The notes under the pieces were generated by a model. The model was not told the DNA's origin. It saw only the letters and a program-made list of their open reading frames with translations, and did not search any database. From positions 1-64,000 of the forward strand of contig MPMX01000009.1 in the NCBI GenBank assembly GCA_002238725.1: 64,000 bases of DNA. Direction: 5' to 3'. Within the stretch, counting starts at the first letter, position 1, and each line of letters starts with the position of its first letter. The position numbers and the translations under genes are program-made. The stretch comes from Rhodospirillaceae bacterium bin65 (lineage in GTDB: Bacteria; Pseudomonadota; Alphaproteobacteria; Bin65). Shown here one piece after another: positions 1-64,000 of this stretch.

Positions 1-887
1 GGCAGGCCGAGGAACGGCGTCGTGGCTTCTTTCTGCTCCAGGGCGCCGAAGATCAGCGGCTTGCCCGGCCGCATGGCGATCTTCCAGAAATCGACCTTGA
101 GGCCTATGGCGCCGAGCGCCGGCTGAATCAAATCGTGATCGCCGACCGACGCGCCTCCGGTCGTGACCAGCAGGTCGGTCCGGCCCATGTTCCTGACCGC
201 GGTCTGGAGCGCCGCCGGGTTGTCGCCGGCGATGCCGAGATTTTGCGCGACGCCGCCATTCCGCTCGACGAAGGCGGCAAGCGCCCAGCTGTTGGAACTG
301 ACGATCTGGCCGGTTCCGACCGGGTCGCCGGGCAGGACGATTTCGTCGCCCGTCGCCAGGATCGCCACGACCGGCTTGCGCACCACCGGCAGCCAGGGCG
401 CGTTCACTGCGGCGGCGAGGCCGATATCCCGCGGCCGGAGGACCCGCCCTGCCGGCAGCAGGACTTCACCGGCCGAGAAATCGAGTCCCGCAGGACGGAT
501 ATAGCGGCCCTCGGCGACCGGTTCGGCCACGATGACGGTGTCGCCCGACATTTTGGCGTTTTCCTGGATCAGGATGGCGTCGGCGCCGGCCGGCACCGGC
601 CCGCCGGTGAAGATGCGCACTGTCTCGCCGGGTCCGACCTCGCCGCCGAACGGCTTGCCGGCCGGCGCTTCGCCGATCGGGCGCAGGCGTGCGCCGGGCG
701 TCCGGGCATCGGCTGCCCGCACGGCATAGCCGTCCATCGCCGAAACCGCCATCGGCGGCTGGGTCAGGCGGGAGGAAACGTCCCGGGCCAGCACCCGCCC
801 GGCGGCGGCGGAAAGCGGCACGATCTCGGCGGGCAGCGGCGCGAACCGGCCGACGATCCGCGACCGGGCTTCGGCCACCGGGATCAT
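1..887 (-). CDS. moeA: Molybdopterin molybdenumtransferase MoeA, 3' part cut by window edge
   Basis: MoeA inserts molybdate into adenylylated molybdopterin in the last step of molybdenum cofactor synthesis. About 295 N-terminal residues are visible and the gene runs off the left edge. They begin MIPVAEAR and carry the family hallmarks [14 protein letters not shown] near residue 45, the ATGDEIV segment and [11 protein letters not shown]. The ATG at 887 overlaps the moaC stop in an ATGA, so the two are translationally coupled. The window also holds molybdenum enzymes that would need this pathway (the oxidoreductase at 31.6-33.7 kb and the hydroxylase at 39-41 kb). The family call is secure; the C-terminal domains are not visible. 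Confidence 0.93.
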
Positions 888-1387
888 GAAGAACCGGGGC
901 TGCTGCGCGACCAGTCGCCGGACCGGCCGCCCGACTTCTCTTCCAGCCGGATGTCGCCGATTTCCATGCCGCGGTCGATCGCCTTGCACATGTCGTAAAC
1001 GGCGAGCGCGGCGATCGAAACGGCGGTCAGCGCCTCCATCTCGACACCGGTCCGCCCGGTGCAGGCCACCGTCGCCGCAATCTCCAGCGCCGCATTCTCC
1101 CGGTCCGGGGCGAGGTCGACCGAGATGCTGGTAATCGGTAGCGGATGGCACAGCGGGATCAGCTCGGCCGTCCGCTTGGCGGCCATGATCCCGGCCAGCC
1201 GGGCTGTCGCGAGAACGTCGCCCTTGGCAATGGTGCTGGCTTCGATCTTCTCCAGCGTCGACGCCGCCATGCGGATGCTGCCGCGCGCGACCGCGCGGCG
1301 TTTCGTGATTTCCTTGCCGCCGACATCGACCATGCGCGCCGCGCCCTGCGCGTCGAGATGGGTGAAGCCCTGCGCCGGATCCGCCAT
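884..1387 (-). CDS. moaC: Cyclic pyranopterin monophosphate synthase MoaC
   Basis: MoaC converts the MoaA product to cyclic pyranopterin monophosphate, an early step of molybdopterin synthesis in the cytoplasm. The 167-residue product has the usual MoaC length. It contains the conserved [19 protein letters not shown] and [10 protein letters not shown] segments and [20 protein letters not shown]. It lies 37 bp downstream of ppiD on the same strand and overlaps moeA by 4 bp (ATGA), so ppiD-moaC-moeA look like one transcription unit. In many alphaproteobacteria trp genes lie between a ppiD-like gene and moaC; here they are absent. Confidence 0.95.
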
Positions 1388-1424
1388 TTTTCGAGCCTGC
1401 TTCGACCGCGCCGCGCCCTTTGCC

Positions 1425-3338
1425 CTACGAGCCCTGCTGGCGCTGGGCCGCGCGGGAGAACAGCCTGTCGATGCCTTCCCGGTCGATCTTGACAGGATAT
1501 TTCACGCGCAGCATGGCGCCGTATTGCGCAAGCAGTTCCTGTCCGATCGACGATTTCACGCTGTCGAGGACGGTCTGGCGCTTCTGCTTTGCATCGCCGC
1601 CGAATTCGATGCCGGTCAGGACGGCGACCGAATAGCCGTTGACGCCGGGCTCGGCAACCGCCGCGCCCTCGTTCGCGGCCTTGAACAGGGCGTCGCGCAG
1701 CTGGCCCGAGACTCCGGAATCGCCCGCGGCGCCATAACGGTTGAGCGGCGAACTGTTCTTCAGGCTGACGCCGGCCCTTTTCGCAACCGCCTCGATGCCG
1801 GCTCCGGCGCGAAGCTGCTGCAACAGCTTTTCGGCTTTCGCCTTCAGGGCGCCGGTGCGGGCGTCGGCGGTCCAGTCCGCCGCGACCCGCTTCTTGACGT
1901 CCTCAAGCGGAGCGATCCGGCTCGGCGAGATCTTGTCGACTTGGACGATGAAGAAAGAGCCGTCCTTGCGCTCTACGACGTCGCGATCGTCCCGGCCGGT
2001 ATCCTGTTCGAAAATCCGTTGCAGGAAACGGGGGTCTTCGGGCAGGCCTTTGATCTCCTCGCCCGCTGCGTTGCGCCCGCGCGGGTCGATGGCCGGGAGG
2101 CGCTGGAGCTTCATTCCGATCTGGCCGGCGATCTTGTCGAGCGAGAGATCGGCGCCGAGCCCGTCGTCGGCATCCTCCCGCAACCGGTCGAGGATGTCGC
2201 CGGCCCGCTTCCGCTTGATCGCCTCCTCGATGTTGGCCTTTACAGCGTTGAGCGGCGTCGTCTTCGCCGGCACGACCTTGTCGACGACGATGACGTGCCA
2301 GCCCAGCGCCGACTTGACCGGTGCCGTGATCTCACCCTGCTTGCGGGCGAAGGCCGCATCCGCCAGTTCGGGGAGCGGCAGATCGGCCGCCGTCACCGTG
2401 CCGAGGCTGAGCGGCTTCTGCTCGATGACCTGGTTCGCGACAGTGTCGAAGCTCTTGCCGCCGGCCATGGCGTCGCCGACTCTCAAGGCGTCCGCTTCGG
2501 TCGTGAACAGGAGTTGCCGCAAGGTGCGTTTTTCCGGCGTCGTGTAATTTTCCTTGTCCCGGTTGTAGGCCGTTTCGATCTCGCCGGCAGAGACCGGGAT
2601 CCGGTCGAACACGTCTTCCGGCATGACGATCAAGACCGAGACCGTCCGGTTGGCCGGCCGCCTGTATCGTTCCTTGTGCTTCGCGTAGAAGTTCGCGAGC
2701 TGCGCTGCGTCGGGCCTGGGGAGATCGGTCACCGAACCGGCGCGCAGGGTAAAGAATTTGGCCCGGCGCTTTTCGTTGCGGAACCGGTCGATGGTGTCGA
2801 CGATGGCGGCCGGTGCGGTCTCCAGGCCGGCGATGCTCTCGACAAGATACTGCGCGGCGATTTCCGCCCGCTGCGAGTCGAGGAATTCCGGCTCGCTCAT
2901 CTGCGCCGATTCCAGCCCGCGCCGGTAGAGTTGCGGATCGAACTTGCCGTCCACCCCCTGGAAGGCCCGCATGGTGCGCACCGCTTCGCGGACCACCGGG
3001 TCGCCGACCACGATGCCCTGGTCCCGGGTGGCCTGGCGGAACAGTGCCTCGCCGACGAAGCTTTCGGCGACCAGGTCGACGATGCCCATGGACTTCGCGG
3101 TCCGGTAGTCGACGCTGGCGCCGCTGCGCCGGTTCAGATTGTCAAGCCGCTGGCGGAAGGCGCGCTCGTACTCACGGCCCAGGACTTCCTGCTGGCCGAC
3201 CGTGATGACCGCTTCGGCGCGCGAAAACCCGTCGCGGAATACATATTCCACGCCGACGATGGCGAAGGGCGGAATCAGGATGCAGGCCAGCACGATGCCG
3301 AGCCAGGATCGGGCGCCCTTGCGGATATCTTGGAGCAT
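1425..3338 (-). CDS. ppiD: PpiD/SurA-type peptidyl-prolyl cis-trans isomerase, inner-membrane anchored
   Basis: A periplasmic folding chaperone of the PpiD family, 637 residues. From the chosen ATG at 3338 it reads [20 protein letters not shown], a short cytoplasmic basic stretch followed by one transmembrane segment (about residues 12-32), as in PpiD. A long SurA-N-like chaperone region follows. A parvulin-type rotamase domain lies around residues 235-340, with the segment [14 protein letters not shown]-terminal helical region follows. An upstream in-frame TTG at 3401 would add 21 polar residues before the anchor and is less likely. The gene is divergent from tpiA, across an interval with 15-bp repeats. 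Confidence 0.88.
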
Positions 3339-3451
3339 GCGGAAAGGGTCCGGTCGTTGCGGGCGGGCGCGTTTCGGTTTCGCGCCGGAGTCTGCCGGCA
3401 ATGTAGGGATTCGACCGCGGCGCTGGCAAGCGGCCCGGTGCGAATCGGTTT

Positions 3452-3511
3452 CAATTCGGCGCGATGCAATTCAGCGCGATGCGATTCGGCAGGGCCCAAT
3501 TCGGTCGGTCA
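3452..3511. repeat. Four degenerate 15-bp tandem repeats between ppiD and tpiA
   Basis: Four consecutive 15-bp units start at 3452, 3467, 3482 and 3497. The first two differ at one position (CAATTCGGCGCGATG and CAATTCAGCGCGATG). The third and fourth keep the RATTCGG core. A looser related CGAATCGG lies just before them. The array sits in the 292-bp divergent promoter interval and could be an operator array or a simple repeat expansion; the sequence does not decide. Confidence 0.75.
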
Positions 3512-3630
3512 GGCCTGCGTCGCAGCCGCGTCTGCGCACCTGCAGGCGGTGCCGGCCGATCTGGCGTCTGGCGCACGCGCTCAGCCCCTGCTAATTGCAG
3601 CGCGGATACCGAGGCGGAGCCGGTCGCGAG

Positions 3631-4465
3631 ATGACGAATGCCAAGCCGCTGATCGCCGGCAACTGGAAGATGCACGGCCTGCGCGCCGATGCCGTCGCGC
3701 TCGCGGAAGCGGTCGCCGCGGATGCTGCGGCGTCGGCCGATGTTTGCGAGGTCGCCGTGTTTCCGCCCTTTACGGCGCTGGAGGCTGTCGGTTCGGTACT
3801 TTCCGGCAGCCCAGTCGCGCTCGGCGGGCAGGATTGCCACGAGGCCGAGGCGGGCGCCCATACCAGTTGCATAAGCGCCGCCATGCTGGCCGATCTCGGC
3901 TGCCGCTATGTCATCCTCGGCCATTCGGAGCGCCGCCACGGCCGCCGCGAAACCAGCGAGACGGTTCACGACAAGGCCAAAGCCGCGTTCCGCGCCGGGC
4001 TGACGCCGATCGTCTGCGTCGGCGAGACCCGGGCCCAACGCATACGGGGAATGACCGTCGACGCCATCATCGATCAGGTCTACGCATCGGTCCCGGATGC
4101 CGAAGGCCCGATGATGTTCGCCTACGAGCCGGTCTGGGCGATCGGCACCGGCAATCGGGCAGCGGTTCTGCGCATGGGCCGCGGATGCAGAGGGCCTGAG
4201 TGTTTGCGCCGAGGAGCCGGTCTGGGCGATCGGCACCGGCAATACGGCCACGGTCGAGGATATTGCCCGGGTCCACGACTGGCTCGCCCGCCTGCTCCAC
4301 GAACTCGGCCGGGACTGCGAAGGCAGTCCCATCCTGTACGGCGGCTCGGTCAAACCGGACAACGCCGCCGAGATCCTGGCCGTCGAGGAGGTCGGTGGCC
4401 TGCTGGTCGGCGGCGCCAGCCTGAACGCCGCCACCTTCGGGGAGATCATTCGCGCGGCGGGGTAG
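3631..4465 (+). pseudogene. tpiA: Triosephosphate isomerase, reading frame broken by an 88-bp internal duplication
   Basis: TpiA interconverts dihydroxyacetone phosphate and glyceraldehyde 3-phosphate. The N-terminal part is normal from ATG 3631: AGNWKMHG with the substrate-binding Lys, HSERR with the catalytic His, and the catalytic Glu in [12 protein letters not shown]. After the Glu motif the frame is lost. A second copy of that motif follows 88 bp downstream ([11 protein letters not shown]) in a different frame and continues to a proper C-terminus with [10 protein letters not shown] and LVGGASL, stopping at 4465. Both halves are clearly tpiA, but no single frame joins them. It may be a true pseudogene, in which case another isomerase is needed elsewhere, or an assembly or base-calling artefact at the 30-bp exact repeat. 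Confidence 0.85.
4126..4243. repeat. 30-bp exact direct repeat inside tpiA (copies at 4126-4155 and 4214-4243)
   Basis: Two identical 30-bp copies encode the catalytic-Glu motif [10 protein letters not shown], offset by 88 bp. The preceding 40 or so bases are also related but diverged: the two copies read [11 protein letters not shown] and [11 protein letters not shown] before the shared motif. The duplication is therefore imperfect at its left side and exact at its right. Because 88 is not a multiple of three, it destroys the frame. Confidence 0.9.
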
Positions 4466-4688
4466 GAGCTGCGGCAGCCACATTCGGATTTGGCGGACCG
4501 GCCGAAACCATTTCTGCCTATCCGAATCCGATTGTCTCATTCCAGCTCTTCGGCCGGCATTGCAGGCGAATGCTTGACCAAGCGCTTGACCAAGCCCTTG
4601 CCGGAGCTATCCTCCCAGGTTGAACCGGAGTCCGCTGCGCCCGGACGCGCAGCATTCGCAATCGGGCCGGGCGACGAGCGGGGAAATC

Positions 4689-4931
4689 ATGACCCGACAT
4701 GTGAAAATCGGAGAAGCGAAGACCCACCTTTCCGCGCTCCTGGCGGCGGTGGAGGCGGGCGAGGATCTCGTGATCTGCCGCGGCGCGACGCCGGTCGCCC
4801 ATGTGACGCGGATCGCCGGCGAAGGCGAACATGCCGCGCTCAGCGCGACGCTGCGCCGGGAACGGGCGAAGCAGAAGGCGGTGACGACGACCGAGATCCT
4901 GTCCTGGCGTCACGAGGGACACGAGCGCTGA
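4689..4931 (+). CDS. Phd/YefM-family antitoxin
   Basis: An 80-residue antitoxin of the Phd/YefM type, predicted to bind operator DNA through its N-terminal half and to neutralise the adjacent PIN toxin with its C-terminus. The N-terminus (KIGEAKTHLSALLAAVEAGE) and the following segment VICRGATPVAHV are the classic Phd/YefM pattern. The ATG at 4689 is chosen because the extra 23 residues possible upstream are not family-like. Its TGA overlaps the toxin ATG by one base, typical of a coupled toxin-antitoxin operon. Confidence 0.9.
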   Translation: MTRHVKIGEAKTHLSALLAAVEAGEDLVICRGATPVAHVTRIAGEGEHAALSATLRRERAKQKAVTTTEILSWRHEGHER

Positions 4932-5332
4932 TGGCGTTCGTATCCGACGCCTCGGTCGCGGCCGCCTGGGTGCTGCCGGACGAGGACGCGGCGCTGGCCG
5001 AGCTTGCGCTGGACCGGCTGGGCGCGGAGACGGCGAAGGTGCCCGCCGTCTTCTGGCACGAGGTGCGTAACCTTCTGCTGTCGGCCGAGCGCCGGGGGCG
5101 GATCGTCGGCGGTCACGCAGACGCTTCCATGGCGCGGCTGCGTCGCCTTCCTATCGTCTGTCCAGCCGAAACCGACGACCGGGAGGTCATGGCGCTGGCG
5201 CGCGCCCACCGACTGAGCGCCTACGATGCGAGCTATCTGGCGCTTGCGATCCGCGAAGGCTGTGCGCTGGCGAGTCTGGACCGGCGCCTGATCGCGGCTG
5301 CGGCGTCTGAAGGCGTGGCGCTATTCTCTTGA
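4931..5332 (+). CDS. vapC: VapC-type PIN-domain ribonuclease toxin
   Basis: A 133-residue PIN-domain protein, the expected length for VapC toxins, which are Mg-dependent RNases acting on tRNA or rRNA. Acidic active-site residues are visible in order: VSDASV (Asp6), FWHEVRN (Glu), YDASYLALA (Asp) and LASLDRRL (Asp). Start and stop overlap the upstream antitoxin as TGATG. The RNA target cannot be told from sequence. Confidence 0.92.
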   Translation: MAFVSDASVAAAWVLPDEDAALAELALDRLGAETAKVPAVFWHEVRNLLLSAERRGRIVGGHADASMARLRRLPIVCPAETDDREVMALARAHRLSAYDASYLALAIREGCALASLDRRLIAAAASEGVALFS

Positions 5333-5480
5333 GCCGCGGAGCCGCGCGTCAGACCGATCCATTGCTCCGCCGCGGCGAAAGGCGTTGCGCGCGGCGTGTC
5401 CGCCCCGGTTGACCGTGCGCCCGGCCGCGCCATGATGAGCGCCGAAATCTGCACGCAGCCAAATATGAAGGAGCCCAGCC

Positions 5481-5894
5481 ATGCCGGTGACGAAAGGCAT
5501 CAAGGCCCTGGTCGAGGAGGCCTACGCCCGGGTCGAGACCTGGACGGTCGAGGACGCCATCGCCCGCTTCGGCGACGAGACGATCCAGCTCGTCGACATC
5601 CGCGACATCCGCGAACTGTGGCGAGAGGGTACGGTGCCCGGCGCGGTCCACGCGCCGCGCGGCATGCTCGAATTCTGGGTCGATCCGGAGAGCCCCTATC
5701 ACCGCGAGGTCTTCGCGACCGACAAGAAACTGGTGTTCTACTGCGCCGCGGGCTGGCGCAGCGCGCTCGCCGGCAAGGCGATGCTGGAGATGGGCCTGAC
5801 CAACGTCGCCCATATCGACGGCGGCTTCACCGGCTGGAAGAAGGCTGGCGGCCCGGTTGAGGAAAAGCCGCAGCCCGCGCCGAAGGCGGGGTAG
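5481..5894 (+). CDS. Single-domain rhodanese-like sulfurtransferase
   Basis: A 137-residue protein with one rhodanese domain (about residues 20-125). It keeps the CH2A-type segment VDIRDIREL and an active-site loop with a cysteine in FYCAAGWRSAL, followed by GGFTGW. The Cys implies a persulfide-carrying sulfurtransferase rather than an inactive domain. No signal peptide is seen, so it is probably cytoplasmic. A clear AAGGAG precedes the ATG. It stands alone between the toxin-antitoxin pair and the CoA-transferase; its physiological acceptor is unknown. Confidence 0.9.
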   Translation: MPVTKGIKALVEEAYARVETWTVEDAIARFGDETIQLVDIRDIRELWREGTVPGAVHAPRGMLEFWVDPESPYHREVFATDKKLVFYCAAGWRSALAGKAMLEMGLTNVAHIDGGFTGWKKAGGPVEEKPQPAPKAG

Positions 5895-5946
5895 GGGACG
5901 GAACAAGGCTCATTGTCCCGGACTTCCGTTCGGGCAGAGGGATCGC

Positions 5947-5971
5947 AGGGGAGGGTTTCAAACCCTCCCCT
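5947..5971. repeat. REP-like intergenic palindrome, copy A
   Basis: An inverted repeat with arms AGGGGAGGGTTT and AAACCCTCCCCT around a single C. The same palindrome recurs at 23836-23864 and 31558-31586, always between genes, which marks it as a dispersed repetitive extragenic element. It could also form a stem-loop in RNA. Confidence 0.85.
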
Positions 5972-6051
5972 ACACCGGTTCGGACCCGCCGACCGCCGCA
6001 AGGAATGGACTCAGCGGCAAGGCGGGCCGGCTTCACAGGAGGGAGGAAACC

Positions 6052-8613
6052 ATGACGACCGATGCACCGGATCGCGCGGCGCCGCTGGCGGGGGTTCGCG
6101 TTCTCAATCTCGGCACGCGCTGGCCCGGCCGGGTCGCCGCGATGCTGTTGGCCGACCAGGGGGCGGACGTGGTCGAGATCGTGCGGCCCTGTCGCGAGGC
6201 CCACGCCGTCGATCCCCTGCTCGACCGCGGCAAGCGCCTGGTCGAGCTCGACCTCAAGGACGAGGCGGCGCAGGGCGTCTGCCGCGACCGGGCCGCAGAG
6301 GCGGATATCGTGATCGAGAACATGCGCCCCGGCGCAGCAGCTTCCCTGGGGCTCGACTACGCCGCGCTCGGCGGCGACCGAAGCGGCCTCGTCCACATCT
6401 CCCTGCCCGGCTTCGCCGAAGGCGATCCATTGCGCGACGTCCCCGCCTGGGAGGGAACCATCGACGCTTCCGTCGGCGTCTATACCGACATCAGCCCCCT
6501 CGGCGCCCTGCTCGGCACGCCGGTCTATTCGGCGATTCCCATGGCATCGGCCTATGGCGGCGTTCTGGGCAGCCTCGCCGCGTCGCTCGGGCTCTACCGG
6601 CGCCAGCGCACCGGCCGTGGCCAGCATATCGAGGTGCCGCTCGCCGATTGCGTGATGGCCGCCATGGCTCTGCTCACCTGCAAGATCGAGGGACAGCCCT
6701 CGCGCTACAATTTCCCGCCGATCGACAACGCGGTGCTCGATCTCGTATTCCCCGCGCTCCGCGACCTGCGCGGTCAGATGACTGAAGACCATGTCGCCCA
6801 AATCGCGGAATTCGTGCGGGGCCACGCCAACCCGACGATCAACTTCTACGAGTGCGCCGACGGACGGATCCTCTTCGTCTGCGCCCCGGACCACGTTTAC
6901 CAGAACCGCGCCTTCCTCCAGACCCTCGGCGTCTACGACCGGGTCATTGCCGAGGGGATGGTGAGCGAGACGCCCTACACGGAGCACGATGCCGGCAACA
7001 ACGTGAACAAGGCGGCGAGCCTGACTCCGGCCTGGCGCGCGCGGCTTATCGGACTCATCGCCGAGGCGGTGAAGACCCGCCCGGCCATGGAATGGGAAGC
7101 GATGATGCGCGCGGTCAACGTGCCGGCAAGCATGGTGCGGACGAGCGCCGAATGGCTGGCCGACCCGGCGATAAGGAACGCGGGGATCACCGCCGACGTC
7201 GAAGACCAGGCCCGCGGCCCGGTACGCCAGCCGGGACGGTTCCTGTCCATCGAGAACGCGGCGATCCGCTCGCCAGGGCTTCGGGCGGCGACGGCCGCCG
7301 CGGGCGATTTCGCGTGGCAGGCCCCGTCGATGGAACGGCCGGACCCAGCGGGTACGGGGCCGGATGCGGACGCAGAATTACCGTCGCGAGGAATGCTTGA
7401 CGGAATCCGGGTGCTCGATTTTTCGAACATCGTGGCCGGCCCGGCCGCCGGCCGCACCCTTGCCGAACACGGCGCGGACGTCATCCGCATCGATCCGCCG
7501 GCGCCCCAGGCCGGGCCCTACGCGACCATGTGGTTCGGCGTCGACGTCAACCAGGGCAAGCGCGCCGTCGTTCTCGACCTCAAGACTGATGCCGGGAAGG
7601 CCGCTCTAAAGCGCCTGGTCGAGGGCGCGGACGTCGTCCTGCACAACTTTCTCGACCGGTCCGCCCGGTCGCTCGGCATCGCGCACGATCAGCTCACGGC
7701 GATCAACCCGGCCATCGTCTCGGCCCAGATCGGCGCCTGGACCGGGATGGCGCCCGGCCCCTGGGACGACGATCCGTCCTTCGATCCCGTGCTCCAGGCG
7801 GCGACCGGTATCATGGCGCGGTACGGCGACGGCCCGGACAAACCGGTCATGCACGCCATCGCCTCCTGCGTCGACTATATCACCGGCTTCTCGACGGCGG
7901 CCGGCATCGCACAGGCCCTGCTGGCGCGGCAGCGCGGCCAGGGCGGCAGCTACGTCCGCACCTCGCTGGCGATGGCGGCGCAGCTGGTCCAGTTCCCCCA
8001 CATGGTCGCCTGGGACGGCGCCGGTCCGGGCGCGGAGCCGTCCGGCCAGCAGGCGACGGGTGAAGGCCCCGAGCAGCGCATCTACGAGACGGCCGACGGA
8101 TGGGCCTGGATCGGCTGCCGCCCCGGCGACGGCGCCCGGATTTCCCAGGCGCTCGCGGCGGCGGATGGCGCAGCGGACGGTTCGGGGGACGACATGGCCG
8201 GCGCGATCTCGGATGCCGTGCGCGGACTTTCGACCGCGGAGGTCCAGGCCCGGCTCGCGGAGATTCCAGGCGCCGGGGCGGCTGCGCTCCGGACGCTTGC
8301 GGATATCCGCGCCGACCGCACGGTGGAAGCTGTGGACGCAGCGGACGGGCGGTCCAACTGGATGAGCAGCGGCTCCATTTGCCTGCGCCGCGGCGCGCAT
8401 CCTTCCGGCCACACCACCACCCTGCCGCTGCCGACCTGGGTGCGTCCCGAAGCGGCGTCCGTGCACCACCTTGCTCCGGCGCCCCTGCCCGGCGCCCACA
8501 CCGCCGAAGTGCTGGCCGAGGCAGGGCAATCGGCGGAAGAGATAGAAAGTCTCATGCGCAGCGGTGCCACCCGGGACGGCTGGGCCGTCCTGCCACGCTA
8601 CCTGCCGACGTGA
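6052..8613 (+). CDS. Double-length CaiB/BaiF (class III) CoA-transferase
   Basis: An 853-residue fusion of two class III CoA-transferase domains (about residues 12-400 and 443-850). These enzymes move CoA between acyl groups through an aspartyl-CoA anhydride. Both halves start with the family segment (GVRVLNLGTRWPGRVAAMLL and GIRVLDFSNIVAGPAAGRTL) and keep ADVVEI/ADVIRI and GRGQHIEV/GQGGSYVRT motifs. In the second half an Asp is seen in SCVDYITGF, where the catalytic Asp is expected. The matching region of the first half (TPVYSAIPMASAYGG) lacks it, suggesting one active and one degenerate domain. The ATG at 6052 follows a GGAGGAAAC ribosome site. The substrate is unknown; long forms are often annotated as acyl-CoA transferases of catabolic pathways. 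Confidence 0.88.
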   Translation: MTTDAPDRAAPLAGVRVLNLGTRWPGRVAAMLLADQGADVVEIVRPCREAHAVDPLLDRGKRLVELDLKDEAAQGVCRDRAAEADIVIENMRPGAAASLGLDYAALGGDRSGLVHISLPGFAEGDPLRDVPAWEGTIDASVGVYTDISPLGALLGTPVYSAIPMASAYGGVLGSLAASLGLYRRQRTGRGQHIEVPLADCVMAAMALLTCKIEGQPSRYNFPPIDNAVLDLVFPALRDLRGQMTEDHVAQIAEFVRGHANPTINFYECADGRILFVCAPDHVYQNRAFLQTLGVYDRVIAEGMVSETPYTEHDAGNNVNKAASLTPAWRARLIGLIAEAVKTRPAMEWEAMMRAVNVPASMVRTSAEWLADPAIRNAGITADVEDQARGPVRQPGRFLSIENAAIRSPGLRAATAAAGDFAWQAPSMERPDPAGTGPDADAELPSRGMLDGIRVLDFSNIVAGPAAGRTLAEHGADVIRIDPPAPQAGPYATMWFGVDVNQGKRAVVLDLKTDAGKAALKRLVEGADVVLHNFLDRSARSLGIAHDQLTAINPAIVSAQIGAWTGMAPGPWDDDPSFDPVLQAATGIMARYGDGPDKPVMHAIASCVDYITGFSTAAGIAQALLARQRGQGGSYVRTSLAMAAQLVQFPHMVAWDGAGPGAEPSGQQATGEGPEQRIYETADGWAWIGCRPGDGARISQALAAADGAADGSGDDMAGAISDAVRGLSTAEVQARLAEIPGAGAAALRTLADIRADRTVEAVDAADGRSNWMSSGSICLRRGAHPSGHTTTLPLPTWVRPEAASVHHLAPAPLPGAHTAEVLAEAGQSAEEIESLMRSGATRDGWAVLPRYLPT

Positions 8614-8709
8614 CGGGGGCCGGAGGATTCTGCCCTTCATAAGAACGGCCGGCCGGCGCCCGGGCTCGCGCGGTTCGAGACGGCAGTAAATGTGCGCCGG
8701 GCGCGCGCC

Positions 8710-9165
8710 TTACCGGCGGTGGTAGGGGTGGCGGGCCAGGATGGCCGAAGCACGGTAGACCTGTTCGGCCAGCATGACCCGGACCAGCCGGTGCGGCCAT
8801 GTCGCCTTGCCGAAGGACAGGACGAGGTCGGCCGCCGCGAGGGTTTCCGCCGCATGGCCGTCGGCGCCGCCGATGGCGAAGCTGACGGTTCCGGCGCCGT
8901 CGTCACGGTAGCGCGCCAGGGTATCGGCGAGGGCTTCGCTGGTCAGATCGGCACCGGTCCCGTCCAGCGCGATCAGCGGCCCGTCGGGCAGGCGGCGGCG
9001 CAGGTCTTCGCCCTCGCGCCGCACGCGCAGGGCCGGCGGCCCGCTGCCCCGTTCGGCGATCTCGATGACGGAAACCGGCCAGGGAAGCCGTTCGGAATAG
9101 GTTGCGAACAGGTCTCTCAGCGCGCGGTCGCGCAATTTACCGACCGCGATCACGCAAATGCGCAT
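8710..9165 (-). CDS. rlmH: 23S rRNA (pseudouridine1915-N3)-methyltransferase RlmH
   Basis: RlmH is a SPOUT-fold, SAM-dependent methyltransferase acting on the 70S ribosome at pseudouridine 1915 of helix 69. The 151-residue product is full length. It begins MRICVIAVGKL and ends with the trefoil-knot region FAIGGADGH, LSFGKATWPHRLVRVML and EQVYRASAILARHPYHR, all diagnostic. It lies last in the nadD-rsfS-rlmH string, the usual alphaproteobacterial order. Confidence 0.97.
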   Translation of the reverse strand: MRICVIAVGKLRDRALRDLFATYSERLPWPVSVIEIAERGSGPPALRVRREGEDLRRRLPDGPLIALDGTGADLTSEALADTLARYRDDGAGTVSFAIGGADGHAAETLAAADLVLSFGKATWPHRLVRVMLAEQVYRASAILARHPYHRR

Positions 9166-9243
9166 CGCGCTCGAACCCTGCCGGCCGGGCGCCGGCGCAT
9201 GCCCGGCCTGTCCGGTTGCCGTGCCGGCTTGCCGGCGTCGGCC

Positions 9244-9648
9244 CTAGCCGGCCATTCCCATCGCCATCGTTTCATCCCGGCGGCCCGCTTCTTCGTTCCA
9301 CAGCTTTTCCAGATTGTAGAAACTGCGCACTTCCGGCTTGAAGAGATGAACGATTACGTCGCCGCCGTCGATCAGCACCCATTCGCAGCGTTCGGTTCCC
9401 TCGGCGGGAACCGACGGCAGTCCGGCGTGCTTCATCTTTCGGATCAGGTGGTCGGCCATCGCGTTGACATGGCGGTCCGAGCGGCCGGAGGCGACGACCA
9501 TATAATCTGCGAACCCGGCCCGTCCGGCCAGGTCGATAACGACGATGTCTTCGGCTTTGTCATCGTCGAGCGAAGTTTCGGCGACAGATTTCAGTTCTGC
9601 AGCCGAGGGCAGGTCACGCATTGTGCGGCGGATGTGTTGGCCTCCCAT
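9244..9648 (-). CDS. rsfS: Ribosomal silencing factor RsfS
   Basis: RsfS binds uL14 on the large subunit and blocks subunit joining during starvation. The product contains the family core DIVVIDLAGRAGFADYMVVA, the SGRSDRHVNAMADHL segment and WVLIDGGDVIVHLF. I use the ATG at 9648 (134 residues); an ATG at 9621 is also possible, and neither has a convincing ribosome site. It is adjacent to nadD and rlmH as expected. The family call is secure; the start is not. Confidence 0.94.
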   Translation of the reverse strand: MGGQHIRRTMRDLPSAAELKSVAETSLDDDKAEDIVVIDLAGRAGFADYMVVASGRSDRHVNAMADHLIRKMKHAGLPSVPAEGTERCEWVLIDGGDVIVHLFKPEVRSFYNLEKLWNEEAGRRDETMAMGMAG

Positions 9649-9687
9649 TCCGTTGGCGCCCGGCAAATCGCTCCGCCATGCGCCGGT

Positions 9688-10326
9688 TTATCCATCTGCC
9701 GGGAACGACGCTTGCGAAGCAGGCGCCAGCCCGGCGCGAATGGCGCTCGCCGAAGCGGCATGCAACCGGCAATGGACGAAAGTCCAGGCCGGCGGTCCGC
9801 GCCTCGCCAGACGCCTCGCGTGATATTCCGGCACCCGTCGGCGGGCGAAACGCTGCGCTGCCACGCCGGATAGCGCAGCGACAGAATAGGACGGACGGGC
9901 AAAAACGGCAACGGGAACCGTGTGGAAAATTCTTAACCAGTCTTTCCATGCGGGTATTTGGACCAGATTGTCGGCGCCCATGATCCAGACAAATTTGTGG
10001 CGCGGATACTTCGCTTTTATTCCGGCAAGGGTTTCGGCGGTAAACGTTGTGCCCAGTTCCGCCTCGAGGTCCGTCACCCGCATCGCCGGGTGCCGGGCCT
10101 GCCGGGCGGCAGAGGCCAGCCGGTCTGCCAGCGGCATGGTCCCGTCGCGCGGCTTCAGCGGGTTCTGCGGCGAGACCAGCCACCAGATTTCGTCCAGGCC
10201 GAGGGCGGCCAGCGCCGTCAGCGCGATGTGGCGGTGGCCGTCATGCGCCGGATTGAACGACCCGCCGAACAGGCCGACGCTAAGGGCGGCGAAGCTGCTC
10301 GGGGCGGCCGGCGTCCAGGCTGTCAG
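9688..10326 (-). CDS. nadD: Nicotinate-nucleotide adenylyltransferase NadD, probable CTG start
   Basis: NadD adenylates nicotinate mononucleotide in NAD synthesis. The nucleotidyltransferase signature [18 protein letters not shown] is near the N-terminus. [11 protein letters not shown], the substrate-binding [17 protein letters not shown] and a C-terminal ASASAIRAG (the ISSTxIR-like motif) follow. No ATG, GTG or TTG lies in frame between the proA stop region and this signature. The CTG at 10326 overlaps the proA TGA as CTGA, giving a normal 212-residue protein; a longer start inside proA cannot be excluded. Confidence 0.9.
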
Positions 10327-11591
10327 GGCCGGACCTGCCCGTCGCCGCGCACGACATATTTGAAGCTGGTGAGCTGCTCCAGGCCGACCGGGCCGCGCGC
10401 GTGCAGCTTGCCGGTCGAGATGCCGATCTCGGCGCCCATGCCGAATTCGCCGCCGTCGGCGAACTGGGTCGAGGCGTTCCACAGGACGATGGCGCTGTCC
10501 ACGGCGCCGAGGAATTTCTCGGCCACCGTTTCGTCCTCGGTGACGATCGAGTCCGTGTGGCTGCTGCCGTGCCGCCCGATATGGTCGATGGCGCCGTCGA
10601 CGCCGTCGACCAGCTTCACCGCCATGATCCAGTCGAGATATTCGGTGTCCCAGTCTTCCTCGGTCGCCGCCACGATCCGCTTGTCGATCGCCTGGGTCGC
10701 GCCGTCGCCCCGGATTTCCACCCCGGCCTCCAGCAGGTCGCCCACGATCGGCGCCAGATGACTGTTATGGGCCTGGCGGTCGACCAGCAGGGTTTCCGCC
10801 GCGCCGCAGATTCCGGGCCGGCGGGTCTTGGCGTTCAGCGTCACGCGCCGCGCCATCTCCAGGTCCGCCGCGGCGTCGACATAGACATGGCAGTTGCCGT
10901 CCAGATGGGCGATCACCGGGATGCGGCTTTCCTCCTGGACCCGGGCGATCAGGCCCTTGCCGCCGCGCGGCACGATGATGTCGATATGCCGGTTCATGCG
11001 CAGCATGGCGCCGACAGCCGCCCGGTCGGTCGTCGGGAGGAGCTGCACCGCATCCTCCGGCAGGCCAGCGGCGGAGAGGCCGTGGCGCAGGCAGTCGCCG
11101 ATAAGCCGCGAGGTGTGGAAGCTCTCCCGCCCGCCGCGCAGAATCGCGGCGTTGCCCGACTTCAGGCACAGCGCGCCGGCGTCGGCGGTCACGTTGGGGC
11201 GCGATTCGTAGATGATGCCGATCACGCCGAGCGGCGTGCGCACCCGGGATATCCGCAGGCCGTTGGGCCGGTCCCATTCGGCGGCCACGCTGCCGACCGG
11301 ATCGGGCAGCTCGGCGATAATCTCCAGCCCCGCCGCCATCGCCTCGACGCGCTCCGCCGACAGGGTCAGCCGGTCGATGAAGGCGCTGTTGAAATCCTGC
11401 CCGGCTACATCGGCGAGATCGCGCGCGTTTGCGTCCAGCAACTCGCCTTCGCGCGCGCGCAGGTCCGCGGCTGCGGCCACCAGGGCCGCATTCTTCGCCG
11501 CCTCGGCTGCGCCAGTCATCACCGCCGCCGCGGCCCGCGCCCGTTCACCGAGCGCGAGCATCTGTTGCTCGATAGCGTCCGAAGTCGTCAT
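10323..11591 (-). CDS. proA: Glutamate-5-semialdehyde dehydrogenase (gamma-glutamyl phosphate reductase) ProA
   Basis: ProA reduces gamma-glutamyl phosphate to the semialdehyde in proline synthesis. The 422-residue product has the aldehyde-dehydrogenase fold with the catalytic Cys in [14 protein letters not shown]. It also has [21 protein letters not shown] and a C-terminal [20 protein letters not shown] 11591 is chosen as the first start with family-like sequence ([18 protein letters not shown]). It works with ProB, which is 0.8 kb upstream. The two are separated by a hypothetical gene, whereas they usually adjoin. Confidence 0.96.
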
Positions 11592-11629
11592 GGCATAATT
11601 CAACCCGGTGTGTGCGGCGCCGGCCCGTC

Positions 11630-12331
11630 CTAGTACCAGGCGTTGATCGGATGGCCGCGTTCGCCCCAGAAAATGTACCAGCGGCCGGCCGCGCGCAATA
11701 TGTTCCGCATCTCCTCGACGTCCTCCTCCGTCGGCGGCGGTTCCGGTGGCTCGGGCTCCGGCGGCGCCTTGCCGAGCAGCCGGTCGAGGAAACCGGGCTC
11801 CGGCGGCGGTGGCGGCGGTGGCGGCGGCGGCGGTTCGACCCAGGTATTCTCCGCGCTGGCCAGAAGGGCCTGCCCGTACTCCACGGCCTCTTTCGGCGGC
11901 ATGACCGAGGTCCAGGCCCGGTGCAGCAGCGTGTCGTCTTCCAGCAAGTCCTCGCAGAACTCGAGAAACTTGCCCCGGAAACTGGTCTTGTCGACCCCGT
12001 CGTACAAATCGCCGTGCGAATAGATCGGCACGCCATCGCACTTTCCGACTACCAGATCGAGAACATAGTAGCCCTTCGCTCGCTCGAAAAATTCCGCGTC
12101 GGTCAGCCCCTCCGGTTTTTTGAAATGTTCACGGTACCAGGCATTGGCCTCTTCGTCGTAACCGACCCGGGGCGCACCCGCCGTCTCGTACGCAGCCTCC
12201 GAAATCTCCAATCGTCGGGATGTGTCCTCGTCCGATTCCTCGCGGTCTTCGTAGAGCGGTTGCATCAGCCGTTGCCATTCTTCTTCATGGCCCGGTTTCG
12301 GTCTGCCCATCGGTATGAGGTCCAGGCCCAT
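11630..12331 (-). CDS. Uncharacterised conserved protein with an 11-proline run
   Basis: A 233-residue hypothetical protein, no function recognised. The N-terminus [20 protein letters not shown] and the central region rich in acidic and aromatic residues look like a folded soluble domain. Residues about 168-200 are a proline-rich linker with eleven consecutive prolines flanked by Pro-Glu repeats, after which a short C-terminal domain ends in [16 protein letters not shown]. There is no signal peptide or membrane segment. Eleven prolines would be expected to stall ribosomes unless EF-P acts. A GGGGGA precedes the ATG. It is inserted between proB and proA. Confidence 0.75.
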
Positions 12332-12423
12332 TTTTGTTCCCCCGATCTCTGACGGATTGTCTTGACCGCCCGCACCGGCGAACGCGCCGGAACGGACAGA
12401 CGGGGAACAAATTAATCCATTAA

Positions 12424-15639
<3,216 letters not shown>

Positions 15640-15725
15640 CGTCTTGCGGGCCGGGAGCAAGACGGGAGCCGCGCCGGGCTGCCGCTATCCCGGTTCGCCG
15701 CCGGTTACGCCGCCGCGCAGGCGTT

Positions 15726-15986
15726 TCACGCCGCGCCTGGCTCCACCGTCACGAAGGTGCGGTCGTTGGCCTTGCGGTAGAATTTCACATGGCCTTCGGT
15801 GAGCGCGAACAGGGTGTGATCGTTGCCGATGCCGACATTGTCGCCCGGGTGGAACTTCGTGCCGCGCTGGCGCACGATGATGTTGCCGGGAATCACCTTC
15901 TCGCCGCCGAACTTCTTGACGCCGAGCCTGCGGCCGGCCGAATCGCGGCCGTTGCGCGAACTGCCGCCTGCTTTCTTGTGGGCCAT
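15726..15986 (-). CDS. rpmA: 50S ribosomal protein bL27
   Basis: bL27 lies near the peptidyl transferase centre of the ribosome. The 86-residue product begins [20 protein letters not shown], continues [11 protein letters not shown] and [19 protein letters not shown], and is typical in length and sequence. It follows rplU after 59 bp that include a short tandem repeat. Confidence 0.98.
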
Positions 15987-16000
15987 GGTATCGTGCTCCT

Positions 16001-16042
16001 GCCTTGCGGGCCTGTCTTGCGGGTCCTGTCTTGCGGGGCTCG
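16001..16042. repeat. Three 14-bp tandem repeats between rplU and rpmA
   Basis: Units starting at 16001, 16015 and 16029 share CTTGCGGG at the same phase (14-bp period). The array fills most of the intergenic gap and could affect read-through or translation coupling between the two ribosomal protein genes. Confidence 0.7.
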
Positions 16043-16045
16043 GCC

Positions 16046-16783
16046 CTAGCCGGCCAGTTCCTTCGCCAGGGACGGCCAGTCGTCCGCTTCGATCTTGCCC
16101 TTCAGCTTGAGGGCGGCATCGACCTGTTCGATCTCTTCCGCGGTCAGGGCCGCGATCTGCGCGTAGGTCGCGATGCCCAGCGCGTTCAGCTTCTTCTCGG
16201 TCGCCGGGCCGACGCCGGGCAGCTTCTTCAGGTCGTCCGGTTCGCCGTCGGGGCGCTCGAATGCCGGGGCTCCGTCTTTCGGCGGCGCCTCCGCCTTGGC
16301 CGGCGCCTTGGCCTTGGCCGGCGTCTTGGCCTTTGCCTTCGGCGCCGCTTCGGCCTCTGCTTCGGCTTTCGGTTCGGCTTTCGGTTCGGGGGCTTCGGCG
16401 GGCGCCGGCTGCGCTTCCGCGTCCTTCGCCTTCTCGGCCGCTTTCTTTTTCGGGGCTGCCTTCTTCGCCGACGGCTTCTTGCCGCCGGTCAGGATTTCCT
16501 CGATCCGCACGATCGTCTGATCCTGGCGGTGGCCCTGCTTGCGGCGGTAATTCTGCCGGCGCTTCTTCTTGAACACGATGATCTTGTCGGCGCGGTTCTG
16601 GGCGAGCACCCGGCCGGCCACGCTGGCGCCGCTCACCAGGGGCGCGCCCAGTTCGCTGCCGACGGCGAGCACCTGGTCGAACAGGACGATCTCGCCCTCG
16701 TCTCCGGCGATTTTCTCGATCCGGATGACATCCTGCGCCGCGACGCGATACTGCTTCCCGCCGGTGCGAATGACTGCGTGCAT
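16046..16783 (-). CDS. rplU: 50S ribosomal protein bL21 with C-terminal Ala/Lys/Pro linker and helix-hairpin-helix domain
   Basis: The first ~100 of 245 residues are a normal bL21: [20 protein letters not shown] and [18 protein letters not shown], an rRNA-binding tail. A low-complexity linker of Ala, Lys, Pro and Glu follows (about 105-180). The last 60 residues form a helix-hairpin-helix-like domain ([20 protein letters not shown]). Extended bL21 forms of this type occur in alphaproteobacteria; the HhH part may bind nucleic acid. ATG 16783 is fixed by the bL21 N-terminus. Confidence 0.93.
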
Positions 16784-17390
16784 GACTCGAAACCGTTTTC
16801 GGTGCCCGGCGCTGCCGGAGCGCCCGGACAAAAGGGCGGCCGAGCGGCAGGCGCCGTTCGACCGGGCACGCGGGACGTAAAGTTGCCGCCCGCCCCTGTC
16901 AAGCCGCGAAGGGCGATTCCGCCGTCCGTCCCGCCCCGGAAATTGCCGCACCGGGCCGCGCCGGGCCGCACGGGGAGACGCCCGCGCCCCGGCATCCCCT
17001 GACGGCGCCGGTCCTGACCGGCGGTGCGGGCAAGACCGGCGGTGTGCGGGCAAGACCGGGGCGCCCGGGCCGGCCTCCCCATCTCTGTTACCCCGGCCGG
17101 AGCGGAGCGGAGAGCCGGGATGACGAGGGGAGTGACGGAAAGACTGCCGGCCCGGACACCGCAACTGCCTTTCCGGCCCGGCCTGATTGGACAGACCGGT
17201 CTATTTACGGTGTTTTTTTGCATTAGAGCCGCACTTGAGGCGCGGAATCCGCCGAAATCTGCCATTTCCGCTCCGGCGGCCGTGCACAAACGGCGGCAGG
17301 TTGTGTATAGTTTCCCAGATCGTCCGCATCGGGCGGCCGCGCGGATGCGGCGGCGCGACCGCGGCGCCGGAAAGCCGGCCTCCGGCAGGC

Positions 17391-17416
17391 GTCATGAAAT
17401 GTCATGATCTGTCATG
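17391..17416. repeat. 10-bp GTCATG tandem array, site 1 (3 units)
   Basis: Units begin GTCATG at 17391, 17401 and 17411, exactly 10 bp apart (GTCATGAAAT, GTCATGATCT, GTCATGTCTC). The same phase-locked repeat recurs at 17770 and 18099. Ten-base spacing places every unit on the same DNA face. Confidence 0.85.
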
Positions 17417-17769
17417 TCTCTCCGTTTCCGGCCGCATTCCGGGCTTCGATGCGTCCCCCTTCCCTTTGGATTCCTCTGCGAAAAGCCGCGCGCGTCTGCG
17501 GCGCTATACCTCCCGCTCTTCAGAGGGGGAGGCCCGGACAAGAATCGGGGTGGGGGTGGCGCGGCGCCTGTACCCATTGCGGGTCGCGCTTTGCCGCAAG
17601 GCGACTCCGCAGGCGGTCCCACACACCCCCATCCCCTGCGCTTCGCTCCGGGACTTCCCCCGCTGAAGCGGGGGAAGGATAGCTTTTGCGGTTCGAAACC
17701 GTTTCGCGGAGGAATCCTCCCCCAAGGGGAGGGGGATTCGAGCGGCGTACTTGGGGGAGGTGCGGCGAT

Positions 17770-17795
17770 GTCATGTTTTGTCATGAGTCGTCATG
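17770..17795. repeat. 10-bp GTCATG tandem array, site 2 (3 units)
   Basis: Units begin at 17770, 17780 and 17790 (GTCATGTTTT, GTCATGAGTC, GTCATGGCGC), 379 bp after site 1. The GTCATGAGTC unit is identical to one in site 3. Confidence 0.85.
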
Positions 17796-17830
17796 GCGCT
17801 TCGGGTTCGTCCTGAACGCTACGCAGTGTC

Positions 17831-17925
17831 GCCCCGGACCCCGATCCGGGGCCCAGAGCCGCCCGGCACGATCTTCGCCGTTGGCCCTGGACCCCGGATT
17901 TCCGCTTCGCTCCATCCGGGGTGAC
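17831..17925. repeat. Dispersed GC-rich intergenic element, short form
   Basis: Begins GCCCCGGACCCCGATCCGGG and ends in the opposed TCCATCCGGGGTGAC, with CCCTGGACCCCGGAT inside. It is related by its flanking CCCCGG arms to the longer elements at 20543-20675 and 23668-23798, giving an overall imperfect inverted structure. Found only between genes. Confidence 0.7.
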
Positions 17926-18098
17926 AAGGGAGGGGTTGTCTGCCGCCGTACCGATGTCCGATCCCGGCGCCGCGACAGGGTCCGCATACCCGTCCCCCAA
18001 ACCACCTCCTCCGAGGGGAGGGGGGCACTTGCCATTCCTGCAGCTCTTCGCAGCGGAATCCAGGGAGAGGGATTCGAGTGGCGCCCCTGAGGGGGTGT

Positions 18099-18134
18099 GT
18101 CAGGAAATGTCATGAAATGTCATGAAATGTCATG
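18099..18134. repeat. 10-bp GTCATG tandem array, site 3 (4 units)
   Basis: Units at 18099 (GTCAGGAAAT), 18109 and 18119 (GTCATGAAAT twice) and 18129 (GTCATGAGTC), again in strict 10-bp phase, 329 bp after site 2. It abuts a region of inverted repeats. Confidence 0.85.
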
Positions 18135-18195
18135 AGTCGTCGCGACGGCCTCGCCCTTCGCTCTGCTGCGCCGCAGCCCCGTTTCCTGCACACCG

Positions 18196-18255
18196 GCCGC
18201 GTCGTCCCTTGCCGCGTCGTCCCTGGCCGTGCCGTTCCAAGTCGTGCCGTTCCAA
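18196..18255. repeat. Four degenerate 15-bp tandem repeats upstream of tRNA-Ser
   Basis: Units start at 18196, 18211, 18226 and 18241. Units 1 and 2 differ only at the last base (GCCGCGTCGTCCCTT/G). Units 3 and 4 share CGTGCCGTTCCAA and differ at the second base. The 15-bp period matches that of the array between ppiD and tpiA, although the sequence is different. Confidence 0.75.
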
Positions 18256-18549
18256 GCCGCATCGCCGGGCGGGCGTGCGCAAACCGCCGCCCACCCGGGA
18301 CGCGGTTTGTTCATATAATGTTCTTATTGCCGGTGTCAAGCTCTTTTCCGGGCATCGGCACGGTTCGGAGGTTCGACCCCCGGGCAGGGCCGGACACCCT
18401 CGCCGGCAGATCGAATTGCCGCCCCGGCTTGCGCTCGCAGCGCCGCCGCCCTACCTTCCGCGCTTTCCGTCCGTGCCCCCGTCCGCGCCCCGGCCCGCCG
18501 CATACCGGCGAAACGCCGGCCGCAGGCGAAGGAAGGCACGGGCGGCCGC

Positions 18550-19033
<484 letters not shown>

Positions 19034-19062
19034 TTGCCCCAAATTTAGGTATCCAGTATAAT
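19034..19062 (+). promoter_or_regulatory. Sigma-70-like promoter for the AT-rich two-gene cassette
   Basis: TTGCCC at 19034-19039 and a perfect TATAAT at 19057-19062 are separated by 17 bp, an optimal spacing. The first start codon lies 33 bp beyond the -10 box. Perfect -10 boxes are rare in such GC-rich DNA. Confidence 0.65.
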
Positions 19063-19094
19063 CCCACATGCTCCACGCCTAAATCTCCTCCTTG

Positions 19095-19469
19095 ATGAAC
19101 AACGAGAATAAAATGCACTTGAATCGGCTCACGTTGATTGCAGCAATCTTGCTCTTGGTTAACATACCCGCTTCTGCACAAGACACACAAAAAAATAGCA
19201 AAGTGTACGAATGCGGAGGTGAACAGATGCAACTGACGGAGCTGAAAGATGGCCGTCTGGCGCTAAAGGGAAAAAACCTCACCGGGTATGTATCTATCCA
19301 TAAACCTACCGGAATGTACCGGGGATCGGTATCTGGCTGGGGATCACAACACAACACACCAAAAGAAGCGCTGGCAGCTGCATGTCGCTGGCTCTTGGAA
19401 CGGGCCAAAGCAAAATCCGAAGAAGAACTCCGGAAACGGTTACACGAGTTTTACGAACAGTGGAAATGA
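19095..19469 (+). CDS. Small secreted protein of unknown function in an AT-richer cassette
   Basis: About 124 residues from ATG 19095. A signal peptide is evident: a positive start (NKMHLNRL), hydrophobic core TLIAAILLLVNIPASA and a probable Ala-x-Ala site before QDTQKN. The mature part (about 95 residues) has lone cysteines in YECGGEQM and AAACRWLLE, a Gly/Tyr-rich middle (GKNLTGYVSIHKPTGMYRGS) and a charged helical end (KSEEELRKRLHEFYEQW). No family is recognised. An ATG at 19113 is an alternative start. Its codons are much more A/T-ending than those of neighbours, suggesting recent acquisition. Its stop overlaps the next gene as ATGA. Confidence 0.7.
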   Translation: MNNENKMHLNRLTLIAAILLLVNIPASAQDTQKNSKVYECGGEQMQLTELKDGRLALKGKNLTGYVSIHKPTGMYRGSVSGWGSQHNTPKEALAAACRWLLERAKAKSEEELRKRLHEFYEQWK

Positions 19470-19840
19470 GAGATTCAAGAGCAGAAAACACTAACACCTT
19501 ACGAGGAAATGCTTTGAGCGGATTTCTTATTCGGCTAAAAGAGCCAGCAACGGCATTGGCTATCGTTTTAGGGATCGTTGTCACATTTGGATCCGGGTTC
19601 TTTGCCGGTGCCCATTGGTATGTTTCTTCTGAACTAGACCCCCTGCGCAAAGAAGTAGCAGGGTTGGCGAAAAACATCGAAGACAACAGAAGCAAACTAT
19701 CGTCTAATGGAGAACGATTAGCGGGAATTGCCGCCACGCTCGCGGGTATAGTTGAACGAGTTGACCGGCTGCACACTCAGGTGACCAAAAATACCGAAAC
19801 AATAACTGACGTAAGAGTCAGAGGCACACCGGGACCGTAA
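19466..19840 (+). CDS. Single-pass membrane protein with coiled coil, coupled to the secreted protein
   Basis: A 124-residue protein from the ATG at 19466 inside the preceding stop (ATGA). After a polar N-terminus there is one transmembrane helix (ALAIVLGIVVTFGSGFFAGA). A heptad-like region of about 60 residues follows (LDPLRKEVAGLAKNIEDN, LAGIAATLAGIVERVDRLH) and probably forms a coiled coil. No family is recognised. The layout resembles small spanin- or accessory-type membrane proteins of mobile elements, but no catalytic or phage gene is nearby. The AT-richer composition is shared with the upstream gene. Confidence 0.7.
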   Translation: MRDSRAENTNTLRGNALSGFLIRLKEPATALAIVLGIVVTFGSGFFAGAHWYVSSELDPLRKEVAGLAKNIEDNRSKLSSNGERLAGIAATLAGIVERVDRLHTQVTKNTETITDVRVRGTPGP

Positions 19841-19988
19841 TTGTCTCCATCAGTATGCCATTCGATTGTTCGAAAAATTATATCCAGTTCCGACTTGCGA
19901 CGCCATTTCCACAAGTCGCCATTGCATCCCCGCTGGCGCCGCCCGGCCCTCATCCGCTACACTCCCCCGGCAATTTCGGGAGGAACGC

Positions 19989-20417
19989 ATGACATTATCG
20001 CTCGAACGGGCGCGCACGATTATCCGGGTGGCGCTGGAGAGGCGGGTCGAGATGGGGCTGCGGCCATTGGCGGTCGCGGTGCTGGACGAGCGCGGCGCGC
20101 TGGTCGCCTACGAGCAGGAGGACGGCTCGACCCTGCTGCGCGAGCGGGTCGCCCGCGGCAAGGCGATGGGCGCGCTCGGCATGGGCATGAGCTCGCGCCG
20201 GCTCGGCGAGATGGGCAACGAGCGGCCGATGTTCATGCAGGCGCTGATCGACGCCTCCGGCGGCCAGCTGGTGCCGGTGCCGGGCGGCGTCGTCGTGAAG
20301 ACGCCGGAGGGCCATCTCTACGGCGCGGTCGGCGTGTCCGGCGATACTTCGGACAAGGACGAGGCGGTCGCCGTCGCCGGCATCGAGGCGGCGGGGCTGG
20401 TCGCGAAGGTGGATTAG
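19989..20417 (+). CDS. GlcG/HbpS family protein (DUF336)
   Basis: A 142-residue GlcG/HbpS-fold protein. This family includes haem-binding and redox-sensing proteins and accessory proteins of small-molecule catabolism. It reads MTLSLERARTIIRVAL at the start. The core segments ALVAYEQEDGS, PMFMQALIDASGGQLVPVPGG and GAVGVSGDTSDKDEAVAVAG are typical. GGAGGAACGC precedes the ATG at 19989. It stands just before the Rieske dioxygenase genes, separated by a repeat; members often sit in catabolic clusters, and their biochemical role is unsettled. Confidence 0.85.
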   Translation: MTLSLERARTIIRVALERRVEMGLRPLAVAVLDERGALVAYEQEDGSTLLRERVARGKAMGALGMGMSSRRLGEMGNERPMFMQALIDASGGQLVPVPGGVVVKTPEGHLYGAVGVSGDTSDKDEAVAVAGIEAAGLVAKVD

Positions 20418-20542
20418 TTCGAATTCGTTGCCGAAAGCCGGTTTTTCGGGATTCCGGGCACAATCATTCTCGCCGGCAGCCGACGATGGTCCGGTGCAGA
20501 ATTTCTTCCCGAACCCGGTAGAACGTACACAAAATTGCCCGT

Positions 20543-20675
20543 GCCGCCCCGGACGGAGCGTAGCGGAGATCCGGGGTCCAGGGGCCTGCCCTGAGCTTGT
20601 CGAAGGGGCCACTTGCGAAGGTCTTTCGGGTCGGCTCCGGTCCCCGGCTCGCCCTTCGGTTGGCCGGGGTGGCAA
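20543..20675. repeat. Dispersed GC-rich intergenic element, long form copy 1
   Basis: A 133-bp element running from GCCGCCCCGGACGGAGCG to GGCCGGGGTGGCAA. It contains CCTGCCCTGAGCTTGTCGAA, a string shared almost exactly with the copy at 23668-23798. The terminal CCCCGG/CCGGGG arms are inverted, so it could fold. Intergenic, between the GlcG-like gene and the Rieske operon. Confidence 0.85.
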
Positions 20676-20831
20676 ACGTATTTCTGCTGCAGGGGCAACA
20701 GGCATCGGTAGCCCCACAAGCCGGCTTGCCGCCTGCGGGGCGGCCGGACTACCTTCCGGTATGCGTCAGCACGTCGCCAGAATCGCTCCGGAATTGAAAG
20801 GCAGCGCCCCTGCGCGCCGGGCGGTGTCGCC

Positions 20832-22091
20832 ATGACGGATGCCGCGCGCGCGACCGCGATCCCACCAGCGGCGTCCCCGGTCTGGCCGGAGGACGGCTAC
20901 ACACACATCCCGTTCGCGCTCTACGACGACCCGGCGATTTACGCGCGCGAGCGCGAACGCATCTTCATGGGGCCGGTCTGGAATTATCTCGCCCTGGAAT
21001 GCGAGATTCCCGAAGCCGGCGACTACAAGGCGACGACGGTCGGCGACATGCCGGTCGTCGTCGTGCGGGCGCGCGACGGCGGGATCAACGCCTTCGAGAA
21101 CCGCTGCGCCCACCGCGGCGCGCAACTGTGCCTGGAGCGCTTCGGCAACGCCCGCGCCTTCACCTGCGTCTACCACGCCTGGACCTACGACGAGGCCGGG
21201 AAGCTGATCGGCGTCGCCTTCGAGAAGGGCGTCAAGGGCGGCGGGGGGATGCCGCCGTCGTTCCGGCGCGGCGACCACAACCTGCGCACGCTCCGGACGG
21301 CGACCCGGGCGGGGCTGGTGTTCGGGACGTTCGACCATGGGGCGCCGGCGCTGGACGATTATCTCGGGCCGGAGATTTGCGGCCGGATCGACCGGGTCTT
21401 GCCCAGGCCGGCAAGGGTGCTCGGCTACAATACCCAGGTCCTGCGCAACAACTGGAAGCTCTACGCCGAGAACGTCAAGGACCCGTACCACGCCAGCATC
21501 CTCCACCTGTTCTTCACCACCTTCCGGGTGAACCGGCTGACCCAGAAGGGCGGCATTATCGTCAGCGAATCCGGCGCCCACCATGTCAGCTATTCGATGC
21601 TCGACGGCGAGGACGCCGACGCCGAATACCGCGCGGCCAAGCTGCGCGCCGACAGCGACGAGTTCGGCCTCAGGGAGCCGGCCCTGCTCGAAGGCCGGGA
21701 CGAGTTCGGCGACGGCATCACCCTGCAGATCCTGTCGGTCTTCCCCGGCCTCGTGCTCCAGCAGATCCGCAACAACCTGGTGGTGCGCCAGATCGTGCCG
21801 ACGGGGCCGGAGGGCGCCGAGGTCGTCTGGACCCATTACGGCTTCGCGGACGACGACGCGGCGCTCACCGAACTGCGCCTGCGCCAGGCCAACATGGTCG
21901 GCCCGGCCGGTTACGTCTCGATGGAGGACGGCGCGGTCGGCGCCTTCATCCAGCGCGCGCTGCCGGGCGCCGGCGGCCGGCGCTCGGTCCTGCTGATGGG
22001 CGGCGAGGATGTCGGCTCCCAGGAGTCGCGGGCGACCGAGACCTCGATCCGCGGCTTCTGGAAGATGTATCGCCGCCTGATGGACCTGTGA
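20832..22091 (+). CDS. Aromatic ring-hydroxylating dioxygenase, Rieske alpha subunit
   Basis: Catalytic subunit of a Rieske non-haem iron oxygenase, 419 residues. The Rieske [2Fe-2S] ligands are Cys92-x-His94 and Cys112-x2-His115. The mononuclear iron site is in LYAENVKDPYHASILHLFF (Asp217, His220, His225). It most resembles the anthranilate/salicylate/terephthalate group; the substrate is probably a carboxylated aromatic. It overlaps the beta subunit by TGATG. The transporter and dehydrogenase downstream support uptake and dihydroxylation of an aromatic acid. No ferredoxin or reductase gene is in the window, so electrons must come from elsewhere. Confidence 0.92.
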   Translation: MTDAARATAIPPAASPVWPEDGYTHIPFALYDDPAIYARERERIFMGPVWNYLALECEIPEAGDYKATTVGDMPVVVVRARDGGINAFENRCAHRGAQLCLERFGNARAFTCVYHAWTYDEAGKLIGVAFEKGVKGGGGMPPSFRRGDHNLRTLRTATRAGLVFGTFDHGAPALDDYLGPEICGRIDRVLPRPARVLGYNTQVLRNNWKLYAENVKDPYHASILHLFFTTFRVNRLTQKGGIIVSESGAHHVSYSMLDGEDADAEYRAAKLRADSDEFGLREPALLEGRDEFGDGITLQILSVFPGLVLQQIRNNLVVRQIVPTGPEGAEVVWTHYGFADDDAALTELRLRQANMVGPAGYVSMEDGAVGAFIQRALPGAGGRRSVLLMGGEDVGSQESRATETSIRGFWKMYRRLMDL

Positions 22092-22606
22092 TGCCCGAGT
22101 CGAAGCCGACGGCAGGCGCGCGCAACGGCCGGGCGATCGCCGAGGTGACGGCCCTGCTGGCCGACTATGCCGCCTGCATCGACGCCGACGACCTCGAAGC
22201 GTGGCCGGATTTCTTCACCGCCGATTGCCACTACAAGATCACCACCGCCTACAACCACGCAAAAGGGCTGCCGGTCGGCCTGATCTACGCCCATAACCGG
22301 GCCATGCTGGAGGACCGGGTGGTCGCGCTGCGCAAGGCCAACGTCTACGAGCCCCAGCGCTACCGCCATATCGTCTCGACGCCGCGCATTACGGGAGGGG
22401 GCGTTACCGGCGGCGATGGCGGCAGGATCGAGGCCGAAACCGGCTTCCTGGTCGTCCGCACCATGCATGACGGGACCCAGGACCTGTTTGCTTCGGGCGT
22501 CTACCTCGACCGCATCGACCTGTCGGGCAACCGGCCGCGTTTCGCAGAGAAGATCGTCGTGCTCGACAGCGACAAGGTCGATACGCTGCTGGCGATCCCG
22601 CTGTAG
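22091..22606 (+). CDS. Aromatic ring-hydroxylating dioxygenase, beta subunit
   Basis: The 171-residue small subunit of the oxygenase, with the cone-shaped NTF2-like fold of the BenB/AndAd group. Conserved features are the N-terminal helix ending DYAACIDADDLEAWPDFFT, then CHYKITT, the RYRHIVSTPRI strand and EAETGFLVVRTMHDGTQDLF. It supports trimer assembly rather than catalysis. Its ATG overlaps the alpha-subunit stop, so the two are made in a fixed ratio. Confidence 0.92.
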   Translation: MPESKPTAGARNGRAIAEVTALLADYAACIDADDLEAWPDFFTADCHYKITTAYNHAKGLPVGLIYAHNRAMLEDRVVALRKANVYEPQRYRHIVSTPRITGGGVTGGDGGRIEAETGFLVVRTMHDGTQDLFASGVYLDRIDLSGNRPRFAEKIVVLDSDKVDTLLAIPL

Positions 22607-22612
22607 GCTCCG

Positions 22613-23608
22613 TTGAGCGCGCCGCCATCCGGTCTGCCTGTCATCGCGGTACCCGTCGGCGATCCGAACGGCATCGGCCCGGAAGTCGCGCTGAAAAGTG
22701 CCGTTTCTTCCGATGTTCTGAAAATTCTGAAACCGGTGCTGGTTGCGGATTCGGCGGTCATCGAAGCGACCGCCGTACGGTACGGTATGGAAGGCAGGCT
22801 GGCGGAGCTCCTGGCCGGGGGCGAGGTTGCCGTGTCGCCGGTCGCGGCGCTGGAGCGCGCGCCGGAGCCGGGCGCGGTGGCGGCCGGGGCCGGCGCCGCC
22901 GCCGTCGCCTACGCCCGCGCGGCGATCCGGCTGGCCGAGGCGGGCGGGGCGGACGCCGTCGTCGCCGGGCCGCACAACGAGACCGCCGTCGCGCTGGCCG
23001 GCATTCCGTTCCGGGGCTATCCGCAGCTTCTGGCCGAAACGACTGGAACCGACCCCGACGACGTGTTCCTGATGCTGGCGACGCCGCGCTTCCGCATCGT
23101 CCACGCGACGCTGCATGTCGGCCTGCGGCAGGCGCTCGACAGCCTGACGATGGGGCGGGTTTTGAGCGCCCTGCGCGCCGCCCATACAGCCCTGTGCCGC
23201 ATGGGGATCGCGCGCCCGCAGATCGCGGTTTGCGGCATCGATCCCCATGCCGGCGAGGGCGGGCTGTTCGGCACGGACGACGAAACCGTCACCGCGCCGG
23301 CGGTCGTCCGGGCCTGCAACGAAGGGATCGCGGCGGACGGGCCGCGGGGCGCCGACCTGCTGCTGCAGGAGAACGCCCACGACGCCTATATCGCCATGTA
23401 TCACGACCAGGGGCATATCCCGGCCAAGCTGGACGGGCGGGGCAGGGCGCTCGGCCTCTCGATCGGCGCGCCCGTCCTGTTCGCCACCGTCGCCCACGGC
23501 AGCGCCCACGACATCGCCGGCACCGGCCGCGCCGATCCGGCGCCGTTCGCCGGTGCGCTGATCCGCATGGCGGGCCTTCTCGGCGGTCGCGAAACCGCGG
23601 CGGGGTAG
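22613..23608 (+). CDS. PdxA-family dehydrogenase, probable cis-dihydrodiol dehydrogenase (TphB-like)
   Basis: A 331-residue member of the PdxA family of NAD-dependent metal-requiring dehydrogenases. Visible motifs are VGDPNGIGPEVALK, VAGPHNETAVALAG (PdxA normally has PINK), CGIDPHAGEGGLFG and AMYHDQGHIPAKL, with the metal-binding His and Asp. PdxA itself makes vitamin B6, but the same family includes TphB, which rearomatises the dihydrodiol made by terephthalate dioxygenase. Its place 6 bp after a Rieske alpha/beta pair favours that role. The start is a TTG at 22613, after a weak ribosome site. Confidence 0.82.
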   Translation: MSAPPSGLPVIAVPVGDPNGIGPEVALKSAVSSDVLKILKPVLVADSAVIEATAVRYGMEGRLAELLAGGEVAVSPVAALERAPEPGAVAAGAGAAAVAYARAAIRLAEAGGADAVVAGPHNETAVALAGIPFRGYPQLLAETTGTDPDDVFLMLATPRFRIVHATLHVGLRQALDSLTMGRVLSALRAAHTALCRMGIARPQIAVCGIDPHAGEGGLFGTDDETVTAPAVVRACNEGIAADGPRGADLLLQENAHDAYIAMYHDQGHIPAKLDGRGRALGLSIGAPVLFATVAHGSAHDIAGTGRADPAPFAGALIRMAGLLGGRETAAG

Positions 23609-23667
23609 GGAAGCAGCTTGGGCGGTCGCGGATCCTTCAATCGGCTGGCAAAACAATACTCCGCTTT

Positions 23668-23798
23668 GCCACCCCGGACGGAGCGCAGCGACGATCCGGG
23701 GACCAGGGCCTGCCCTGAGCGTGTCGAAGGGGCCGCGCGCGCAGGCCGTGCCGGTGGCCCTGGACCCCGGCTCTCCCTCCGGTCGGCCGGGGTGGCAA
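23668..23798. repeat. Dispersed GC-rich intergenic element, long form copy 2
   Basis: A 131-bp copy from GCCACCCCGGACGGAGCG to GGCCGGGGTGGCAA. It matches the element at 20543-20675 over most of its length, including CCTGCCCTGAGCGTGTCGAA. A REP-like palindrome follows 37 bp later, so two repeat families lie together in this gap. Confidence 0.85.
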
Positions 23799-23835
23799 TT
23801 CGGTATTGTGGCGAAGATTGCGCGTCCGGCCGCCA

Positions 23836-23864
23836 TCGTAGGGGAGGGTTTGAAACCCTCCCCT
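23836..23864. repeat. REP-like intergenic palindrome, copy B
   Basis: A 29-bp palindrome with 14-bp arms GTAGGGGAGGGTTT and AAACCCTCCCCTAC around one G. Identical to copy C at 31558-31586. Confidence 0.9.
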
Positions 23865-23981
23865 ACGGCATACAATCCATGCACGATATCCACGCACGGA
23901 ATTCCGCAGGGCTTGCAGTTCTGTGCCCCCGGCGGTTAAGGCTGCGCCGTAAACGCTCGGCGGCCGGAGGGAAAGCGCGGG

Positions 23982-25013
23982 ATGTTTCCGAAGAACTGCT
24001 GGTACGTTGCCGCCTGGGACCATGAGGTCCGGCGGCTGCACCCGATGCGCCGCCTCCTGCTCGGCGCGCCCGTGGTGCTGTACCGGGCGTCGGACGGCGC
24101 GCCGGTCGCGCTGGAGGACCGCTGCTGCCACCGCCACGCCCAGCTGTCGCGCGGCCGGGTCCGCGGCGACGAGATCGAATGCGCCTATCACGGCCTGCGC
24201 TTCGCGCCCGACGGCGCCTGCGTCCACATCCCGAGCCAGACGGAGATCCCGCCGTCGGCGCGGGTGCGCAGCTACCCGGTCGCCGAGAAATACCACTGGA
24301 TCTGGATCTGGCCGGGCGATCCGGCGCTCGCCGACGAGAGCGCCATTCCGGATTTCGGCGTCATGGACCATCCGGACTGGACCTGGCGCGGCGAGACCCT
24401 GTCGGTCGCCGGCAACGCCATGCTCGTCATCGAGAATCTGATGGACCTCAGCCATCTGCCCGCCCTGCACCGGACGACGCTGGCCGACACGGCAATTCCC
24501 GAAAACGACATCCCGGTCGAATACCGGATCGACGGCGACGCGATCCGGGTCGACCGCTGGGTGCTCGACACGCCGGTGCCGCCCTATTTCCGGCTGCTCG
24601 CCGATTTCGGCCGGGATGCGCGGGTCGACCGCTGGATGAACACGATCTTCACGCCGCCGGCCTTCGTGCGCATCGACATCGGCGCCGCCGAGGCCGGCTC
24701 CGGCGCGCGCGAGGGCGACCGCAGCAAAGCCGTCACGACCTGGAACCTCAATGCGATCACGCCGGAGACGGAGAGCCGTTCGCACTATTTCTGGGCCCAG
24801 GCGCAGGATTTCGCCGGCGACGACCCGAGCGTCAGCGAGCTCGATTTCGCCCTGGTCCACAAGGCGTTCCAGGAGGACCTCGCGGTGATCGCCGGCCAGC
24901 AGGAGAATATCGGCCTCGACCCGGCCGCCCCGCGCCTCGACCTCGCCGCCGACCGCGCCGGCGTCCAGGCCCGCCGCATCGTCGAGCGGATGGCGCGGGC
25001 GGAAGCCGGATAG
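23982..25013 (+). CDS. VanA-like Rieske aromatic oxygenase/O-demethylase
   Basis: A 343-residue Rieske oxygenase of the vanillate-demethylase (VanA) type, which works without a beta subunit. Rieske ligands are Cys48, His50, Cys67 and His70 (DRCCHRHAQLSRG and ECAYHGLRF). The catalytic iron motif is ENLMDLSHLPALH. It starts MFPKNCWYVAAWDHEV, the standard VanA N-terminus. It would remove a methyl group from a methoxy-aromatic acid or hydroxylate a related ring, possibly feeding the upstream dioxygenase. A VanB-type reductase is missing here. Confidence 0.9.
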   Translation: MFPKNCWYVAAWDHEVRRLHPMRRLLLGAPVVLYRASDGAPVALEDRCCHRHAQLSRGRVRGDEIECAYHGLRFAPDGACVHIPSQTEIPPSARVRSYPVAEKYHWIWIWPGDPALADESAIPDFGVMDHPDWTWRGETLSVAGNAMLVIENLMDLSHLPALHRTTLADTAIPENDIPVEYRIDGDAIRVDRWVLDTPVPPYFRLLADFGRDARVDRWMNTIFTPPAFVRIDIGAAEAGSGAREGDRSKAVTTWNLNAITPETESRSHYFWAQAQDFAGDDPSVSELDFALVHKAFQEDLAVIAGQQENIGLDPAAPRLDLAADRAGVQARRIVERMARAEAG

Positions 25014-25203
25014 CCGCGCCGGGAACCCTGCAGCCGTGCCGAATCCGCCGCGATCCGTTGATAGGGACTATGCATTGAGGTATGACGCGAGCCTCGTGAA
25101 CCTGGGCAAAGAATGAACCTTGCGGCGATTCGGCAAGACGCAAAGCCGGCTTGTCGCTTCAAAACCGTTCGGTCGACGTGACCGGATCAATGGAGGAAAT
25201 TTA

Positions 25204-26160
25204 ATGCGTATGCTGACGAAAATTGCGGCGTCTGCTGTCTTGCTTGCCGCGCTTGCCGCCGCTCCGGCGCAGGCCGCCGGCTGGAAACCGACCGGCCCGA
25301 TCACGCTTTCGGTCGCCTTCGGCGCCGGCGGCATCACGGACACGCTCGCCCGCCTTCTCGCCGACCAGATGAAGAAGGACACCGGTTGGAACATCGTGGT
25401 CAAGAACCGGCCGGGCGGCGGCGGAGTCGCCATGCTCGCCGGTCTGTCCCGCGCCAAGCCGGACGGCCTGAACATCGGCATCGCCGTGAACATGCCGATC
25501 GTCATGCAGCTGATCGTCCGTCCGGCGAAAATTCCGTTCCGGATCAAGGATTTCGATTATCTCGGCACGGTGGTCTGGGCCCAGCTGGCGATCATCGCGC
25601 TCAAGAATGCGCCCTACAGCGATATGGAAGGCCTCATCGCGTATGCCAAAAAATCCGGCAAGCCGCTGACCGTCGCCCACGACACCAAGCCGCAAGCGAT
25701 GATCATGAACGCCATCGCGCGGGCCGCCGGCATCAAGGCGAAAATGGTGCCGCACAAGAGCGGCGCCGAACAGATGCAATCCCTGCTGGGCGGCCATGTC
25801 GACCTGGCGTTCGGCGGCGGTGCGCACATCCCCTACTACAAGGCCGGCAAGATCACCGCGATCGCCTCGGTCAACCAGAGGCGTCACGGCTATGCGCCGG
25901 ACATGCGGACGCTGATCGAGCAGGGCCTGAACTACTACGTCGATCCCTTCTTCTATATCTCCGCGCCGAAAGGCCTGAAGCCCGAAGCGCGCGCGGCGTT
26001 GTCCAATGCGGTCAAGGCGGCGGTCAATTCGGAGAAGATGACCAAGTTTCTCGCCAATACGATGAAAACCGCTCCGACGGACCTCGGGCCGGCCGACACC
26101 GAAAAAATGATGTACGGCACCCGCAAGACGATCAAGGTTCTGCTGGAGTCGACCAAATAG
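25204..26160 (+). CDS. tctC: TctC/BugT-family periplasmic solute-binding protein
   Basis: A 318-residue substrate-binding protein of the tripartite tricarboxylate transporter (TTT) family. A signal peptide (MRMLTKIAASAVLLAALAAA, cleaved near AQA) precedes the mature protein. The Bug fold shows GPITLSVAFGAGGITDTLARLLA and NRPGGGGVAMLAGLSRAKPDG. In terephthalate and related aromatic-acid operons the binding protein (TphC) belongs to this family, which fits the oxygenases upstream. Start at ATG 25204 after GGAGGAAATTTA. It forms an operon with tctB and tctA. Confidence 0.93.
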   Translation: MRMLTKIAASAVLLAALAAAPAQAAGWKPTGPITLSVAFGAGGITDTLARLLADQMKKDTGWNIVVKNRPGGGGVAMLAGLSRAKPDGLNIGIAVNMPIVMQLIVRPAKIPFRIKDFDYLGTVVWAQLAIIALKNAPYSDMEGLIAYAKKSGKPLTVAHDTKPQAMIMNAIARAAGIKAKMVPHKSGAEQMQSLLGGHVDLAFGGGAHIPYYKAGKITAIASVNQRRHGYAPDMRTLIEQGLNYYVDPFFYISAPKGLKPEARAALSNAVKAAVNSEKMTKFLANTMKTAPTDLGPADTEKMMYGTRKTIKVLLESTK

Positions 26161-26190
26161 CCCGGCCGGTGGCCGGCCCAGCCAGGCCTC

Positions 26191-26607
26191 ATGCCGTCGC
26201 TCAACCGCCTGACAGGAGTCGCCTGCGCCCTTGCCGGCCTCTGCCTGCTGCTGGTCGTTATCCCGGACCAGGTTGAAGCGATCGAAGACAGCGGGGTACA
26301 GCCGGCCACCGTCCCCACGGCAGTTGCCTGGGTCCTGATGGTGGCCGGCACCTTTCACGCCCTGTTCCCGACCGGGGACACGCCCCTGGACGTCCCGGAA
26401 GCCCTGCGGGCCGGCCTGTTCCTGGCGATCGTCGGGGGCGGCGTCTATCTGATGTCCGAAATCGGCTTCCTGTATGTCGCGCCCGGCCTGGTTCTGGCGA
26501 TCATGCTGGTCATGGGCGAGCGGCGCTGGTTCGTCCTGTGGACCGCGGCCCTGCCGGTCGGCATCTGGGCGATTCTCGATCTCTGGCTCAATCGGCCCCT
26601 ACCGTGA
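26191..26607 (+). CDS. tctB: TctB-family small membrane subunit
   Basis: The small membrane component of the TTT transporter, 138 residues, with four predicted hydrophobic segments: residues about 8-25, 42-60, 72-88 and 95-130. Sequence is poorly conserved in this family; the assignment rests on the membrane pattern and its place between tctC and tctA. Confidence 0.85.
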   Translation: MPSLNRLTGVACALAGLCLLLVVIPDQVEAIEDSGVQPATVPTAVAWVLMVAGTFHALFPTGDTPLDVPEALRAGLFLAIVGGGVYLMSEIGFLYVAPGLVLAIMLVMGERRWFVLWTAALPVGIWAILDLWLNRPLP

Positions 26608-26619
26608 CGACGCTGCCGG

Positions 26620-28128
26620 ATGTTTGATATTGCAACCGTACTGGCCGGGCTCGGCGACGCCATCACGCCCGTCAACATTCTGTTTGTGGTACTCGGCGTT
26701 GTGGTCGGCCAGTTCGTCGGCGCGGTCCCCGGCATCGGCCCGGTCATCACCATCGCGCTCGCGATCCCGTTCACCTTCGCGCTCAGCCCGCTGTCCGGCA
26801 TCGCCTTCCTGGTCGGGATCAACAAGGGCGGCCTGGTCGGCGGCGCCATTCCGGCGATCCTGATCAATACGCCGGGAACGCCCGACGCCGCCGCAACCGC
26901 GCTGGACGGCTATCCGCTCGCCCGGAAAGGCAAGCCGCTGAAGGCGGCGAAGATGGCGCTCTATTCGTCGGTCACCGGCGATACGTTCAGCGACATCGTG
27001 CTGATCACGGTATCGCCGCCGCTGGCCCTGGTCGCTCTGATGATGGGACCGATCGAGATCGTCTGCCTGCTGATTTTCGCCTTCGCCGTCATTGCCGGCC
27101 TGATCGGCAAGTCGCTGGCGAAAGGGATCGTCGCGGCAGCGCTCGGCCTGCTCTGCGCCTCTATCGGACTGGATCCGGAGCATTCGAGTCCGCGTTTCAT
27201 TTTCGGCGTGCCGGACCTGTTCGACGGCCTGCCGATCGCATCGGTCGCCATCGGCATGCTGGCCGCCGCAGAAATCTTCCGCCGGCTCGCCGCCAGACGA
27301 AAGAAGATCGCGGCCGCGATCACTTTCGACCCGGACCAGCCGCGCGAGGACAGGCGGGTGAGTTGGGCGGAATACTGGGGCTGCCGCTTCACCATCGCCC
27401 GCGGCGCGGTGATCGGCACGCTGCTGGGCGCTGCGCCGGGCATCGGCACAACGGCAGCCTCCTTCATGAGCTATGCCTCGGCCAAGCAGACGAGCCGGGA
27501 GCCGGAGACCTTCGGCAAGGGCAACATCCACGGCATCGCGGCGACCGAATCGGCCAATTCCGCGGTCATGGGCGCCAACATGATCCCGATGCTGACGCTC
27601 GGCATTCCCGGCAGCGTTTCCGCCGCGCTCATCATCGGCGCCCTGATCATTCACGGCATCCAGCCCGGCCCGCTGCTGTTCGAACAGCAGGCGCGGCTGA
27701 TCTACGGCCTGTTCGGCGCCATGATCATGGCCAACTTCTGCAATTTCTGGATCGGTCTGCTCGGCCTTCGCCTGTGGGCCTTCGTGATCCGGGCGCCGGA
27801 ATCGGTGATATTCTCGTCCGCCATCGTGCTGTGCATCGTCGGCGTCTATCTGTCGACCGGCACCCTGTTCGGGGTCGTCGTCATGCTGGTCTTCGCCGCG
27901 ATCGGCTACGCGATGACGTCGTTCGGATATTCGGTCGTGATCTTCATTATCGCCTTCTTCCTCGGCAACCGTTTCGAACTGTCGCTCAACCAGTCCCTGA
28001 CCCTGATCGACGGCGATTTTTCCGTGATGCTCGATCATCCGGTGGCGCTCGCCCTGCTGGCGCTCGCGGTCCTGACCGCCTGGTGGCTGAGCCGAAAGCG
28101 CAGTTCGGCGAACGATCCGCCCACCTAA
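26620..28128 (+). CDS. tctA: TctA-family large membrane subunit
   Basis: The 502-residue, multi-spanning channel subunit of the TTT transporter, energised by cation gradients. It carries the TctA hallmarks QFVGAVPGIGPVITIALAIP and GGAIPAILINTPGTPDAAAT near the N-terminus. The inverted-repeat counterpart GTLLGAAPGIGTTAASFMSY lies near the middle. Twelve bases separate it from tctB. Together with TctC it probably imports the aromatic acid handled by this cluster. Confidence 0.95.
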   Translation: MFDIATVLAGLGDAITPVNILFVVLGVVVGQFVGAVPGIGPVITIALAIPFTFALSPLSGIAFLVGINKGGLVGGAIPAILINTPGTPDAAATALDGYPLARKGKPLKAAKMALYSSVTGDTFSDIVLITVSPPLALVALMMGPIEIVCLLIFAFAVIAGLIGKSLAKGIVAAALGLLCASIGLDPEHSSPRFIFGVPDLFDGLPIASVAIGMLAAAEIFRRLAARRKKIAAAITFDPDQPREDRRVSWAEYWGCRFTIARGAVIGTLLGAAPGIGTTAASFMSYASAKQTSREPETFGKGNIHGIAATESANSAVMGANMIPMLTLGIPGSVSAALIIGALIIHGIQPGPLLFEQQARLIYGLFGAMIMANFCNFWIGLLGLRLWAFVIRAPESVIFSSAIVLCIVGVYLSTGTLFGVVVMLVFAAIGYAMTSFGYSVVIFIIAFFLGNRFELSLNQSLTLIDGDFSVMLDHPVALALLALAVLTAWWLSRKRSSANDPPT

Positions 28129-28146
28129 CCGTCCGGGAAACCCACC

Positions 28147-28575
28147 ATGACGCAAACCTACGAAGGCGCCTGCCACTGCGGAAAGGTCCGCTTCGAGGTC
28201 ACCGCCGACATCGACCATGTCCGGGTCTGCGATTGCTCGATCTGCCGGGTGCGCGGCGCGCTCATCCACCGCGCACCGGAGGAGGCGGTCAGGATTCACA
28301 CGCCGCTCTCAGAATTGAGCCTCTACCAGTGGGGCTCTTACACGGGGCGGGACTATTTCTGCCCGGTCTGCGGAATCCTGCCGTTCCGCCGGACCAGCAT
28401 GCCGACGCAAGGCGAAGTCGACACGGGGTCGGTGCCGTTCGACGGCTGGGCGGTCAATACCCGCTGCCTGAAGGATTTCGACATTTTCGCGGCGCCGCAG
28501 AAACGGATCTACCGGTCCGTGCCCGATGTCGCCGACATTCTGCCCGATAGCCGCAATATCCGGGACTTCAAATAG
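28147..28575 (+). CDS. GFA/CENP-V-fold zinc protein
   Basis: A 142-residue GFA-family protein. Zinc ligands lie in GACHCGKVRFEV, VCDCSICRVRG and FCPVCGILPFRR, the full cysteine set. The family is named for glutathione-dependent formaldehyde activation, but that activity is disputed. If the VanA-like enzyme demethylates, formaldehyde would be made, so a formaldehyde-handling role would make sense here; this is inference. It follows tctA by 18 bp. Confidence 0.85.
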   Translation: MTQTYEGACHCGKVRFEVTADIDHVRVCDCSICRVRGALIHRAPEEAVRIHTPLSELSLYQWGSYTGRDYFCPVCGILPFRRTSMPTQGEVDTGSVPFDGWAVNTRCLKDFDIFAAPQKRIYRSVPDVADILPDSRNIRDFK

Positions 28576-28608
28576 TTTTCGACGGAAGGACCGTCGCGTC
28601 GACCCGGC

Positions 28609-30381
28609 TCAATTCTGCGTTCGTGCCGTAATGACCGGGATCAACAGGTGCGAATCGCATTCGCCGCCGGCATGGACGACATGCAGGCCGCGGTTGCAGG
28701 CGTTGTCCTTGCGGTAGGGCGGTGAGGGAACGATCTCGTTCGGCGAGACGATCAGTTCGATGCCGTCGCCGGCGGCGAAAAAGGTGCTGCTCGGGTTGAT
28801 CGCGATGTCCACGGGCGCGATTTCGCCGGGGGTCAGCCGGTCGTCGCGTTCGTTGCGCAGCACCGGCTCCCATTCGGTCGAGGCCTTGGGGTCGAGCGCC
28901 CGGCGCGACACGGCGATCAGGCCGCGCGCCACCATGTCTTCCCTGTTGCCGACGGAGCCGTAGAAGGGCACGCGCCGGCCCTCGGCATCGATTTTGTCGA
29001 CGCCGACAAACAGCGCCATGTCGTCGGGCGGGACCTTCCGGCCGTGTTTCGCCCGGGCTTCGACCCACAGCCGCAGTTTCATGTAGCCGGTGAGCTCGGT
29101 ATCCGCCTCGAAAGTATGGGAAAAACGCAGCGCGCCGCTGCGGGCGTCGTAGACGAACTCGGTCTGCCCGCCGGGCGCGGGGTCGAGCCGGTTGCCCTCG
29201 CGCAGGAAGAGCTTGCGATATTCCGTGTTCTCGAGCGGCCAGGCCGGTTCGCTGCGGACTTCGTGGATCGTATCGCGGGAGGCGCGTACTTCGAGGCGCA
29301 CCGGATCGGTCTCCAGAAACCCGTTATCGGTTTCGCCTTTCAGGAAACAGTCGAAGAAGGCCTTCGTGAGGTTCTGCACTTCGGCCGAGTAGTAGCTGTC
29401 CCACTTGCCGCGCCGGTGCGTGTAGACCCATTTGTGTCCGGACGAAGCCTGCCGGAAGACTCGGAAGCTGCCCTGCGTGTGCAGGCCCTGATCCGAAAAG
29501 CTGGCGCAAACCAGCGCCGGAACCTCGATCCTTTCCAGCTCCGCCGCCTTGCTCTTCCAGTAGTCGTCGTAGAACGGATGGCGCGTCGCGATATGTTGCG
29601 GCAGCTGGCCTTCGATCGCGGCGAATTCCGCGGCCGTGCAGTTGATCGTCTCCTTGACCTCCATGTGCCACCACATGATCGGGAAGCCCTTTTCCTCCAG
29701 CCCGCCTTCGCGGAACATGTCGCGGTAGGGGTCGCTCAACCCTTCCCACGGGCAGATTGCCTTGAGGCATTTCGGGATGCCGTAGGGAAAATCGCCGGCC
29801 GCCACGCCGTACTGGCTGATCGCCAGAAAGCTGACGCCGTTCAGGCCGACATTGCCGGTGCACCAGTCCTGCGCGCCGATCCAGTCGATGGCCTTCGCGA
29901 ACGCCTCGGACTGTCCGGCCGTGAAGAGCGAGGGCTTGCCGCCGCTGCTCGCGAAGCCCGGCAGGTTCAGGTTGACCACGGCGTAGCCCGCCGGCACCCA
30001 GAAGTTGGGATCGGGCGATTCCCAGCTCGTCTGGGTCGAGAAACGCGGCCGACCCTCCTGCGGGATCAGGCGGTACTGCTTGGGCGGGCCGCCGAACGGC
30101 GTTTTCTTGAGCGCCGGCAGCAGGCTGTTGTCGTAGGGATGCGCGCACATGACGACCGGCAGCTTCGCCCCGCTCTCCTGCGCGCTTTTCGAGCGAAACA
30201 CATTCGCCGTGAGGGTGGTCCCGTCGTCGAGCGGAATCCCGGCATCGTATTCCGCCAGAATGTCGGGATGCGGCTCGGTCAGTTCGCACTGGGGTTTGAA
30301 CAGCTGGCCGGTCAGGACCGCCCGCTTCAGGATCGGCCCGACCGACCGCCTCAGCATCCCGATTTCCGACAGGTTGACCAC
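28609..30381 (-). CDS. CocE/NonD-family alpha/beta hydrolase
   Basis: A 590-residue hydrolase with the X-Pro dipeptidyl-peptidase (S15) alpha/beta fold followed by a C-terminal jelly-roll (PepX_C) domain from about residue 370. The nucleophile Ser is in VGLNGVSFLAISQYG. The substrate-specificity segment IPLDDGTTLTANVFR is the standard N-terminal strand pair. Family members cleave esters and amides such as cocaine or acylated amino acids; the true substrate is unknown. No signal peptide. Just upstream on the same strand lies a remnant of another gene (30468-30527). Confidence 0.87.
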   Translation of the reverse strand: MVNLSEIGMLRRSVGPILKRAVLTGQLFKPQCELTEPHPDILAEYDAGIPLDDGTTLTANVFRSKSAQESGAKLPVVMCAHPYDNSLLPALKKTPFGGPPKQYRLIPQEGRPRFSTQTSWESPDPNFWVPAGYAVVNLNLPGFASSGGKPSLFTAGQSEAFAKAIDWIGAQDWCTGNVGLNGVSFLAISQYGVAAGDFPYGIPKCLKAICPWEGLSDPYRDMFREGGLEEKGFPIMWWHMEVKETINCTAAEFAAIEGQLPQHIATRHPFYDDYWKSKAAELERIEVPALVCASFSDQGLHTQGSFRVFRQASSGHKWVYTHRRGKWDSYYSAEVQNLTKAFFDCFLKGETDNGFLETDPVRLEVRASRDTIHEVRSEPAWPLENTEYRKLFLREGNRLDPAPGGQTEFVYDARSGALRFSHTFEADTELTGYMKLRLWVEARAKHGRKVPPDDMALFVGVDKIDAEGRRVPFYGSVGNREDMVARGLIAVSRRALDPKASTEWEPVLRNERDDRLTPGEIAPVDIAINPSSTFFAAGDGIELIVSPNEIVPSPPYRKDNACNRGLHVVHAGGECDSHLLIPVITARTQN

Positions 30382-30467
30382 GATTGCGCACCCCCGGTTT
30401 GCGGCTCGTCTTTAGTAGGCGCAATCGGGGGCGGACGCCAGTGGCTGTCGGAGAGGAATTCAATGGT

Positions 30468-30527
30468 TCAGGGCGCCGCGGCCTCGGCCAGGGTGTCGGA
30501 GAAGGTCGGCGCGTTGCCGTAGTCGGC
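30468..30527 (-). pseudogene. 3'-terminal remnant of a second molybdopterin oxidoreductase gene
   Basis: Sixty bases, minus strand, read ADYGNAPTFSDTLAEAAAP and a stop. They match the last codons of the oxidoreductase at 31629-33746 (ADYGNAPTFSDTLVEVAAA), with about 5 mismatches in 57 bp. Homology ends sharply at 30527. This is a leftover of a duplicated or replaced gene, separated from the intact copy by ppk2. Confidence 0.85.
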
Positions 30528-30667
30528 TGACGGGCCTGCCGGACCGGTCCACGCCGCAGAAAGGTGTAGCACCGCATTCCGGATTGCTGCATGAGTCGCG
30601 GAGGTTGGACCGGTTCGACCTGCCGGTTTCAGGGCCGCGTTTCGGGGCCGCGTTCCAGGAGGAAGAC

Positions 30668-31513
30668 ATGGACAAGTCGAGGAAGACGGCCGGGAGCGGC
30701 AGCGCCGAAGCGCAGGAGCGCCCGCGGAAAATCAAGAACAAGCGCTACGAGGAGGAGCTGTTCCGGCTCCAGCTCGAACTCGTGAAGATGCTCGAGTGGA
30801 TCAAGCACGAAGGGCTCAAGGTGGTGGTCATCTTCGAGGGGCGGGACGCGGCCGGCAAGGGCGGCGTCATCAAGCGAATCACCCAGCACCTGAGTCCGCG
30901 CATCTGCCGGGTGGTAGCCTTGCCCGCACCGACCGAGCGCGAGCAGACCCAGTGGTACTTCCAGCGCTATGTGCCCCACCTGCCCGCCGCCGGCGAGATG
31001 GTCCTGTTCGACCGGAGCTGGTACAACCGGGCCGGCGTCGAACGGGTGATGGGCTTTTGCACCGAAGAGGAGCACCGGGAGTTCCTGCGCTCCTGCCCGG
31101 AATTCGAGCGCATGCTCGTGCGATCCGGCATCACGCTCATCAAGTACTGGTTCTCCGTCTCCGACGAGGAGCAGGAAAAGCGGTTCCAGAGCCGGCTCGA
31201 ACAGGATCACAAACGCTGGAAGCTGAGCCCGATGGATCTGGAGTCGCGGCGCCGGTGGGTCGCGTATTCCAAGGCGAAGGACGAGAATTTCGCGCATACG
31301 GATATCAAGCAGGCGCCGTGGTACGTCGTCGACGCGGACGTGAAGAAACACGCGCGGCTGAACTGCATCAGCCATCTGCTGAGCATGATCCCCTACGAAG
31401 ACCTGACGCCGGAGCCGATCGAGCTTCCGCAGCGCGCAGAGGCTGGCGCCTATGTCCGGCCGCCGTTTTCCGACCAGACGCTGGTCCCCTCGATCTACCC
31501 CGACGACGAGTAG
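30668..31513 (+). CDS. ppk2: Polyphosphate kinase 2 family protein
   Basis: A PPK2-type polyphosphate:nucleoside phosphotransferase, 281 residues, one domain. Walker A is VIFEGRDAAGKGGVIKRI and Walker B is LFDRSWYNRAGVERVMGF; the lid region includes KRFQSRLEQDHKRWKLS. It probably makes GTP or ATP from polyphosphate, or the reverse. Start at ATG 30668 is fixed by CAGGAGGAAGAC just upstream. It is flanked by the oxidoreductase remnant on one side and a REP palindrome on the other, so the segment may have been inserted. Confidence 0.94.
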   Translation: MDKSRKTAGSGSAEAQERPRKIKNKRYEEELFRLQLELVKMLEWIKHEGLKVVVIFEGRDAAGKGGVIKRITQHLSPRICRVVALPAPTEREQTQWYFQRYVPHLPAAGEMVLFDRSWYNRAGVERVMGFCTEEEHREFLRSCPEFERMLVRSGITLIKYWFSVSDEEQEKRFQSRLEQDHKRWKLSPMDLESRRRWVAYSKAKDENFAHTDIKQAPWYVVDADVKKHARLNCISHLLSMIPYEDLTPEPIELPQRAEAGAYVRPPFSDQTLVPSIYPDDE

Positions 31514-31557
31514 GTTGCATCCGGCCGGGCGCCGGCGACGAGCCGCTTGTCGATTGC

Positions 31558-31586
31558 GTAGGGGAGGGTTTGAAACCCTCCCCTAC
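31558..31586. repeat. REP-like intergenic palindrome, copy C
   Basis: Identical to copy B: 14-bp arms GTAGGGGAGGGTTT and AAACCCTCCCCTAC. It lies between the convergent 3' ends of ppk2 and the molybdopterin oxidoreductase, where a stem-loop could act as a bidirectional terminator. Confidence 0.9.
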
Positions 31587-31628
31587 GGGACGCGGGTAAC
31601 CTGAGCGTCGGGAGGGACGGGTTCGGGC

Positions 31629-33746
31629 TCACGCCGCCGCGACCTCGACCAGGGTGTCGGAGAAGGTCGGGGCGTTGCCGTAGTCGGCGAAGGCCGGCGG
31701 GTTGATCGCATTCACCGTGTAGCCGTTGCGGCTGCCCTTCGCCCAATATCCCATCGGCGCGACGACGACGCCCGGCCGGGCATCCTCGCTGACCTCGGCG
31801 ACCGCGTGGAATTCGCCCCGGTCGTTGAACACCCGGACCTCATAGCCGCCGGCAATGCCGCGTTCTTCGGCGTCGGACGGGTGGATGACGACCGTCTGCT
31901 CGCCGGCGTGATGCTGCTGCGTGCGCAGGTTGCCGTAGGACGAGTTCAGGAAGGCGTGGCTCTTCGGCGAGATCATGTTGAGCGGATAGCGGGCCGCGAG
32001 TGCCGGGTTGGTGTCGGGCGCCTCGTTCTGGGGCACGAAGTTGGGCAACGGATCGAGGGGATCGCCCGGCTGGTGCGCCAGATAGCCCTGGCGGAACAGG
32101 GGCAGCACCATGTTGCCGCCCGCGGCCATGGAGGATTTGAACTCGACCTTGCCGGACGGGGTCGGGAAGTTGCCTTCGCGGTGGGGCACGAAATCGTCGG
32201 GCGAGCCGACCCTGAGGCGCGCATAGCCGGTCTGGCGCAAGCCGTCGAGGTCGATGCCTTCGAGAACGGGATTGCTCCAGTCGAGCGCATCCAGGGCCAT
32301 TTCCTCGTCGCTGCGCTGCCAGTAGGGGTCGTCGAAGCCCATGGCGCCGGCGAGCCGACGGAACAGCTCGGTGTTCGGCACCGCTTCGCCGCGCGGTTCG
32401 ATCGCCGGCTCGTTCAGCGTGAGATAGAGGTGGCCCCAGGAGAACATGATATCGAACTGTTCGAGCTGGGTCGTCGCCGGCAGGACGATATCGGCGTAGC
32501 GCGCTGTATCGGTGATGAAATGCTCGCTCACCACCGTGAACAGGTCTTCGCGCGCCAGGCCGCGCAGGACCTTTTCCTGCTCCGGCGCGACCACGGCGGG
32601 ATTGGAATTGTAGACGAACAGCGACGCGATTTTCCGGTCGAGCTCGCCCGTCAGCGCCGGGCCGATGCGCCACTGGTTGAGCACCGGCGTGCCTTCCGGA
32701 ATCCAGTCGGGCCGGCTCAGATCGTCCCATTTCAGCGGAAACGCCCAGATCGGCATGTGCAGGATGCCGCCGCCGCAGTGGCGCCACGAGCCGACCAGCC
32801 CGGGCAGGCAGGCCATGGCGCGCACGGCGTTGCCGCCCGAGGCGTTGCGCTCGATGGCGACGCCCATGCGGATGACCGAGGGCTGGACCGTGGCGAATTC
32901 GCGGGCGAGCGTCCGGATATCGTCGGCGGAGAGGCCGGTGATGCCGGCCACCCGGTCCGGTGTGAAGCCGGCGGCGCGGGCTTTCAGATCCTCGAAGCCG
33001 ACGGTGTATTTCTCAACATAGTCGCGGTCGACTAGATCCTCGGCGATGATGACGTTGATCATGCCGAGCGCCAGGGCGGCGTCGGTGCCCGGCTTTATCG
33101 GCAGGTGCCAGTCCGCTTGCCTGGCCGTCCGGGTCGCGACCGGGTCGATGACAACGACCTTGGCGCCGCGGCGCTGGGCCTCGGCGATGAACGGCCAGTG
33201 GTGCAGGTTGGTGCTGATCGTGTTGATCGCCCACAGGACGATGTAGCGGGAGTGGACGAAGCTTTCCGGGTCGACTGCCGCGGTCGGGCCGCAGGTCATG
33301 AAGAAGGCGGTGATGGCGGCCGAATCGCAGAAGGTGCGCTCGGCCACCGTCGCGCCGAGCTTGTTGAAGAAGGCGTCGCCGGCGTTCAGGCCGTTCAGGA
33401 TGCCCTCGGTGCCGAGATAGCTGTAGGGCAGGATGGCGGCCGGCCCGTCGCGCGCGATGATTTCCTTCCAGCGGCCCGAAATTTCCTCAAGGGCCGCATC
33501 CCAGCCGATCGGCTCGAATTCGCCGTTGCCCTTGGCGCCGGTCCGGCGCAGCGGGGTCAGCACGCGGTTCTCGCTGTAGACCCGGTTCTCGTAGTCGTTG
33601 ACCTTGACGCACAGGCCGCCCTGGGTGAACGGGTGATCGGGGTTGCCGCGCACGTTGACGACCTCGCCGTCGACGACGGTGGTCAGCATGGCGCAGGTGT
33701 CGGGGCAATCGTGCGGGCAGGCGCTGAAGACTGTCTTTTCGGCCAT
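31629..33746 (-). CDS. Molybdopterin oxidoreductase with [4Fe-4S] cluster
   Basis: A 705-residue member of the DMSO-reductase superfamily. The N-terminal cluster ligands are Cys10, Cys14, Cys18 and Cys46 (SACPHDCPDTCAM and GGLCVKV). A molybdopterin-binding body and C-terminal molydopterin-dinucleotide-binding domain (LNMISPKSHAFLNSSYGN) follow. No twin-arginine signal is seen from ATG 33746, so it is probably cytoplasmic. Stand-alone enzymes of this kind act as formate- or small-molecule oxidoreductases; no partner subunits are adjacent. GGAGAAG precedes the ATG. It is divergent from the AraC gene at 33978, which may regulate it. Confidence 0.9.
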   Translation of the reverse strand: MAEKTVFSACPHDCPDTCAMLTTVVDGEVVNVRGNPDHPFTQGGLCVKVNDYENRVYSENRVLTPLRRTGAKGNGEFEPIGWDAALEEISGRWKEIIARDGPAAILPYSYLGTEGILNGLNAGDAFFNKLGATVAERTFCDSAAITAFFMTCGPTAAVDPESFVHSRYIVLWAINTISTNLHHWPFIAEAQRRGAKVVVIDPVATRTARQADWHLPIKPGTDAALALGMINVIIAEDLVDRDYVEKYTVGFEDLKARAAGFTPDRVAGITGLSADDIRTLAREFATVQPSVIRMGVAIERNASGGNAVRAMACLPGLVGSWRHCGGGILHMPIWAFPLKWDDLSRPDWIPEGTPVLNQWRIGPALTGELDRKIASLFVYNSNPAVVAPEQEKVLRGLAREDLFTVVSEHFITDTARYADIVLPATTQLEQFDIMFSWGHLYLTLNEPAIEPRGEAVPNTELFRRLAGAMGFDDPYWQRSDEEMALDALDWSNPVLEGIDLDGLRQTGYARLRVGSPDDFVPHREGNFPTPSGKVEFKSSMAAGGNMVLPLFRQGYLAHQPGDPLDPLPNFVPQNEAPDTNPALAARYPLNMISPKSHAFLNSSYGNLRTQQHHAGEQTVVIHPSDAEERGIAGGYEVRVFNDRGEFHAVAEVSEDARPGVVVAPMGYWAKGSRNGYTVNAINPPAFADYGNAPTFSDTLVEVAAA

Positions 33747-33977
33747 CGAACTTCTCCATAAACCGGGCGCGAAGCGAACATTCGCAACAAATTGGCCGCC
33801 AGAGCCTATCGCGCCGCGCCGCCCATCTGCATTACGGGGCTTTGCTGTACCGTTACATTCTCTTGCTCTTGTTGCGCCGAACCCCGGCAATTTTGTTGAC
33901 CGGCATTTTCAGGCAATGCCAAGCTTCACCCGGACCCTGAACGCCATTGCATCGAACCGCTTCGAGAGGGGGGCGGC

Positions 33978-34874
33978 GTGGTTGGATTGGCCGGACACGG
34001 CCGCGCGAAATACACCACCGGGACGCTGCTCGGCAGCAGCCGCGACCGGGGATGGAGCGGGCTGCTCGCCGAACGCTGGAGCCACACGGAAGGCGATCTC
34101 GGCGAGGTCCGGCCGCGCGAGACCGAAATCGTCGTCATGCTGGCGGGCCGCGCCCACGTCCGGCGCCGCGGCGACGGCCGCCTGCAGCATCACGATGCGG
34201 AGCCCGGCACGGTTTGGCTGTGCCCCGCCGGCATTCCCGAGGACATGATCCGCATCTACGGCGAGATCCCCGAAACCGTCCATATCTACCTGCCGGCGCC
34301 GCCGCTGTCGGCGACGGCGCTGCGCGAACTCGATATCGATCCCGACGCGGTCGGCCTCCATTACGACGGCGGATTCCGCGACCCCGTCATCGAAAATATT
34401 GCGCGGGCGGTCCACACCGAGATGGTCGATCCGGCGCCCGGCGGGAAGATGCTGGCGGAGACCCTGGCTTCGGCTCTGGGCGTTCGGGTCCTGCGTCACC
34501 ATTCCAACATGGAGCCGGCGTCGGTTTCGCTGCCCAGCGTCCGCGGCGCGCTCGATGCGCGGCGCCTGCGGCGCGTCGTCGATTATATCGATACCCATCT
34601 GGCAGAAGACCTGACCATCGAGGCGCTCGCCGGCGTGGCCTGCCTGAGCCCGTATCATTTCGCCCGCGCCTTCAAGGCCGCGACCGGGTCGGCGCCGCAC
34701 CGCTACCTGACCGACCGCCGCATCGGCCGCGCCAGGGCATTGCTGGCCGAAGACCGGCTGCCGCTCGCCGAAATCGCCGAAGTGTGCGGATTTTCCTCCC
34801 AGCCGCATTTCACCTACTGGTTCAAGCGCACCGTCGGCACGACGCCGGGGGCGTACCGGGAAGAGTGCGGCTAG
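33978..34874 (+). CDS. AraC-family regulator, paralogue 1
   Basis: A 298-residue transcription factor with an N-terminal cupin-like sensing domain and a C-terminal pair of AraC helix-turn-helix motifs. The latter show LTIEALAGVACLSPYHFARAF and LAEIAEVCGFSSQPHFTYWFK, followed by TPGAYREE. It starts with GTG at 33978 after GAGAGGGGGG. The next gene is a close paralogue in the same orientation (most residues identical end to end). It is divergent from the molybdopterin oxidoreductase. Ligand unknown. Confidence 0.92.
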   Translation: MVGLAGHGRAKYTTGTLLGSSRDRGWSGLLAERWSHTEGDLGEVRPRETEIVVMLAGRAHVRRRGDGRLQHHDAEPGTVWLCPAGIPEDMIRIYGEIPETVHIYLPAPPLSATALRELDIDPDAVGLHYDGGFRDPVIENIARAVHTEMVDPAPGGKMLAETLASALGVRVLRHHSNMEPASVSLPSVRGALDARRLRRVVDYIDTHLAEDLTIEALAGVACLSPYHFARAFKAATGSAPHRYLTDRRIGRARALLAEDRLPLAEIAEVCGFSSQPHFTYWFKRTVGTTPGAYREECG

Positions 34875-35119
34875 GCCGTTCCTATCGGTCGCCATAGTCG
34901 GCGCCGGCACGGCTTTGGACGCGGCGGCAAGCTGCGATACAGGCGAAGACCGAGGCTGCCGCGGCCTGCGGCCCCGAATAACACAGTCTTGCTATCCCAT
35001 TGTACGGCCTTGCTTAATATCGATTTATGCCCCCTGTGGTTTTGTTGACGTGCCGGCCGGCACGGTGTCACGGTTTGCGCCAGGTATCACGGCGATAGGC
35101 TTCGGCGGGAAGGGGCTGC

Positions 35120-36016
35120 GTGGCGAATCCGGCGGGACACGGGCGGGCGAAATACACAACCGGCACGCTGCTCGGGACCAGCCGCAACCTGGGATGGAAT
35201 GGGCTGCTCGCCGAGCGCTGGAGCCATTCGGAAGGCGATCTCGGCGAGGTTCAACCCCGCGACACCGAAGTCATCGTGATGCTCGAAGGCCGATTGCACA
35301 TCCGGCGCCGCGGCGACGGCCGGCTCCAGCATACCGACGCCGTGCCGGGCATGGTCTGGCTGGCTCCGGCAGGGATCAGAGAGGACATGATCCGCCTGTA
35401 CGGCCACATACCGGAAAGCGTTCACATGTACCTGCCGGCGTCGCCGCTATCGGTAACAGCCCTGCTGGAACTCGATATCGATCCCGACACGGTCGGCCTG
35501 CACTACGACGGCGGCTTTCGCGACCCGCTGATCGAGCAGATTGCCAGGGCGGTCCGGCGCGAGTTGGTCGATCCGGCGCCGGGCGGGAAAATGTTGATCG
35601 AGACGCTGGCTTCCGCGCTCGGCGTCCATGTGCTCAGGCATCACTCGAATATGGAGCCCGCCTCGGTCGCCCTGCCTAAGGTCCGCGGTGCGCTCGATTC
35701 CCGGCGCCTCCGGCGGGTCAAGGATTTCATCGAAGCCCACCTCAACGAGGAATTGACGATCGACAGGCTTGCAGGCGAAGCCTGCCTCAGTCCGTTCCAT
35801 TTCGTTCGCGTCTTCAAGGCGGCGACCGGGATCACGCCGCACCGCTACCTGACCGACTGCCGCATCGGCCGCGCGAGGGCCATGATTGCCGAAAGCCGCC
35901 TGCCGCTTGCGGAAATCGCAGAATTGTGCGGCTTTTCCTCCCAGTCGCATTTCACCCGCTGGTTCAAGCGGATCGTCGGCGTCACGCCGGGCGCCTATCG
36001 GAAAGATTGCAGCTAG
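35120..36016 (+). CDS. AraC-family regulator, paralogue 2
   Basis: Same length (298) and layout as the previous gene; the N-termini share AGHGRAKYTTGTLLG. The HTH region reads LTIDRLAGEACLSPFHFVRVF and LAEIAELCGFSSQSHFTRWFK. GTG start at 35120 with AAGGGGCTGC upstream. Differences cluster in both the sensing domain and the recognition region, suggesting diverged ligands or targets after duplication. It is convergent with the HpaB-like operon, which it may control. Confidence 0.92.
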   Translation: MANPAGHGRAKYTTGTLLGTSRNLGWNGLLAERWSHSEGDLGEVQPRDTEVIVMLEGRLHIRRRGDGRLQHTDAVPGMVWLAPAGIREDMIRLYGHIPESVHMYLPASPLSVTALLELDIDPDTVGLHYDGGFRDPLIEQIARAVRRELVDPAPGGKMLIETLASALGVHVLRHHSNMEPASVALPKVRGALDSRRLRRVKDFIEAHLNEELTIDRLAGEACLSPFHFVRVFKAATGITPHRYLTDCRIGRARAMIAESRLPLAEIAELCGFSSQSHFTRWFKRIVGVTPGAYRKDCS

Positions 36017-36076
36017 CCGCCGAAGGAAATAGTCCCGGCCGCAGAAGCGACATTTCTCGCCGGATCGCTCCGGATG

Positions 36077-37546
36077 CTATCCCGCCATCTTCGACTCCGG
36101 CACGTCGTAGCCGGCCATCAGCCGGTCGACGACGGCGCCGAACTCGTTCCAGGGCGCTTCACGGTAGTTGTGGTTGCGGATGATGAAGGACGCGCCGGCG
36201 TAGAATTTCTCGTATTGCTGCTGGCGGCCGGCGAATTCGCTGCCGACCATGTCCCACACCAGCTTGAACAGCTTCATGCGTTCAAGCGCCGGCAATTGCG
36301 GCGTCTGCCAGAAGGTCTCGAACTGTTCGCGGATCTCCGGGTTGTTCATCACCGTGGCGCTGGCCGGCATCTGGAACACGCCGCCGCCGGAGAGTTCGCG
36401 CAGCTGGTCGATCACCGCGGAATAACCCTCGGTACACCAGTTGAGCGCCGCATACATCATGCGCCGGTTGAAGGTGACATAGCCCTCCGGCCAGTGCTCC
36501 GCCGCCTCGATCTGGCCGTGGATCATGCCCGAGAGGGTGGCTTCGAGCGCCGCCATCCGGCCCAGCACTTCGAGCACCGCCGGGACCTCGATCGCGCCGG
36601 TCGCCTGCGCCACCTTCGAGCACAGGCCGACGATCAGCTCCATCTTCGACCAGTAGCGCACGTTGGACTGGTGGTTGCCGTAGCAGTGCGCGGGCGTCTC
36701 GATATAGATGCTGCGCGCCTTGATGGCGTCGTCCATGACGAACACCTTCTCCCACGGCACGAAAACGTTCTCGCACATCACCATCGAATCGGTCTCGTCG
36801 AAGCGCCAGGCGAGCGGGCCGTCGAACTCGTTCGAGGTGTTGAGGTTGAGCGGCTGGCGCGACCACAGCGTAAGGCCAGGGGCGCCCACCGGCACGGCGC
36901 AGGTCACCGCCTGCTTGACCTGGGTCGGCGCGAGCGGCAGCAGGTTGCCGATCCAGATGTCGTCGCAGAACACCGCGCTGGTCGCCAGCATCTTCATGCC
37001 GCTGATCACGATGCCGTCGTCGCGCTCGTCGATCACCGAGAGGGTCGGCACCGGCAGGTTCTGGCGCGTGTAGAATTCCGGGTTGCGCGCCGCCTGGGGC
37101 GGCAGCACGGCATAGGTAGCGTAGACGTCGTTCTTCCGGCAGTGCTCGTAATAGGCGATCAGGTTGGCGCCGAACTTCCAATCCTCGGTATCGAAGGCCG
37201 ACGGCAGGGTCGACATGCCGGTGACGAAGCCGGAGACATGGTCGGGCGAGCGGCCGAACATGCCGTAGGTCATGTCGGCGATGCCCTTGTGGCATTTCAG
37301 GCGGCGGCGCAGGTCGTCCTTCGATTTCGCGCGCAGATACCAGGTCGAATAGCGCTCGCCGTCCTCCTCGAAGGAGTAGGTCTCGAGATTCTCCGGCGCC
37401 CGTTTGGTGTCGTACATGTCGGCGACGGTCTGCGCCGCGGTCGCGAAGGCCGGGTGCGTCGTGACATCGTCGACCTTCTCGCCGCCGAGATAGACGGTCC
37501 GGCCGTCGCGCAGCCCCTCCAGATGCTCCTTGCCGGTCTTCAGCAT
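36077..37546 (-). CDS. HpaB-family 4-hydroxyphenylacetate 3-monooxygenase oxygenase component
   Basis: A 489-residue flavin-dependent monooxygenase of the HpaB/PvcC type, which uses FADH2 supplied by a separate reductase to hydroxylate phenols. Family segments include SGFVTGMSTLPSAF, SVIDERDDGIVISGMKMLATS and MCENVFVPWEKVFV. It is the promoter-distal gene of a minus-strand run with the cupin and DUF2848 genes (57- and 20-bp gaps). No HpaC reductase is in the window. The substrate need not be 4-hydroxyphenylacetate. Confidence 0.9.
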   Translation of the reverse strand: MLKTGKEHLEGLRDGRTVYLGGEKVDDVTTHPAFATAAQTVADMYDTKRAPENLETYSFEEDGERYSTWYLRAKSKDDLRRRLKCHKGIADMTYGMFGRSPDHVSGFVTGMSTLPSAFDTEDWKFGANLIAYYEHCRKNDVYATYAVLPPQAARNPEFYTRQNLPVPTLSVIDERDDGIVISGMKMLATSAVFCDDIWIGNLLPLAPTQVKQAVTCAVPVGAPGLTLWSRQPLNLNTSNEFDGPLAWRFDETDSMVMCENVFVPWEKVFVMDDAIKARSIYIETPAHCYGNHQSNVRYWSKMELIVGLCSKVAQATGAIEVPAVLEVLGRMAALEATLSGMIHGQIEAAEHWPEGYVTFNRRMMYAALNWCTEGYSAVIDQLRELSGGGVFQMPASATVMNNPEIREQFETFWQTPQLPALERMKLFKLVWDMVGSEFAGRQQQYEKFYAGASFIIRNHNYREAPWNEFGAVVDRLMAGYDVPESKMAG

Positions 37547-37603
37547 GTCGGCCTCCCGCGTCTCCGCAGCGTACCGGGTCGCGCCGCGTCCGGCCCTTAT
37601 AGC

Positions 37604-38008
37604 CTACAGGTCGCCCTCGAAGGGGTTTGTCTCGTCGTAATAGTGGATTTCGTAAAGCAGGCAGCCACCCTCGCTCTTGAACGGGCCGTGATAGACGCCG
37701 GGCGGGCGGCAGGCGTAGGTCGGCGCCAGGAAATTCTCGCCACCCGCGCCCGTCTCGTCGTTGCCGACAGTGAGGTCGCCGTGGACCAGATAGACCTCTT
37801 CCCAATGGTCGTGGACGAAGGGCACGGTGCTGAAGGCGCCCGGATCGAAGCGCAGGAACCGGGTCCGGCTGCCGGTCCCGTTCGCCTCGTCGATGTCGCT
37901 GGCGAGGGTCTTCTGTTGTACGCCGTCGTCGGTATAGCCCGGCGGTCTTTCCCAGCCGCTGTCCATGTCGAGCGCGAAGAATTCCATATGGGGCTTGTTG
38001 AACGGCAT
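37604..38008 (-). CDS. Cupin-domain protein
   Basis: A 134-residue single-domain cupin. Metal-binding motif 1 is FVHDHWEEVYLVHGDL and motif 2 is RPPGVYHGPFKSEGGC, with His and Glu ligands present. Such small cupins often act as dioxygenases or isomerases for aromatic or keto-acid intermediates. Its position between the HpaB-like monooxygenase and the DUF2848 gene suggests a step in the same pathway. Confidence 0.85.
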   Translation of the reverse strand: MPFNKPHMEFFALDMDSGWERPPGYTDDGVQQKTLASDIDEANGTGSRTRFLRFDPGAFSTVPFVHDHWEEVYLVHGDLTVGNDETGAGGENFLAPTYACRPPGVYHGPFKSEGGCLLYEIHYYDETNPFEGDL

Positions 38009-38028
38009 CCTTTCCTCCCCGGTGCCCG

Positions 38029-38718
38029 CTAGCCTTCGACGGGCAGCGGCACGATCGTGTAACGATGGCGCAGGCAGCGGCCGAGCACCGGATCTTCCAG
38101 TTCCATCTCGAAGGCGGCGGACGTGCGGATCTCGCCATGCACGGCGAGCGTGCCGCCGAACATGGCCGCACCCTCGGGCAGGCCGCCGTAAAGCGCCTGC
38201 AATTCGCCGGGCGGGCGCATCGCCGAAACCGCGCCTTCCTGATACAGGCTGCGCCCGCCGTCTTCCTCGACCCAGGATCGCAGGATCAACTCGTCCCAGT
38301 GGCCGGCCACCTCGTCAAAGGGCCAGACCGCCGGGCCGACGGGTTTGGCGCACATCTGCTTCGACAGGGACACGCCGACGGTTTCCGCCTGCCGGTCGGT
38401 ATGGTCCGAGCCGACGCCGACATAGTGGCGCCCGCCCAGGTTCAGGATGACGGTTTCCGCCTCGCCGCTCGAATGCGGGCCCGACACCTGGATTTCCGCC
38501 CCGGTCGTCAGCAGGCCGGCGGCAACCCGGTAGAACGTCGGCACCGTCTTCGGCCGGGCGATGCCGATCGCCTCCAGCTCGGCGATATGCGCTTCCATCG
38601 CCTCCCGGTTGCGCCCGGTCCAGCCGGCGATGACCAGCGCGCCGACGGCTGCGGCGAGCGGCCGGTCGCCGTCTTTCGTCTGCGCCGTCAGTTTCAGATG
38701 TGCCGCGCTCTCGCTCAT
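38029..38718 (-). CDS. DUF2848 family protein
   Basis: A 229-residue protein of the DUF2848 family. It has the typical segments LVIAGWTGRNREAMEAHI and VGVGSDHTDRQAETVGVSLSK, with conserved His/Asp that could be catalytic. The C-terminal half (MFGGTLAVHGEIRTS, FEMELEDPVLGR) resembles the fumarylacetoacetate-hydrolase-like beta-rich fold, so a hydrolase role is plausible but unproven. ATG 38718 is preceded by GAGGA. First gene of the HpaB-like operon. Confidence 0.85.
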   Translation of the reverse strand: MSESAAHLKLTAQTKDGDRPLAAAVGALVIAGWTGRNREAMEAHIAELEAIGIARPKTVPTFYRVAAGLLTTGAEIQVSGPHSSGEAETVILNLGGRHYVGVGSDHTDRQAETVGVSLSKQMCAKPVGPAVWPFDEVAGHWDELILRSWVEEDGGRSLYQEGAVSAMRPPGELQALYGGLPEGAAMFGGTLAVHGEIRTSAAFEMELEDPVLGRCLRHRYTIVPLPVEG

Positions 38719-38954
38719 TCGGTCCTCGCTCTGCCTGGTTCGTGCCCGCAAGTGCGGTCTGAACCCGGGCCGCATCCTAGGGGGCTTCGACGCACGCCTG
38801 TCAAGCGGCGTCCGGCGCGTCCCGTCAGGTTTGCTTGCCGGCGATGTCCCGATGTTGGAAATTGCGCGCCGAACCCCCGCCGACGCCTCTCGTCGCGAAA
38901 GGACTGTATTGATGCGCCTGCGCTATCGGCCCGTCCGCAAAAGGTCGTCACGAA

Positions 38955-41279
38955 TTGACCGGTGATGGAACGGGAGCGGGCCGGGGCCGCGTCGAAGATG
39001 CCCGCCTGCTCACCGGCCGGGCGCGGTTCGCCGATGACATCGTTCTCGACCGCATGGTGCACGCCGCCTTCGTGCGCAGCCCGGTCGCCCATGCGGACAT
39101 CGCCGGCATCGATACCCGCGCAGCGCTTGAAGCCGGTGCCCTGCTGGCGCTGACGGCCGCGGACCTGCCGTTCATCGAAAAGTCGCTGATCCTGCGCTAT
39201 GCCCATGCGAGCGTCCGGCATGCAATGATGCCGTTCCTGGCGCTCGGGCGGGTGCGCTTTGTGGGCGAGCCGGTCGCCCTGGTGGTGGCGGACAGCCGTT
39301 ACGAGGCCGAGGATTTCGCGGCGCTGGTCGAAGTCGATTACCGGCCCCTGCCCGCCGTCGCCTCGACCGCGGCGGCCGTGGCGGAGGACGCGCCGGCGCT
39401 GCATGGCGCCTGGCCGGGAAACATTGCGGCGGCCTTCCGGCACGAAACCGGCGATGCCGATGCCGCCTTCGCCCGCTGCGCCGGGCGGATCGCCCGCACG
39501 TTCGAACACGCGCGCCAGGCGCCGATGCCGCTGGAAACGCGCGGCTGCGTCGCCGATTTCAATGCCGGCCGGGATTTCCTGACGCTCCATGTCTCGACCC
39601 AGACTCACTATGCGGTCAGGCAGAATCTGGCCCACATTCTGGAGATGCCGGAAGACGGCATTCGCGTGATCGCCGCGGATGTCGGCGGCGGTTTCGGCTC
39701 CAAGTCCCGGCCCTATTGCGAGGAGGTCGTCATCGGTCATGCCAGCCGGGTGCTCGGCCGTCCGGTCAAATGGATCGAGGACCGGTTCGAGCATTTCCAG
39801 GCGACGACCCATTCGCGTTCGACCGAAACCGAGCTGGAAATCGGCTATGACGGCGACGGCCGCATCCTGGCGCTGCGGGGCCGGCTGACGGTCGATGTCG
39901 GCGCCTATATTTTCACCAGCGGCATCATCACGGCCGAGGTCGCATCCGGGCATTGCGCCGGGCCGTACAAAATCCCCGACATTTCGCTCGAAGTCGTGTG
40001 CGTCGGCACCAACAAGACGCCGCTGGCGACCTATCGCGGCGCCGGCCAGCCCGAAGCGACATTCCCGCTCGAAACCCTGCTGGACATGGCCGCCCGTGAC
40101 CTCGGCCTTTCGGCGCCGGAAATCCGCAGGCGCAACCTCGTGACGCCGTCCGACATGCCCTATGCCCCGCATATCCCGTATGCCGGGCCCGGGTGCCGGT
40201 TCGAAAGCGGGGACTTCCCGGCGCTGCTTGAGCGGGCGGTCGCCGGCAGCGGCTACGGCGAAAGGGTCGAAACGGTCGGGGCGCGCGAGCGCGCCGCCTG
40301 GGGCCTCGCCTGCGGCATCGAAAGCACCGGCTTCATCGGTTTCGAGTCGGCGGAAGTGCGGATCGACGGCGCCGGCAACGTGACAGTTCTCTCCGGCATG
40401 AGCAGCCAGGGCCAGGGCCAGGCGACGGCTTACGCCAAAGTGTGCGCGGAAGTCCTCGGTGTCGATCCGGGGCGAGTCACCGTGCGCATGGGCGATACCG
40501 GGCTCCTGCCGTTCGGCCGCGGCGCCTTTGCCAGCCGCGGCGCGGTCGTCGGCGCCAACGCGGTCGCCGGCGCCGCATCGCGACTGCGGGAAAAGGTGCG
40601 GCGCCATGCCGGCGTGCTGTTGCAGGAAAATCCCGAGAGCCTGTCCCTGGAAGCGGGCGAGGTCGTCCGGTCCGACGGCGAACGGACAGGGTTGCACCTG
40701 GGCGATATCGCGCGGGCGGCGGCTCCCGGCGGTCCGCTTTACGATGGCGATCCGGCGCTATCCTCGCAGTTCATCTTCGATACGGAAGGGACGCTGACCT
40801 TCGCGCTCGCGGTCCACGCAGCGAAGGTTGCAGTCGACATGCAGACCGGCCGCTGCCGGATTCTGGATTATTTCATCGTCCACGATGCCGGCCGGCTTCT
40901 CGACCGGGCCATCGTCGACGGCCAGATCGTCGGCGGCGCAGTCGAGGGTATCGGCGGCGCGATGCTTTCCGAACTCGTCTATGACGACGACGGCCAACTC
41001 CTCACCGGGACCCTGGCCGATTACCCGGTCATCGCCGCGACCGAGGCGCCGCGCATCGGGCTCGATCATCTCGAGACGGCGCCGACCACCAATCCGCTGG
41101 GCGTGCGCGGCGTCGGCGAGGGCGGCGTCATCCCGGTCGCGCCGGCCATAATGAACGCCGTTTCCCGGGCGATCGACCCCGCCAGCAACGGTCACGCCGC
41201 ACCGCTGTGCCGCGCGCCGCTGCGGCCTGAGGCGGTGTTGCGCGCCATTGCGCTTTCCCGGCCTGAGCGCGAACGATAA
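38955..41279 (+). CDS. Xanthine-dehydrogenase-family molybdopterin-binding (large) subunit, orphan
   Basis: A 774-residue molybdenum-hydroxylase large subunit of the CoxL/XdhB type. Motifs include RVEDARLLTGRARFADDI at the N-terminus, GGGFGSK, TYRGAGQPEATFPLE near the Mo site and the catalytic Glu in GVRGVGEGGVIPVAPAI. The TYRGAG loop instead of AYRCSFR argues against true CO dehydrogenase. These enzymes normally need a [2Fe-2S] subunit and an FAD subunit; neither is adjacent. The start appears to be TTG at 38955, as no ATG in frame precedes the first conserved motif. The substrate is probably an aldehyde or N-heterocycle. Confidence 0.88.
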   Translation: MTGDGTGAGRGRVEDARLLTGRARFADDIVLDRMVHAAFVRSPVAHADIAGIDTRAALEAGALLALTAADLPFIEKSLILRYAHASVRHAMMPFLALGRVRFVGEPVALVVADSRYEAEDFAALVEVDYRPLPAVASTAAAVAEDAPALHGAWPGNIAAAFRHETGDADAAFARCAGRIARTFEHARQAPMPLETRGCVADFNAGRDFLTLHVSTQTHYAVRQNLAHILEMPEDGIRVIAADVGGGFGSKSRPYCEEVVIGHASRVLGRPVKWIEDRFEHFQATTHSRSTETELEIGYDGDGRILALRGRLTVDVGAYIFTSGIITAEVASGHCAGPYKIPDISLEVVCVGTNKTPLATYRGAGQPEATFPLETLLDMAARDLGLSAPEIRRRNLVTPSDMPYAPHIPYAGPGCRFESGDFPALLERAVAGSGYGERVETVGARERAAWGLACGIESTGFIGFESAEVRIDGAGNVTVLSGMSSQGQGQATAYAKVCAEVLGVDPGRVTVRMGDTGLLPFGRGAFASRGAVVGANAVAGAASRLREKVRRHAGVLLQENPESLSLEAGEVVRSDGERTGLHLGDIARAAAPGGPLYDGDPALSSQFIFDTEGTLTFALAVHAAKVAVDMQTGRCRILDYFIVHDAGRLLDRAIVDGQIVGGAVEGIGGAMLSELVYDDDGQLLTGTLADYPVIAATEAPRIGLDHLETAPTTNPLGVRGVGEGGVIPVAPAIMNAVSRAIDPASNGHAAPLCRAPLRPEAVLRAIALSRPERER

Positions 41280-41295
41280 GCCGGCTCTTCCGCCG

Positions 41296-42693
41296 CTAAC
41301 GGCGCCACACCTGCCGCCAGGCGGCAAACTCCGGTGGCGCGATGCGGTATCGCGCGAAATTGCCGTCGTGGAGGCTGAGAAGTTCCCGCTCGGCAATCTC
41401 GCGAAACCGTTCGCGTTCGGCTTCGTCAATATGCCGGACCGCCCAGGCCTCGACTTCGGCAGCGGCCTGCTTCTCGTCCATACGGGCTCGGACGATCCCG
41501 CCGATGAGTTCGCGCAATGCCGTCCTGTGTCGCATCCGGAACGGGTTGGGCTCCCCGAGGGACTGGCGCACCGCGGCGTAACGGGCAGCCGACCGCCGGT
41601 AGGCCCAGAGGAACAGGTCGCGCAGCAGTTCGGTGCGCCGCAATTCGTACACGCCGAGTATCGCTTCCGTGTACAGGTCGCGCCGAACGTCCTCGAAGGA
41701 CAGCGGCGAAAGGTTCGCCTCGACGAGCGGAATGTTGGCGGCAAGCCGCGATACCCGCTTGTTGACGTCGTCGAAGGGTTGCAGATACGGCAAGTGCACC
41801 ATCGCGAAGAAGGCCTGTTCGAAAGGATCTTCGATCGCCGAGACGATTGCGAGAACCCGATCGAAACACTCTTCGATCGACTGCGGCAATTCCAGCGGAT
41901 GAAAAACCGAACCCGTAATGCCGACGCTGCTGTTGCGAAGCCGGCCCGGCGCTTCCGGGTCCGGCAGCAGATTGTCCGCCAATGCCGCGTGGAGATTGAG
42001 AATCGTATACCGGTTGAAGCCGATATCGCCCGCTCCGTCGACGAGGAATTCTATGGCCGCCTTGTGGTTGAGGATCATCAGGGTTTCGCGCGCGTCCTTG
42101 CCCTCCGCTTCCTGGCCGGCTTCGATCAAGCGTATCGTATCGAGGAGCGAGTAGGTGTTGCCCTCCAGCCGGCTGGAATTCCACGAAAGATCGATCAGCA
42201 GCCGGCTCAATATCTGCTTGGCGTAGGTGCCGGCCGGTTGCCCGGCTACTCCGGACCTGCCGGTCTCGGCAAGCTGCGTGCGCTCTTCTTCGGAGAGATA
42301 GAAGCTTTCGTTGGGTCGGTAGGAATCGAGGAAATCCCGGTCGTATCCGACCGGTTCGCGCGCCTCGGGCGGCCGGCGGACATAGTCGCGAATTTTGGCG
42401 CCAGCCCCGGAAAGCAGCGACGCCACTTCGACCCTTGCACTGCCTCTTGGGAGTCCGGAAGCCGCTCGCGATGGAACCACTTCGACGTACGGCATTAGAT
42501 ATCGCGTCGAGCGGCCCGTGCTTTCCTTGATCAGGCGCCCTTCGTCGACGAGTGCCTTGAGGCGGTGTTGCAGGGTTCGGTGCGGCGGCGCGGCCTCCAG
42601 CGCGTTGGCGATCTCCCGCGCGGTCAATCCTTCCGTCCCTCGCCGTACGACGTCTTCGATTGCCTGCAGGTCTGCTTCCCGATTTCGATTCAA
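41296..42693 (-). CDS. Fic-domain protein with N-terminal winged helix
   Basis: Fic proteins transfer AMP or related groups to target proteins. This 465-residue protein has an N-terminal winged-helix-like domain (LTAREIANALEAAPPHRTLQ, residues about 22-60). The inhibitory motif SSRLEGN (Ser173, Glu177) precedes the Fic core. The active-site motif at residues 300-313 is HLPYLQPFDDVNKR, a known variant of HPFxxGNGR. It keeps His300, Asp308 or 309, Asn311 and Arg313 but is two residues longer at the front. The start is taken as TTG 42693. Its promoter holds a phased repeat cluster that the winged helix could bind. Confidence 0.88.
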   Translation of the reverse strand: MNRNREADLQAIEDVVRRGTEGLTAREIANALEAAPPHRTLQHRLKALVDEGRLIKESTGRSTRYLMPYVEVVPSRAASGLPRGSARVEVASLLSGAGAKIRDYVRRPPEAREPVGYDRDFLDSYRPNESFYLSEEERTQLAETGRSGVAGQPAGTYAKQILSRLLIDLSWNSSRLEGNTYSLLDTIRLIEAGQEAEGKDARETLMILNHKAAIEFLVDGAGDIGFNRYTILNLHAALADNLLPDPEAPGRLRNSSVGITGSVFHPLELPQSIEECFDRVLAIVSAIEDPFEQAFFAMVHLPYLQPFDDVNKRVSRLAANIPLVEANLSPLSFEDVRRDLYTEAILGVYELRRTELLRDLFLWAYRRSAARYAAVRQSLGEPNPFRMRHRTALRELIGGIVRARMDEKQAAAEVEAWAVRHIDEAERERFREIAERELLSLHDGNFARYRIAPPEFAAWRQVWRR

Positions 42694-42722
42694 CGGACAG
42701 CGCCTTTGCCGGAATTCGCGGA

Positions 42723-42827
42723 TTTTCGCGCAATATACCGCTTATCGCGCAATAAATCATCTATTTTACGCAAATAAAAATTCTGCGCGCAAAAAAGTTG
42801 CGCATAAATGCTCTTTATTGCGCGTAA
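42723..42827. promoter_or_regulatory. Cluster of six TTGCGC-type sites, ~20 bp apart, upstream of fic
   Basis: An AT-rich 105-bp segment contains GCGCAA cores at 42728, 42747, 42768 (ACGCAA) and 42787. Two reverse-oriented TTGCGC cores follow at 42798 and 42818. Most are flanked by TTAT/ATAA, giving sites such as TTATCGCGCAATAA. Spacings are 19, 21, 19, 11 and 20 bp, so most sites face the same side of the helix. The segment looks like a multi-site operator controlling fic; the regulator is unknown. Confidence 0.7.
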
Positions 42828-43042
42828 GGCGATGGACCCGGGGCGGGGACTCTCAGCCGCTGCTGCCCCGGCAGGGCTCGCGGCGCTTCGATAGATGCCC
42901 GCAATCGGGGCCGCCCGGGCTGTCCGGCAGTCCGCAATGGGCGCCGGATACCGGCGATGGTTGCAGTGCGCCCGAGCCGGCGCCCGCATCGTGGCGGCGG
43001 GGGCCGGCCGTATCTGGCGGGGCGCCGCCGGAACGCCGGGCC

Positions 43043-43693
43043 TCAGTGCATCGGGACGAACGCCATGGCGAGGGAGGTTTCGATCTCCGTGACCGCTTTC
43101 GAGACTTCCCGCCCGATCAGGTCCATCTGGCGGATCTGGTCGATCCGCGCCGCCGCCGACTTCAACTCCCGGCCCGACAACAGGCCTTCGAAGATGCGGC
43201 AGATGTCGGCGAGCGAAATGATGATGATGTCGCGCGCGTCCGGGATATCGTCGCTCAGGATCACGCCCATGATCCGGAGCTTCACCTCGCGGACCGTCTT
43301 GTAGTCGTCGATCGGGTAGCGCCGCGTCCGCAGCACCCACATGAAGCGGTCCTCTTCGCGGTGCAGGATGCCGCGTCCGACCAAGCGGGCCAGCGAGCGC
43401 TCGCGGATCGCTTCGGCGTCGGCAACCGTATGCTTGATCCAGTAGCGGGTGTCCTGGGTTTCCTCGGACTCGACGATCCGGGCCAGCACCGGATCGAGCA
43501 GATCGTCGCCGATCGGGCTCGGATCGATCACGAAGAGGCGCTCGGGATCGGTGTCGATCCGCCCCTCCATCGTAAGGTCCATCAGAACCGCTCCGGCAAG
43601 GGCATATTCGAGCGACAGCGTCGGTACGTCGATGAACCTTCCGCCTTTGTCGTCCAGCAACAGCAGCATGATCTCTTCCGAGAATCTCAACAT
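43043..43693 (-). CDS. GPP34 (GOLPH3/Vps74-like) family protein
   Basis: A 216-residue protein of the GPP34 family. Eukaryotic members bind phosphatidylinositol 4-phosphate on Golgi membranes; the role of bacterial homologues is unclear. Recognisable segments are EIMLLLLDDKGGRFIDVP, SLEYALAGAVLMDL and RIDTDPERLFVIDPSPIGDDLLD. ATG 43693 follows AGGAG at proper spacing; longer starts lack family sequence. It is divergent from the BMC operon across 332 bp and is not obviously part of it. Confidence 0.85.
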   Translation of the reverse strand: MLRFSEEIMLLLLDDKGGRFIDVPTLSLEYALAGAVLMDLTMEGRIDTDPERLFVIDPSPIGDDLLDPVLARIVESEETQDTRYWIKHTVADAEAIRERSLARLVGRGILHREEDRFMWVLRTRRYPIDDYKTVREVKLRIMGVILSDDIPDARDIIIISLADICRIFEGLLSGRELKSAAARIDQIRQMDLIGREVSKAVTEIETSLAMAFVPMH

Positions 43694-44025
43694 ACAGGCG
43701 ATCTCCTGAGTCGGGGCTTGGGCAATTGCTGTGGCTTTGCAATGGCGCAACCATACCGCGCCGTTTCCGGCTTGCACAGTTCCATTGAGTGCCGTCCTAT
43801 CGGATATACCGGCGCCGATCCGCAAGAAAAATATCTCGCCGCCGCCGTGGCCCGATCGCCACCGGCAGGCTGACGATTTCAGGCCGCAATCCTGCCGGAG
43901 AGCGAGGCCGCCGCCAGATTTTCCGCTCTGCGCCATTGGCCCGGTCGCCACTTGAGAGGGCGATCGGGACGAACGACACTCTCCGCCGTATCGACGGTCG
44001 CAGCCGCCTTCGGGAGAGAGCAGCC
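43694..44025. other. Divergent promoter interval between the GPP34 gene and the microcompartment operon
   Basis: A 332-bp non-coding gap that must hold promoters for both directions. A segment CTTGGGCAATTGCTGTGGCT and a pair GGCGCAACC/GGCTTGCAC are visible, but no clear sigma-70 boxes or palindromic operator stand out. GGGAGAGAG just before 44026 is the ribosome site of the first BMC-operon gene. Confidence 0.4.
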
Positions 44026-45102
44026 ATGAGCTATGCCCATATTTCGGTCGAGCCGTTGACGCCGACGATCGGCGCCATGGTCTCGAATGTGGATCTCAAC
44101 GCCGTCCGCTCCGATGCGGTCTACGAGGAGATCAGGGCGGCGCTCTGGAAGTATCATGTCCTCTTCTTCCGCAACCAGCCGATCGAGCCGGAGCCCTATA
44201 TCAGGCTGGGCAGCCAGTTCGGCGATCTGGAAGAGCACGAGTTCTTCCCGCATATCGAAAGCTATCCGCAGATCCAGACCATCGCGCACGAGGGCTACGA
44301 TCAGCCGGAAACCGACCGCTGGCACACCGACGTCACCTTTCGCGCCCGGCCGAGCAGCGTCAACCTGCTGCGCGCCGTAAAGCTGCCGCCGTCGGGCGGC
44401 GACACGGTCTGGTCGTCGACCGCCGCCGCCTTCGACGCCCTGCCGGACCAGCTCAAGACGATGCTGCTCGGCCTGAAGGCCGATCACGATCTGCCGCACC
44501 ACCAGCGCCGCATCGACTTCTATCGCCGGGTCGAGGAAGGCCGGATCGGCGGCCAGTCGATGATGAATTCGATGGCCAATGAGCACGAGTTCCGGCTGAT
44601 CGAGCAGAACCCGATCGTCACCCATCCCGCGGTCATCAACCATCCGGTCACCGGGCGGCTGACCCTGTTCGTCAACTCGATCTGGACCAAGAAATTCTTC
44701 GGCATCCATCTCGATCTGAGCGACGCGCTGCTGGGAATGCTGTTCGAGTGGGTCAAGAAGCCGGAATTCCTGGTGCGCTTCCGCTGGGAGACCGATTCGC
44801 TGGTGATCTGGGACAATTTCGCGACCCAGCATTATGCGGTGTTCGACTATGCGCCCAACTACCGGGGCATGCACCGGATGACCGCCGGGTCGGCCGAGCC
44901 GCGGCTCGACATGGCGACGGTTCCGGCCCATCTGCGCCCGCCTTCGGCTTCGGCCGGCAACGGCGCCGGGCCGCGTTCCATCGTCGATACCGACCGGCTG
45001 GCCGCTGCGCCTGCAGCGGAACGGGCCGCGGTCCATGCCGTGTTCAATGCGCTCGACGGCGTCGATCTCGATGCCATCGGCGCCCGGGCTGCCGGCATCT
45101 GA
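44026..45102 (+). CDS. TauD/TfdA-type Fe(II)/2-oxoglutarate dioxygenase with C-terminal targeting-like tail
   Basis: A 358-residue dioxygenase of the TauD/TfdA family, which oxidises substrates such as taurine to unstable hydroxylated products that break down to aldehydes. The iron ligands are His100, Asp102 (WHTDVTF) and His269 (FATQHYAVFDY); Arg280 binds 2-oxoglutarate. After the usual end of the fold (RGMHRMT, about residue 286) come some 70 extra residues. These are a flexible Ala/Gly/Pro-rich linker and a terminal helix-like stretch AERAAVHAVFNALDGVDLDA. That layout is like an encapsulation peptide. It is the first gene of the BMC operon, 32 bp before the aldehyde dehydrogenase, and so a candidate source of the aldehyde. 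The substrate is unknown. Confidence 0.88.
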   Translation: MSYAHISVEPLTPTIGAMVSNVDLNAVRSDAVYEEIRAALWKYHVLFFRNQPIEPEPYIRLGSQFGDLEEHEFFPHIESYPQIQTIAHEGYDQPETDRWHTDVTFRARPSSVNLLRAVKLPPSGGDTVWSSTAAAFDALPDQLKTMLLGLKADHDLPHHQRRIDFYRRVEEGRIGGQSMMNSMANEHEFRLIEQNPIVTHPAVINHPVTGRLTLFVNSIWTKKFFGIHLDLSDALLGMLFEWVKKPEFLVRFRWETDSLVIWDNFATQHYAVFDYAPNYRGMHRMTAGSAEPRLDMATVPAHLRPPSASAGNGAGPRSIVDTDRLAAAPAAERAAVHAVFNALDGVDLDAIGARAAGI

Positions 45103-45134
45103 CGCGCGGCTGCGGAGCGGACGGGCGAGGCGGC

Positions 45135-46658
45135 ATGACCCCCGACAGGATGGACCGCGACAGGATGGACCGGGATCTTCAGGCCCTGCAAAGCAGCCGC
45201 GATCTGCTGCGCCGCGCCCGGGCGGCGGCCGAGGCGTTCCGCCAGGTCTCGCCAGCCGCCGCCATGAAAATCGCCGGCAAGGTCGCCGAGGCGGCAGCCG
45301 GCCGCGCGCGCCGCTATGCGGAATGGGCTGTCGAGGAAACCGGCTTCGGCAGGGTCGAAGACAAGATCGACAAGAACCTGTCGGGCAGCATCCGGGTCTA
45401 CGAGGAGTATCGCGACCGGCCGGTCGGCGGCATCCGGCAGGACCGGGAGCGCAATATCGTCGAAATCGGCCGCCCGGCCGGCGTGATCGTCGGCCTGTCC
45501 AATTCGACCTCGCCGGTCGGCACCGTCTATTTCAAGGCGATGCTGGCGCTGATGTCGCGTAACGCCATCGTGTTCAGCCCGCACCCGGCGGCGTTGGCCT
45601 GCACCGGCGACGCAGCGCGTTTCCTCGAAGAGTCGGCGCGGCGCGCGGGCGCCCCGAAGGATGCCATCCAGATCCTTGCTGAACCGAGCCTCGAAGCGAC
45701 GAACGCCCTGATGCGTTCCGACGAGACCGACCTGGTGATCGCCACCGGCGGCGGGCCGATGGTGCGCGCCGCGTACAGTTCGGGCAATCCCGCCCTCGGC
45801 GTCGGGCCGGGCAACACGCCGGTCTACGTCGACCGGACGGCCGACCTGGCCTTCGCAGCGGAGAAGATCGTCGAGGGCAAGCAATATGACTACGGCACGC
45901 CCTGTTCGGCGCCGTCGGTCGTCTTGGCCGACAAGCCGGTCGGGCGCGAGTTGCGCGGGCTGTTCGAGCGTGAAGGCGCCTATTTCTGTTCCGACGAGGA
46001 ACTGGCCACGCTCGAGGCGGCGGCTTTCCCCGGCGGTCGCCTCAACCCGGCGATCATCGGCCAGCCCGCCGGCCGGGTGGCGCAGATCGCCGGCCTGTCG
46101 CTGCCGCCGGAGACCCGGGCGATCGTCGGGCTCCTCAAGGATGCCGCCCAGGATGCCGCCCAGGATGCCGCCCAGGATGCCGGGAGCGTGCCGCCGATGG
46201 CGCGGGAGAAACTCTCCGTCCTGCTCGGCGCCGCGGTCGTGGACGGGGTGGAAGGCGCCATCGGCATCGCCCGCTGCATGCTCCGGTCGGCGGGCAGCGG
46301 CCACACCGCCGCCATCTTCACCGGCGACCCGGAGCAGGCCGTCCTGTTCGGCGCGGCGCTCGACTATTACCGGATCGTGGTCAACGGCGACCCGACCAAT
46401 GGCGCGGTCGGCCGGGGCACGGGCTTGCCGGTCACCTTCACCATCGGCACCGGCTTCGCCGGCAAGAGTTCCATCGACCATAATCTCGGCCCCGAAGACC
46501 TGATCGACTGGAAGCGCGTCGCGTTTCCGTCCGGCGAGGCCCCGGCGGCGAAACCTGTGGCGCCGCAGGCCGAACCGGCGCGCGGCACCGAAGCGGCGGT
46601 GCAGTCCCTGAAGGCGGAAGTCCGGCGGATCGTCGCCGAAGAACTGGCGCGGAACTGA
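45135..46658 (+). CDS. BMC-associated CoA-acylating-type aldehyde dehydrogenase
   Basis: A 507-residue aldehyde dehydrogenase of the PduP/EutE/SauS class, which converts an aldehyde plus CoA and NAD to acyl-CoA. Features: GVIVGLSNSTSPVGTVYFK, GGGPMVRAAYSSGNPALGVG, GPGNTPVYVD and the catalytic Cys257 in YDYGTPCSAPS. The general-base Glu of non-acylating enzymes is not seen, which supports CoA acylation. The last ~20 residues (AAVQSLKAEVRRIVAEELARN, split from the body by an Ala/Pro linker) are an amphipathic helix like known encapsulation peptides. A DAAQ-DAAQ-DAAQ insertion sits at residues 336-347. BMC-T follows after 5 bp. Start is ATG 45135 after GGGCGAGG. Confidence 0.9.
   Translation: MTPDRMDRDRMDRDLQALQSSRDLLRRARAAAEAFRQVSPAAAMKIAGKVAEAAAGRARRYAEWAVEETGFGRVEDKIDKNLSGSIRVYEEYRDRPVGGIRQDRERNIVEIGRPAGVIVGLSNSTSPVGTVYFKAMLALMSRNAIVFSPHPAALACTGDAARFLEESARRAGAPKDAIQILAEPSLEATNALMRSDETDLVIATGGGPMVRAAYSSGNPALGVGPGNTPVYVDRTADLAFAAEKIVEGKQYDYGTPCSAPSVVLADKPVGRELRGLFEREGAYFCSDEELATLEAAAFPGGRLNPAIIGQPAGRVAQIAGLSLPPETRAIVGLLKDAAQDAAQDAAQDAGSVPPMAREKLSVLLGAAVVDGVEGAIGIARCMLRSAGSGHTAAIFTGDPEQAVLFGAALDYYRIVVNGDPTNGAVGRGTGLPVTFTIGTGFAGKSSIDHNLGPEDLIDWKRVAFPSGEAPAAKPVAPQAEPARGTEAAVQSLKAEVRRIVAEELARN
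46140..46175. repeat. Three perfect 12-bp in-frame repeats in the aldehyde dehydrogenase gene
   Basis: GATGCCGCCCAG occurs three times in a row (46140, 46152, 46164) and a fourth partial unit GATGCC follows. They encode DAAQ repeats in a surface loop region between the GLLK segment and PPMAREKLS. Copy-number change would not shift the frame. Confidence 0.95.
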
Positions 46659-46663
46659 AGCCG

Positions 46664-47284
46664 ATGCCGACCCTGCGCTCCTATATCTTCCTCGACCAGT
46701 TGCAGCCGCAGACCATGTGCTACATCGGCTCGACGATGCGCGGCTTCCTGCCCCGCCAGCGCGATGCGGCGATGATCGTCGAGGTCGCGCCCGGGATGGA
46801 CATCGAGTGGCTGACCGACATCGCGCTCAAGCACGATGCCATCCGCCCCGGCAATCTGGTGGTCGAGCGCCAGTTCGGCTATCTGGAGTTCCATGCCGGC
46901 GACCCGGCTTCGGTCCGCTCGGCCGGCGCTGCGATCCTGGCAGCGGCCGGCGCCTCGGCCGCCGATGCGATGCGTCCGGAAATTCTGGCCTCCCGCATCG
47001 TCGACCGGATCGATCCCTACCATTCCTTCCTGGTCAACCGGAACAAGCAGGGCAGCATGCTCCTGCCGGGCGACACCCTGTTCATTCTCGAACTGACGCC
47101 GTCGGCCAACGCGCTGCTGGCCGCCAACGAAGCGGAAAAGGCCGCCAACGTAAAACTGGTCGACTGCCGCTTCATGGGCGCTGCGGGGCGGCTCTACATG
47201 GCGGGCACGGCGTCTGACGTACGCACAGCAGCCGAGGCGGCCAGAGAGGCCTTGGGTGCGGCCCCGGGGGCAGGGGGAGCATAG
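46664..47284 (+). CDS. Tandem-domain BMC shell protein (BMC-T), copy 1
   Basis: A 206-residue protein made of two BMC domains (about 3-95 and 100-200), forming pseudohexameric trimer tiles of the microcompartment facet. It begins MPTLRSYIFLDQLQPQTMCY and has VVERQFGYLEFH at the end of domain 1. Domain 2 has GDTLFILELTPSANALLAAN and DCRFMGAAGRLYMAGT. This is the tandem shell type found in actinobacterial and alphaproteobacterial loci. It lies 5 bp after the aldehyde dehydrogenase and 2 bp before the next gene. Confidence 0.93.
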   Translation: MPTLRSYIFLDQLQPQTMCYIGSTMRGFLPRQRDAAMIVEVAPGMDIEWLTDIALKHDAIRPGNLVVERQFGYLEFHAGDPASVRSAGAAILAAAGASAADAMRPEILASRIVDRIDPYHSFLVNRNKQGSMLLPGDTLFILELTPSANALLAANEAEKAANVKLVDCRFMGAAGRLYMAGTASDVRTAAEAAREALGAAPGAGGA

Positions 47285-47286
47285 CG

Positions 47287-48126
47287 ATGGCGGAGCAGAC
47301 GGAAGCGATCCGCAAGCTGGTGCGGGAGGCAATCGCCGAGTTGCAAAGCGCGGAGGCAGCGCCGCCCTCCGCCGATGCCGGGCAGGGCGTTCCGGTGCGT
47401 ATTCCCGTTGTCATTCGCGACAGCGCGGACGCGGATCGACTGGCGAAACTTGTGGCCGCCATTGCCGCGTCGCCGGAACTCGGGCCGCGCCTGAAGGGCG
47501 GCGCCATCGCCTTCGATGCGCGATTGGCGGCCGATGCCGAAGGGGGCGCCGACGGGGCGGCGGAAAGCGACGCGCGGGCGGCATTCGACCGCTTCTTCGA
47601 AGCCTTCAACACCGGCGATTTCGACCGGATCTGGCCGACCGTCACCGACAATTTCGAATGGCGCCTGCCGGCCGGGCCGGACGGGCCCTACACGTCGGCC
47701 AAGGGCGAGGCGGCCTTCCGCGAGGCCTATACCAAGCGCTGGGCCTTCCTGAAGCATTTCAACGCGGTCAACGAGGTCGTGTTCGTCAGCGGCGACCGGG
47801 TCTACCAGCACTATCGGGTCAGCGGCACCGGCCCCGACGGGGCGGCCGTCGATTTCACCGGGCTGGACTTCTACATCGTGCGCGACGGCAAGATCGCGCT
47901 CAAGGACGCCTTCAACAAATCCGTGACGCCCGGCGGCGGCAGGAGTCCCGGAAAGGCCGGCGGGCCGTCGCTCGATATCGCCAACGGAGTCGTCACCGAG
48001 CGCAAGGTCGCCGAGGCCGCCCGGCTCGGCACCCGGCTGGTCGTCGGCCGCCACGCGGTTGTCACGCCGCTCGCCCGAGACCGCGCCAGGGCCCTCGGTC
48101 TGACCATCGAGAGGAGCGAGCCATGA
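47287..48126 (+). CDS. Chimeric BMC-associated protein with a central NTF2/SnoaL-like domain
   Basis: A 279-residue protein with unusual parts. Residues 5-19 ([15 protein letters not shown]) form an encapsulation-peptide-like helix. Residues about 36-80 are a small conserved-looking region ([20 protein letters not shown]). Residues 95-212 are an NTF2/SnoaL-fold domain ([20 protein letters not shown], then [20 protein letters not shown]). The tail (228-275) contains [16 protein letters not shown] and [19 protein letters not shown], resembling the TPxAR motif near the ends of EutT-like and other BMC-linked proteins. NTF2-fold proteins may be isomerases, hydrolases or binding scaffolds; no activity is assigned. 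ATGA overlap with the shell pentamer gene shows tight coupling. Confidence 0.78.
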
Positions 48127-48374
48127 AATCCGGCAAAGTCGTCGGCCGCGTCTGGGCCACCAAGCGCGTCGAGAACCTTCCCGCCGGCGCGTTGCTGGAA
48201 GTCGAACTGGACGGCCGCGCCAGGGAGAGGGTCATCGCCTTCGACCCGCTCGGCTCGGGCGACGGCGAGCGCGTGCTCGTCACCTTCGGGGAGGCGGCAA
48301 CCAACTGGTTCCCGGAAGGCAAGGCCATTGTGGATGCCCTGATCGTCGGCGCGCTCGACGACGCCGGAGACTGA
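48123..48374 (+). CDS. BMC vertex pentamer protein, EutN/CcmL family (BMC-P)
   Basis: An 83-residue pentameric vertex protein that caps the corners of a closed shell. The sequence starts [20 protein letters not shown] with LLEVELDG, the EutN/CcmL fold core. It overlaps the preceding stop by ATGA. The presence of a vertex protein together with BMC-H and BMC-T supports a complete closed shell. Confidence 0.92.
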
Positions 48375-48418
48375 AGCACAATCGATTCTGCAAACACCCC
48401 ATCGAAACGGAGGATGGA

Positions 48419-48694
48419 ATGTCCCAGGCAGTAGGAATGATCGAAACGGTTGGCTACGTCGCCGCCTATGCGGCGGCCGACGCCATGGTCAAGGCTGCGA
48501 ACGTCACCATTGCCGGCCGCGAGCAGGTCGGCGGCGGGCTGGTCGCGGTCAGCGTCACCGGCGATGTCGGCGCGGTCAAGGCGGCGACCGAGGCCGGCGC
48601 CGAAGCCGCGTCGCAGGTCGGCGACGTCAAGTCCGTGCACGTGATCCCGCGTCCGCACGCGGATGTGCAAAAGGCGTTCTCCGGCGGCAAATGA
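48419..48694 (+). CDS. BMC hexamer shell protein (BMC-H)
   Basis: A 91-residue canonical single-domain shell protein, the main facet tile. It opens [20 protein letters not shown], followed by [20 protein letters not shown] and ends [16 protein letters not shown], all standard for BMC-H. The ribosome site GGAGG at 48409-48413 is the strongest in the operon, in line with high shell demand. The 44-bp gap before it could hold an extra control point. Confidence 0.96.
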
Positions 48695-48730
48695 CGGCCG
48701 GGCCATCGACCCGGCGGATGAGCGGTCACC

Positions 48731-49360
48731 ATGCCTGAGTTGCGCGTCTACCTGACGCTGAACGGACTGCAGCGGCAGTTCGCGGCCTATCTCAGTTCGC
48801 CCGTGCCGGCGCGCGGCTATGTCCCGCTGGAAGGCATGCACTCGCTGATCGTCGAGGTCGCGCCCGGCCTGGTGATCGAGCGGGTGATCGATCTCGCCCT
48901 CAAATCCGTGCCGTCGCTCGAGCCCGGCATCCTCGCGGTCGAGCGCCAGTTCGGCGTGCTCGAACTGCACAGCGAGGACCGGCGTGCGCTCGACCGGGGC
49001 GGGCGGGCGATCCTCAAATGGCTCAAGGCCAAACCGGAGGATCAGCTCAAGCCGCAGGTGCTGTTTTCCGAGATCATCGAAGATGTCACGGACCAGCACG
49101 CCGTCATCATCAACCGGTCGAAGCAGGCCAACATGATCCTGCCCGGCCAGAGCCTGTTGCTGATCGAGTGCGTGCCGGCCCTGTTCGGCGCCTTCATCGC
49201 CAACGAGGCCGAGCGAGTGCAGCCCGGCAACAGCCTGGTCGAATGCCGGATGATCGGCGCCAGCGGGCGGGTCTATATGGCCGGCGAAGCGGATGCGCTG
49301 CGCGAGACGCTGGCGCATGTCGCGGAGGCCGTCGCCGCAATTCCCGGCCGGGCGGCCTGA
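48731..49360 (+). CDS. Tandem-domain BMC shell protein (BMC-T), copy 2
   Basis: A 209-residue paralogue of the shell protein at 46664. The parts match domain by domain: VVERQFGYLEFH becomes AVERQFGVLELH, and CRFMGAAGRLYMAG becomes CRMIGASGRVYMAG. It starts MPELRVYLTLNGLQRQFAAY. Two different BMC-T proteins probably give tiles with different central pores. It closes the shell gene run; a 79-bp gap leads to the regulator gene. Confidence 0.93.
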   Translation: MPELRVYLTLNGLQRQFAAYLSSPVPARGYVPLEGMHSLIVEVAPGLVIERVIDLALKSVPSLEPGILAVERQFGVLELHSEDRRALDRGGRAILKWLKAKPEDQLKPQVLFSEIIEDVTDQHAVIINRSKQANMILPGQSLLLIECVPALFGAFIANEAERVQPGNSLVECRMIGASGRVYMAGEADALRETLAHVAEAVAAIPGRAA

Positions 49361-49439
49361 ACGCCGGTCATGATCGGCCGCCGCCCCGACAATCCCGCCG
49401 CGAGCGTTTGCCGCCCCTGGGTTTGCCTTAAGGGGGCCG

Positions 49440-50576
49440 ATGGTATTGTATCGGCGCCACGCTTCATCGGAGGGGTGCGCCGGGCGGATGGGGGTTTCGG
49501 ACCCGAAACCGACGACAGTGGCGATCGTGGCCGCCGACGGGGTGCTCTCCTCGGCGATCGCAGGGCCGTTCGATCTCCTGTCCAGCGCCGGCTACCTTTG
49601 GCAGGTGCTGAATGCAGATCCGGTCTGGACCCGGCGGTTCGACGTTTCGGTGCTGGCGCGCGAAAAGGGGCCGTTGCGCTGCTATCAGGGCCTGACCGCG
49701 TTTGCCGACAAGGCGCTCGGCGAGATGCCGAACCCGGATATCGCTTTCGTGCCGACCGTGTTCCTGCCCACGCTGCTGGAAGAGCCGCTCGGGATACCGG
49801 AGGCCTGGCGCCCGATCGTATCCTGGCTGGGGACGGCCTATCGGAGCGGCAGCCTGATCTGCTCGAATTCGTCCGGGGCGCTCCTGCTGGCCGAAGCGGG
49901 CCTGCTCGACGGCTGCGCGGCGACGATCCACTGGACGCTTGCCGAGCGGGCCCAGCAGAAATATCCCGCCGTCCGCTTTCAGCCCGATCGGGTGCTGATC
50001 CCCGAGGGCCCCGGCGAGCGCATCGTGACGGCCGGCGGCGGCACCTGCTGGCAGGATCTGGCGCTCTACCTGATTGCCCGCTTCGCCGGATCGGTGACCG
50101 CGGCGCAGACCGCCAAATCCTTCACCATTTTCCGCAAGGTGCGGGGCCAACAGCCCTACGCCGAATGGTTTCCGCCGAGGAATCACGGCGATGCGGCGGT
50201 CGCGCGTGCCCAGGAGGCACTGCACAGCCGGTTTCCGGATGCCGACGTGCTGTCCGGCGCCGTGGCGGCGTCGGGCCTGACGCCGCGCACCTTCAAGCGG
50301 CGCTTCAAGGCGGCGACCGGCCAGTCCGCCACCGACTACATCCAGCATCTCCGGGTCAAGGAAGCGCGCTTTCGCCTGGAGACCACGAACAACAGCATCG
50401 AAGAGATCGGCGCGCGGATCGGCTATCGGGACGTCGCCTTTTTCCGGACGCTGTTCCGGCGCCTGGTCGGCCTGACGCCGGGCCAGTATCGCGAGCAGTT
50501 CGGCCTTCTGGAATATCCGGGGGCCGACCCGCTCGACGCAATTGCCGAATCCTTTGACGCCGAAGCTGCATCATAG
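49440..50576 (+). CDS. GlxA/FtrA-type AraC-family transcriptional regulator
   Basis: A 378-residue regulator with an N-terminal DJ-1/PfpI (GATase1-like) sensing domain (about 25-200, with SLICSNSSGALLLAEAGLL at the nucleophile-elbow position, Ser or Cys). A C-terminal AraC DNA-binding domain follows (ASGLTPRTFKRRFKAATGQS and IEEIGARIGYRDVAFFRTLF). GlxA-type regulators often respond to amines, carnitine or betaine-like compounds. It lies between the shell genes and the transporter genes on the same strand and is a likely activator of both. ATG 49440 has AAGGGGG upstream; ATG 49488 is possible. Confidence 0.9.
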   Translation: MVLYRRHASSEGCAGRMGVSDPKPTTVAIVAADGVLSSAIAGPFDLLSSAGYLWQVLNADPVWTRRFDVSVLAREKGPLRCYQGLTAFADKALGEMPNPDIAFVPTVFLPTLLEEPLGIPEAWRPIVSWLGTAYRSGSLICSNSSGALLLAEAGLLDGCAATIHWTLAERAQQKYPAVRFQPDRVLIPEGPGERIVTAGGGTCWQDLALYLIARFAGSVTAAQTAKSFTIFRKVRGQQPYAEWFPPRNHGDAAVARAQEALHSRFPDADVLSGAVAASGLTPRTFKRRFKAATGQSATDYIQHLRVKEARFRLETTNNSIEEIGARIGYRDVAFFRTLFRRLVGLTPGQYREQFGLLEYPGADPLDAIAESFDAEAAS

Positions 50577-50630
50577 CAGGTTCGGCGCATTCGACTGGAA
50601 ATCAGGTTCATCATCACCGGGAGGAAACAG

Positions 50631-51629
50631 ATGAAATTCCGTTCGACGATTCTGGCGCTGAGCGCCGCGGCGCTGCTGACCGCGCCGGCCGCTCAGGCAC
50701 TGGAGCTCAAGCTCTCCATTTCGCCGCCGCCGCAGACGCCCTGGGGCAAATTCGTCATCAGGATAGCCGAAAAGGTCAAGAAGGCTTCGGGCGGCACGCT
50801 GACGATCAAGAACTATTTCAACGACCAGCTGGCCGGCAACGAGCAAAACACGATCCGCCAGATCGTGCGCGGCCGCGTCGACCTGGGCGCGCATTCCAAC
50901 ACCGGTATTTCTCTGGTTGCTCCTGAATTTGGCCTGCTCGCCGCGCCCTTTCTCTGGAAGGACCTGAACGAAGCCGATTGCGTGGCCGACAAGCATCTGC
51001 TGCCGGTCTATGACGGGTTGCTGCGCAAGGGCGGCGTGGTGCCGCTGACCTGGATGGAGGTCGGCAACCAGATCGTGTTCGCCAAGAAGACGATCAAGTC
51101 GCCAGCCGACCTCGCGGGCGTCAAGCTGCGGACTGCGCCGACGCCGACCGATACGATCTACATGAAGGTCGCCGGCGCCAACGCCATTCCGCTCGGCACG
51201 GCCGAGAGCATGCCGGCCCTCAAGACCGGCGTCGTCGAGGCCGCAACATGGCCCACGGTCTACGGCATTGCGGTCGGCTATCACAAGGTCGCGCCTCACG
51301 TCACCGTAACCAAACATTCGCATCAGCTCGGCGGAGTCGTCATCAGCAAGAAGGTCTGGGACGGGCTCAACAAGCAACAACGGGGATGGCTGCTGACCGC
51401 GCACGAATCGGTCGGTTTCCTGCGCAAGGCTGTGCGGGGCGCAGAAGCAGCGTTGCTGGGCAAGATCGCCAAGGGCGGCGCGACGGTCTACCGGCCGAAC
51501 GCGGCGGAAATGAAAGCCTGGCGGTCCAAGGCCCCGGCCGCTCAGGCGCAGATCATCAAGGATTTCGGCGGTCAGGCGGCGGAAGTCTGGAAGCGTCTGC
51601 AGGCCGCCCGCAAGGCCTGCGCCGCTTGA
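50631..51629 (+). CDS. dctP: TRAP transporter substrate-binding protein DctP
   Basis: A 332-residue periplasmic binding protein of the TRAP family. Signal peptide MKFRSTILALSAAALLTAPA with cleavage near AAQA. The mature part shows the TRAP-T core LWKDLNEADCVADKH and LAGVKLRTAPTPTDTIYMKV, whose Arg (in LRTAPT) usually binds a substrate carboxylate. That Arg suggests an organic acid or sulfonate ligand. AGGAAACAG precedes the ATG. Operon with DctQ and DctM. Confidence 0.92.
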   Translation: MKFRSTILALSAAALLTAPAAQALELKLSISPPPQTPWGKFVIRIAEKVKKASGGTLTIKNYFNDQLAGNEQNTIRQIVRGRVDLGAHSNTGISLVAPEFGLLAAPFLWKDLNEADCVADKHLLPVYDGLLRKGGVVPLTWMEVGNQIVFAKKTIKSPADLAGVKLRTAPTPTDTIYMKVAGANAIPLGTAESMPALKTGVVEAATWPTVYGIAVGYHKVAPHVTVTKHSHQLGGVVISKKVWDGLNKQQRGWLLTAHESVGFLRKAVRGAEAALLGKIAKGGATVYRPNAAEMKAWRSKAPAAQAQIIKDFGGQAAEVWKRLQAARKACAA

Positions 51630-51645
51630 CCTGCAATTCACTCGT

Positions 51646-52149
51646 ATGCGCAGCGGCATAGCCAGCGCGCTGCGCGCACTCTTTTGGTTCGAGGCCGGGC
51701 TCGCCACCGCCGCCTATGCGGGGGTGGCGGGCCTTCTTCTTGCCGATGTCCTGTCGCGGGAAATCTTCGGCGAGGCGATCTGGGGCGCGCAGAAAATAGC
51801 CGTTTTCGGCGCGATTATCGCGGGCTTTCTCGGCCTGGTGCTCTCGACCGCGTCGAACAGCCATCTGCGGCCGCAATTCGCTGACGGCTGGTTTCCCCGT
51901 GCCTGGAGCCCCGGCGTCGACCGCGCCGGCGACGTTTTCTCCGGCATGCTCTATATTGGTTTCGCCATCGTTGCGGTGGGCTATGTCGAGGAAAGCATCG
52001 TCGCAAGAGAACGCGCCGCGGTTCTGTATACGCCCCTGTGGCCGATCCAGATCGTTCTGCCCTATGCCTTCTTTTCGTCGGCGCTGCGGCACCTCTCCTT
52101 CGCTGCGTTCCCGGGACTGAAACCCGCGGCACGCCCGGAAGCCGGCTGA
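51646..52149 (+). CDS. dctQ: TRAP transporter small membrane subunit DctQ
   Basis: A 167-residue protein with four predicted membrane segments (about 15-33, 45-66, 97-115 and 128-150), the DctQ pattern. It includes the typical FGAIIAGFLGLVLSTASNSHL turn. It bridges DctP and DctM; only a 4-bp gap precedes dctM. Confidence 0.88.
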   Translation: MRSGIASALRALFWFEAGLATAAYAGVAGLLLADVLSREIFGEAIWGAQKIAVFGAIIAGFLGLVLSTASNSHLRPQFADGWFPRAWSPGVDRAGDVFSGMLYIGFAIVAVGYVEESIVARERAAVLYTPLWPIQIVLPYAFFSSALRHLSFAAFPGLKPAARPEAG

Positions 52150-52153
52150 CGCC

Positions 52154-53413
52154 GTGGAAGCGCTCGGCCTGATCGGCGTCGTTCTGCTGCTGCTGGCGTT
52201 CCGCCAGAACATCATCCTCATCCTGCTGACGGCGACTGCCTACGTTCATCTGGTCTGGGGCGACGGCCGGATCTCCTATCTGGTCGACGACATGTGGGGC
52301 AGCCTCAACAACGAGGTGCTGCTCGCAATCCCCATGTTCATCGCCGCCGGCAACGTGATGACGCGCGGATCGATCGCCGAACGGCTGATCGAGGTCATGC
52401 GCGTCCTGACCCAGTGGCTGCCCGGCGGCCTGGCGGTCGCGACGATCCTGTCCTGCGCCATGTTTGCCGCCATCTCCGGCTCGTCGCCGGTGACGCTGCT
52501 GGCGGTCGGCACCATCCTCTATCCCGCCCTGCTGCGCGAAGGCTATTCGCGGAGCTTCTCGCTCGGCGCGCTCACCTCGGGCGGCACGCTCGGCATCATC
52601 ATCCCGCCGTCGATCCCGCTGATTCTCTACGGGATCGTCACGGAAAAATCGATTTCCGACCTGTTCACGGCCGGCATCATGCCGGGGCTGCTGCTGACGG
52701 CCGTGCTCAGCATCTACGCGCTCTGGACCAACCGGCACTTGCCCTCGAAAGCGTGGGAGTTCCGCGTGATCGGCGTGGCGCTGCGCCGGGGCGTCTGGGC
52801 GCTCCTGCTGCCGGTCGTCCTGCTCGGCGGCATCTACACGGGTTATTTCTCGGCGACCGAAGCTGCGGCCGTGGCGCTGGGCTATGCGCTGTTCGTCGAA
52901 ATATTCGTCCATCGCGAGATGCGGCTGCGGGATTTCTTCAACACCTCGGTCGAGACCGCGAAACTGCTCGGCACGCTGTTCCCCATCGTGGCGGTCGCCC
53001 TCAGCATCAAGTCGCTGCTCACCGTCGAGCAGGTGCCCCACGCGCTTGCGGAATGGATCGGCACGATCGTGACCGACCCGATTACTTTCCTGCTGGCGAT
53101 GAACGTGCTGCTGCTGCTGGTCGGCTGCTTCATCGACGTGATCTCGGCGATCCTGATCCTCGGGCCGCTGATGCTCGGCATCGCACAGACCTACGGCATC
53201 AACCCGATCCACCTCGGCATTATCATGGTGATCAATCTGGAGGTCGGCTTCCTGACGCCGCCGGTCGGCCTCAACCTGATTGTGGCGACAACGGCGTTCC
53301 GGGAATCCTTCTTCATGGTTTGCCGGGCCGTCCTGCCCTTCATTGCGCTGATCCTCGGCGTGCTGATGATCGTGACTTTCGTGCCCGAATTGTCGCTGTT
53401 CCTGGTTCGTTAG
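52154..53413 (+). CDS. dctM: TRAP transporter large membrane subunit DctM
   Basis: The 419-residue, 12-helix permease of the sodium-coupled TRAP system. Family motifs include IPMFIAAGNVMTRGSIAERL, ATILSCAMFAAISGSSPVT and GGTLGIIIPPSIPLILYGIV. It starts with GTG 52154. The transporter is co-directional with the shell operon and regulator, so its substrate may be the precursor metabolised in the microcompartment. Confidence 0.95.
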   Translation: MEALGLIGVVLLLLAFRQNIILILLTATAYVHLVWGDGRISYLVDDMWGSLNNEVLLAIPMFIAAGNVMTRGSIAERLIEVMRVLTQWLPGGLAVATILSCAMFAAISGSSPVTLLAVGTILYPALLREGYSRSFSLGALTSGGTLGIIIPPSIPLILYGIVTEKSISDLFTAGIMPGLLLTAVLSIYALWTNRHLPSKAWEFRVIGVALRRGVWALLLPVVLLGGIYTGYFSATEAAAVALGYALFVEIFVHREMRLRDFFNTSVETAKLLGTLFPIVAVALSIKSLLTVEQVPHALAEWIGTIVTDPITFLLAMNVLLLLVGCFIDVISAILILGPLMLGIAQTYGINPIHLGIIMVINLEVGFLTPPVGLNLIVATTAFRESFFMVCRAVLPFIALILGVLMIVTFVPELSLFLVR

Positions 53414-53523
53414 GCGGCGGGATTTTCGCCTGAATTTGCGCCTCTGCCGGGTTGTTGTAGAGTGCAGGCCGGCAACGGGCCTGCGCGGCGGAAGACGCAG
53501 GGGGCAGGCCGGGGAATCGGATC

Positions 53524-54780
53524 GTGACGGAAATCTACAACGCCATCGGGCTGCAGACCGATACCGTCGACTGCAAGTTCCGGGTCGGGGATGCGCCGGA
53601 CTACGAGCGCAACCTGCGCCACCTCGATCACATGATCGACATGGCGGCGCTTCATTCGCTGGAATACCGGCCGCGCCTGCTCGCCCTGTGCGAAGGCGCG
53701 ATCCAGGGCTTCCCGGACGAATACCACGATTGGGAATCGGCGGCCTACGCGCGCAGCGGCGCCATCGACATTCCCGGCCCGGTGACCGACCGCCTGGCCG
53801 AAAAGGCGGTCCAGTGGAATCTCTACCTGATCGGCCAGGCCAAGGCGCGGATGCCGGAGTTCCCCGACCGCTTCTTCAACACCGGCTTCATCATCGATCC
53901 GGCGGGCGAGATCGTTCATCTCCACCGCAAGAATGTCGTGTTCACCATCGAGCACACGACGACGCCGCACGACGTCTGGGACCAGTGGGTCGCGATGTTC
54001 GGCGACGGGCTCGACGCTTTCTTCCCGGTCGCCCAAACGCCGATCGGCAACATCGGCTGCCTGATCTGCATGGAGGGCAACTTCCCGGAGCTGGCGCGCG
54101 GCCTGACGATGAACGGCGCCGAGATCGTCTACCGGCCGAGCTCGATCGAGAACAAGATCTCGACCGGCGTCTGGCAGATCCAGAACCAGGCGCGGGCGCT
54201 CGACAACAACTGCTATGTGATCGCGCCCAACACCGGCTACCACATCGTCGACGCGGCCGGCACACGCGGCTTCGTCACCGGCGGCCATCCGATGATCGTC
54301 GACTATCGCGGCCAGATCGCACACGAAATCCGGACCCAGGGAGACGCCTTCGTCGCCGCCCCGGTCAACATCGAGGGCCTGCGCCAGCACCGGGCGAACG
54401 CGCGCCAGAACAACTGGGCGCCGCACATGAAGACCGAGCTTTACCGGCTGGTCTACGACATGGCGGTGTGGCCGAAGAATCTGGCGGCGACACGGCCGCC
54501 GCAGCGCCGCGAAGCGACGGACGAAATCTATTTCCAGACCATCCGGCGCCTGCAGGAATCGGGTGTCCAGACGCCGCCGGCCACCGCGGGCCACCGCAGA
54601 GAGCCGGGCGATGCGCCGGCCGGCCCGTCGCTCAGGGATCACATACTCGGGCAGGTTGCGGCCATCGGGAATGGCGGGCGCACAGGACCGCAGGCCCCGA
54701 AGCTAAGGGTGGTCGGCGACGACGGTACGGTCGAAGAGCCGGCTGAAACGGCAGTCGTTCCGGACCGGGCTGCGGAATAG
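53524..54780 (+). CDS. Nitrilase-superfamily carbon-nitrogen hydrolase
   Basis: A 418-residue amidase or nitrilase-type hydrolase. The Glu-Lys-Cys catalytic triad is visible as Glu57 (LLALCEGAI), Lys136 (LHRKNVVF) and Cys182 (IGCLICMEGNFPELAR). The conserved Glu after the Cys (CMEG) is also there. The C-terminal ~80 residues beyond the fold are Pro/Gly-rich and may be flexible. It starts with GTG 53524, 110 bp after dctM. Release of ammonia or an amine from an imported amide would feed the dioxygenase-aldehyde route; that link is inference. Confidence 0.88.
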   Translation: MTEIYNAIGLQTDTVDCKFRVGDAPDYERNLRHLDHMIDMAALHSLEYRPRLLALCEGAIQGFPDEYHDWESAAYARSGAIDIPGPVTDRLAEKAVQWNLYLIGQAKARMPEFPDRFFNTGFIIDPAGEIVHLHRKNVVFTIEHTTTPHDVWDQWVAMFGDGLDAFFPVAQTPIGNIGCLICMEGNFPELARGLTMNGAEIVYRPSSIENKISTGVWQIQNQARALDNNCYVIAPNTGYHIVDAAGTRGFVTGGHPMIVDYRGQIAHEIRTQGDAFVAAPVNIEGLRQHRANARQNNWAPHMKTELYRLVYDMAVWPKNLAATRPPQRREATDEIYFQTIRRLQESGVQTPPATAGHRREPGDAPAGPSLRDHILGQVAAIGNGGRTGPQAPKLRVVGDDGTVEEPAETAVVPDRAAE

Positions 54781-54807
54781 CGGGTTGCGCCATTCTCCGC
54801 TGCCGGG

Positions 54808-56934
54808 CTAACGCCCCAGCGCCGGCACGCCGAGCAGGTTCGACACCAGCGATACCCGCTCCAGCGCCCATTTCATCTCCTGCTTCTCGAAGCCGGTGAG
54901 GTCGGATGGGTCGACCTTGTTGGACAGCGCCACGCCGGCGTCGATGTCGCGCAATTGCTGGCCCAGGATGAGACCGAGCAGGATGCGATGCGCCTCGATA
55001 AGGTCGTCGACGTCTTTTTCCGGCACCGTCTCCAGCCCGCGCGCGGCGGCCAGCCGCTTCGGCGTCGTGCGGGCCTCGATTCCCTGCATCAGCGCGATCA
55101 CACGGGCGGTCGAAAAGACCGGCATGATTCCGCCGATCTTGAGATCGACCCGTCCCGCCTCCGTCCTGAAGCGGCCGAACATGCCGATCGGCGTGTCGAA
55201 ATTTCCCGCATTGATGGCAAGGAATTGCTGAAAGGTCCGTGCTTGCCGGGCCAGGCCGAGCGCTTCGGTGCGCAGGCTGTCCGCCATGTCCGCCGTCCCG
55301 AGCACCGCCTGCGCGTCGAAGAAGATATCGCAGTTGAGAATGTCCTCGGCGCGCGACCGCTCGATCCAGGACCGGACGGTGTCCCGCCAGACGCCGAGCG
55401 GTTTGCGCCAGGCCGCGTTGGCCGCCATGATGCCGCCGGGGCAGTAGATCACGCCGGCCTCGTTCAGGATGTCGGCGGTGCGGCGGCCCAGCTCCGCGAA
55501 CCAGGCGTCGGCATCGTCGGGCGCGTCGTCGGCGTAGATCAGCGCATTATCCTGATCCATGGCGAGCAGGCTCTCGCCGCGTCCGCCCGAGCCCAGCACC
55601 AGCAAGGCGTAGGGCGCGGGCGCGTCACCCAGGCCGTCATCCGCCATTTCCGCTGACGCCAGTTCGCCCGCCCGCTTGGTCAACGCCCGCAATTCACGGG
55701 AAATCAGGGACGCGATATTTCTCGCGTCGACTTCCTCGAACACCAGAGCGCGGGCGACCGCCGTCAACTGCGACCAGACGCGGCCGAGTTCGAACCGCGA
55801 TCCGGCGGCCTCGATACTCTGGCTGAGCGAGACGGAGTCGCCGGCCCGCTGGCGCAGCAGATCGCGGGCGCTCAGCGCGCCGCACAGCGCTCCGTCTTCC
55901 CCCAACACACCGAGATGGCGGATGCCCCGGCCCGACATCTCGGCAATCGCCCGGTAGACGAACTCATCCTTGTGAATCGAAATCAGCGGGCGCCGGCCGA
56001 GGCCGCCGACCGGCGCCTCGAGGGCGGATGGCCCGTCGCGGTCGATCGCGCGCAGGATATCGCGTTCGGTAACGATGCCGTGGGGTTCGCTGTCGGCCTC
56101 CGGCGGCAGGAACAGGGAGCTGACCTTCCCCTCCATCATCGTGGCGAGCACGGACTTCACCGTCCGGTCGTTGCCGGCCGTCAGCGGCGGACTCTTCATC
56201 AGCGCGGCGACCCGGTGGCGATAGGGGTAGCTGTCGATGCGGACATATTCGGCGATGTCGGTGCTATCGCTGGGTCCGCCGGGATCGTGCCACCCTGCCC
56301 GGGCTTCTTCCGTAATCCGGGCCGAGAGCGCCCGGACGGCCCGCTCTGCCTGTGCCAGCGTGACGATGCTCTTCTCGCGCAGCTTCGGCACGACGGCGCG
56401 GTAGACCTCGGCAGCGGCCCGGGCATCGCCCAGCGCGCGGTGCCGGTCGGAAATTTCGACGCCCAGCCAGCTTGCCGCGGTTTCGAGCGACCGTTCCGGC
56501 AGGGCAGGCGCAACCAGGTCGACCAGGTGCCCGACGTCAAGCGCCCGCGGCGGCTGCCAGCGCAGGCCGTGGCGTTCATGCTCGGCCCTGAGCACCGCAA
56601 GATCGAAGCCGATGGAATAGCCGATTACAACCGCGGTGCCGGCCCATGCCGTGAATTGCGCGACGCGCTCCGGGAACGGCGGCGCGCCCTCGACATCGGA
56701 ATCGACGATCCCGTGAATTTCGGTGGACGCTTCAGGGATCGGAATTCCGGGATCGATCAGTTCGGAAAACTCCGGCTGCGGCCCCGGCGCAAAGGAGTCC
56801 AGGCGCACCGCGCCGATCTCGACGATCCGGACCGTCTCGACGTCCAGGCCGGTCGTTTCCGTGTCGATGGCGACCGCCGGCATGCTCGAGAGCGGCATGC
56901 CGGAGAGTCCGCCCGATGTGGCCCGAAAACTCAT
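54808..56934 (-). CDS. DnaQ-type exonuclease fused to CBS pair and DUF294 nucleotidyltransferase
   Basis: A 708-residue three-part protein. Residues about 18-185 are a DEDDh 3'-5' exonuclease (Asp24, Glu26 in IDTETTGLD; HRALGDARAAAEVY). Residues about 235-370 are a CBS-domain pair, a likely adenine-nucleotide sensor (PHGIVTERDILRAID, RHLGVLGEDGALCGALSARD). The rest is a DUF294/GlnD-like nucleotidyltransferase (GSGGRGESLLAMDQDNALIY) with its helical partner. CBS-DUF294 proteins accompany DUF4212/symporter genes in many proteobacteria, as here 1 kb away; the fused exonuclease is a noted variant. Its target is unknown. Confidence 0.9.
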   Translation of the reverse strand: MSFRATSGGLSGMPLSSMPAVAIDTETTGLDVETVRIVEIGAVRLDSFAPGPQPEFSELIDPGIPIPEASTEIHGIVDSDVEGAPPFPERVAQFTAWAGTAVVIGYSIGFDLAVLRAEHERHGLRWQPPRALDVGHLVDLVAPALPERSLETAASWLGVEISDRHRALGDARAAAEVYRAVVPKLREKSIVTLAQAERAVRALSARITEEARAGWHDPGGPSDSTDIAEYVRIDSYPYRHRVAALMKSPPLTAGNDRTVKSVLATMMEGKVSSLFLPPEADSEPHGIVTERDILRAIDRDGPSALEAPVGGLGRRPLISIHKDEFVYRAIAEMSGRGIRHLGVLGEDGALCGALSARDLLRQRAGDSVSLSQSIEAAGSRFELGRVWSQLTAVARALVFEEVDARNIASLISRELRALTKRAGELASAEMADDGLGDAPAPYALLVLGSGGRGESLLAMDQDNALIYADDAPDDADAWFAELGRRTADILNEAGVIYCPGGIMAANAAWRKPLGVWRDTVRSWIERSRAEDILNCDIFFDAQAVLGTADMADSLRTEALGLARQARTFQQFLAINAGNFDTPIGMFGRFRTEAGRVDLKIGGIMPVFSTARVIALMQGIEARTTPKRLAAARGLETVPEKDVDDLIEAHRILLGLILGQQLRDIDAGVALSNKVDPSDLTGFEKQEMKWALERVSLVSNLLGVPALGR

Positions 56935-56949
56935 TTGCGGCCTCGAAAA

Positions 56950-57600
56950 CTAGGAACGGCGCCCGCGCCGCCAATCGACTGCGATGCTTCCGGGAACCGC
57001 ACGTTTCCCGAAGGAGGTGCGCACCTCCCGCCATTTATTGCCGATCGAAGTGGCAACGATATTGCGGTCGAACTTTTTGAAGTCGTCGATTACCGGGGCG
57101 TGGCGCGCCAGGTCGACCGGACTGAGGGAGAAGGCGGCATCGCCGGCCGCGGCCCCCGGCCAATCGGTCTCGCGCAGCCGCTGTTCGAACCGTTCGCGCG
57201 CGTCGGCCGGTATCTTCTTCGGATCGATATCGATTAACCCTTCGCGCATGCCGAGATCGAAGCATTCCCGCGCCATGATTTCGGCTTCCAAATGCTGCAT
57301 GGGCGCCGAATCGGCAACGACGGCGACGGTGTGTACGGTCAGATCGGACAGGCAGGAGACAAACACTTTGACCGACGAGTCTTGTATCGCCTGAGAGAAT
57401 ACATCGTCTGTAAAATATTCACGAAATTGAGTTCCCATCCGGGCTTTCAAGTATCCGAACAAAGTAGTCTGTGCGACGAACGAGGCCCGCGTGCGCGCAA
57501 ACAGGAATAAATCTTCGACAGAATCTATCGGAGTATTGTCGAACCGCTCGAAAATACTCTTGAACGGGCTGGAAATTTGCGCGATTAATGTCAATAACAT
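56950..57600 (-). CDS. Uncharacterised protein of the symporter neighbourhood
   Basis: A 216-residue protein with no recognised domain. Its sequence is mainly helical and mixed-charge: PIDSVEDLFLFARTRASFVA near residue 24, then SSVKVFVSCLSDLTVHTVAV. There is no signal peptide; the first 15 residues are hydrophobic (MLLTLIAQISSPF) but short. It lies 15 bp upstream of the DnaQ-CBS-DUF294 gene, same strand, and divergent from the DUF4212/symporter operon. This arrangement suggests a regulatory partner. Confidence 0.7.
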   Translation of the reverse strand: MLLTLIAQISSPFKSIFERFDNTPIDSVEDLFLFARTRASFVAQTTLFGYLKARMGTQFREYFTDDVFSQAIQDSSVKVFVSCLSDLTVHTVAVVADSAPMQHLEAEIMARECFDLGMREGLIDIDPKKIPADARERFEQRLRETDWPGAAAGDAAFSLSPVDLARHAPVIDDFKKFDRNIVATSIGNKWREVRTSFGKRAVPGSIAVDWRRGRRS

Positions 57601-57758
57601 CGGAAATACTTATGAATTGGACAAATAACAGCGTATAAGGATACCTTGACACATTTCATTGTCGCTGTTTAAATTCCGCCTTCCGTGTGCCCGGCACATC
57701 AGTATACCGGGATCATTCATGGAAACATTCTTGCACAAATCTCAGAGGATGGTGCCGC

Positions 57759-58031
57759 ATGTCCGATTCGTCAGGCCAGCGGACGCGCCACTGGGCGAGG
57801 ACCAGGAACCTCACGATCATCGTACTGGTGATCTGGTTCATCTTCTCGCTGCTGGTGCACTGGTTCGCTAAGAGCCTCAACGGGGTTTCCTTTATCGGTT
57901 TCCCGTTAGGCTATTACCTTGCAGTCCAGGGCTCGCTGATCATCTTCGTCCTGCTGATCTTCTACCAGAACTGGCAGCAGGACAAGATCGACGCAGATGC
58001 CGGTCTCTCCGGCGATGAAACAGAAGGGTAG
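57759..58031 (+). CDS. DUF4212 small membrane protein (symporter partner)
   Basis: A 90-residue protein with two membrane segments (NLTIIVLVIWFIFSLLVHWF and LGYYLAVQGSLIIFVLLIFY), matching DUF4212, the small subunit next to sodium-solute symporters. It ends in a charged tail (NWQQDKIDADAGL). ATG 57759 is preceded by CAGAGGATG. The symporter gene follows after 11 bp. Confidence 0.93.
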   Translation: MSDSSGQRTRHWARTRNLTIIVLVIWFIFSLLVHWFAKSLNGVSFIGFPLGYYLAVQGSLIIFVLLIFYQNWQQDKIDADAGLSGDETEG

Positions 58032-58042
58032 GGGAGATCGCC

Positions 58043-59854
58043 ATGTTTAAAGGAAACTTCATCGAGAACCTGCCGAAAATCTACGGCATGTACACCGGCG
58101 GGTTCATCGTTTTCATCGCGCTGATGGCGATCCTGGAGCAGGCTGGCCTCGGCGCCGATACCATCGGCATCCTGTTCGTCATCTTCACGGTCTGCATCTA
58201 CGCGGCAATCGGCTGGCTGTCGCGCACCATGCAGGTGTCGGCCTACTATGTCGCCGGGCGCGAAGTACCGCCCGTGTTCAACGGCATGGCGACCGCGGCC
58301 GACTGGATGTCCGGCGCGTCCTTCGTGGCGCTGGCCGGCGGCATCTTCTTCGGCGGTCACGGCTACCTGGCCTTTGTCGTCGGCTGGACCGGCGGCTATG
58401 TGCTGGTGAATTCGCTGCTGGCCCCGTATCTGCGCAAGTTCGGCTGCTACACGGTGCCCGATTTCATCGGCACCCGGTATGGCGGCAACACGGCGCGCTT
58501 CGTGGCCGTCATCATCCTCGTCGTGACGTCCTTCACCTATGTGACGGCGCAGATCAACGCCACCGGAACGATCGCGGCGCGCGCGCTGCACATTCCGTTC
58601 GAGGTCGGCGTCTGGTTCGGCCTCCTTGGCATCCTGCTGTGCTCGATGCTCGGCGGCATGCGGGCGGTGACCTGGACGCAGGTGGCGCAGTATATCGTGC
58701 TGATCATCGCCTACCTCGTGCCGGTGATCTGGATGTCCAACGCGCAGGGCTTCGGCATCATCCCGCACTTCAGCTATGGCGACGCCGTCGTGCGGATCAC
58801 CGAGCTGGAAGGGACTCTCAATGTCGGCGCCGCGGCGGTCGAAAAAGTGCCGGGGGTGAAAATCCTCACCACCCTGCACAACGGACCGACCGACAGTGCA
58901 CTCTACAGCTGGAAGTTCGTCACACTGGCCCTCTGCATGATGGCCGGTACGGCATCGCTTCCGCACATCCTGATGCGCTACTTCACGACGCCGACCGTTC
59001 GCGCGGCCAGGCGTTCCGTGTCCTTCTCGCTGTTCTTCATCTTCCTGCTGTACTTCACGGCGCCGGCCCTGGCCACGCTGACGAAGCTGCAGCTGTTGGA
59101 TCCGAACCTCGCGACCAGCGTCATCGGCAAGTCCATCGCCGACGTGAGCAATCTGGAATGGATCAAGCAGTGGACGTCGGTGGGCATGCTGGCCGTGACC
59201 GACGGCAACAAGGACGGCATCCTGCAGATCAACGAGTTCTTCCTGCGGCCCGACATCGTCGTGCTGGCCACGCCTGAAATTGCGGGGCTGCCGTATGTGA
59301 TCTCCGGCCTGGTCGCGGCCGGCGGCATGGCGGCCGCCATGTCGACGGCGGACGGGCTGCTGCTCGCCATTGCCAACGCGCTGAGCCACGATCTGTACTA
59401 CAAGATCATCGACCCGAAGGCCGACACCAAGACTCGTCTGATTGTCGCCCGTGCGTTGCTGATCGTGATCGGTGCTCTGGGCTCTGCGGTTGCCAGCTTG
59501 CAGTTGACCGGAATTCTGGGCGCGGTTGCCTGGGCCTTCTGCTTCGCCTGCTCGGGCCTTTTCTTCCCTCTCGTCCTCGGCGTGTGGTGGAAACGGGCGA
59601 CGACGGCCGGCGCGATTGCGGGCATGGTCCTCGGCTTCGGGGCCGGGTCGGTCTACCTGTGGTGGACCTACACCACCGGTCAGCAATGGCTGGGCCTCGA
59701 TCATCTGCGCTTCGGCATCATCGGCATGCCGGTCAGCCTGGTGGCGATGGTCGTCGTCAGCCTGATGACCCCGGCGCCGAGCGAAGAAGTCCAGCAGATG
59801 GTGGACAACACCCGCGATCCGAGCGGGGCGACAATTCTCGAAGCCTCGCACTAG
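58043..59854 (+). CDS. Sodium:solute symporter family protein (VC_2705-like, acetate/organic acid)
   Basis: A 603-residue permease of the solute-sodium symporter family, in the branch with a DUF4212 partner and related to acetate permease ActP. Motifs include SAYYVAGREVPPVFNGMATA and ADWMSGASFVALAGGIFF, and MAAAMSTADGLLLAIANALS in the sodium-site helix. A perfect EF-hand loop (residues 387-398, DGNKDGILQINE) lies in an external loop, suggesting calcium binding. Substrates of the branch are probably acetate or other short acids. Two terminator hairpins follow. Confidence 0.93.
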   Translation: MFKGNFIENLPKIYGMYTGGFIVFIALMAILEQAGLGADTIGILFVIFTVCIYAAIGWLSRTMQVSAYYVAGREVPPVFNGMATAADWMSGASFVALAGGIFFGGHGYLAFVVGWTGGYVLVNSLLAPYLRKFGCYTVPDFIGTRYGGNTARFVAVIILVVTSFTYVTAQINATGTIAARALHIPFEVGVWFGLLGILLCSMLGGMRAVTWTQVAQYIVLIIAYLVPVIWMSNAQGFGIIPHFSYGDAVVRITELEGTLNVGAAAVEKVPGVKILTTLHNGPTDSALYSWKFVTLALCMMAGTASLPHILMRYFTTPTVRAARRSVSFSLFFIFLLYFTAPALATLTKLQLLDPNLATSVIGKSIADVSNLEWIKQWTSVGMLAVTDGNKDGILQINEFFLRPDIVVLATPEIAGLPYVISGLVAAGGMAAAMSTADGLLLAIANALSHDLYYKIIDPKADTKTRLIVARALLIVIGALGSAVASLQLTGILGAVAWAFCFACSGLFFPLVLGVWWKRATTAGAIAGMVLGFGAGSVYLWWTYTTGQQWLGLDHLRFGIIGMPVSLVAMVVVSLMTPAPSEEVQQMVDNTRDPSGATILEASH

Positions 59855-59883
59855 ATCCAACCAACCTGTACCTAGCCTCGGGG

Positions 59884-59913
59884 GCGGAACGCTGTTCCGC
59901 TCCCGATTTCTTT
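59884..59913 (+). terminator. Rho-independent terminator 1 after the symporter
   Basis: Stem GCGGAAC (59884-59890) and GTTCCGC (59894-59900) with loop GCT, followed by TCCCGATTTCTTT. It ends the DUF4212-symporter transcript. A near-copy follows directly. Confidence 0.8.
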
Positions 59914-59921
59914 GAGGCGGC

Positions 59922-59954
59922 GGGCGGAACCTTGTTCCGCCCGCGATTTCTTTT
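59922..59954 (+). terminator. Rho-independent terminator 2, near-copy of the first
   Basis: Stem GGGCGGAAC (59922-59930) and GTTCCGCCC (59934-59942) around CTT, extended by GC pairs, then GCGATTTCTTTT. The stem is two pairs longer than terminator 1, and both share GCGGAAC...GTTCCGC plus CGATTTCTTT, so they arose by tandem duplication. Confidence 0.85.
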
Positions 59955-59989
59955 ATGCTGCCCGTCCGCAAGGCGATAAGGGGCAGACA

Positions 59990-60337
59990 ATGACCGCAGG
60001 GCTTCCGATTTGGGCCATAGCCCAGGACTATATCCTGGGCGCGATCATGTGGACGCTGGTCGGCCGATTCGGCATGAACATTTTTCTGCCGACCGATTCG
60101 CCCTTCTTCTTTATGAAGGCTTTCGTGAAGATCACGAACCCGATCCTCCGGGCCTTCCGGCCGATTACGCCCGGCTTCCTGATTGAGCCGATGATCCCGC
60201 TCTATGTCGCCTGGTTTTTCTTCATGATCCGCTTCTACCTGATGCCCTGGGTGCTCGGATATTCGGTGATGGGGATGCTGTCCTTTCCGCTCGAGAGCGA
60301 AATCGCCGCTTGGATCTACCGCACCTTCGGACCCTGA
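59990..60337 (+). CDS. Small YggT-like membrane protein
   Basis: A 115-residue protein with two or three hydrophobic segments (AIAQDYILGAIMWTLVGRF, MIPLYVAWFFFMIRFYLMPW, VLGYSVMGMLSFPL). The segment KITNPILRAFRPITPGF recalls the helix-turn pattern of YggT-type proteins, but the family match is weak. ATG 59990 is preceded by a purine-rich AAGGGGCAGACA. It lies 36 bp downstream of the second terminator. Confidence 0.6.
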   Translation: MTAGLPIWAIAQDYILGAIMWTLVGRFGMNIFLPTDSPFFFMKAFVKITNPILRAFRPITPGFLIEPMIPLYVAWFFFMIRFYLMPWVLGYSVMGMLSFPLESEIAAWIYRTFGP

Positions 60338-60364
60338 CCGCAACACGCCTGCCGGAGACCCGCC

Positions 60365-61159
60365 ATGTCCTCATCCCTGCCCGCCGAAAGCACGGGCCCG
60401 GCCTACGACTACGAAGCCCTCGTCGCCGGCCTGAACCGCTATCTGCGCCTGCGCACGACGCCGATCGGCATGAAGCTGTTCGAAACGGTGGAGGCCATGG
60501 CGGCGGTGCCGCGCATCCGCCGGCCGAAGGGAACGATCCACACCACCGACCAGATCGTCGCCCAGGCCTGCCGGCTCGGCTGGACCGTCGGCATCACCCA
60601 GGACGATCTGGTCGGCGCCCAGTGCGGCGCCGTCATCGGCCTGCATCCGCAGAACCCGGAATGGCTCTCAGGCGAGCATATGGCGGGGGTCTGGTTCGAG
60701 ACTCCGGCCGATGCGGCGGCCCATCAGGAAGCGATGGATGTGGTGCCCTACGGGACCTATGCGGCCATGGCGGTGTCGCCGCTCGTCGCCGGCCGGCTCG
60801 ATCCGCCGGACATCTGCCTCATCTACGCCACGCCGGCCCAGATGATCCTGTTCATCAACGGCCTGCAATGGACCGGCTACAAGAAGCTCGATTGGGGCTG
60901 CGTCGGCGAGAGTGCCTGCGCCGACAGCTGGGGCCGGGCGCTCAGGACCGGCGAGCCGAGCCTGTCGATCCCGTGCTTCGCCGAGCGGCGCTATGGCGGC
61001 GTGATGGAGGACGAGTTGCTGATGGCGATCCCGCCGTCCTTCCTGCCCGGTATAATCGACGGCCTGGCCGCCCTGTCGAAGAACGGCCTGCGCTACCCGA
61101 TCCCGCAATACGGCATCCAGGGCGACGCCCGGGCCGGCCTGTCCGCCAGCTACGGCTGA
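60365..61159 (+). CDS. DUF169 family protein
   Basis: A 264-residue DUF169 protein. Its features are YDYEALVAGLNRYLRLRTTP and PIGMKLF near the N-terminus, PSFLPGIIDGLAALSKNGLR and conserved cysteines (AQACRLG, GAQCGAVIG, GESACADSWG, SIPCFAERR). These suggest an iron-sulfur or haem/cobalamin-type cofactor role; no function is established. It lies 27 bp after the YggT-like gene. Its end overlaps the convergent EamA gene by 10 bp. Confidence 0.9.
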   Translation: MSSSLPAESTGPAYDYEALVAGLNRYLRLRTTPIGMKLFETVEAMAAVPRIRRPKGTIHTTDQIVAQACRLGWTVGITQDDLVGAQCGAVIGLHPQNPEWLSGEHMAGVWFETPADAAAHQEAMDVVPYGTYAAMAVSPLVAGRLDPPDICLIYATPAQMILFINGLQWTGYKKLDWGCVGESACADSWGRALRTGEPSLSIPCFAERRYGGVMEDELLMAIPPSFLPGIIDGLAALSKNGLRYPIPQYGIQGDARAGLSASYG

Positions 61160-62055
61160 GGAGGCCGACCCGCTGCTCTTGAAGGCAGCGGCGCCACGGC
61201 CGAGGCCAGAGCCCCGACGATCAGCAAGCCGGCGATAACCTCGCGGGTCAGAACCGGATCGCCGAGCCAGATCCAGCCGACCAACAGCGCCACGACGAGT
61301 TCGAAGGCGCCGGCGATGGCCGTCAGGCCCGCGCCGGCAAAGGCGGAGCCGGCGGTGTACATCAGTTGCGGTATCAGCGTGGTCGTCGCTGCGAAGACGA
61401 TCAGGATGGCAGTGGCCTCCGGCGCCGACGGCAACAGCGGTCCGGCGTCGAACAACAGGAAACCGGGGGCCAGGCCGACCAGCGCGCCGGTCAGGCCGAT
61501 GCTGGCCCGGGGCAGGACGGGGATCGGCGTCAGGCTGCGCGACAGGGCGACGATCAGGATGGCGAAGCCGACCGGCGAGGCGAAGGCCAGCAGCAGAATT
61601 TCGGCGCGGCCGCCGGTCAGCCCCTCGGGCTGCACCACGACCACCGCGGCGGCGACGATCAGGATCGAGGCGGCGATCGCCCGGGGGCGGATGCGTTCCC
61701 GGAACATGAGGCGATCGAGCAGGATCGTGAACAGCGGGTAGGTGAAATAGATCACCGAGACGGTCGCGACGCTGAGATGCCGCAGGGCATGGAAATAGGC
61801 GACCATGCCGAGCGCGGCGACCGCGCCGACCGCCAGGCCAAGGAGAGAGAGCCGTCCGTGCGCGAATGCGCGCGGCAGAAACGGCGAAAGGACCACCACC
61901 GGAATTATGAAACGCCAGGCGGTCGTGGTCAGCGCGGAGAGGCCGTTGTCGGCAGCGAACCGTCCGAGCGCGGGGCCGAGGCCGAAGCCGGCGGAAGCGA
62001 TCAGGATCAGGACAAAGCCAAGTCTGTAGTCCGGTTCGGCGGGCATCCATCTCAT
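61150..62055 (-). CDS. EamA/DMT-superfamily drug/metabolite exporter
   Basis: A 301-residue transporter with ten predicted helices in two EamA repeats. The repeats show YRLGFVLILIASAGFGLGPA and LRHLSVATVSVIYFTYPLFT, then AFASPVGFAILIVAL. Typical of exporters of amino acids, purines or drugs; the substrate is not predictable. It is convergent with, and overlaps, the DUF169 gene. Confidence 0.9.
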   Translation of the reverse strand: MRWMPAEPDYRLGFVLILIASAGFGLGPALGRFAADNGLSALTTTAWRFIIPVVVLSPFLPRAFAHGRLSLLGLAVGAVAALGMVAYFHALRHLSVATVSVIYFTYPLFTILLDRLMFRERIRPRAIAASILIVAAAVVVVQPEGLTGGRAEILLLAFASPVGFAILIVALSRSLTPIPVLPRASIGLTGALVGLAPGFLLFDAGPLLPSAPEATAILIVFAATTTLIPQLMYTAGSAFAGAGLTAIAGAFELVVALLVGWIWLGDPVLTREVIAGLLIVGALASAVAPLPSRAAGRPPQP

Positions 62056-62352
62056 AGCGCCGCCGTATCACCGAAGCGGCGCCGGAGAAAGCCCGATCCG
62101 GCGTGTACACCATGACGATGGGGGGAGATCCGGATAGGGCATGTTTGCCTGGAAGATGCCGCGCGGGCCGAGCGTCGCGGGGACGGCGCCGACGCCAGAG
62201 AGGCGAAACCGCCGAAGAAATCCGGCGAAACCTGTCCAGAATCGCCTATAATTCTCTTGGGCTGTTGTCGGCGATTGCCGCCGCTGCATCGCTGCAGAGC
62301 GTTTTCTGCAGCTGCGGCCGGCACCGTCGGCGCCGGTTTCGGGTGACCGGGG

Positions 62353-63492
62353 ATGGGAAGCATGGGCAGATTCTTCGGTTTTCTGGTGGCCGGCTTGGCA
62401 GGCGTGCTGATCGTCGGCGCGGTCGCCATCTATGGGCTGGACGGCACCGGGAGGATCGAAGCCGGTCTCCAGGACGCAGCCGGCAGGAAACTCGCGGAAA
62501 CCGGACCGCCCTGGGCTTCGGTTGAGGTTCGCGGACGCGACGCCATCCTCAAGGGCGAGGCGCTGTTGCCGGCGCAACGCAGACAGGCAGCGGAGAAGGC
62601 GTCCCTTGTCATCGACGCCATCCCCGGAATTCGCGAGGTGCGCGACAATACGACGGCGCGCTTCAAGTCGATGGCCGATCTCGAGAGGAGACTGGCCGAT
62701 AGCTGCAAGCAGGCGGCGTCCGAACTGCCAGGTGCCTGGCTCAAATGCGCGGTCAAGGGGCAAACGGTTACGTTGAGCGGCGCTGCCCTGACCGAACCGG
62801 CGCGCAGGAACGGCGTCGATAAAGTGTCCGCTGCGGTCGAAAGTCTGAAAGCCCGGGAAACGATCGGCGACACGACGACAGCCCACTACCGGTCGCTCGA
62901 CGGCATGCGGGCGGCGTTTGCCGGCGCGTGCAGCGCCGCCATCGCCGGATTTGCGCTCAACTGGATGCGGTGTACGGTGCTGGGCCGCAATGTCTCGCTG
63001 TCCGGCCGGGCGCCCCTTGAGGCGGAACGCGAAGCCAGGGTCGCCAAGGCCCGGGCCTTGCTACAGGCGATCAAGGGCGTTGAGGCAGTCTCGGATGAAA
63101 CGACGTCGATGCCTGCCCTGGCGACACCGGCCGCGTGCCGGAAAGCGATCGAAGCGCGGAAAGGGGATCTGCCGATCCGCTTTGCCGCCGGCACCGCGGT
63201 CATCGATCCGAAGAGCCACGCGCTGCTTGACGCGCTGACGATTGCGGCAAAGCGCTGTACCGGCGTTACCATCGAGATTCAGGGCCACACCGACCCGTCC
63301 GGCAAGCCGGATGCCGACCGGAAGCTGAGCGAGGCCCAGGCCTCAGCAGTCGCCGCGTATATGACGGACCGCGGCGTCCCTGCGGGGCGATTGTCCGCGA
63401 GAGGTTACGGCGCCGACAAGCCGCTCACCGCCGACGATACGGATGAAGCCAGGGCGAAGAACCGGCGGATCGAATTCGCCATGTCGAAATAG
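62353..63492 (+). CDS. BON-domain and OmpA-domain envelope protein
   Basis: A 379-residue envelope protein. An N-terminal transmembrane helix (FFGFLVAGLAGVLIVGAVAI) anchors it. BON-like repeats follow (about 45-260, e.g. LIVDAIPGIREV in the first and ALLQAIKGVEAVSDET in a later one), and a C-terminal OmpA peptidoglycan-binding domain (IEIQGHTDPSGKPDADRKLS, RGYGADKPLTADDTDEARAK, NRRIEF). The BON+OmpA layout recalls ArfA/Rv0899-type proteins. It likely ties inner membrane to cell wall. Confidence 0.88.
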   Translation: MGSMGRFFGFLVAGLAGVLIVGAVAIYGLDGTGRIEAGLQDAAGRKLAETGPPWASVEVRGRDAILKGEALLPAQRRQAAEKASLVIDAIPGIREVRDNTTARFKSMADLERRLADSCKQAASELPGAWLKCAVKGQTVTLSGAALTEPARRNGVDKVSAAVESLKARETIGDTTTAHYRSLDGMRAAFAGACSAAIAGFALNWMRCTVLGRNVSLSGRAPLEAEREARVAKARALLQAIKGVEAVSDETTSMPALATPAACRKAIEARKGDLPIRFAAGTAVIDPKSHALLDALTIAAKRCTGVTIEIQGHTDPSGKPDADRKLSEAQASAVAAYMTDRGVPAGRLSARGYGADKPLTADDTDEARAKNRRIEFAMSK

Positions 63493-63552
63493 CCGGAGAG
63501 TATCTGGTGCGCCGGCGGACCATTGAGGCCGCCGCCAACCGGGGAGAGCATC

Positions 63553-63831
63553 ATGGGTTACTTGATCGGCGAAATCTGGCTATGGCTGGTCATCGCCTAC
63601 ATCATCGGCCTGGTTGCAGGCTGGCTGATCTGGGGTCTTCGCCGGACCGGCGCGCGCCGCCGCATCGAAGACCTGGAAGGGCAGATTGCCGGCGCCAGAA
63701 CGCAGGCCCTGGAAAGCGAGGCCGAGAAAGCGGATCTGGCGGAGACGGCGGCCGCCGCGGAGGCCGAGATCGCCCGTCTCAACGCCCGGATCGCCGAACT
63801 GGAGAAAGGCGGCGGCGCGGCCGAAGGGTAG
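63553..63831 (+). CDS. Small membrane protein with cytoplasmic coiled coil
   Basis: A 92-residue protein with one membrane helix (IWLWLVIAYIIGLVAGWLIW) and a heptad-patterned rest (RRIEDLEGQIAGARTQALES, AEAEIARLNARIAELEKG). No family is assigned. GGAGAGCATC sets the ATG at 63553. It follows the BON-OmpA gene by 60 bp and may be co-expressed. Confidence 0.75.
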   Translation: MGYLIGEIWLWLVIAYIIGLVAGWLIWGLRRTGARRRIEDLEGQIAGARTQALESEAEKADLAETAAAAEAEIARLNARIAELEKGGGAAEG

Positions 63832-63879
63832 GGCGCCGGCGCGATCCGGTTCAGCAGGGCGGTCCGGTCCCGCCCTTCT

Positions 63880-64000
63880 TTATGCCGTGCCCAGGCCGTG
63901 GGCGTGGTTGAGCGGGCCGTGGCCGGCGCCGTAGCCGGGCGCCGCCTGTATGGCGCCGCGCACATAATTCCGTGCCCGTGAGACCGCCGGCTCCAGCGCC
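63880..64000 (-). CDS. thiD: 3' end of ThiD, hydroxymethylpyrimidine (phosphate) kinase, cut by window edge
   Basis: About 39 C-terminal residues are visible up to the TAA at 63880-63882: AVSRARNYVRGAIQAAPG, then GHGPLNHAHGLGTA. This RARxYVxxAIxxAPGxGxGHGPxxH ending is the ThiD signature. The enzyme phosphorylates HMP-P for thiamine synthesis. The start and the catalytic core lie beyond the right edge. Confidence 0.88.
   Translation of the reverse strand, partial: ALEPAVSRARNYVRGAIQAAPGYGAGHGPLNHAHGLGTA

Follow-up and report, generated by a model that had tools for sequence, protein, structure and literature searches.

Layout of the locus

The window, a stretch of 64,000 nucleotides from Rhodospirillaceae bacterium bin65 (contig MPMX01000009.1), contains a microcompartment (BMC) locus whose genes encode a TauD/TfdA-family dioxygenase (TauD), an aldehyde dehydrogenase (ALDH) of CoA-acylating type, two CcmP-like BMC-T proteins, a BMC-P protein, a BMC-H protein and a small locus protein for which no solved relative was found (Table 1). 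For cofactor recycling, the locus showed neither a PTAC nor an alcohol dehydrogenase, and the same is true of the Rhodococcus and Mycobacterium microcompartment (RMM). The nitrilase-superfamily amidase encoded downstream occurs in the loci L055 and L058 of the source genus and was not found in the locus (L059) of Chachezhania sediminis, which is listed as strain CAU 1508.

Table 1. Features of the microcompartment locus and its flanking genes, with positions in the window
Feature	Position	Strand	Evidence
TauD/TfdA-family Fe(II)/2-oxoglutarate (2OG) dioxygenase, putative aldehyde-generating signature enzyme; 358 aa	44026..45102	+	Pfam TauD 2.9e-59, residues 8-286
TauD linker between core and tail module; variable, low-confidence	44884..44970	+	Not conserved across lineages; AF2 pLDDT about 35 at residues 311-320
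TauD C-terminal module; conserved, BMC-linked	44971..45099	+	z 11-18 (four lineages); missing from BMC-free relatives; <=1 per genome
CoA-acylating-type aldehyde dehydrogenase, RMM-like core enzyme	45135..46658	+	Top PDB match acetylating acetaldehyde dehydrogenase 5j78, 4.8e-99
ALDH C-terminal encapsulation peptide AVQSLKAEVRRIVAEELARN behind Ala/Pro linker	46596..46655	+	Score 14.3, RMM ALDH tail matrix
BMC-T shell protein 1 (BMC-T1), CcmP-like, double-stacking type	46664..47284	+	Top PDB match 5l39 (RMM shell protein MSM0275), 1.6e-73
RMM conserved locus protein with inserted SnoaL domain	47287..48126	+	SnoaL part lacking in homologues from RMM loci, R. jostii RHA1 included
Locus protein N-terminal encapsulation-peptide-like helix	47290..47349	+	2/695 controls as high; AF2 helix 2-21, pLDDT about 42
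Inserted SnoaL domain, NTF2-like fold	47587..47898	+	Pfam SnoaL_2 7.2e-19; Foldseek SnoaL-like matches
Locus protein C-terminal module V(I/V)TE..V......AV(I/V)TPLAR, common to RMM proteins	47968..48123	+	Alignments
BMC-P (EutN/CcmL) vertex protein; start overlaps stop codon of preceding gene	48123..48374	+	Pfam EutN_CcmL 9.6e-18
BMC-H shell protein	48419..48694	+	Pfam BMC 5.3e-25
BMC-T shell protein 2, CcmP-like	48731..49360	+	NCBIfam CcmP model 9.5e-50, under cut-off
AraC-family regulator with DJ-1/PfpI-like domain	49440..50576	+	Pfam HTH_18, DJ-1_PfpI; syntenic in Chachezhania L059
TRAP transporter (DctP 50631-51629, DctQ 51646-52149, DctM 52154-53413); probable substrate uptake	50631..53413	+	Pfam DctP, DctQ; 3/3 genes syntenic in L059
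Nitrilase-superfamily amidase; may prepare substrate in source genus	53524..54780	+	Pfam CN_hydrolase 3.1e-32

The dioxygenase matches the TauD structure PDB 1gqw (1.2e-58), and its iron ligands (H100/D102/H269), 2OG residues (T127/R280) and sulfonate contacts (H71/R284) are all retained. The pocket that holds the taurine amine in taurine dioxygenase, formed by D94/N95/S158 (PMC9304159), is altered: D94, N95, S158 and Y73 correspond to E95, T96, H159 and F74 in the window protein. Given these changes taurine is an unlikely substrate, and the protein scores 258 on the NCBIfam equivalog model for isofunctional taurine dioxygenase, below its cut-off of 313. The substrate is probably anionic and perhaps a sulfonate. 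Among the best matches in a plasmid collection, only generic TauD proteins at about 37-42% identity were recovered. The ALDH falls below the cut-off of the NCBIfam AdhE, EutH_ACDH and SauS models and carries its catalytic Cys in a GTPCSAP motif; resembling acylating ALDHs and keeping this residue, it is a putative CoA-acylating enzyme.

Termini of the candidate cargo proteins

An earlier note on this DNA had described encapsulation-peptide-like termini on the dioxygenase, the ALDH and a SnoaL-type protein. All three termini are present, and those of the ALDH and the locus protein fit the RMM encapsulation-peptide consensus, while that of TauD does not. This comparison used a matrix built from 15 RMM ALDH C-termini and 695 control segments. 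The ALDH ends, as had been noted, in an Ala/Pro linker followed by PSGEAPAAKPVAPQAEPARGTEAAVQSLKAEVRRIVAEELARN, and its score exceeds those of all 695 controls (0/695 as high); judged by sequence, this tail is a genuine RMM-type encapsulation peptide. A C-terminal stretch of 30-odd residues, VREELRRLIVEELRGLIGQNHG among them, is common to the ALDH and the aminotransferase of Rhodococcus jostii RHA1.

The N-terminus of the locus protein scores 3.1 on the same matrix, and its helix is conserved RMM-wide. Its C-terminal module (VVTERKV...) also occurs in RMM proteins without any SnoaL domain. The earlier view of a tagged SnoaL-type protein is upheld as regards this RMM-like helix, but not as regards a SnoaL enzyme with an acquired tag; we rejected the latter reading, the SnoaL domain being an insert in an RMM core protein. 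Such inserts are found in two lineages, and separate origins are likelier than a single one because each insert is nearer to free-standing SnoaL proteins than to its counterpart and the insert positions differ.

The roughly 70 extra C-terminal residues reported for TauD amount to 72 beyond the end of the Pfam domain (residue 286), with AERAAVHAVFNALDGVDLDA among them. They comprise a conserved 43-residue module, with pattern L.D..R......ER.AV.A.F.AL..VDL..I, behind a variable linker, for which AF2 predicts helices at residues 322-327, 330-344 and 348-356 with low confidence (pLDDT 38-56). On the matrix the module scores -7.7 (p = 0.38) and so falls outside the RMM encapsulation-peptide consensus. 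Its hydrophobic moment (0.47) is not above that of shuffled sequence (p = 0.29), and we dropped this measure as support for the tail. By these two measures the TauD tail is not a typical encapsulation peptide, but a longer, predicted multi-helix module.

Co-occurrence of tail and shell

Five lineages have TauD as the gene next upstream of ALDH: the sponge-symbiont genus, Chachezhania sediminis (L059), L060, L114 and L115/L116. The comparison of TauD homologues that the earlier note had proposed places the tail on BMC-linked TauDs of four of these distant lineages, with alignment z of 11-18 between them, and its end on the fifth (L060), where only about the last 13 residues are retained; two BMC-free lineages lack it. 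Among the homologues compared, the tail is restricted to BMC-linked proteins, and in the eight genomes searched it occurs at most once per genome and always on TauD of this clade.

The first BMC-free lineage comprises L061-L063, whose TauDs are nested within the BMC-linked clade (nodes 100/99 and 99/97) and have no tail; genome-wide search found no BMC-domain or BMC-T proteins in them. Their operons share the SsuA-TauB-TauC-TauD front with L060 and L114, and encode a class-V aminotransferase where the latter have ALDH and shell. The second, L129/G871, is nested in this clade too and is likewise without tail and without detectable shell proteins. These two lineages alone bear on the joint loss of tail and shell, and one of them is placed at moderate support (90/89). 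In the Burkholderiaceae-type family of L060, RMM-like BMC-T was found in 4/351 genomes and the TauD clade in 5/351, those four included. The genus mate G004 has neither the SnoaL/locus protein nor a TauD orthologue.

Because the tail is kept by compartment-bearing relatives and missing in relatives that lost the compartment, TauD probably works inside the shell. This placement had been put forward on the grounds of a typical encapsulation peptide; the distribution of the tail favours it, while consensus and hydrophobic moment do not bear out the original grounds. The tail could instead bind not the shell but ALDH, the locus/SnoaL protein or a second TauD subunit, and TauD would then reach the inside or the surface of the compartment by way of that partner, or the tail could serve oligomerisation. 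We consider this unlikely, but it accords with the length of the tail, its several predicted helices and its dissimilarity to the encapsulation-peptide consensus of the other cargo, as well as with its loss together with ALDH and not only with the shell. A simple TauD-TauD role is less likely, given that relatives which have this transporter operon but no BMC manage without the tail; nothing in the data separates partner binding from direct shell binding. That TauD is a cytosolic operon mate, whose extension was inherited and plays no part in targeting, strikes us as quite improbable: the absence of canonical features and the degenerate tail of L060 would agree with it, but conservation through deep divergence behind a variable linker (z 11-18) and loss in BMC-free relatives nested in the TauD clade argue against it.

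The core gene order, which is that of RMM, might also suggest an ordinary RMM amino-alcohol compartment with TauD as a chance neighbour. We give this very little credence, as TauD immediately precedes ALDH in five lineages, the core of the TauD loci has no match to the RMM aminotransferase or kinase beside it, and the ALDH and BMC-T1 of these loci group on their own. In both trees a single branch, recovered in 100% of bootstraps, splits TauD-linked from aminotransferase-linked loci. The RMM functional module (aminotransferase, amino-alcohol kinase, permease and GntR regulator) had no match in L114-L116 when searched with RHA1 proteins (phmmer), and none was found in L059, L060 or the ORF and Pfam listing of the window. 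Since its ALDH falls outside the aminotransferase-linked RMM group (100% of bootstraps), the locus is, on phylogenetic grounds, a sister type of RMM and not RMM itself.

Proposed function and relation to known microcompartments

From gene content, synteny, tail conservation, tail absence in BMC-free clade members and catalytic residues, we infer a luminal location for TauD, its recruitment by the tail, an aldehyde product and the substrate class. The substrate would be imported by the TRAP transporter here and by an SsuA/TauBC-like ABC transporter in Burkholderiales. In the lumen, TauD would hydroxylate the carbon beside a leaving group, releasing an aldehyde that ALDH would convert to acyl-CoA. 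RMM-type encapsulation peptides would keep ALDH and the locus protein in the lumen, and TauD would be held there by its own conserved C-terminal module. We regard this overall model, an RMM-sister metabolosome in which a tail-recruited luminal TauD supplies aldehyde to ALDH, as likely. More tentatively, and with somewhat less conviction than doubt, we propose that it constitutes an undescribed metabolosome type, in which a 2OG dioxygenase makes a toxic aldehyde within an RMM-like shell and is recruited by a new targeting module, a conserved helical C-terminal tail that differs from known encapsulation peptides and is lost with that shell. In the literature searched, which did not extend to the type list supplementing the 2021 BMC catalogue, no earlier description of a TauD-type compartment was found.

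Most characterised metabolosomes make their aldehyde by radical or lyase enzymes and, to our knowledge, only the ARO microcompartment has so far been proposed to use an oxygenase. If the model is true, O2, 2-oxoglutarate and succinate would need to cross the shell, and BMC chemistry would extend to aerobic cleavage of heteroatom-substituted carbon, with a possible added substrate route for this sponge-associated alphaproteobacterial group. The paired operons with and without shell, which share transporter and TauD and differ in the tail, would constitute a natural test of the tail as a targeting signal.

Compared with E. coli taurine dioxygenase, the window TauD has the same fold, 2-His-1-Asp iron site, 2OG contacts and sulfonate-binding His and Arg, but differs in its amine-side residues and 72-residue extension. 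BUF and ARO were rejected as locus types, the ALDH being present and RMM-like. The locus has in common with ARO (PMC10470539) that the signature enzyme is predicted to be an O2-dependent dioxygenase supplying an aldehyde dehydrogenase. ARO differs in being an Actinobacteria-only type with a ring-cleaving 2-aminophenol dioxygenase and a CoA-independent ALDH that has no encapsulation peptide. The closest likeness in gene content is to RMM1/RMM2, of aminoacetone/1-amino-2-propanol type (Axen 2014, PMC4207490): the core order ALDH, BMC-T, small locus protein, BMC-P, BMC-H, BMC-T, found also in R. jostii RHA1, Rhodobacteraceae and other alphaproteobacteria, is shared, as are an ALDH with a C-terminal encapsulation peptide and the lack of a full PTAC/alcohol dehydrogenase core, and the closest solved shell relative of BMC-T1 is MSM0275. 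In contrast to RMM, TauD replaces the aminotransferase and kinase, occupying the aminotransferase position; a TRAP or SsuA/TauBC-like transporter and AraC or other regulators accompany the core; and, in two lineages, the locus protein bears a SnoaL insert.

C-terminal module of TauD

All three peptide-like termini that the earlier note had claimed for the microcompartment (BMC) locus, on TauD, the aldehyde dehydrogenase (ALDH) and the SnoaL-containing protein, are present in the window proteins. Past residue 286, where the Pfam core ends, TauD continues with a variable linker and then a conserved module, which reads SIVDTDRLAAAPAAERAAVHAVFNALDGVDLDAIGARAAGI in the window, SIVDKSRLAQSSPQERAAVGAIFEALDRVDLDALAARAKR in Chachezhania sediminis (L059), and QLLDTTRMQAASPREQQAVEAIFSALESVDLNAVANVAQRR and GMLDDSRMQRLSDTERRAVKAVFEAISSLDLADIARRSANV in two further TauD loci (L114 and L115), with pairwise alignments among the four giving z = 11-18. 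The tail is reduced to LDLDQVVAYARRR in a Burkholderiaceae MAG (L060). AlphaFold2 models the window linker with low confidence and places helices, likewise at low confidence, at 322-327, 330-344 and 348-356. The module does not match the encapsulation-peptide consensus of the Rhodococcus/Mycobacterium microcompartment (RMM; p = 0.38), and its hydrophobic moment does not exceed that of shuffles.

Three Burkholderiales TauDs (L061-L063; 53-57% identity) nest within the BMC-linked clade of the TauD tree, stop about 35 residues past the core and lack the module. Their flanks contain no BMC genes, and neither a search of their genomes for BMC-domain proteins, with positive controls, nor one using a BMC-T profile that was positive in the L059 and L060 genomes found any; the BMC-domain model overlooked the truncated BMC-T of L060 and might equally miss an isolated divergent BMC-T, while it should register a BMC-H. 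As in L060 and L114, SsuA-, TauB- and TauC-like genes precede TauD in these operons, and a class-V aminotransferase occupies the position that ALDH and shell genes hold in those two loci. A second relative devoid of tail and shell (G871) also falls inside the BMC-linked clade, with moderate support, and the module is absent from 14 of 14 more distant TauD relatives checked. The homologue comparison that the earlier note proposed favours its reading that TauD works inside the shell, co-loss being seen in two lineages, with many of the compared genomes being MAGs. We regard the tail as a candidate signal for compartment location.

Termini of the other cargo candidates

Scored with a matrix built from 15 RMM ALDH C-termini, the window ALDH tail reaches 14.3, above all 695 control segments. 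The aminotransferase of R. jostii RHA1 carries a C-terminal peptide identical to that of its ALDH, by sequence a natural case of one signal on two cargo enzymes; this common peptide may have arisen by local gene duplication.

The SnoaL-containing protein corresponds to a small conserved RMM locus protein (about 145-170 aa in RHA1 and other RMM loci), which starts with a helix followed by a small domain and ends, past a linker, in a VITE...TPLAR module. Its N-terminal helix fits the matrix of RMM ALDH encapsulation peptides, with 2 of the 695 controls scoring as high. The SnoaL domain is absent from the homologues in RHA1, other RMM loci, Chachezhania and L115/L116; it lies between small domain and C-terminal module in the window's genus, and a different SnoaL lies between N-terminal helix and small domain in L114. 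Since each insert is nearer to free-standing SnoaL proteins (84.9 and 65.1 bits to L047) than to the other insert (29.3 bits), capture probably happened twice.

Named close relatives of the window's alphaproteobacterial genome are MAGs of Rhodospirillaceae, and the sponge Spongia was the source of one of these bins. A genome of the same genus (G004, 96% complete) lacks BMC-T, locus protein and TauD orthologue.

Features located in the window and in comparison loci
Feature	Position	Strand	Observation
Low-G+C stretch	window 18001-20000		G+C down to 0.565, against 0.61-0.72 elsewhere
tRNA-Ser gene	window 18550-18638		within low-G+C stretch; possible insertion site
GPP34/GOLPH3-family protein	window 43043-43951	-	divergent from tauD, just upstream (Pfam 1.6e-44)
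BMC locus	window, from 44026	+	TauD, ALDH, BMC-T, SnoaL-containing protein, BMC-P, BMC-H, BMC-T, AraC-type regulator, TRAP transporter, amidase
Burkholderiales RMM-type locus protein	L114:7877-8830		Cys-rich stretch CCSSCKAGKACECKGDTCALHDH besides SnoaL; could bind metal
Tail-less TauD and genes after it	L062:4278-6556		TauD followed by PhnW/BhcA-like class-V aminotransferase and phosphonate-binding-type protein; possible substrate hint
R. jostii RHA1 pRHL2	L065:10560-17490		block BMC-T, hypothetical, BMC-P, BMC-H duplicated, protein accessions identical

Putative substrate and chemistry

Hydroxylation of taurine by TauD leads to aldehyde release, and the window enzyme would likewise hydroxylate its substrate and release an aldehyde; the window ALDH is similar to CoA-acylating enzymes. 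Compared with the residue roles described for E. coli TauD (PMC9304159), the window protein keeps the iron ligands (H100, D102, H269), the 2OG contacts (T127, R280) and the His and Arg that bind the sulfonate (H71, R284), and the residues holding the taurine amine are altered. Together with the SsuA-family binding proteins of the Burkholderiales loci, which score under the curated cut-off, this pattern makes it likely that the substrate is an anion, for instance a sulfonate or a sulfate ester, and unlikely that it is taurine itself.

Relation to known microcompartments

No microcompartment containing a TauD-type enzyme came up in full-text literature searches. A BMC-associated dioxygenase has its precedent in ARO (PMC10470539), and the 2021 BMC catalogue places unassigned metabolosome types in its supplementary files (PMC8217296), among which the TauD-linked type may figure without a function.

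The core order ALDH, BMC-T, small hypothetical protein, BMC-P, BMC-H, BMC-T is common to the window and RHA1, and is identical in loci of Rhodobacteraceae and other alphaproteobacteria; the closest solved relative of the first window BMC-T is the RMM shell protein MSM0275. RMM loci encode an aminotransferase, adjoining ALDH in proteobacteria, and a kinase, whereas TauD lies immediately upstream of ALDH in the TauD loci, which were detected in the window's own genus, Chachezhania sediminis, the Burkholderiaceae MAG, L114 and L115/L116. In the ALDH and first BMC-T trees, one branch parts TauD-linked from aminotransferase-linked sets in all bootstrap trees, making the TauD loci a coherent sister type of RMM.
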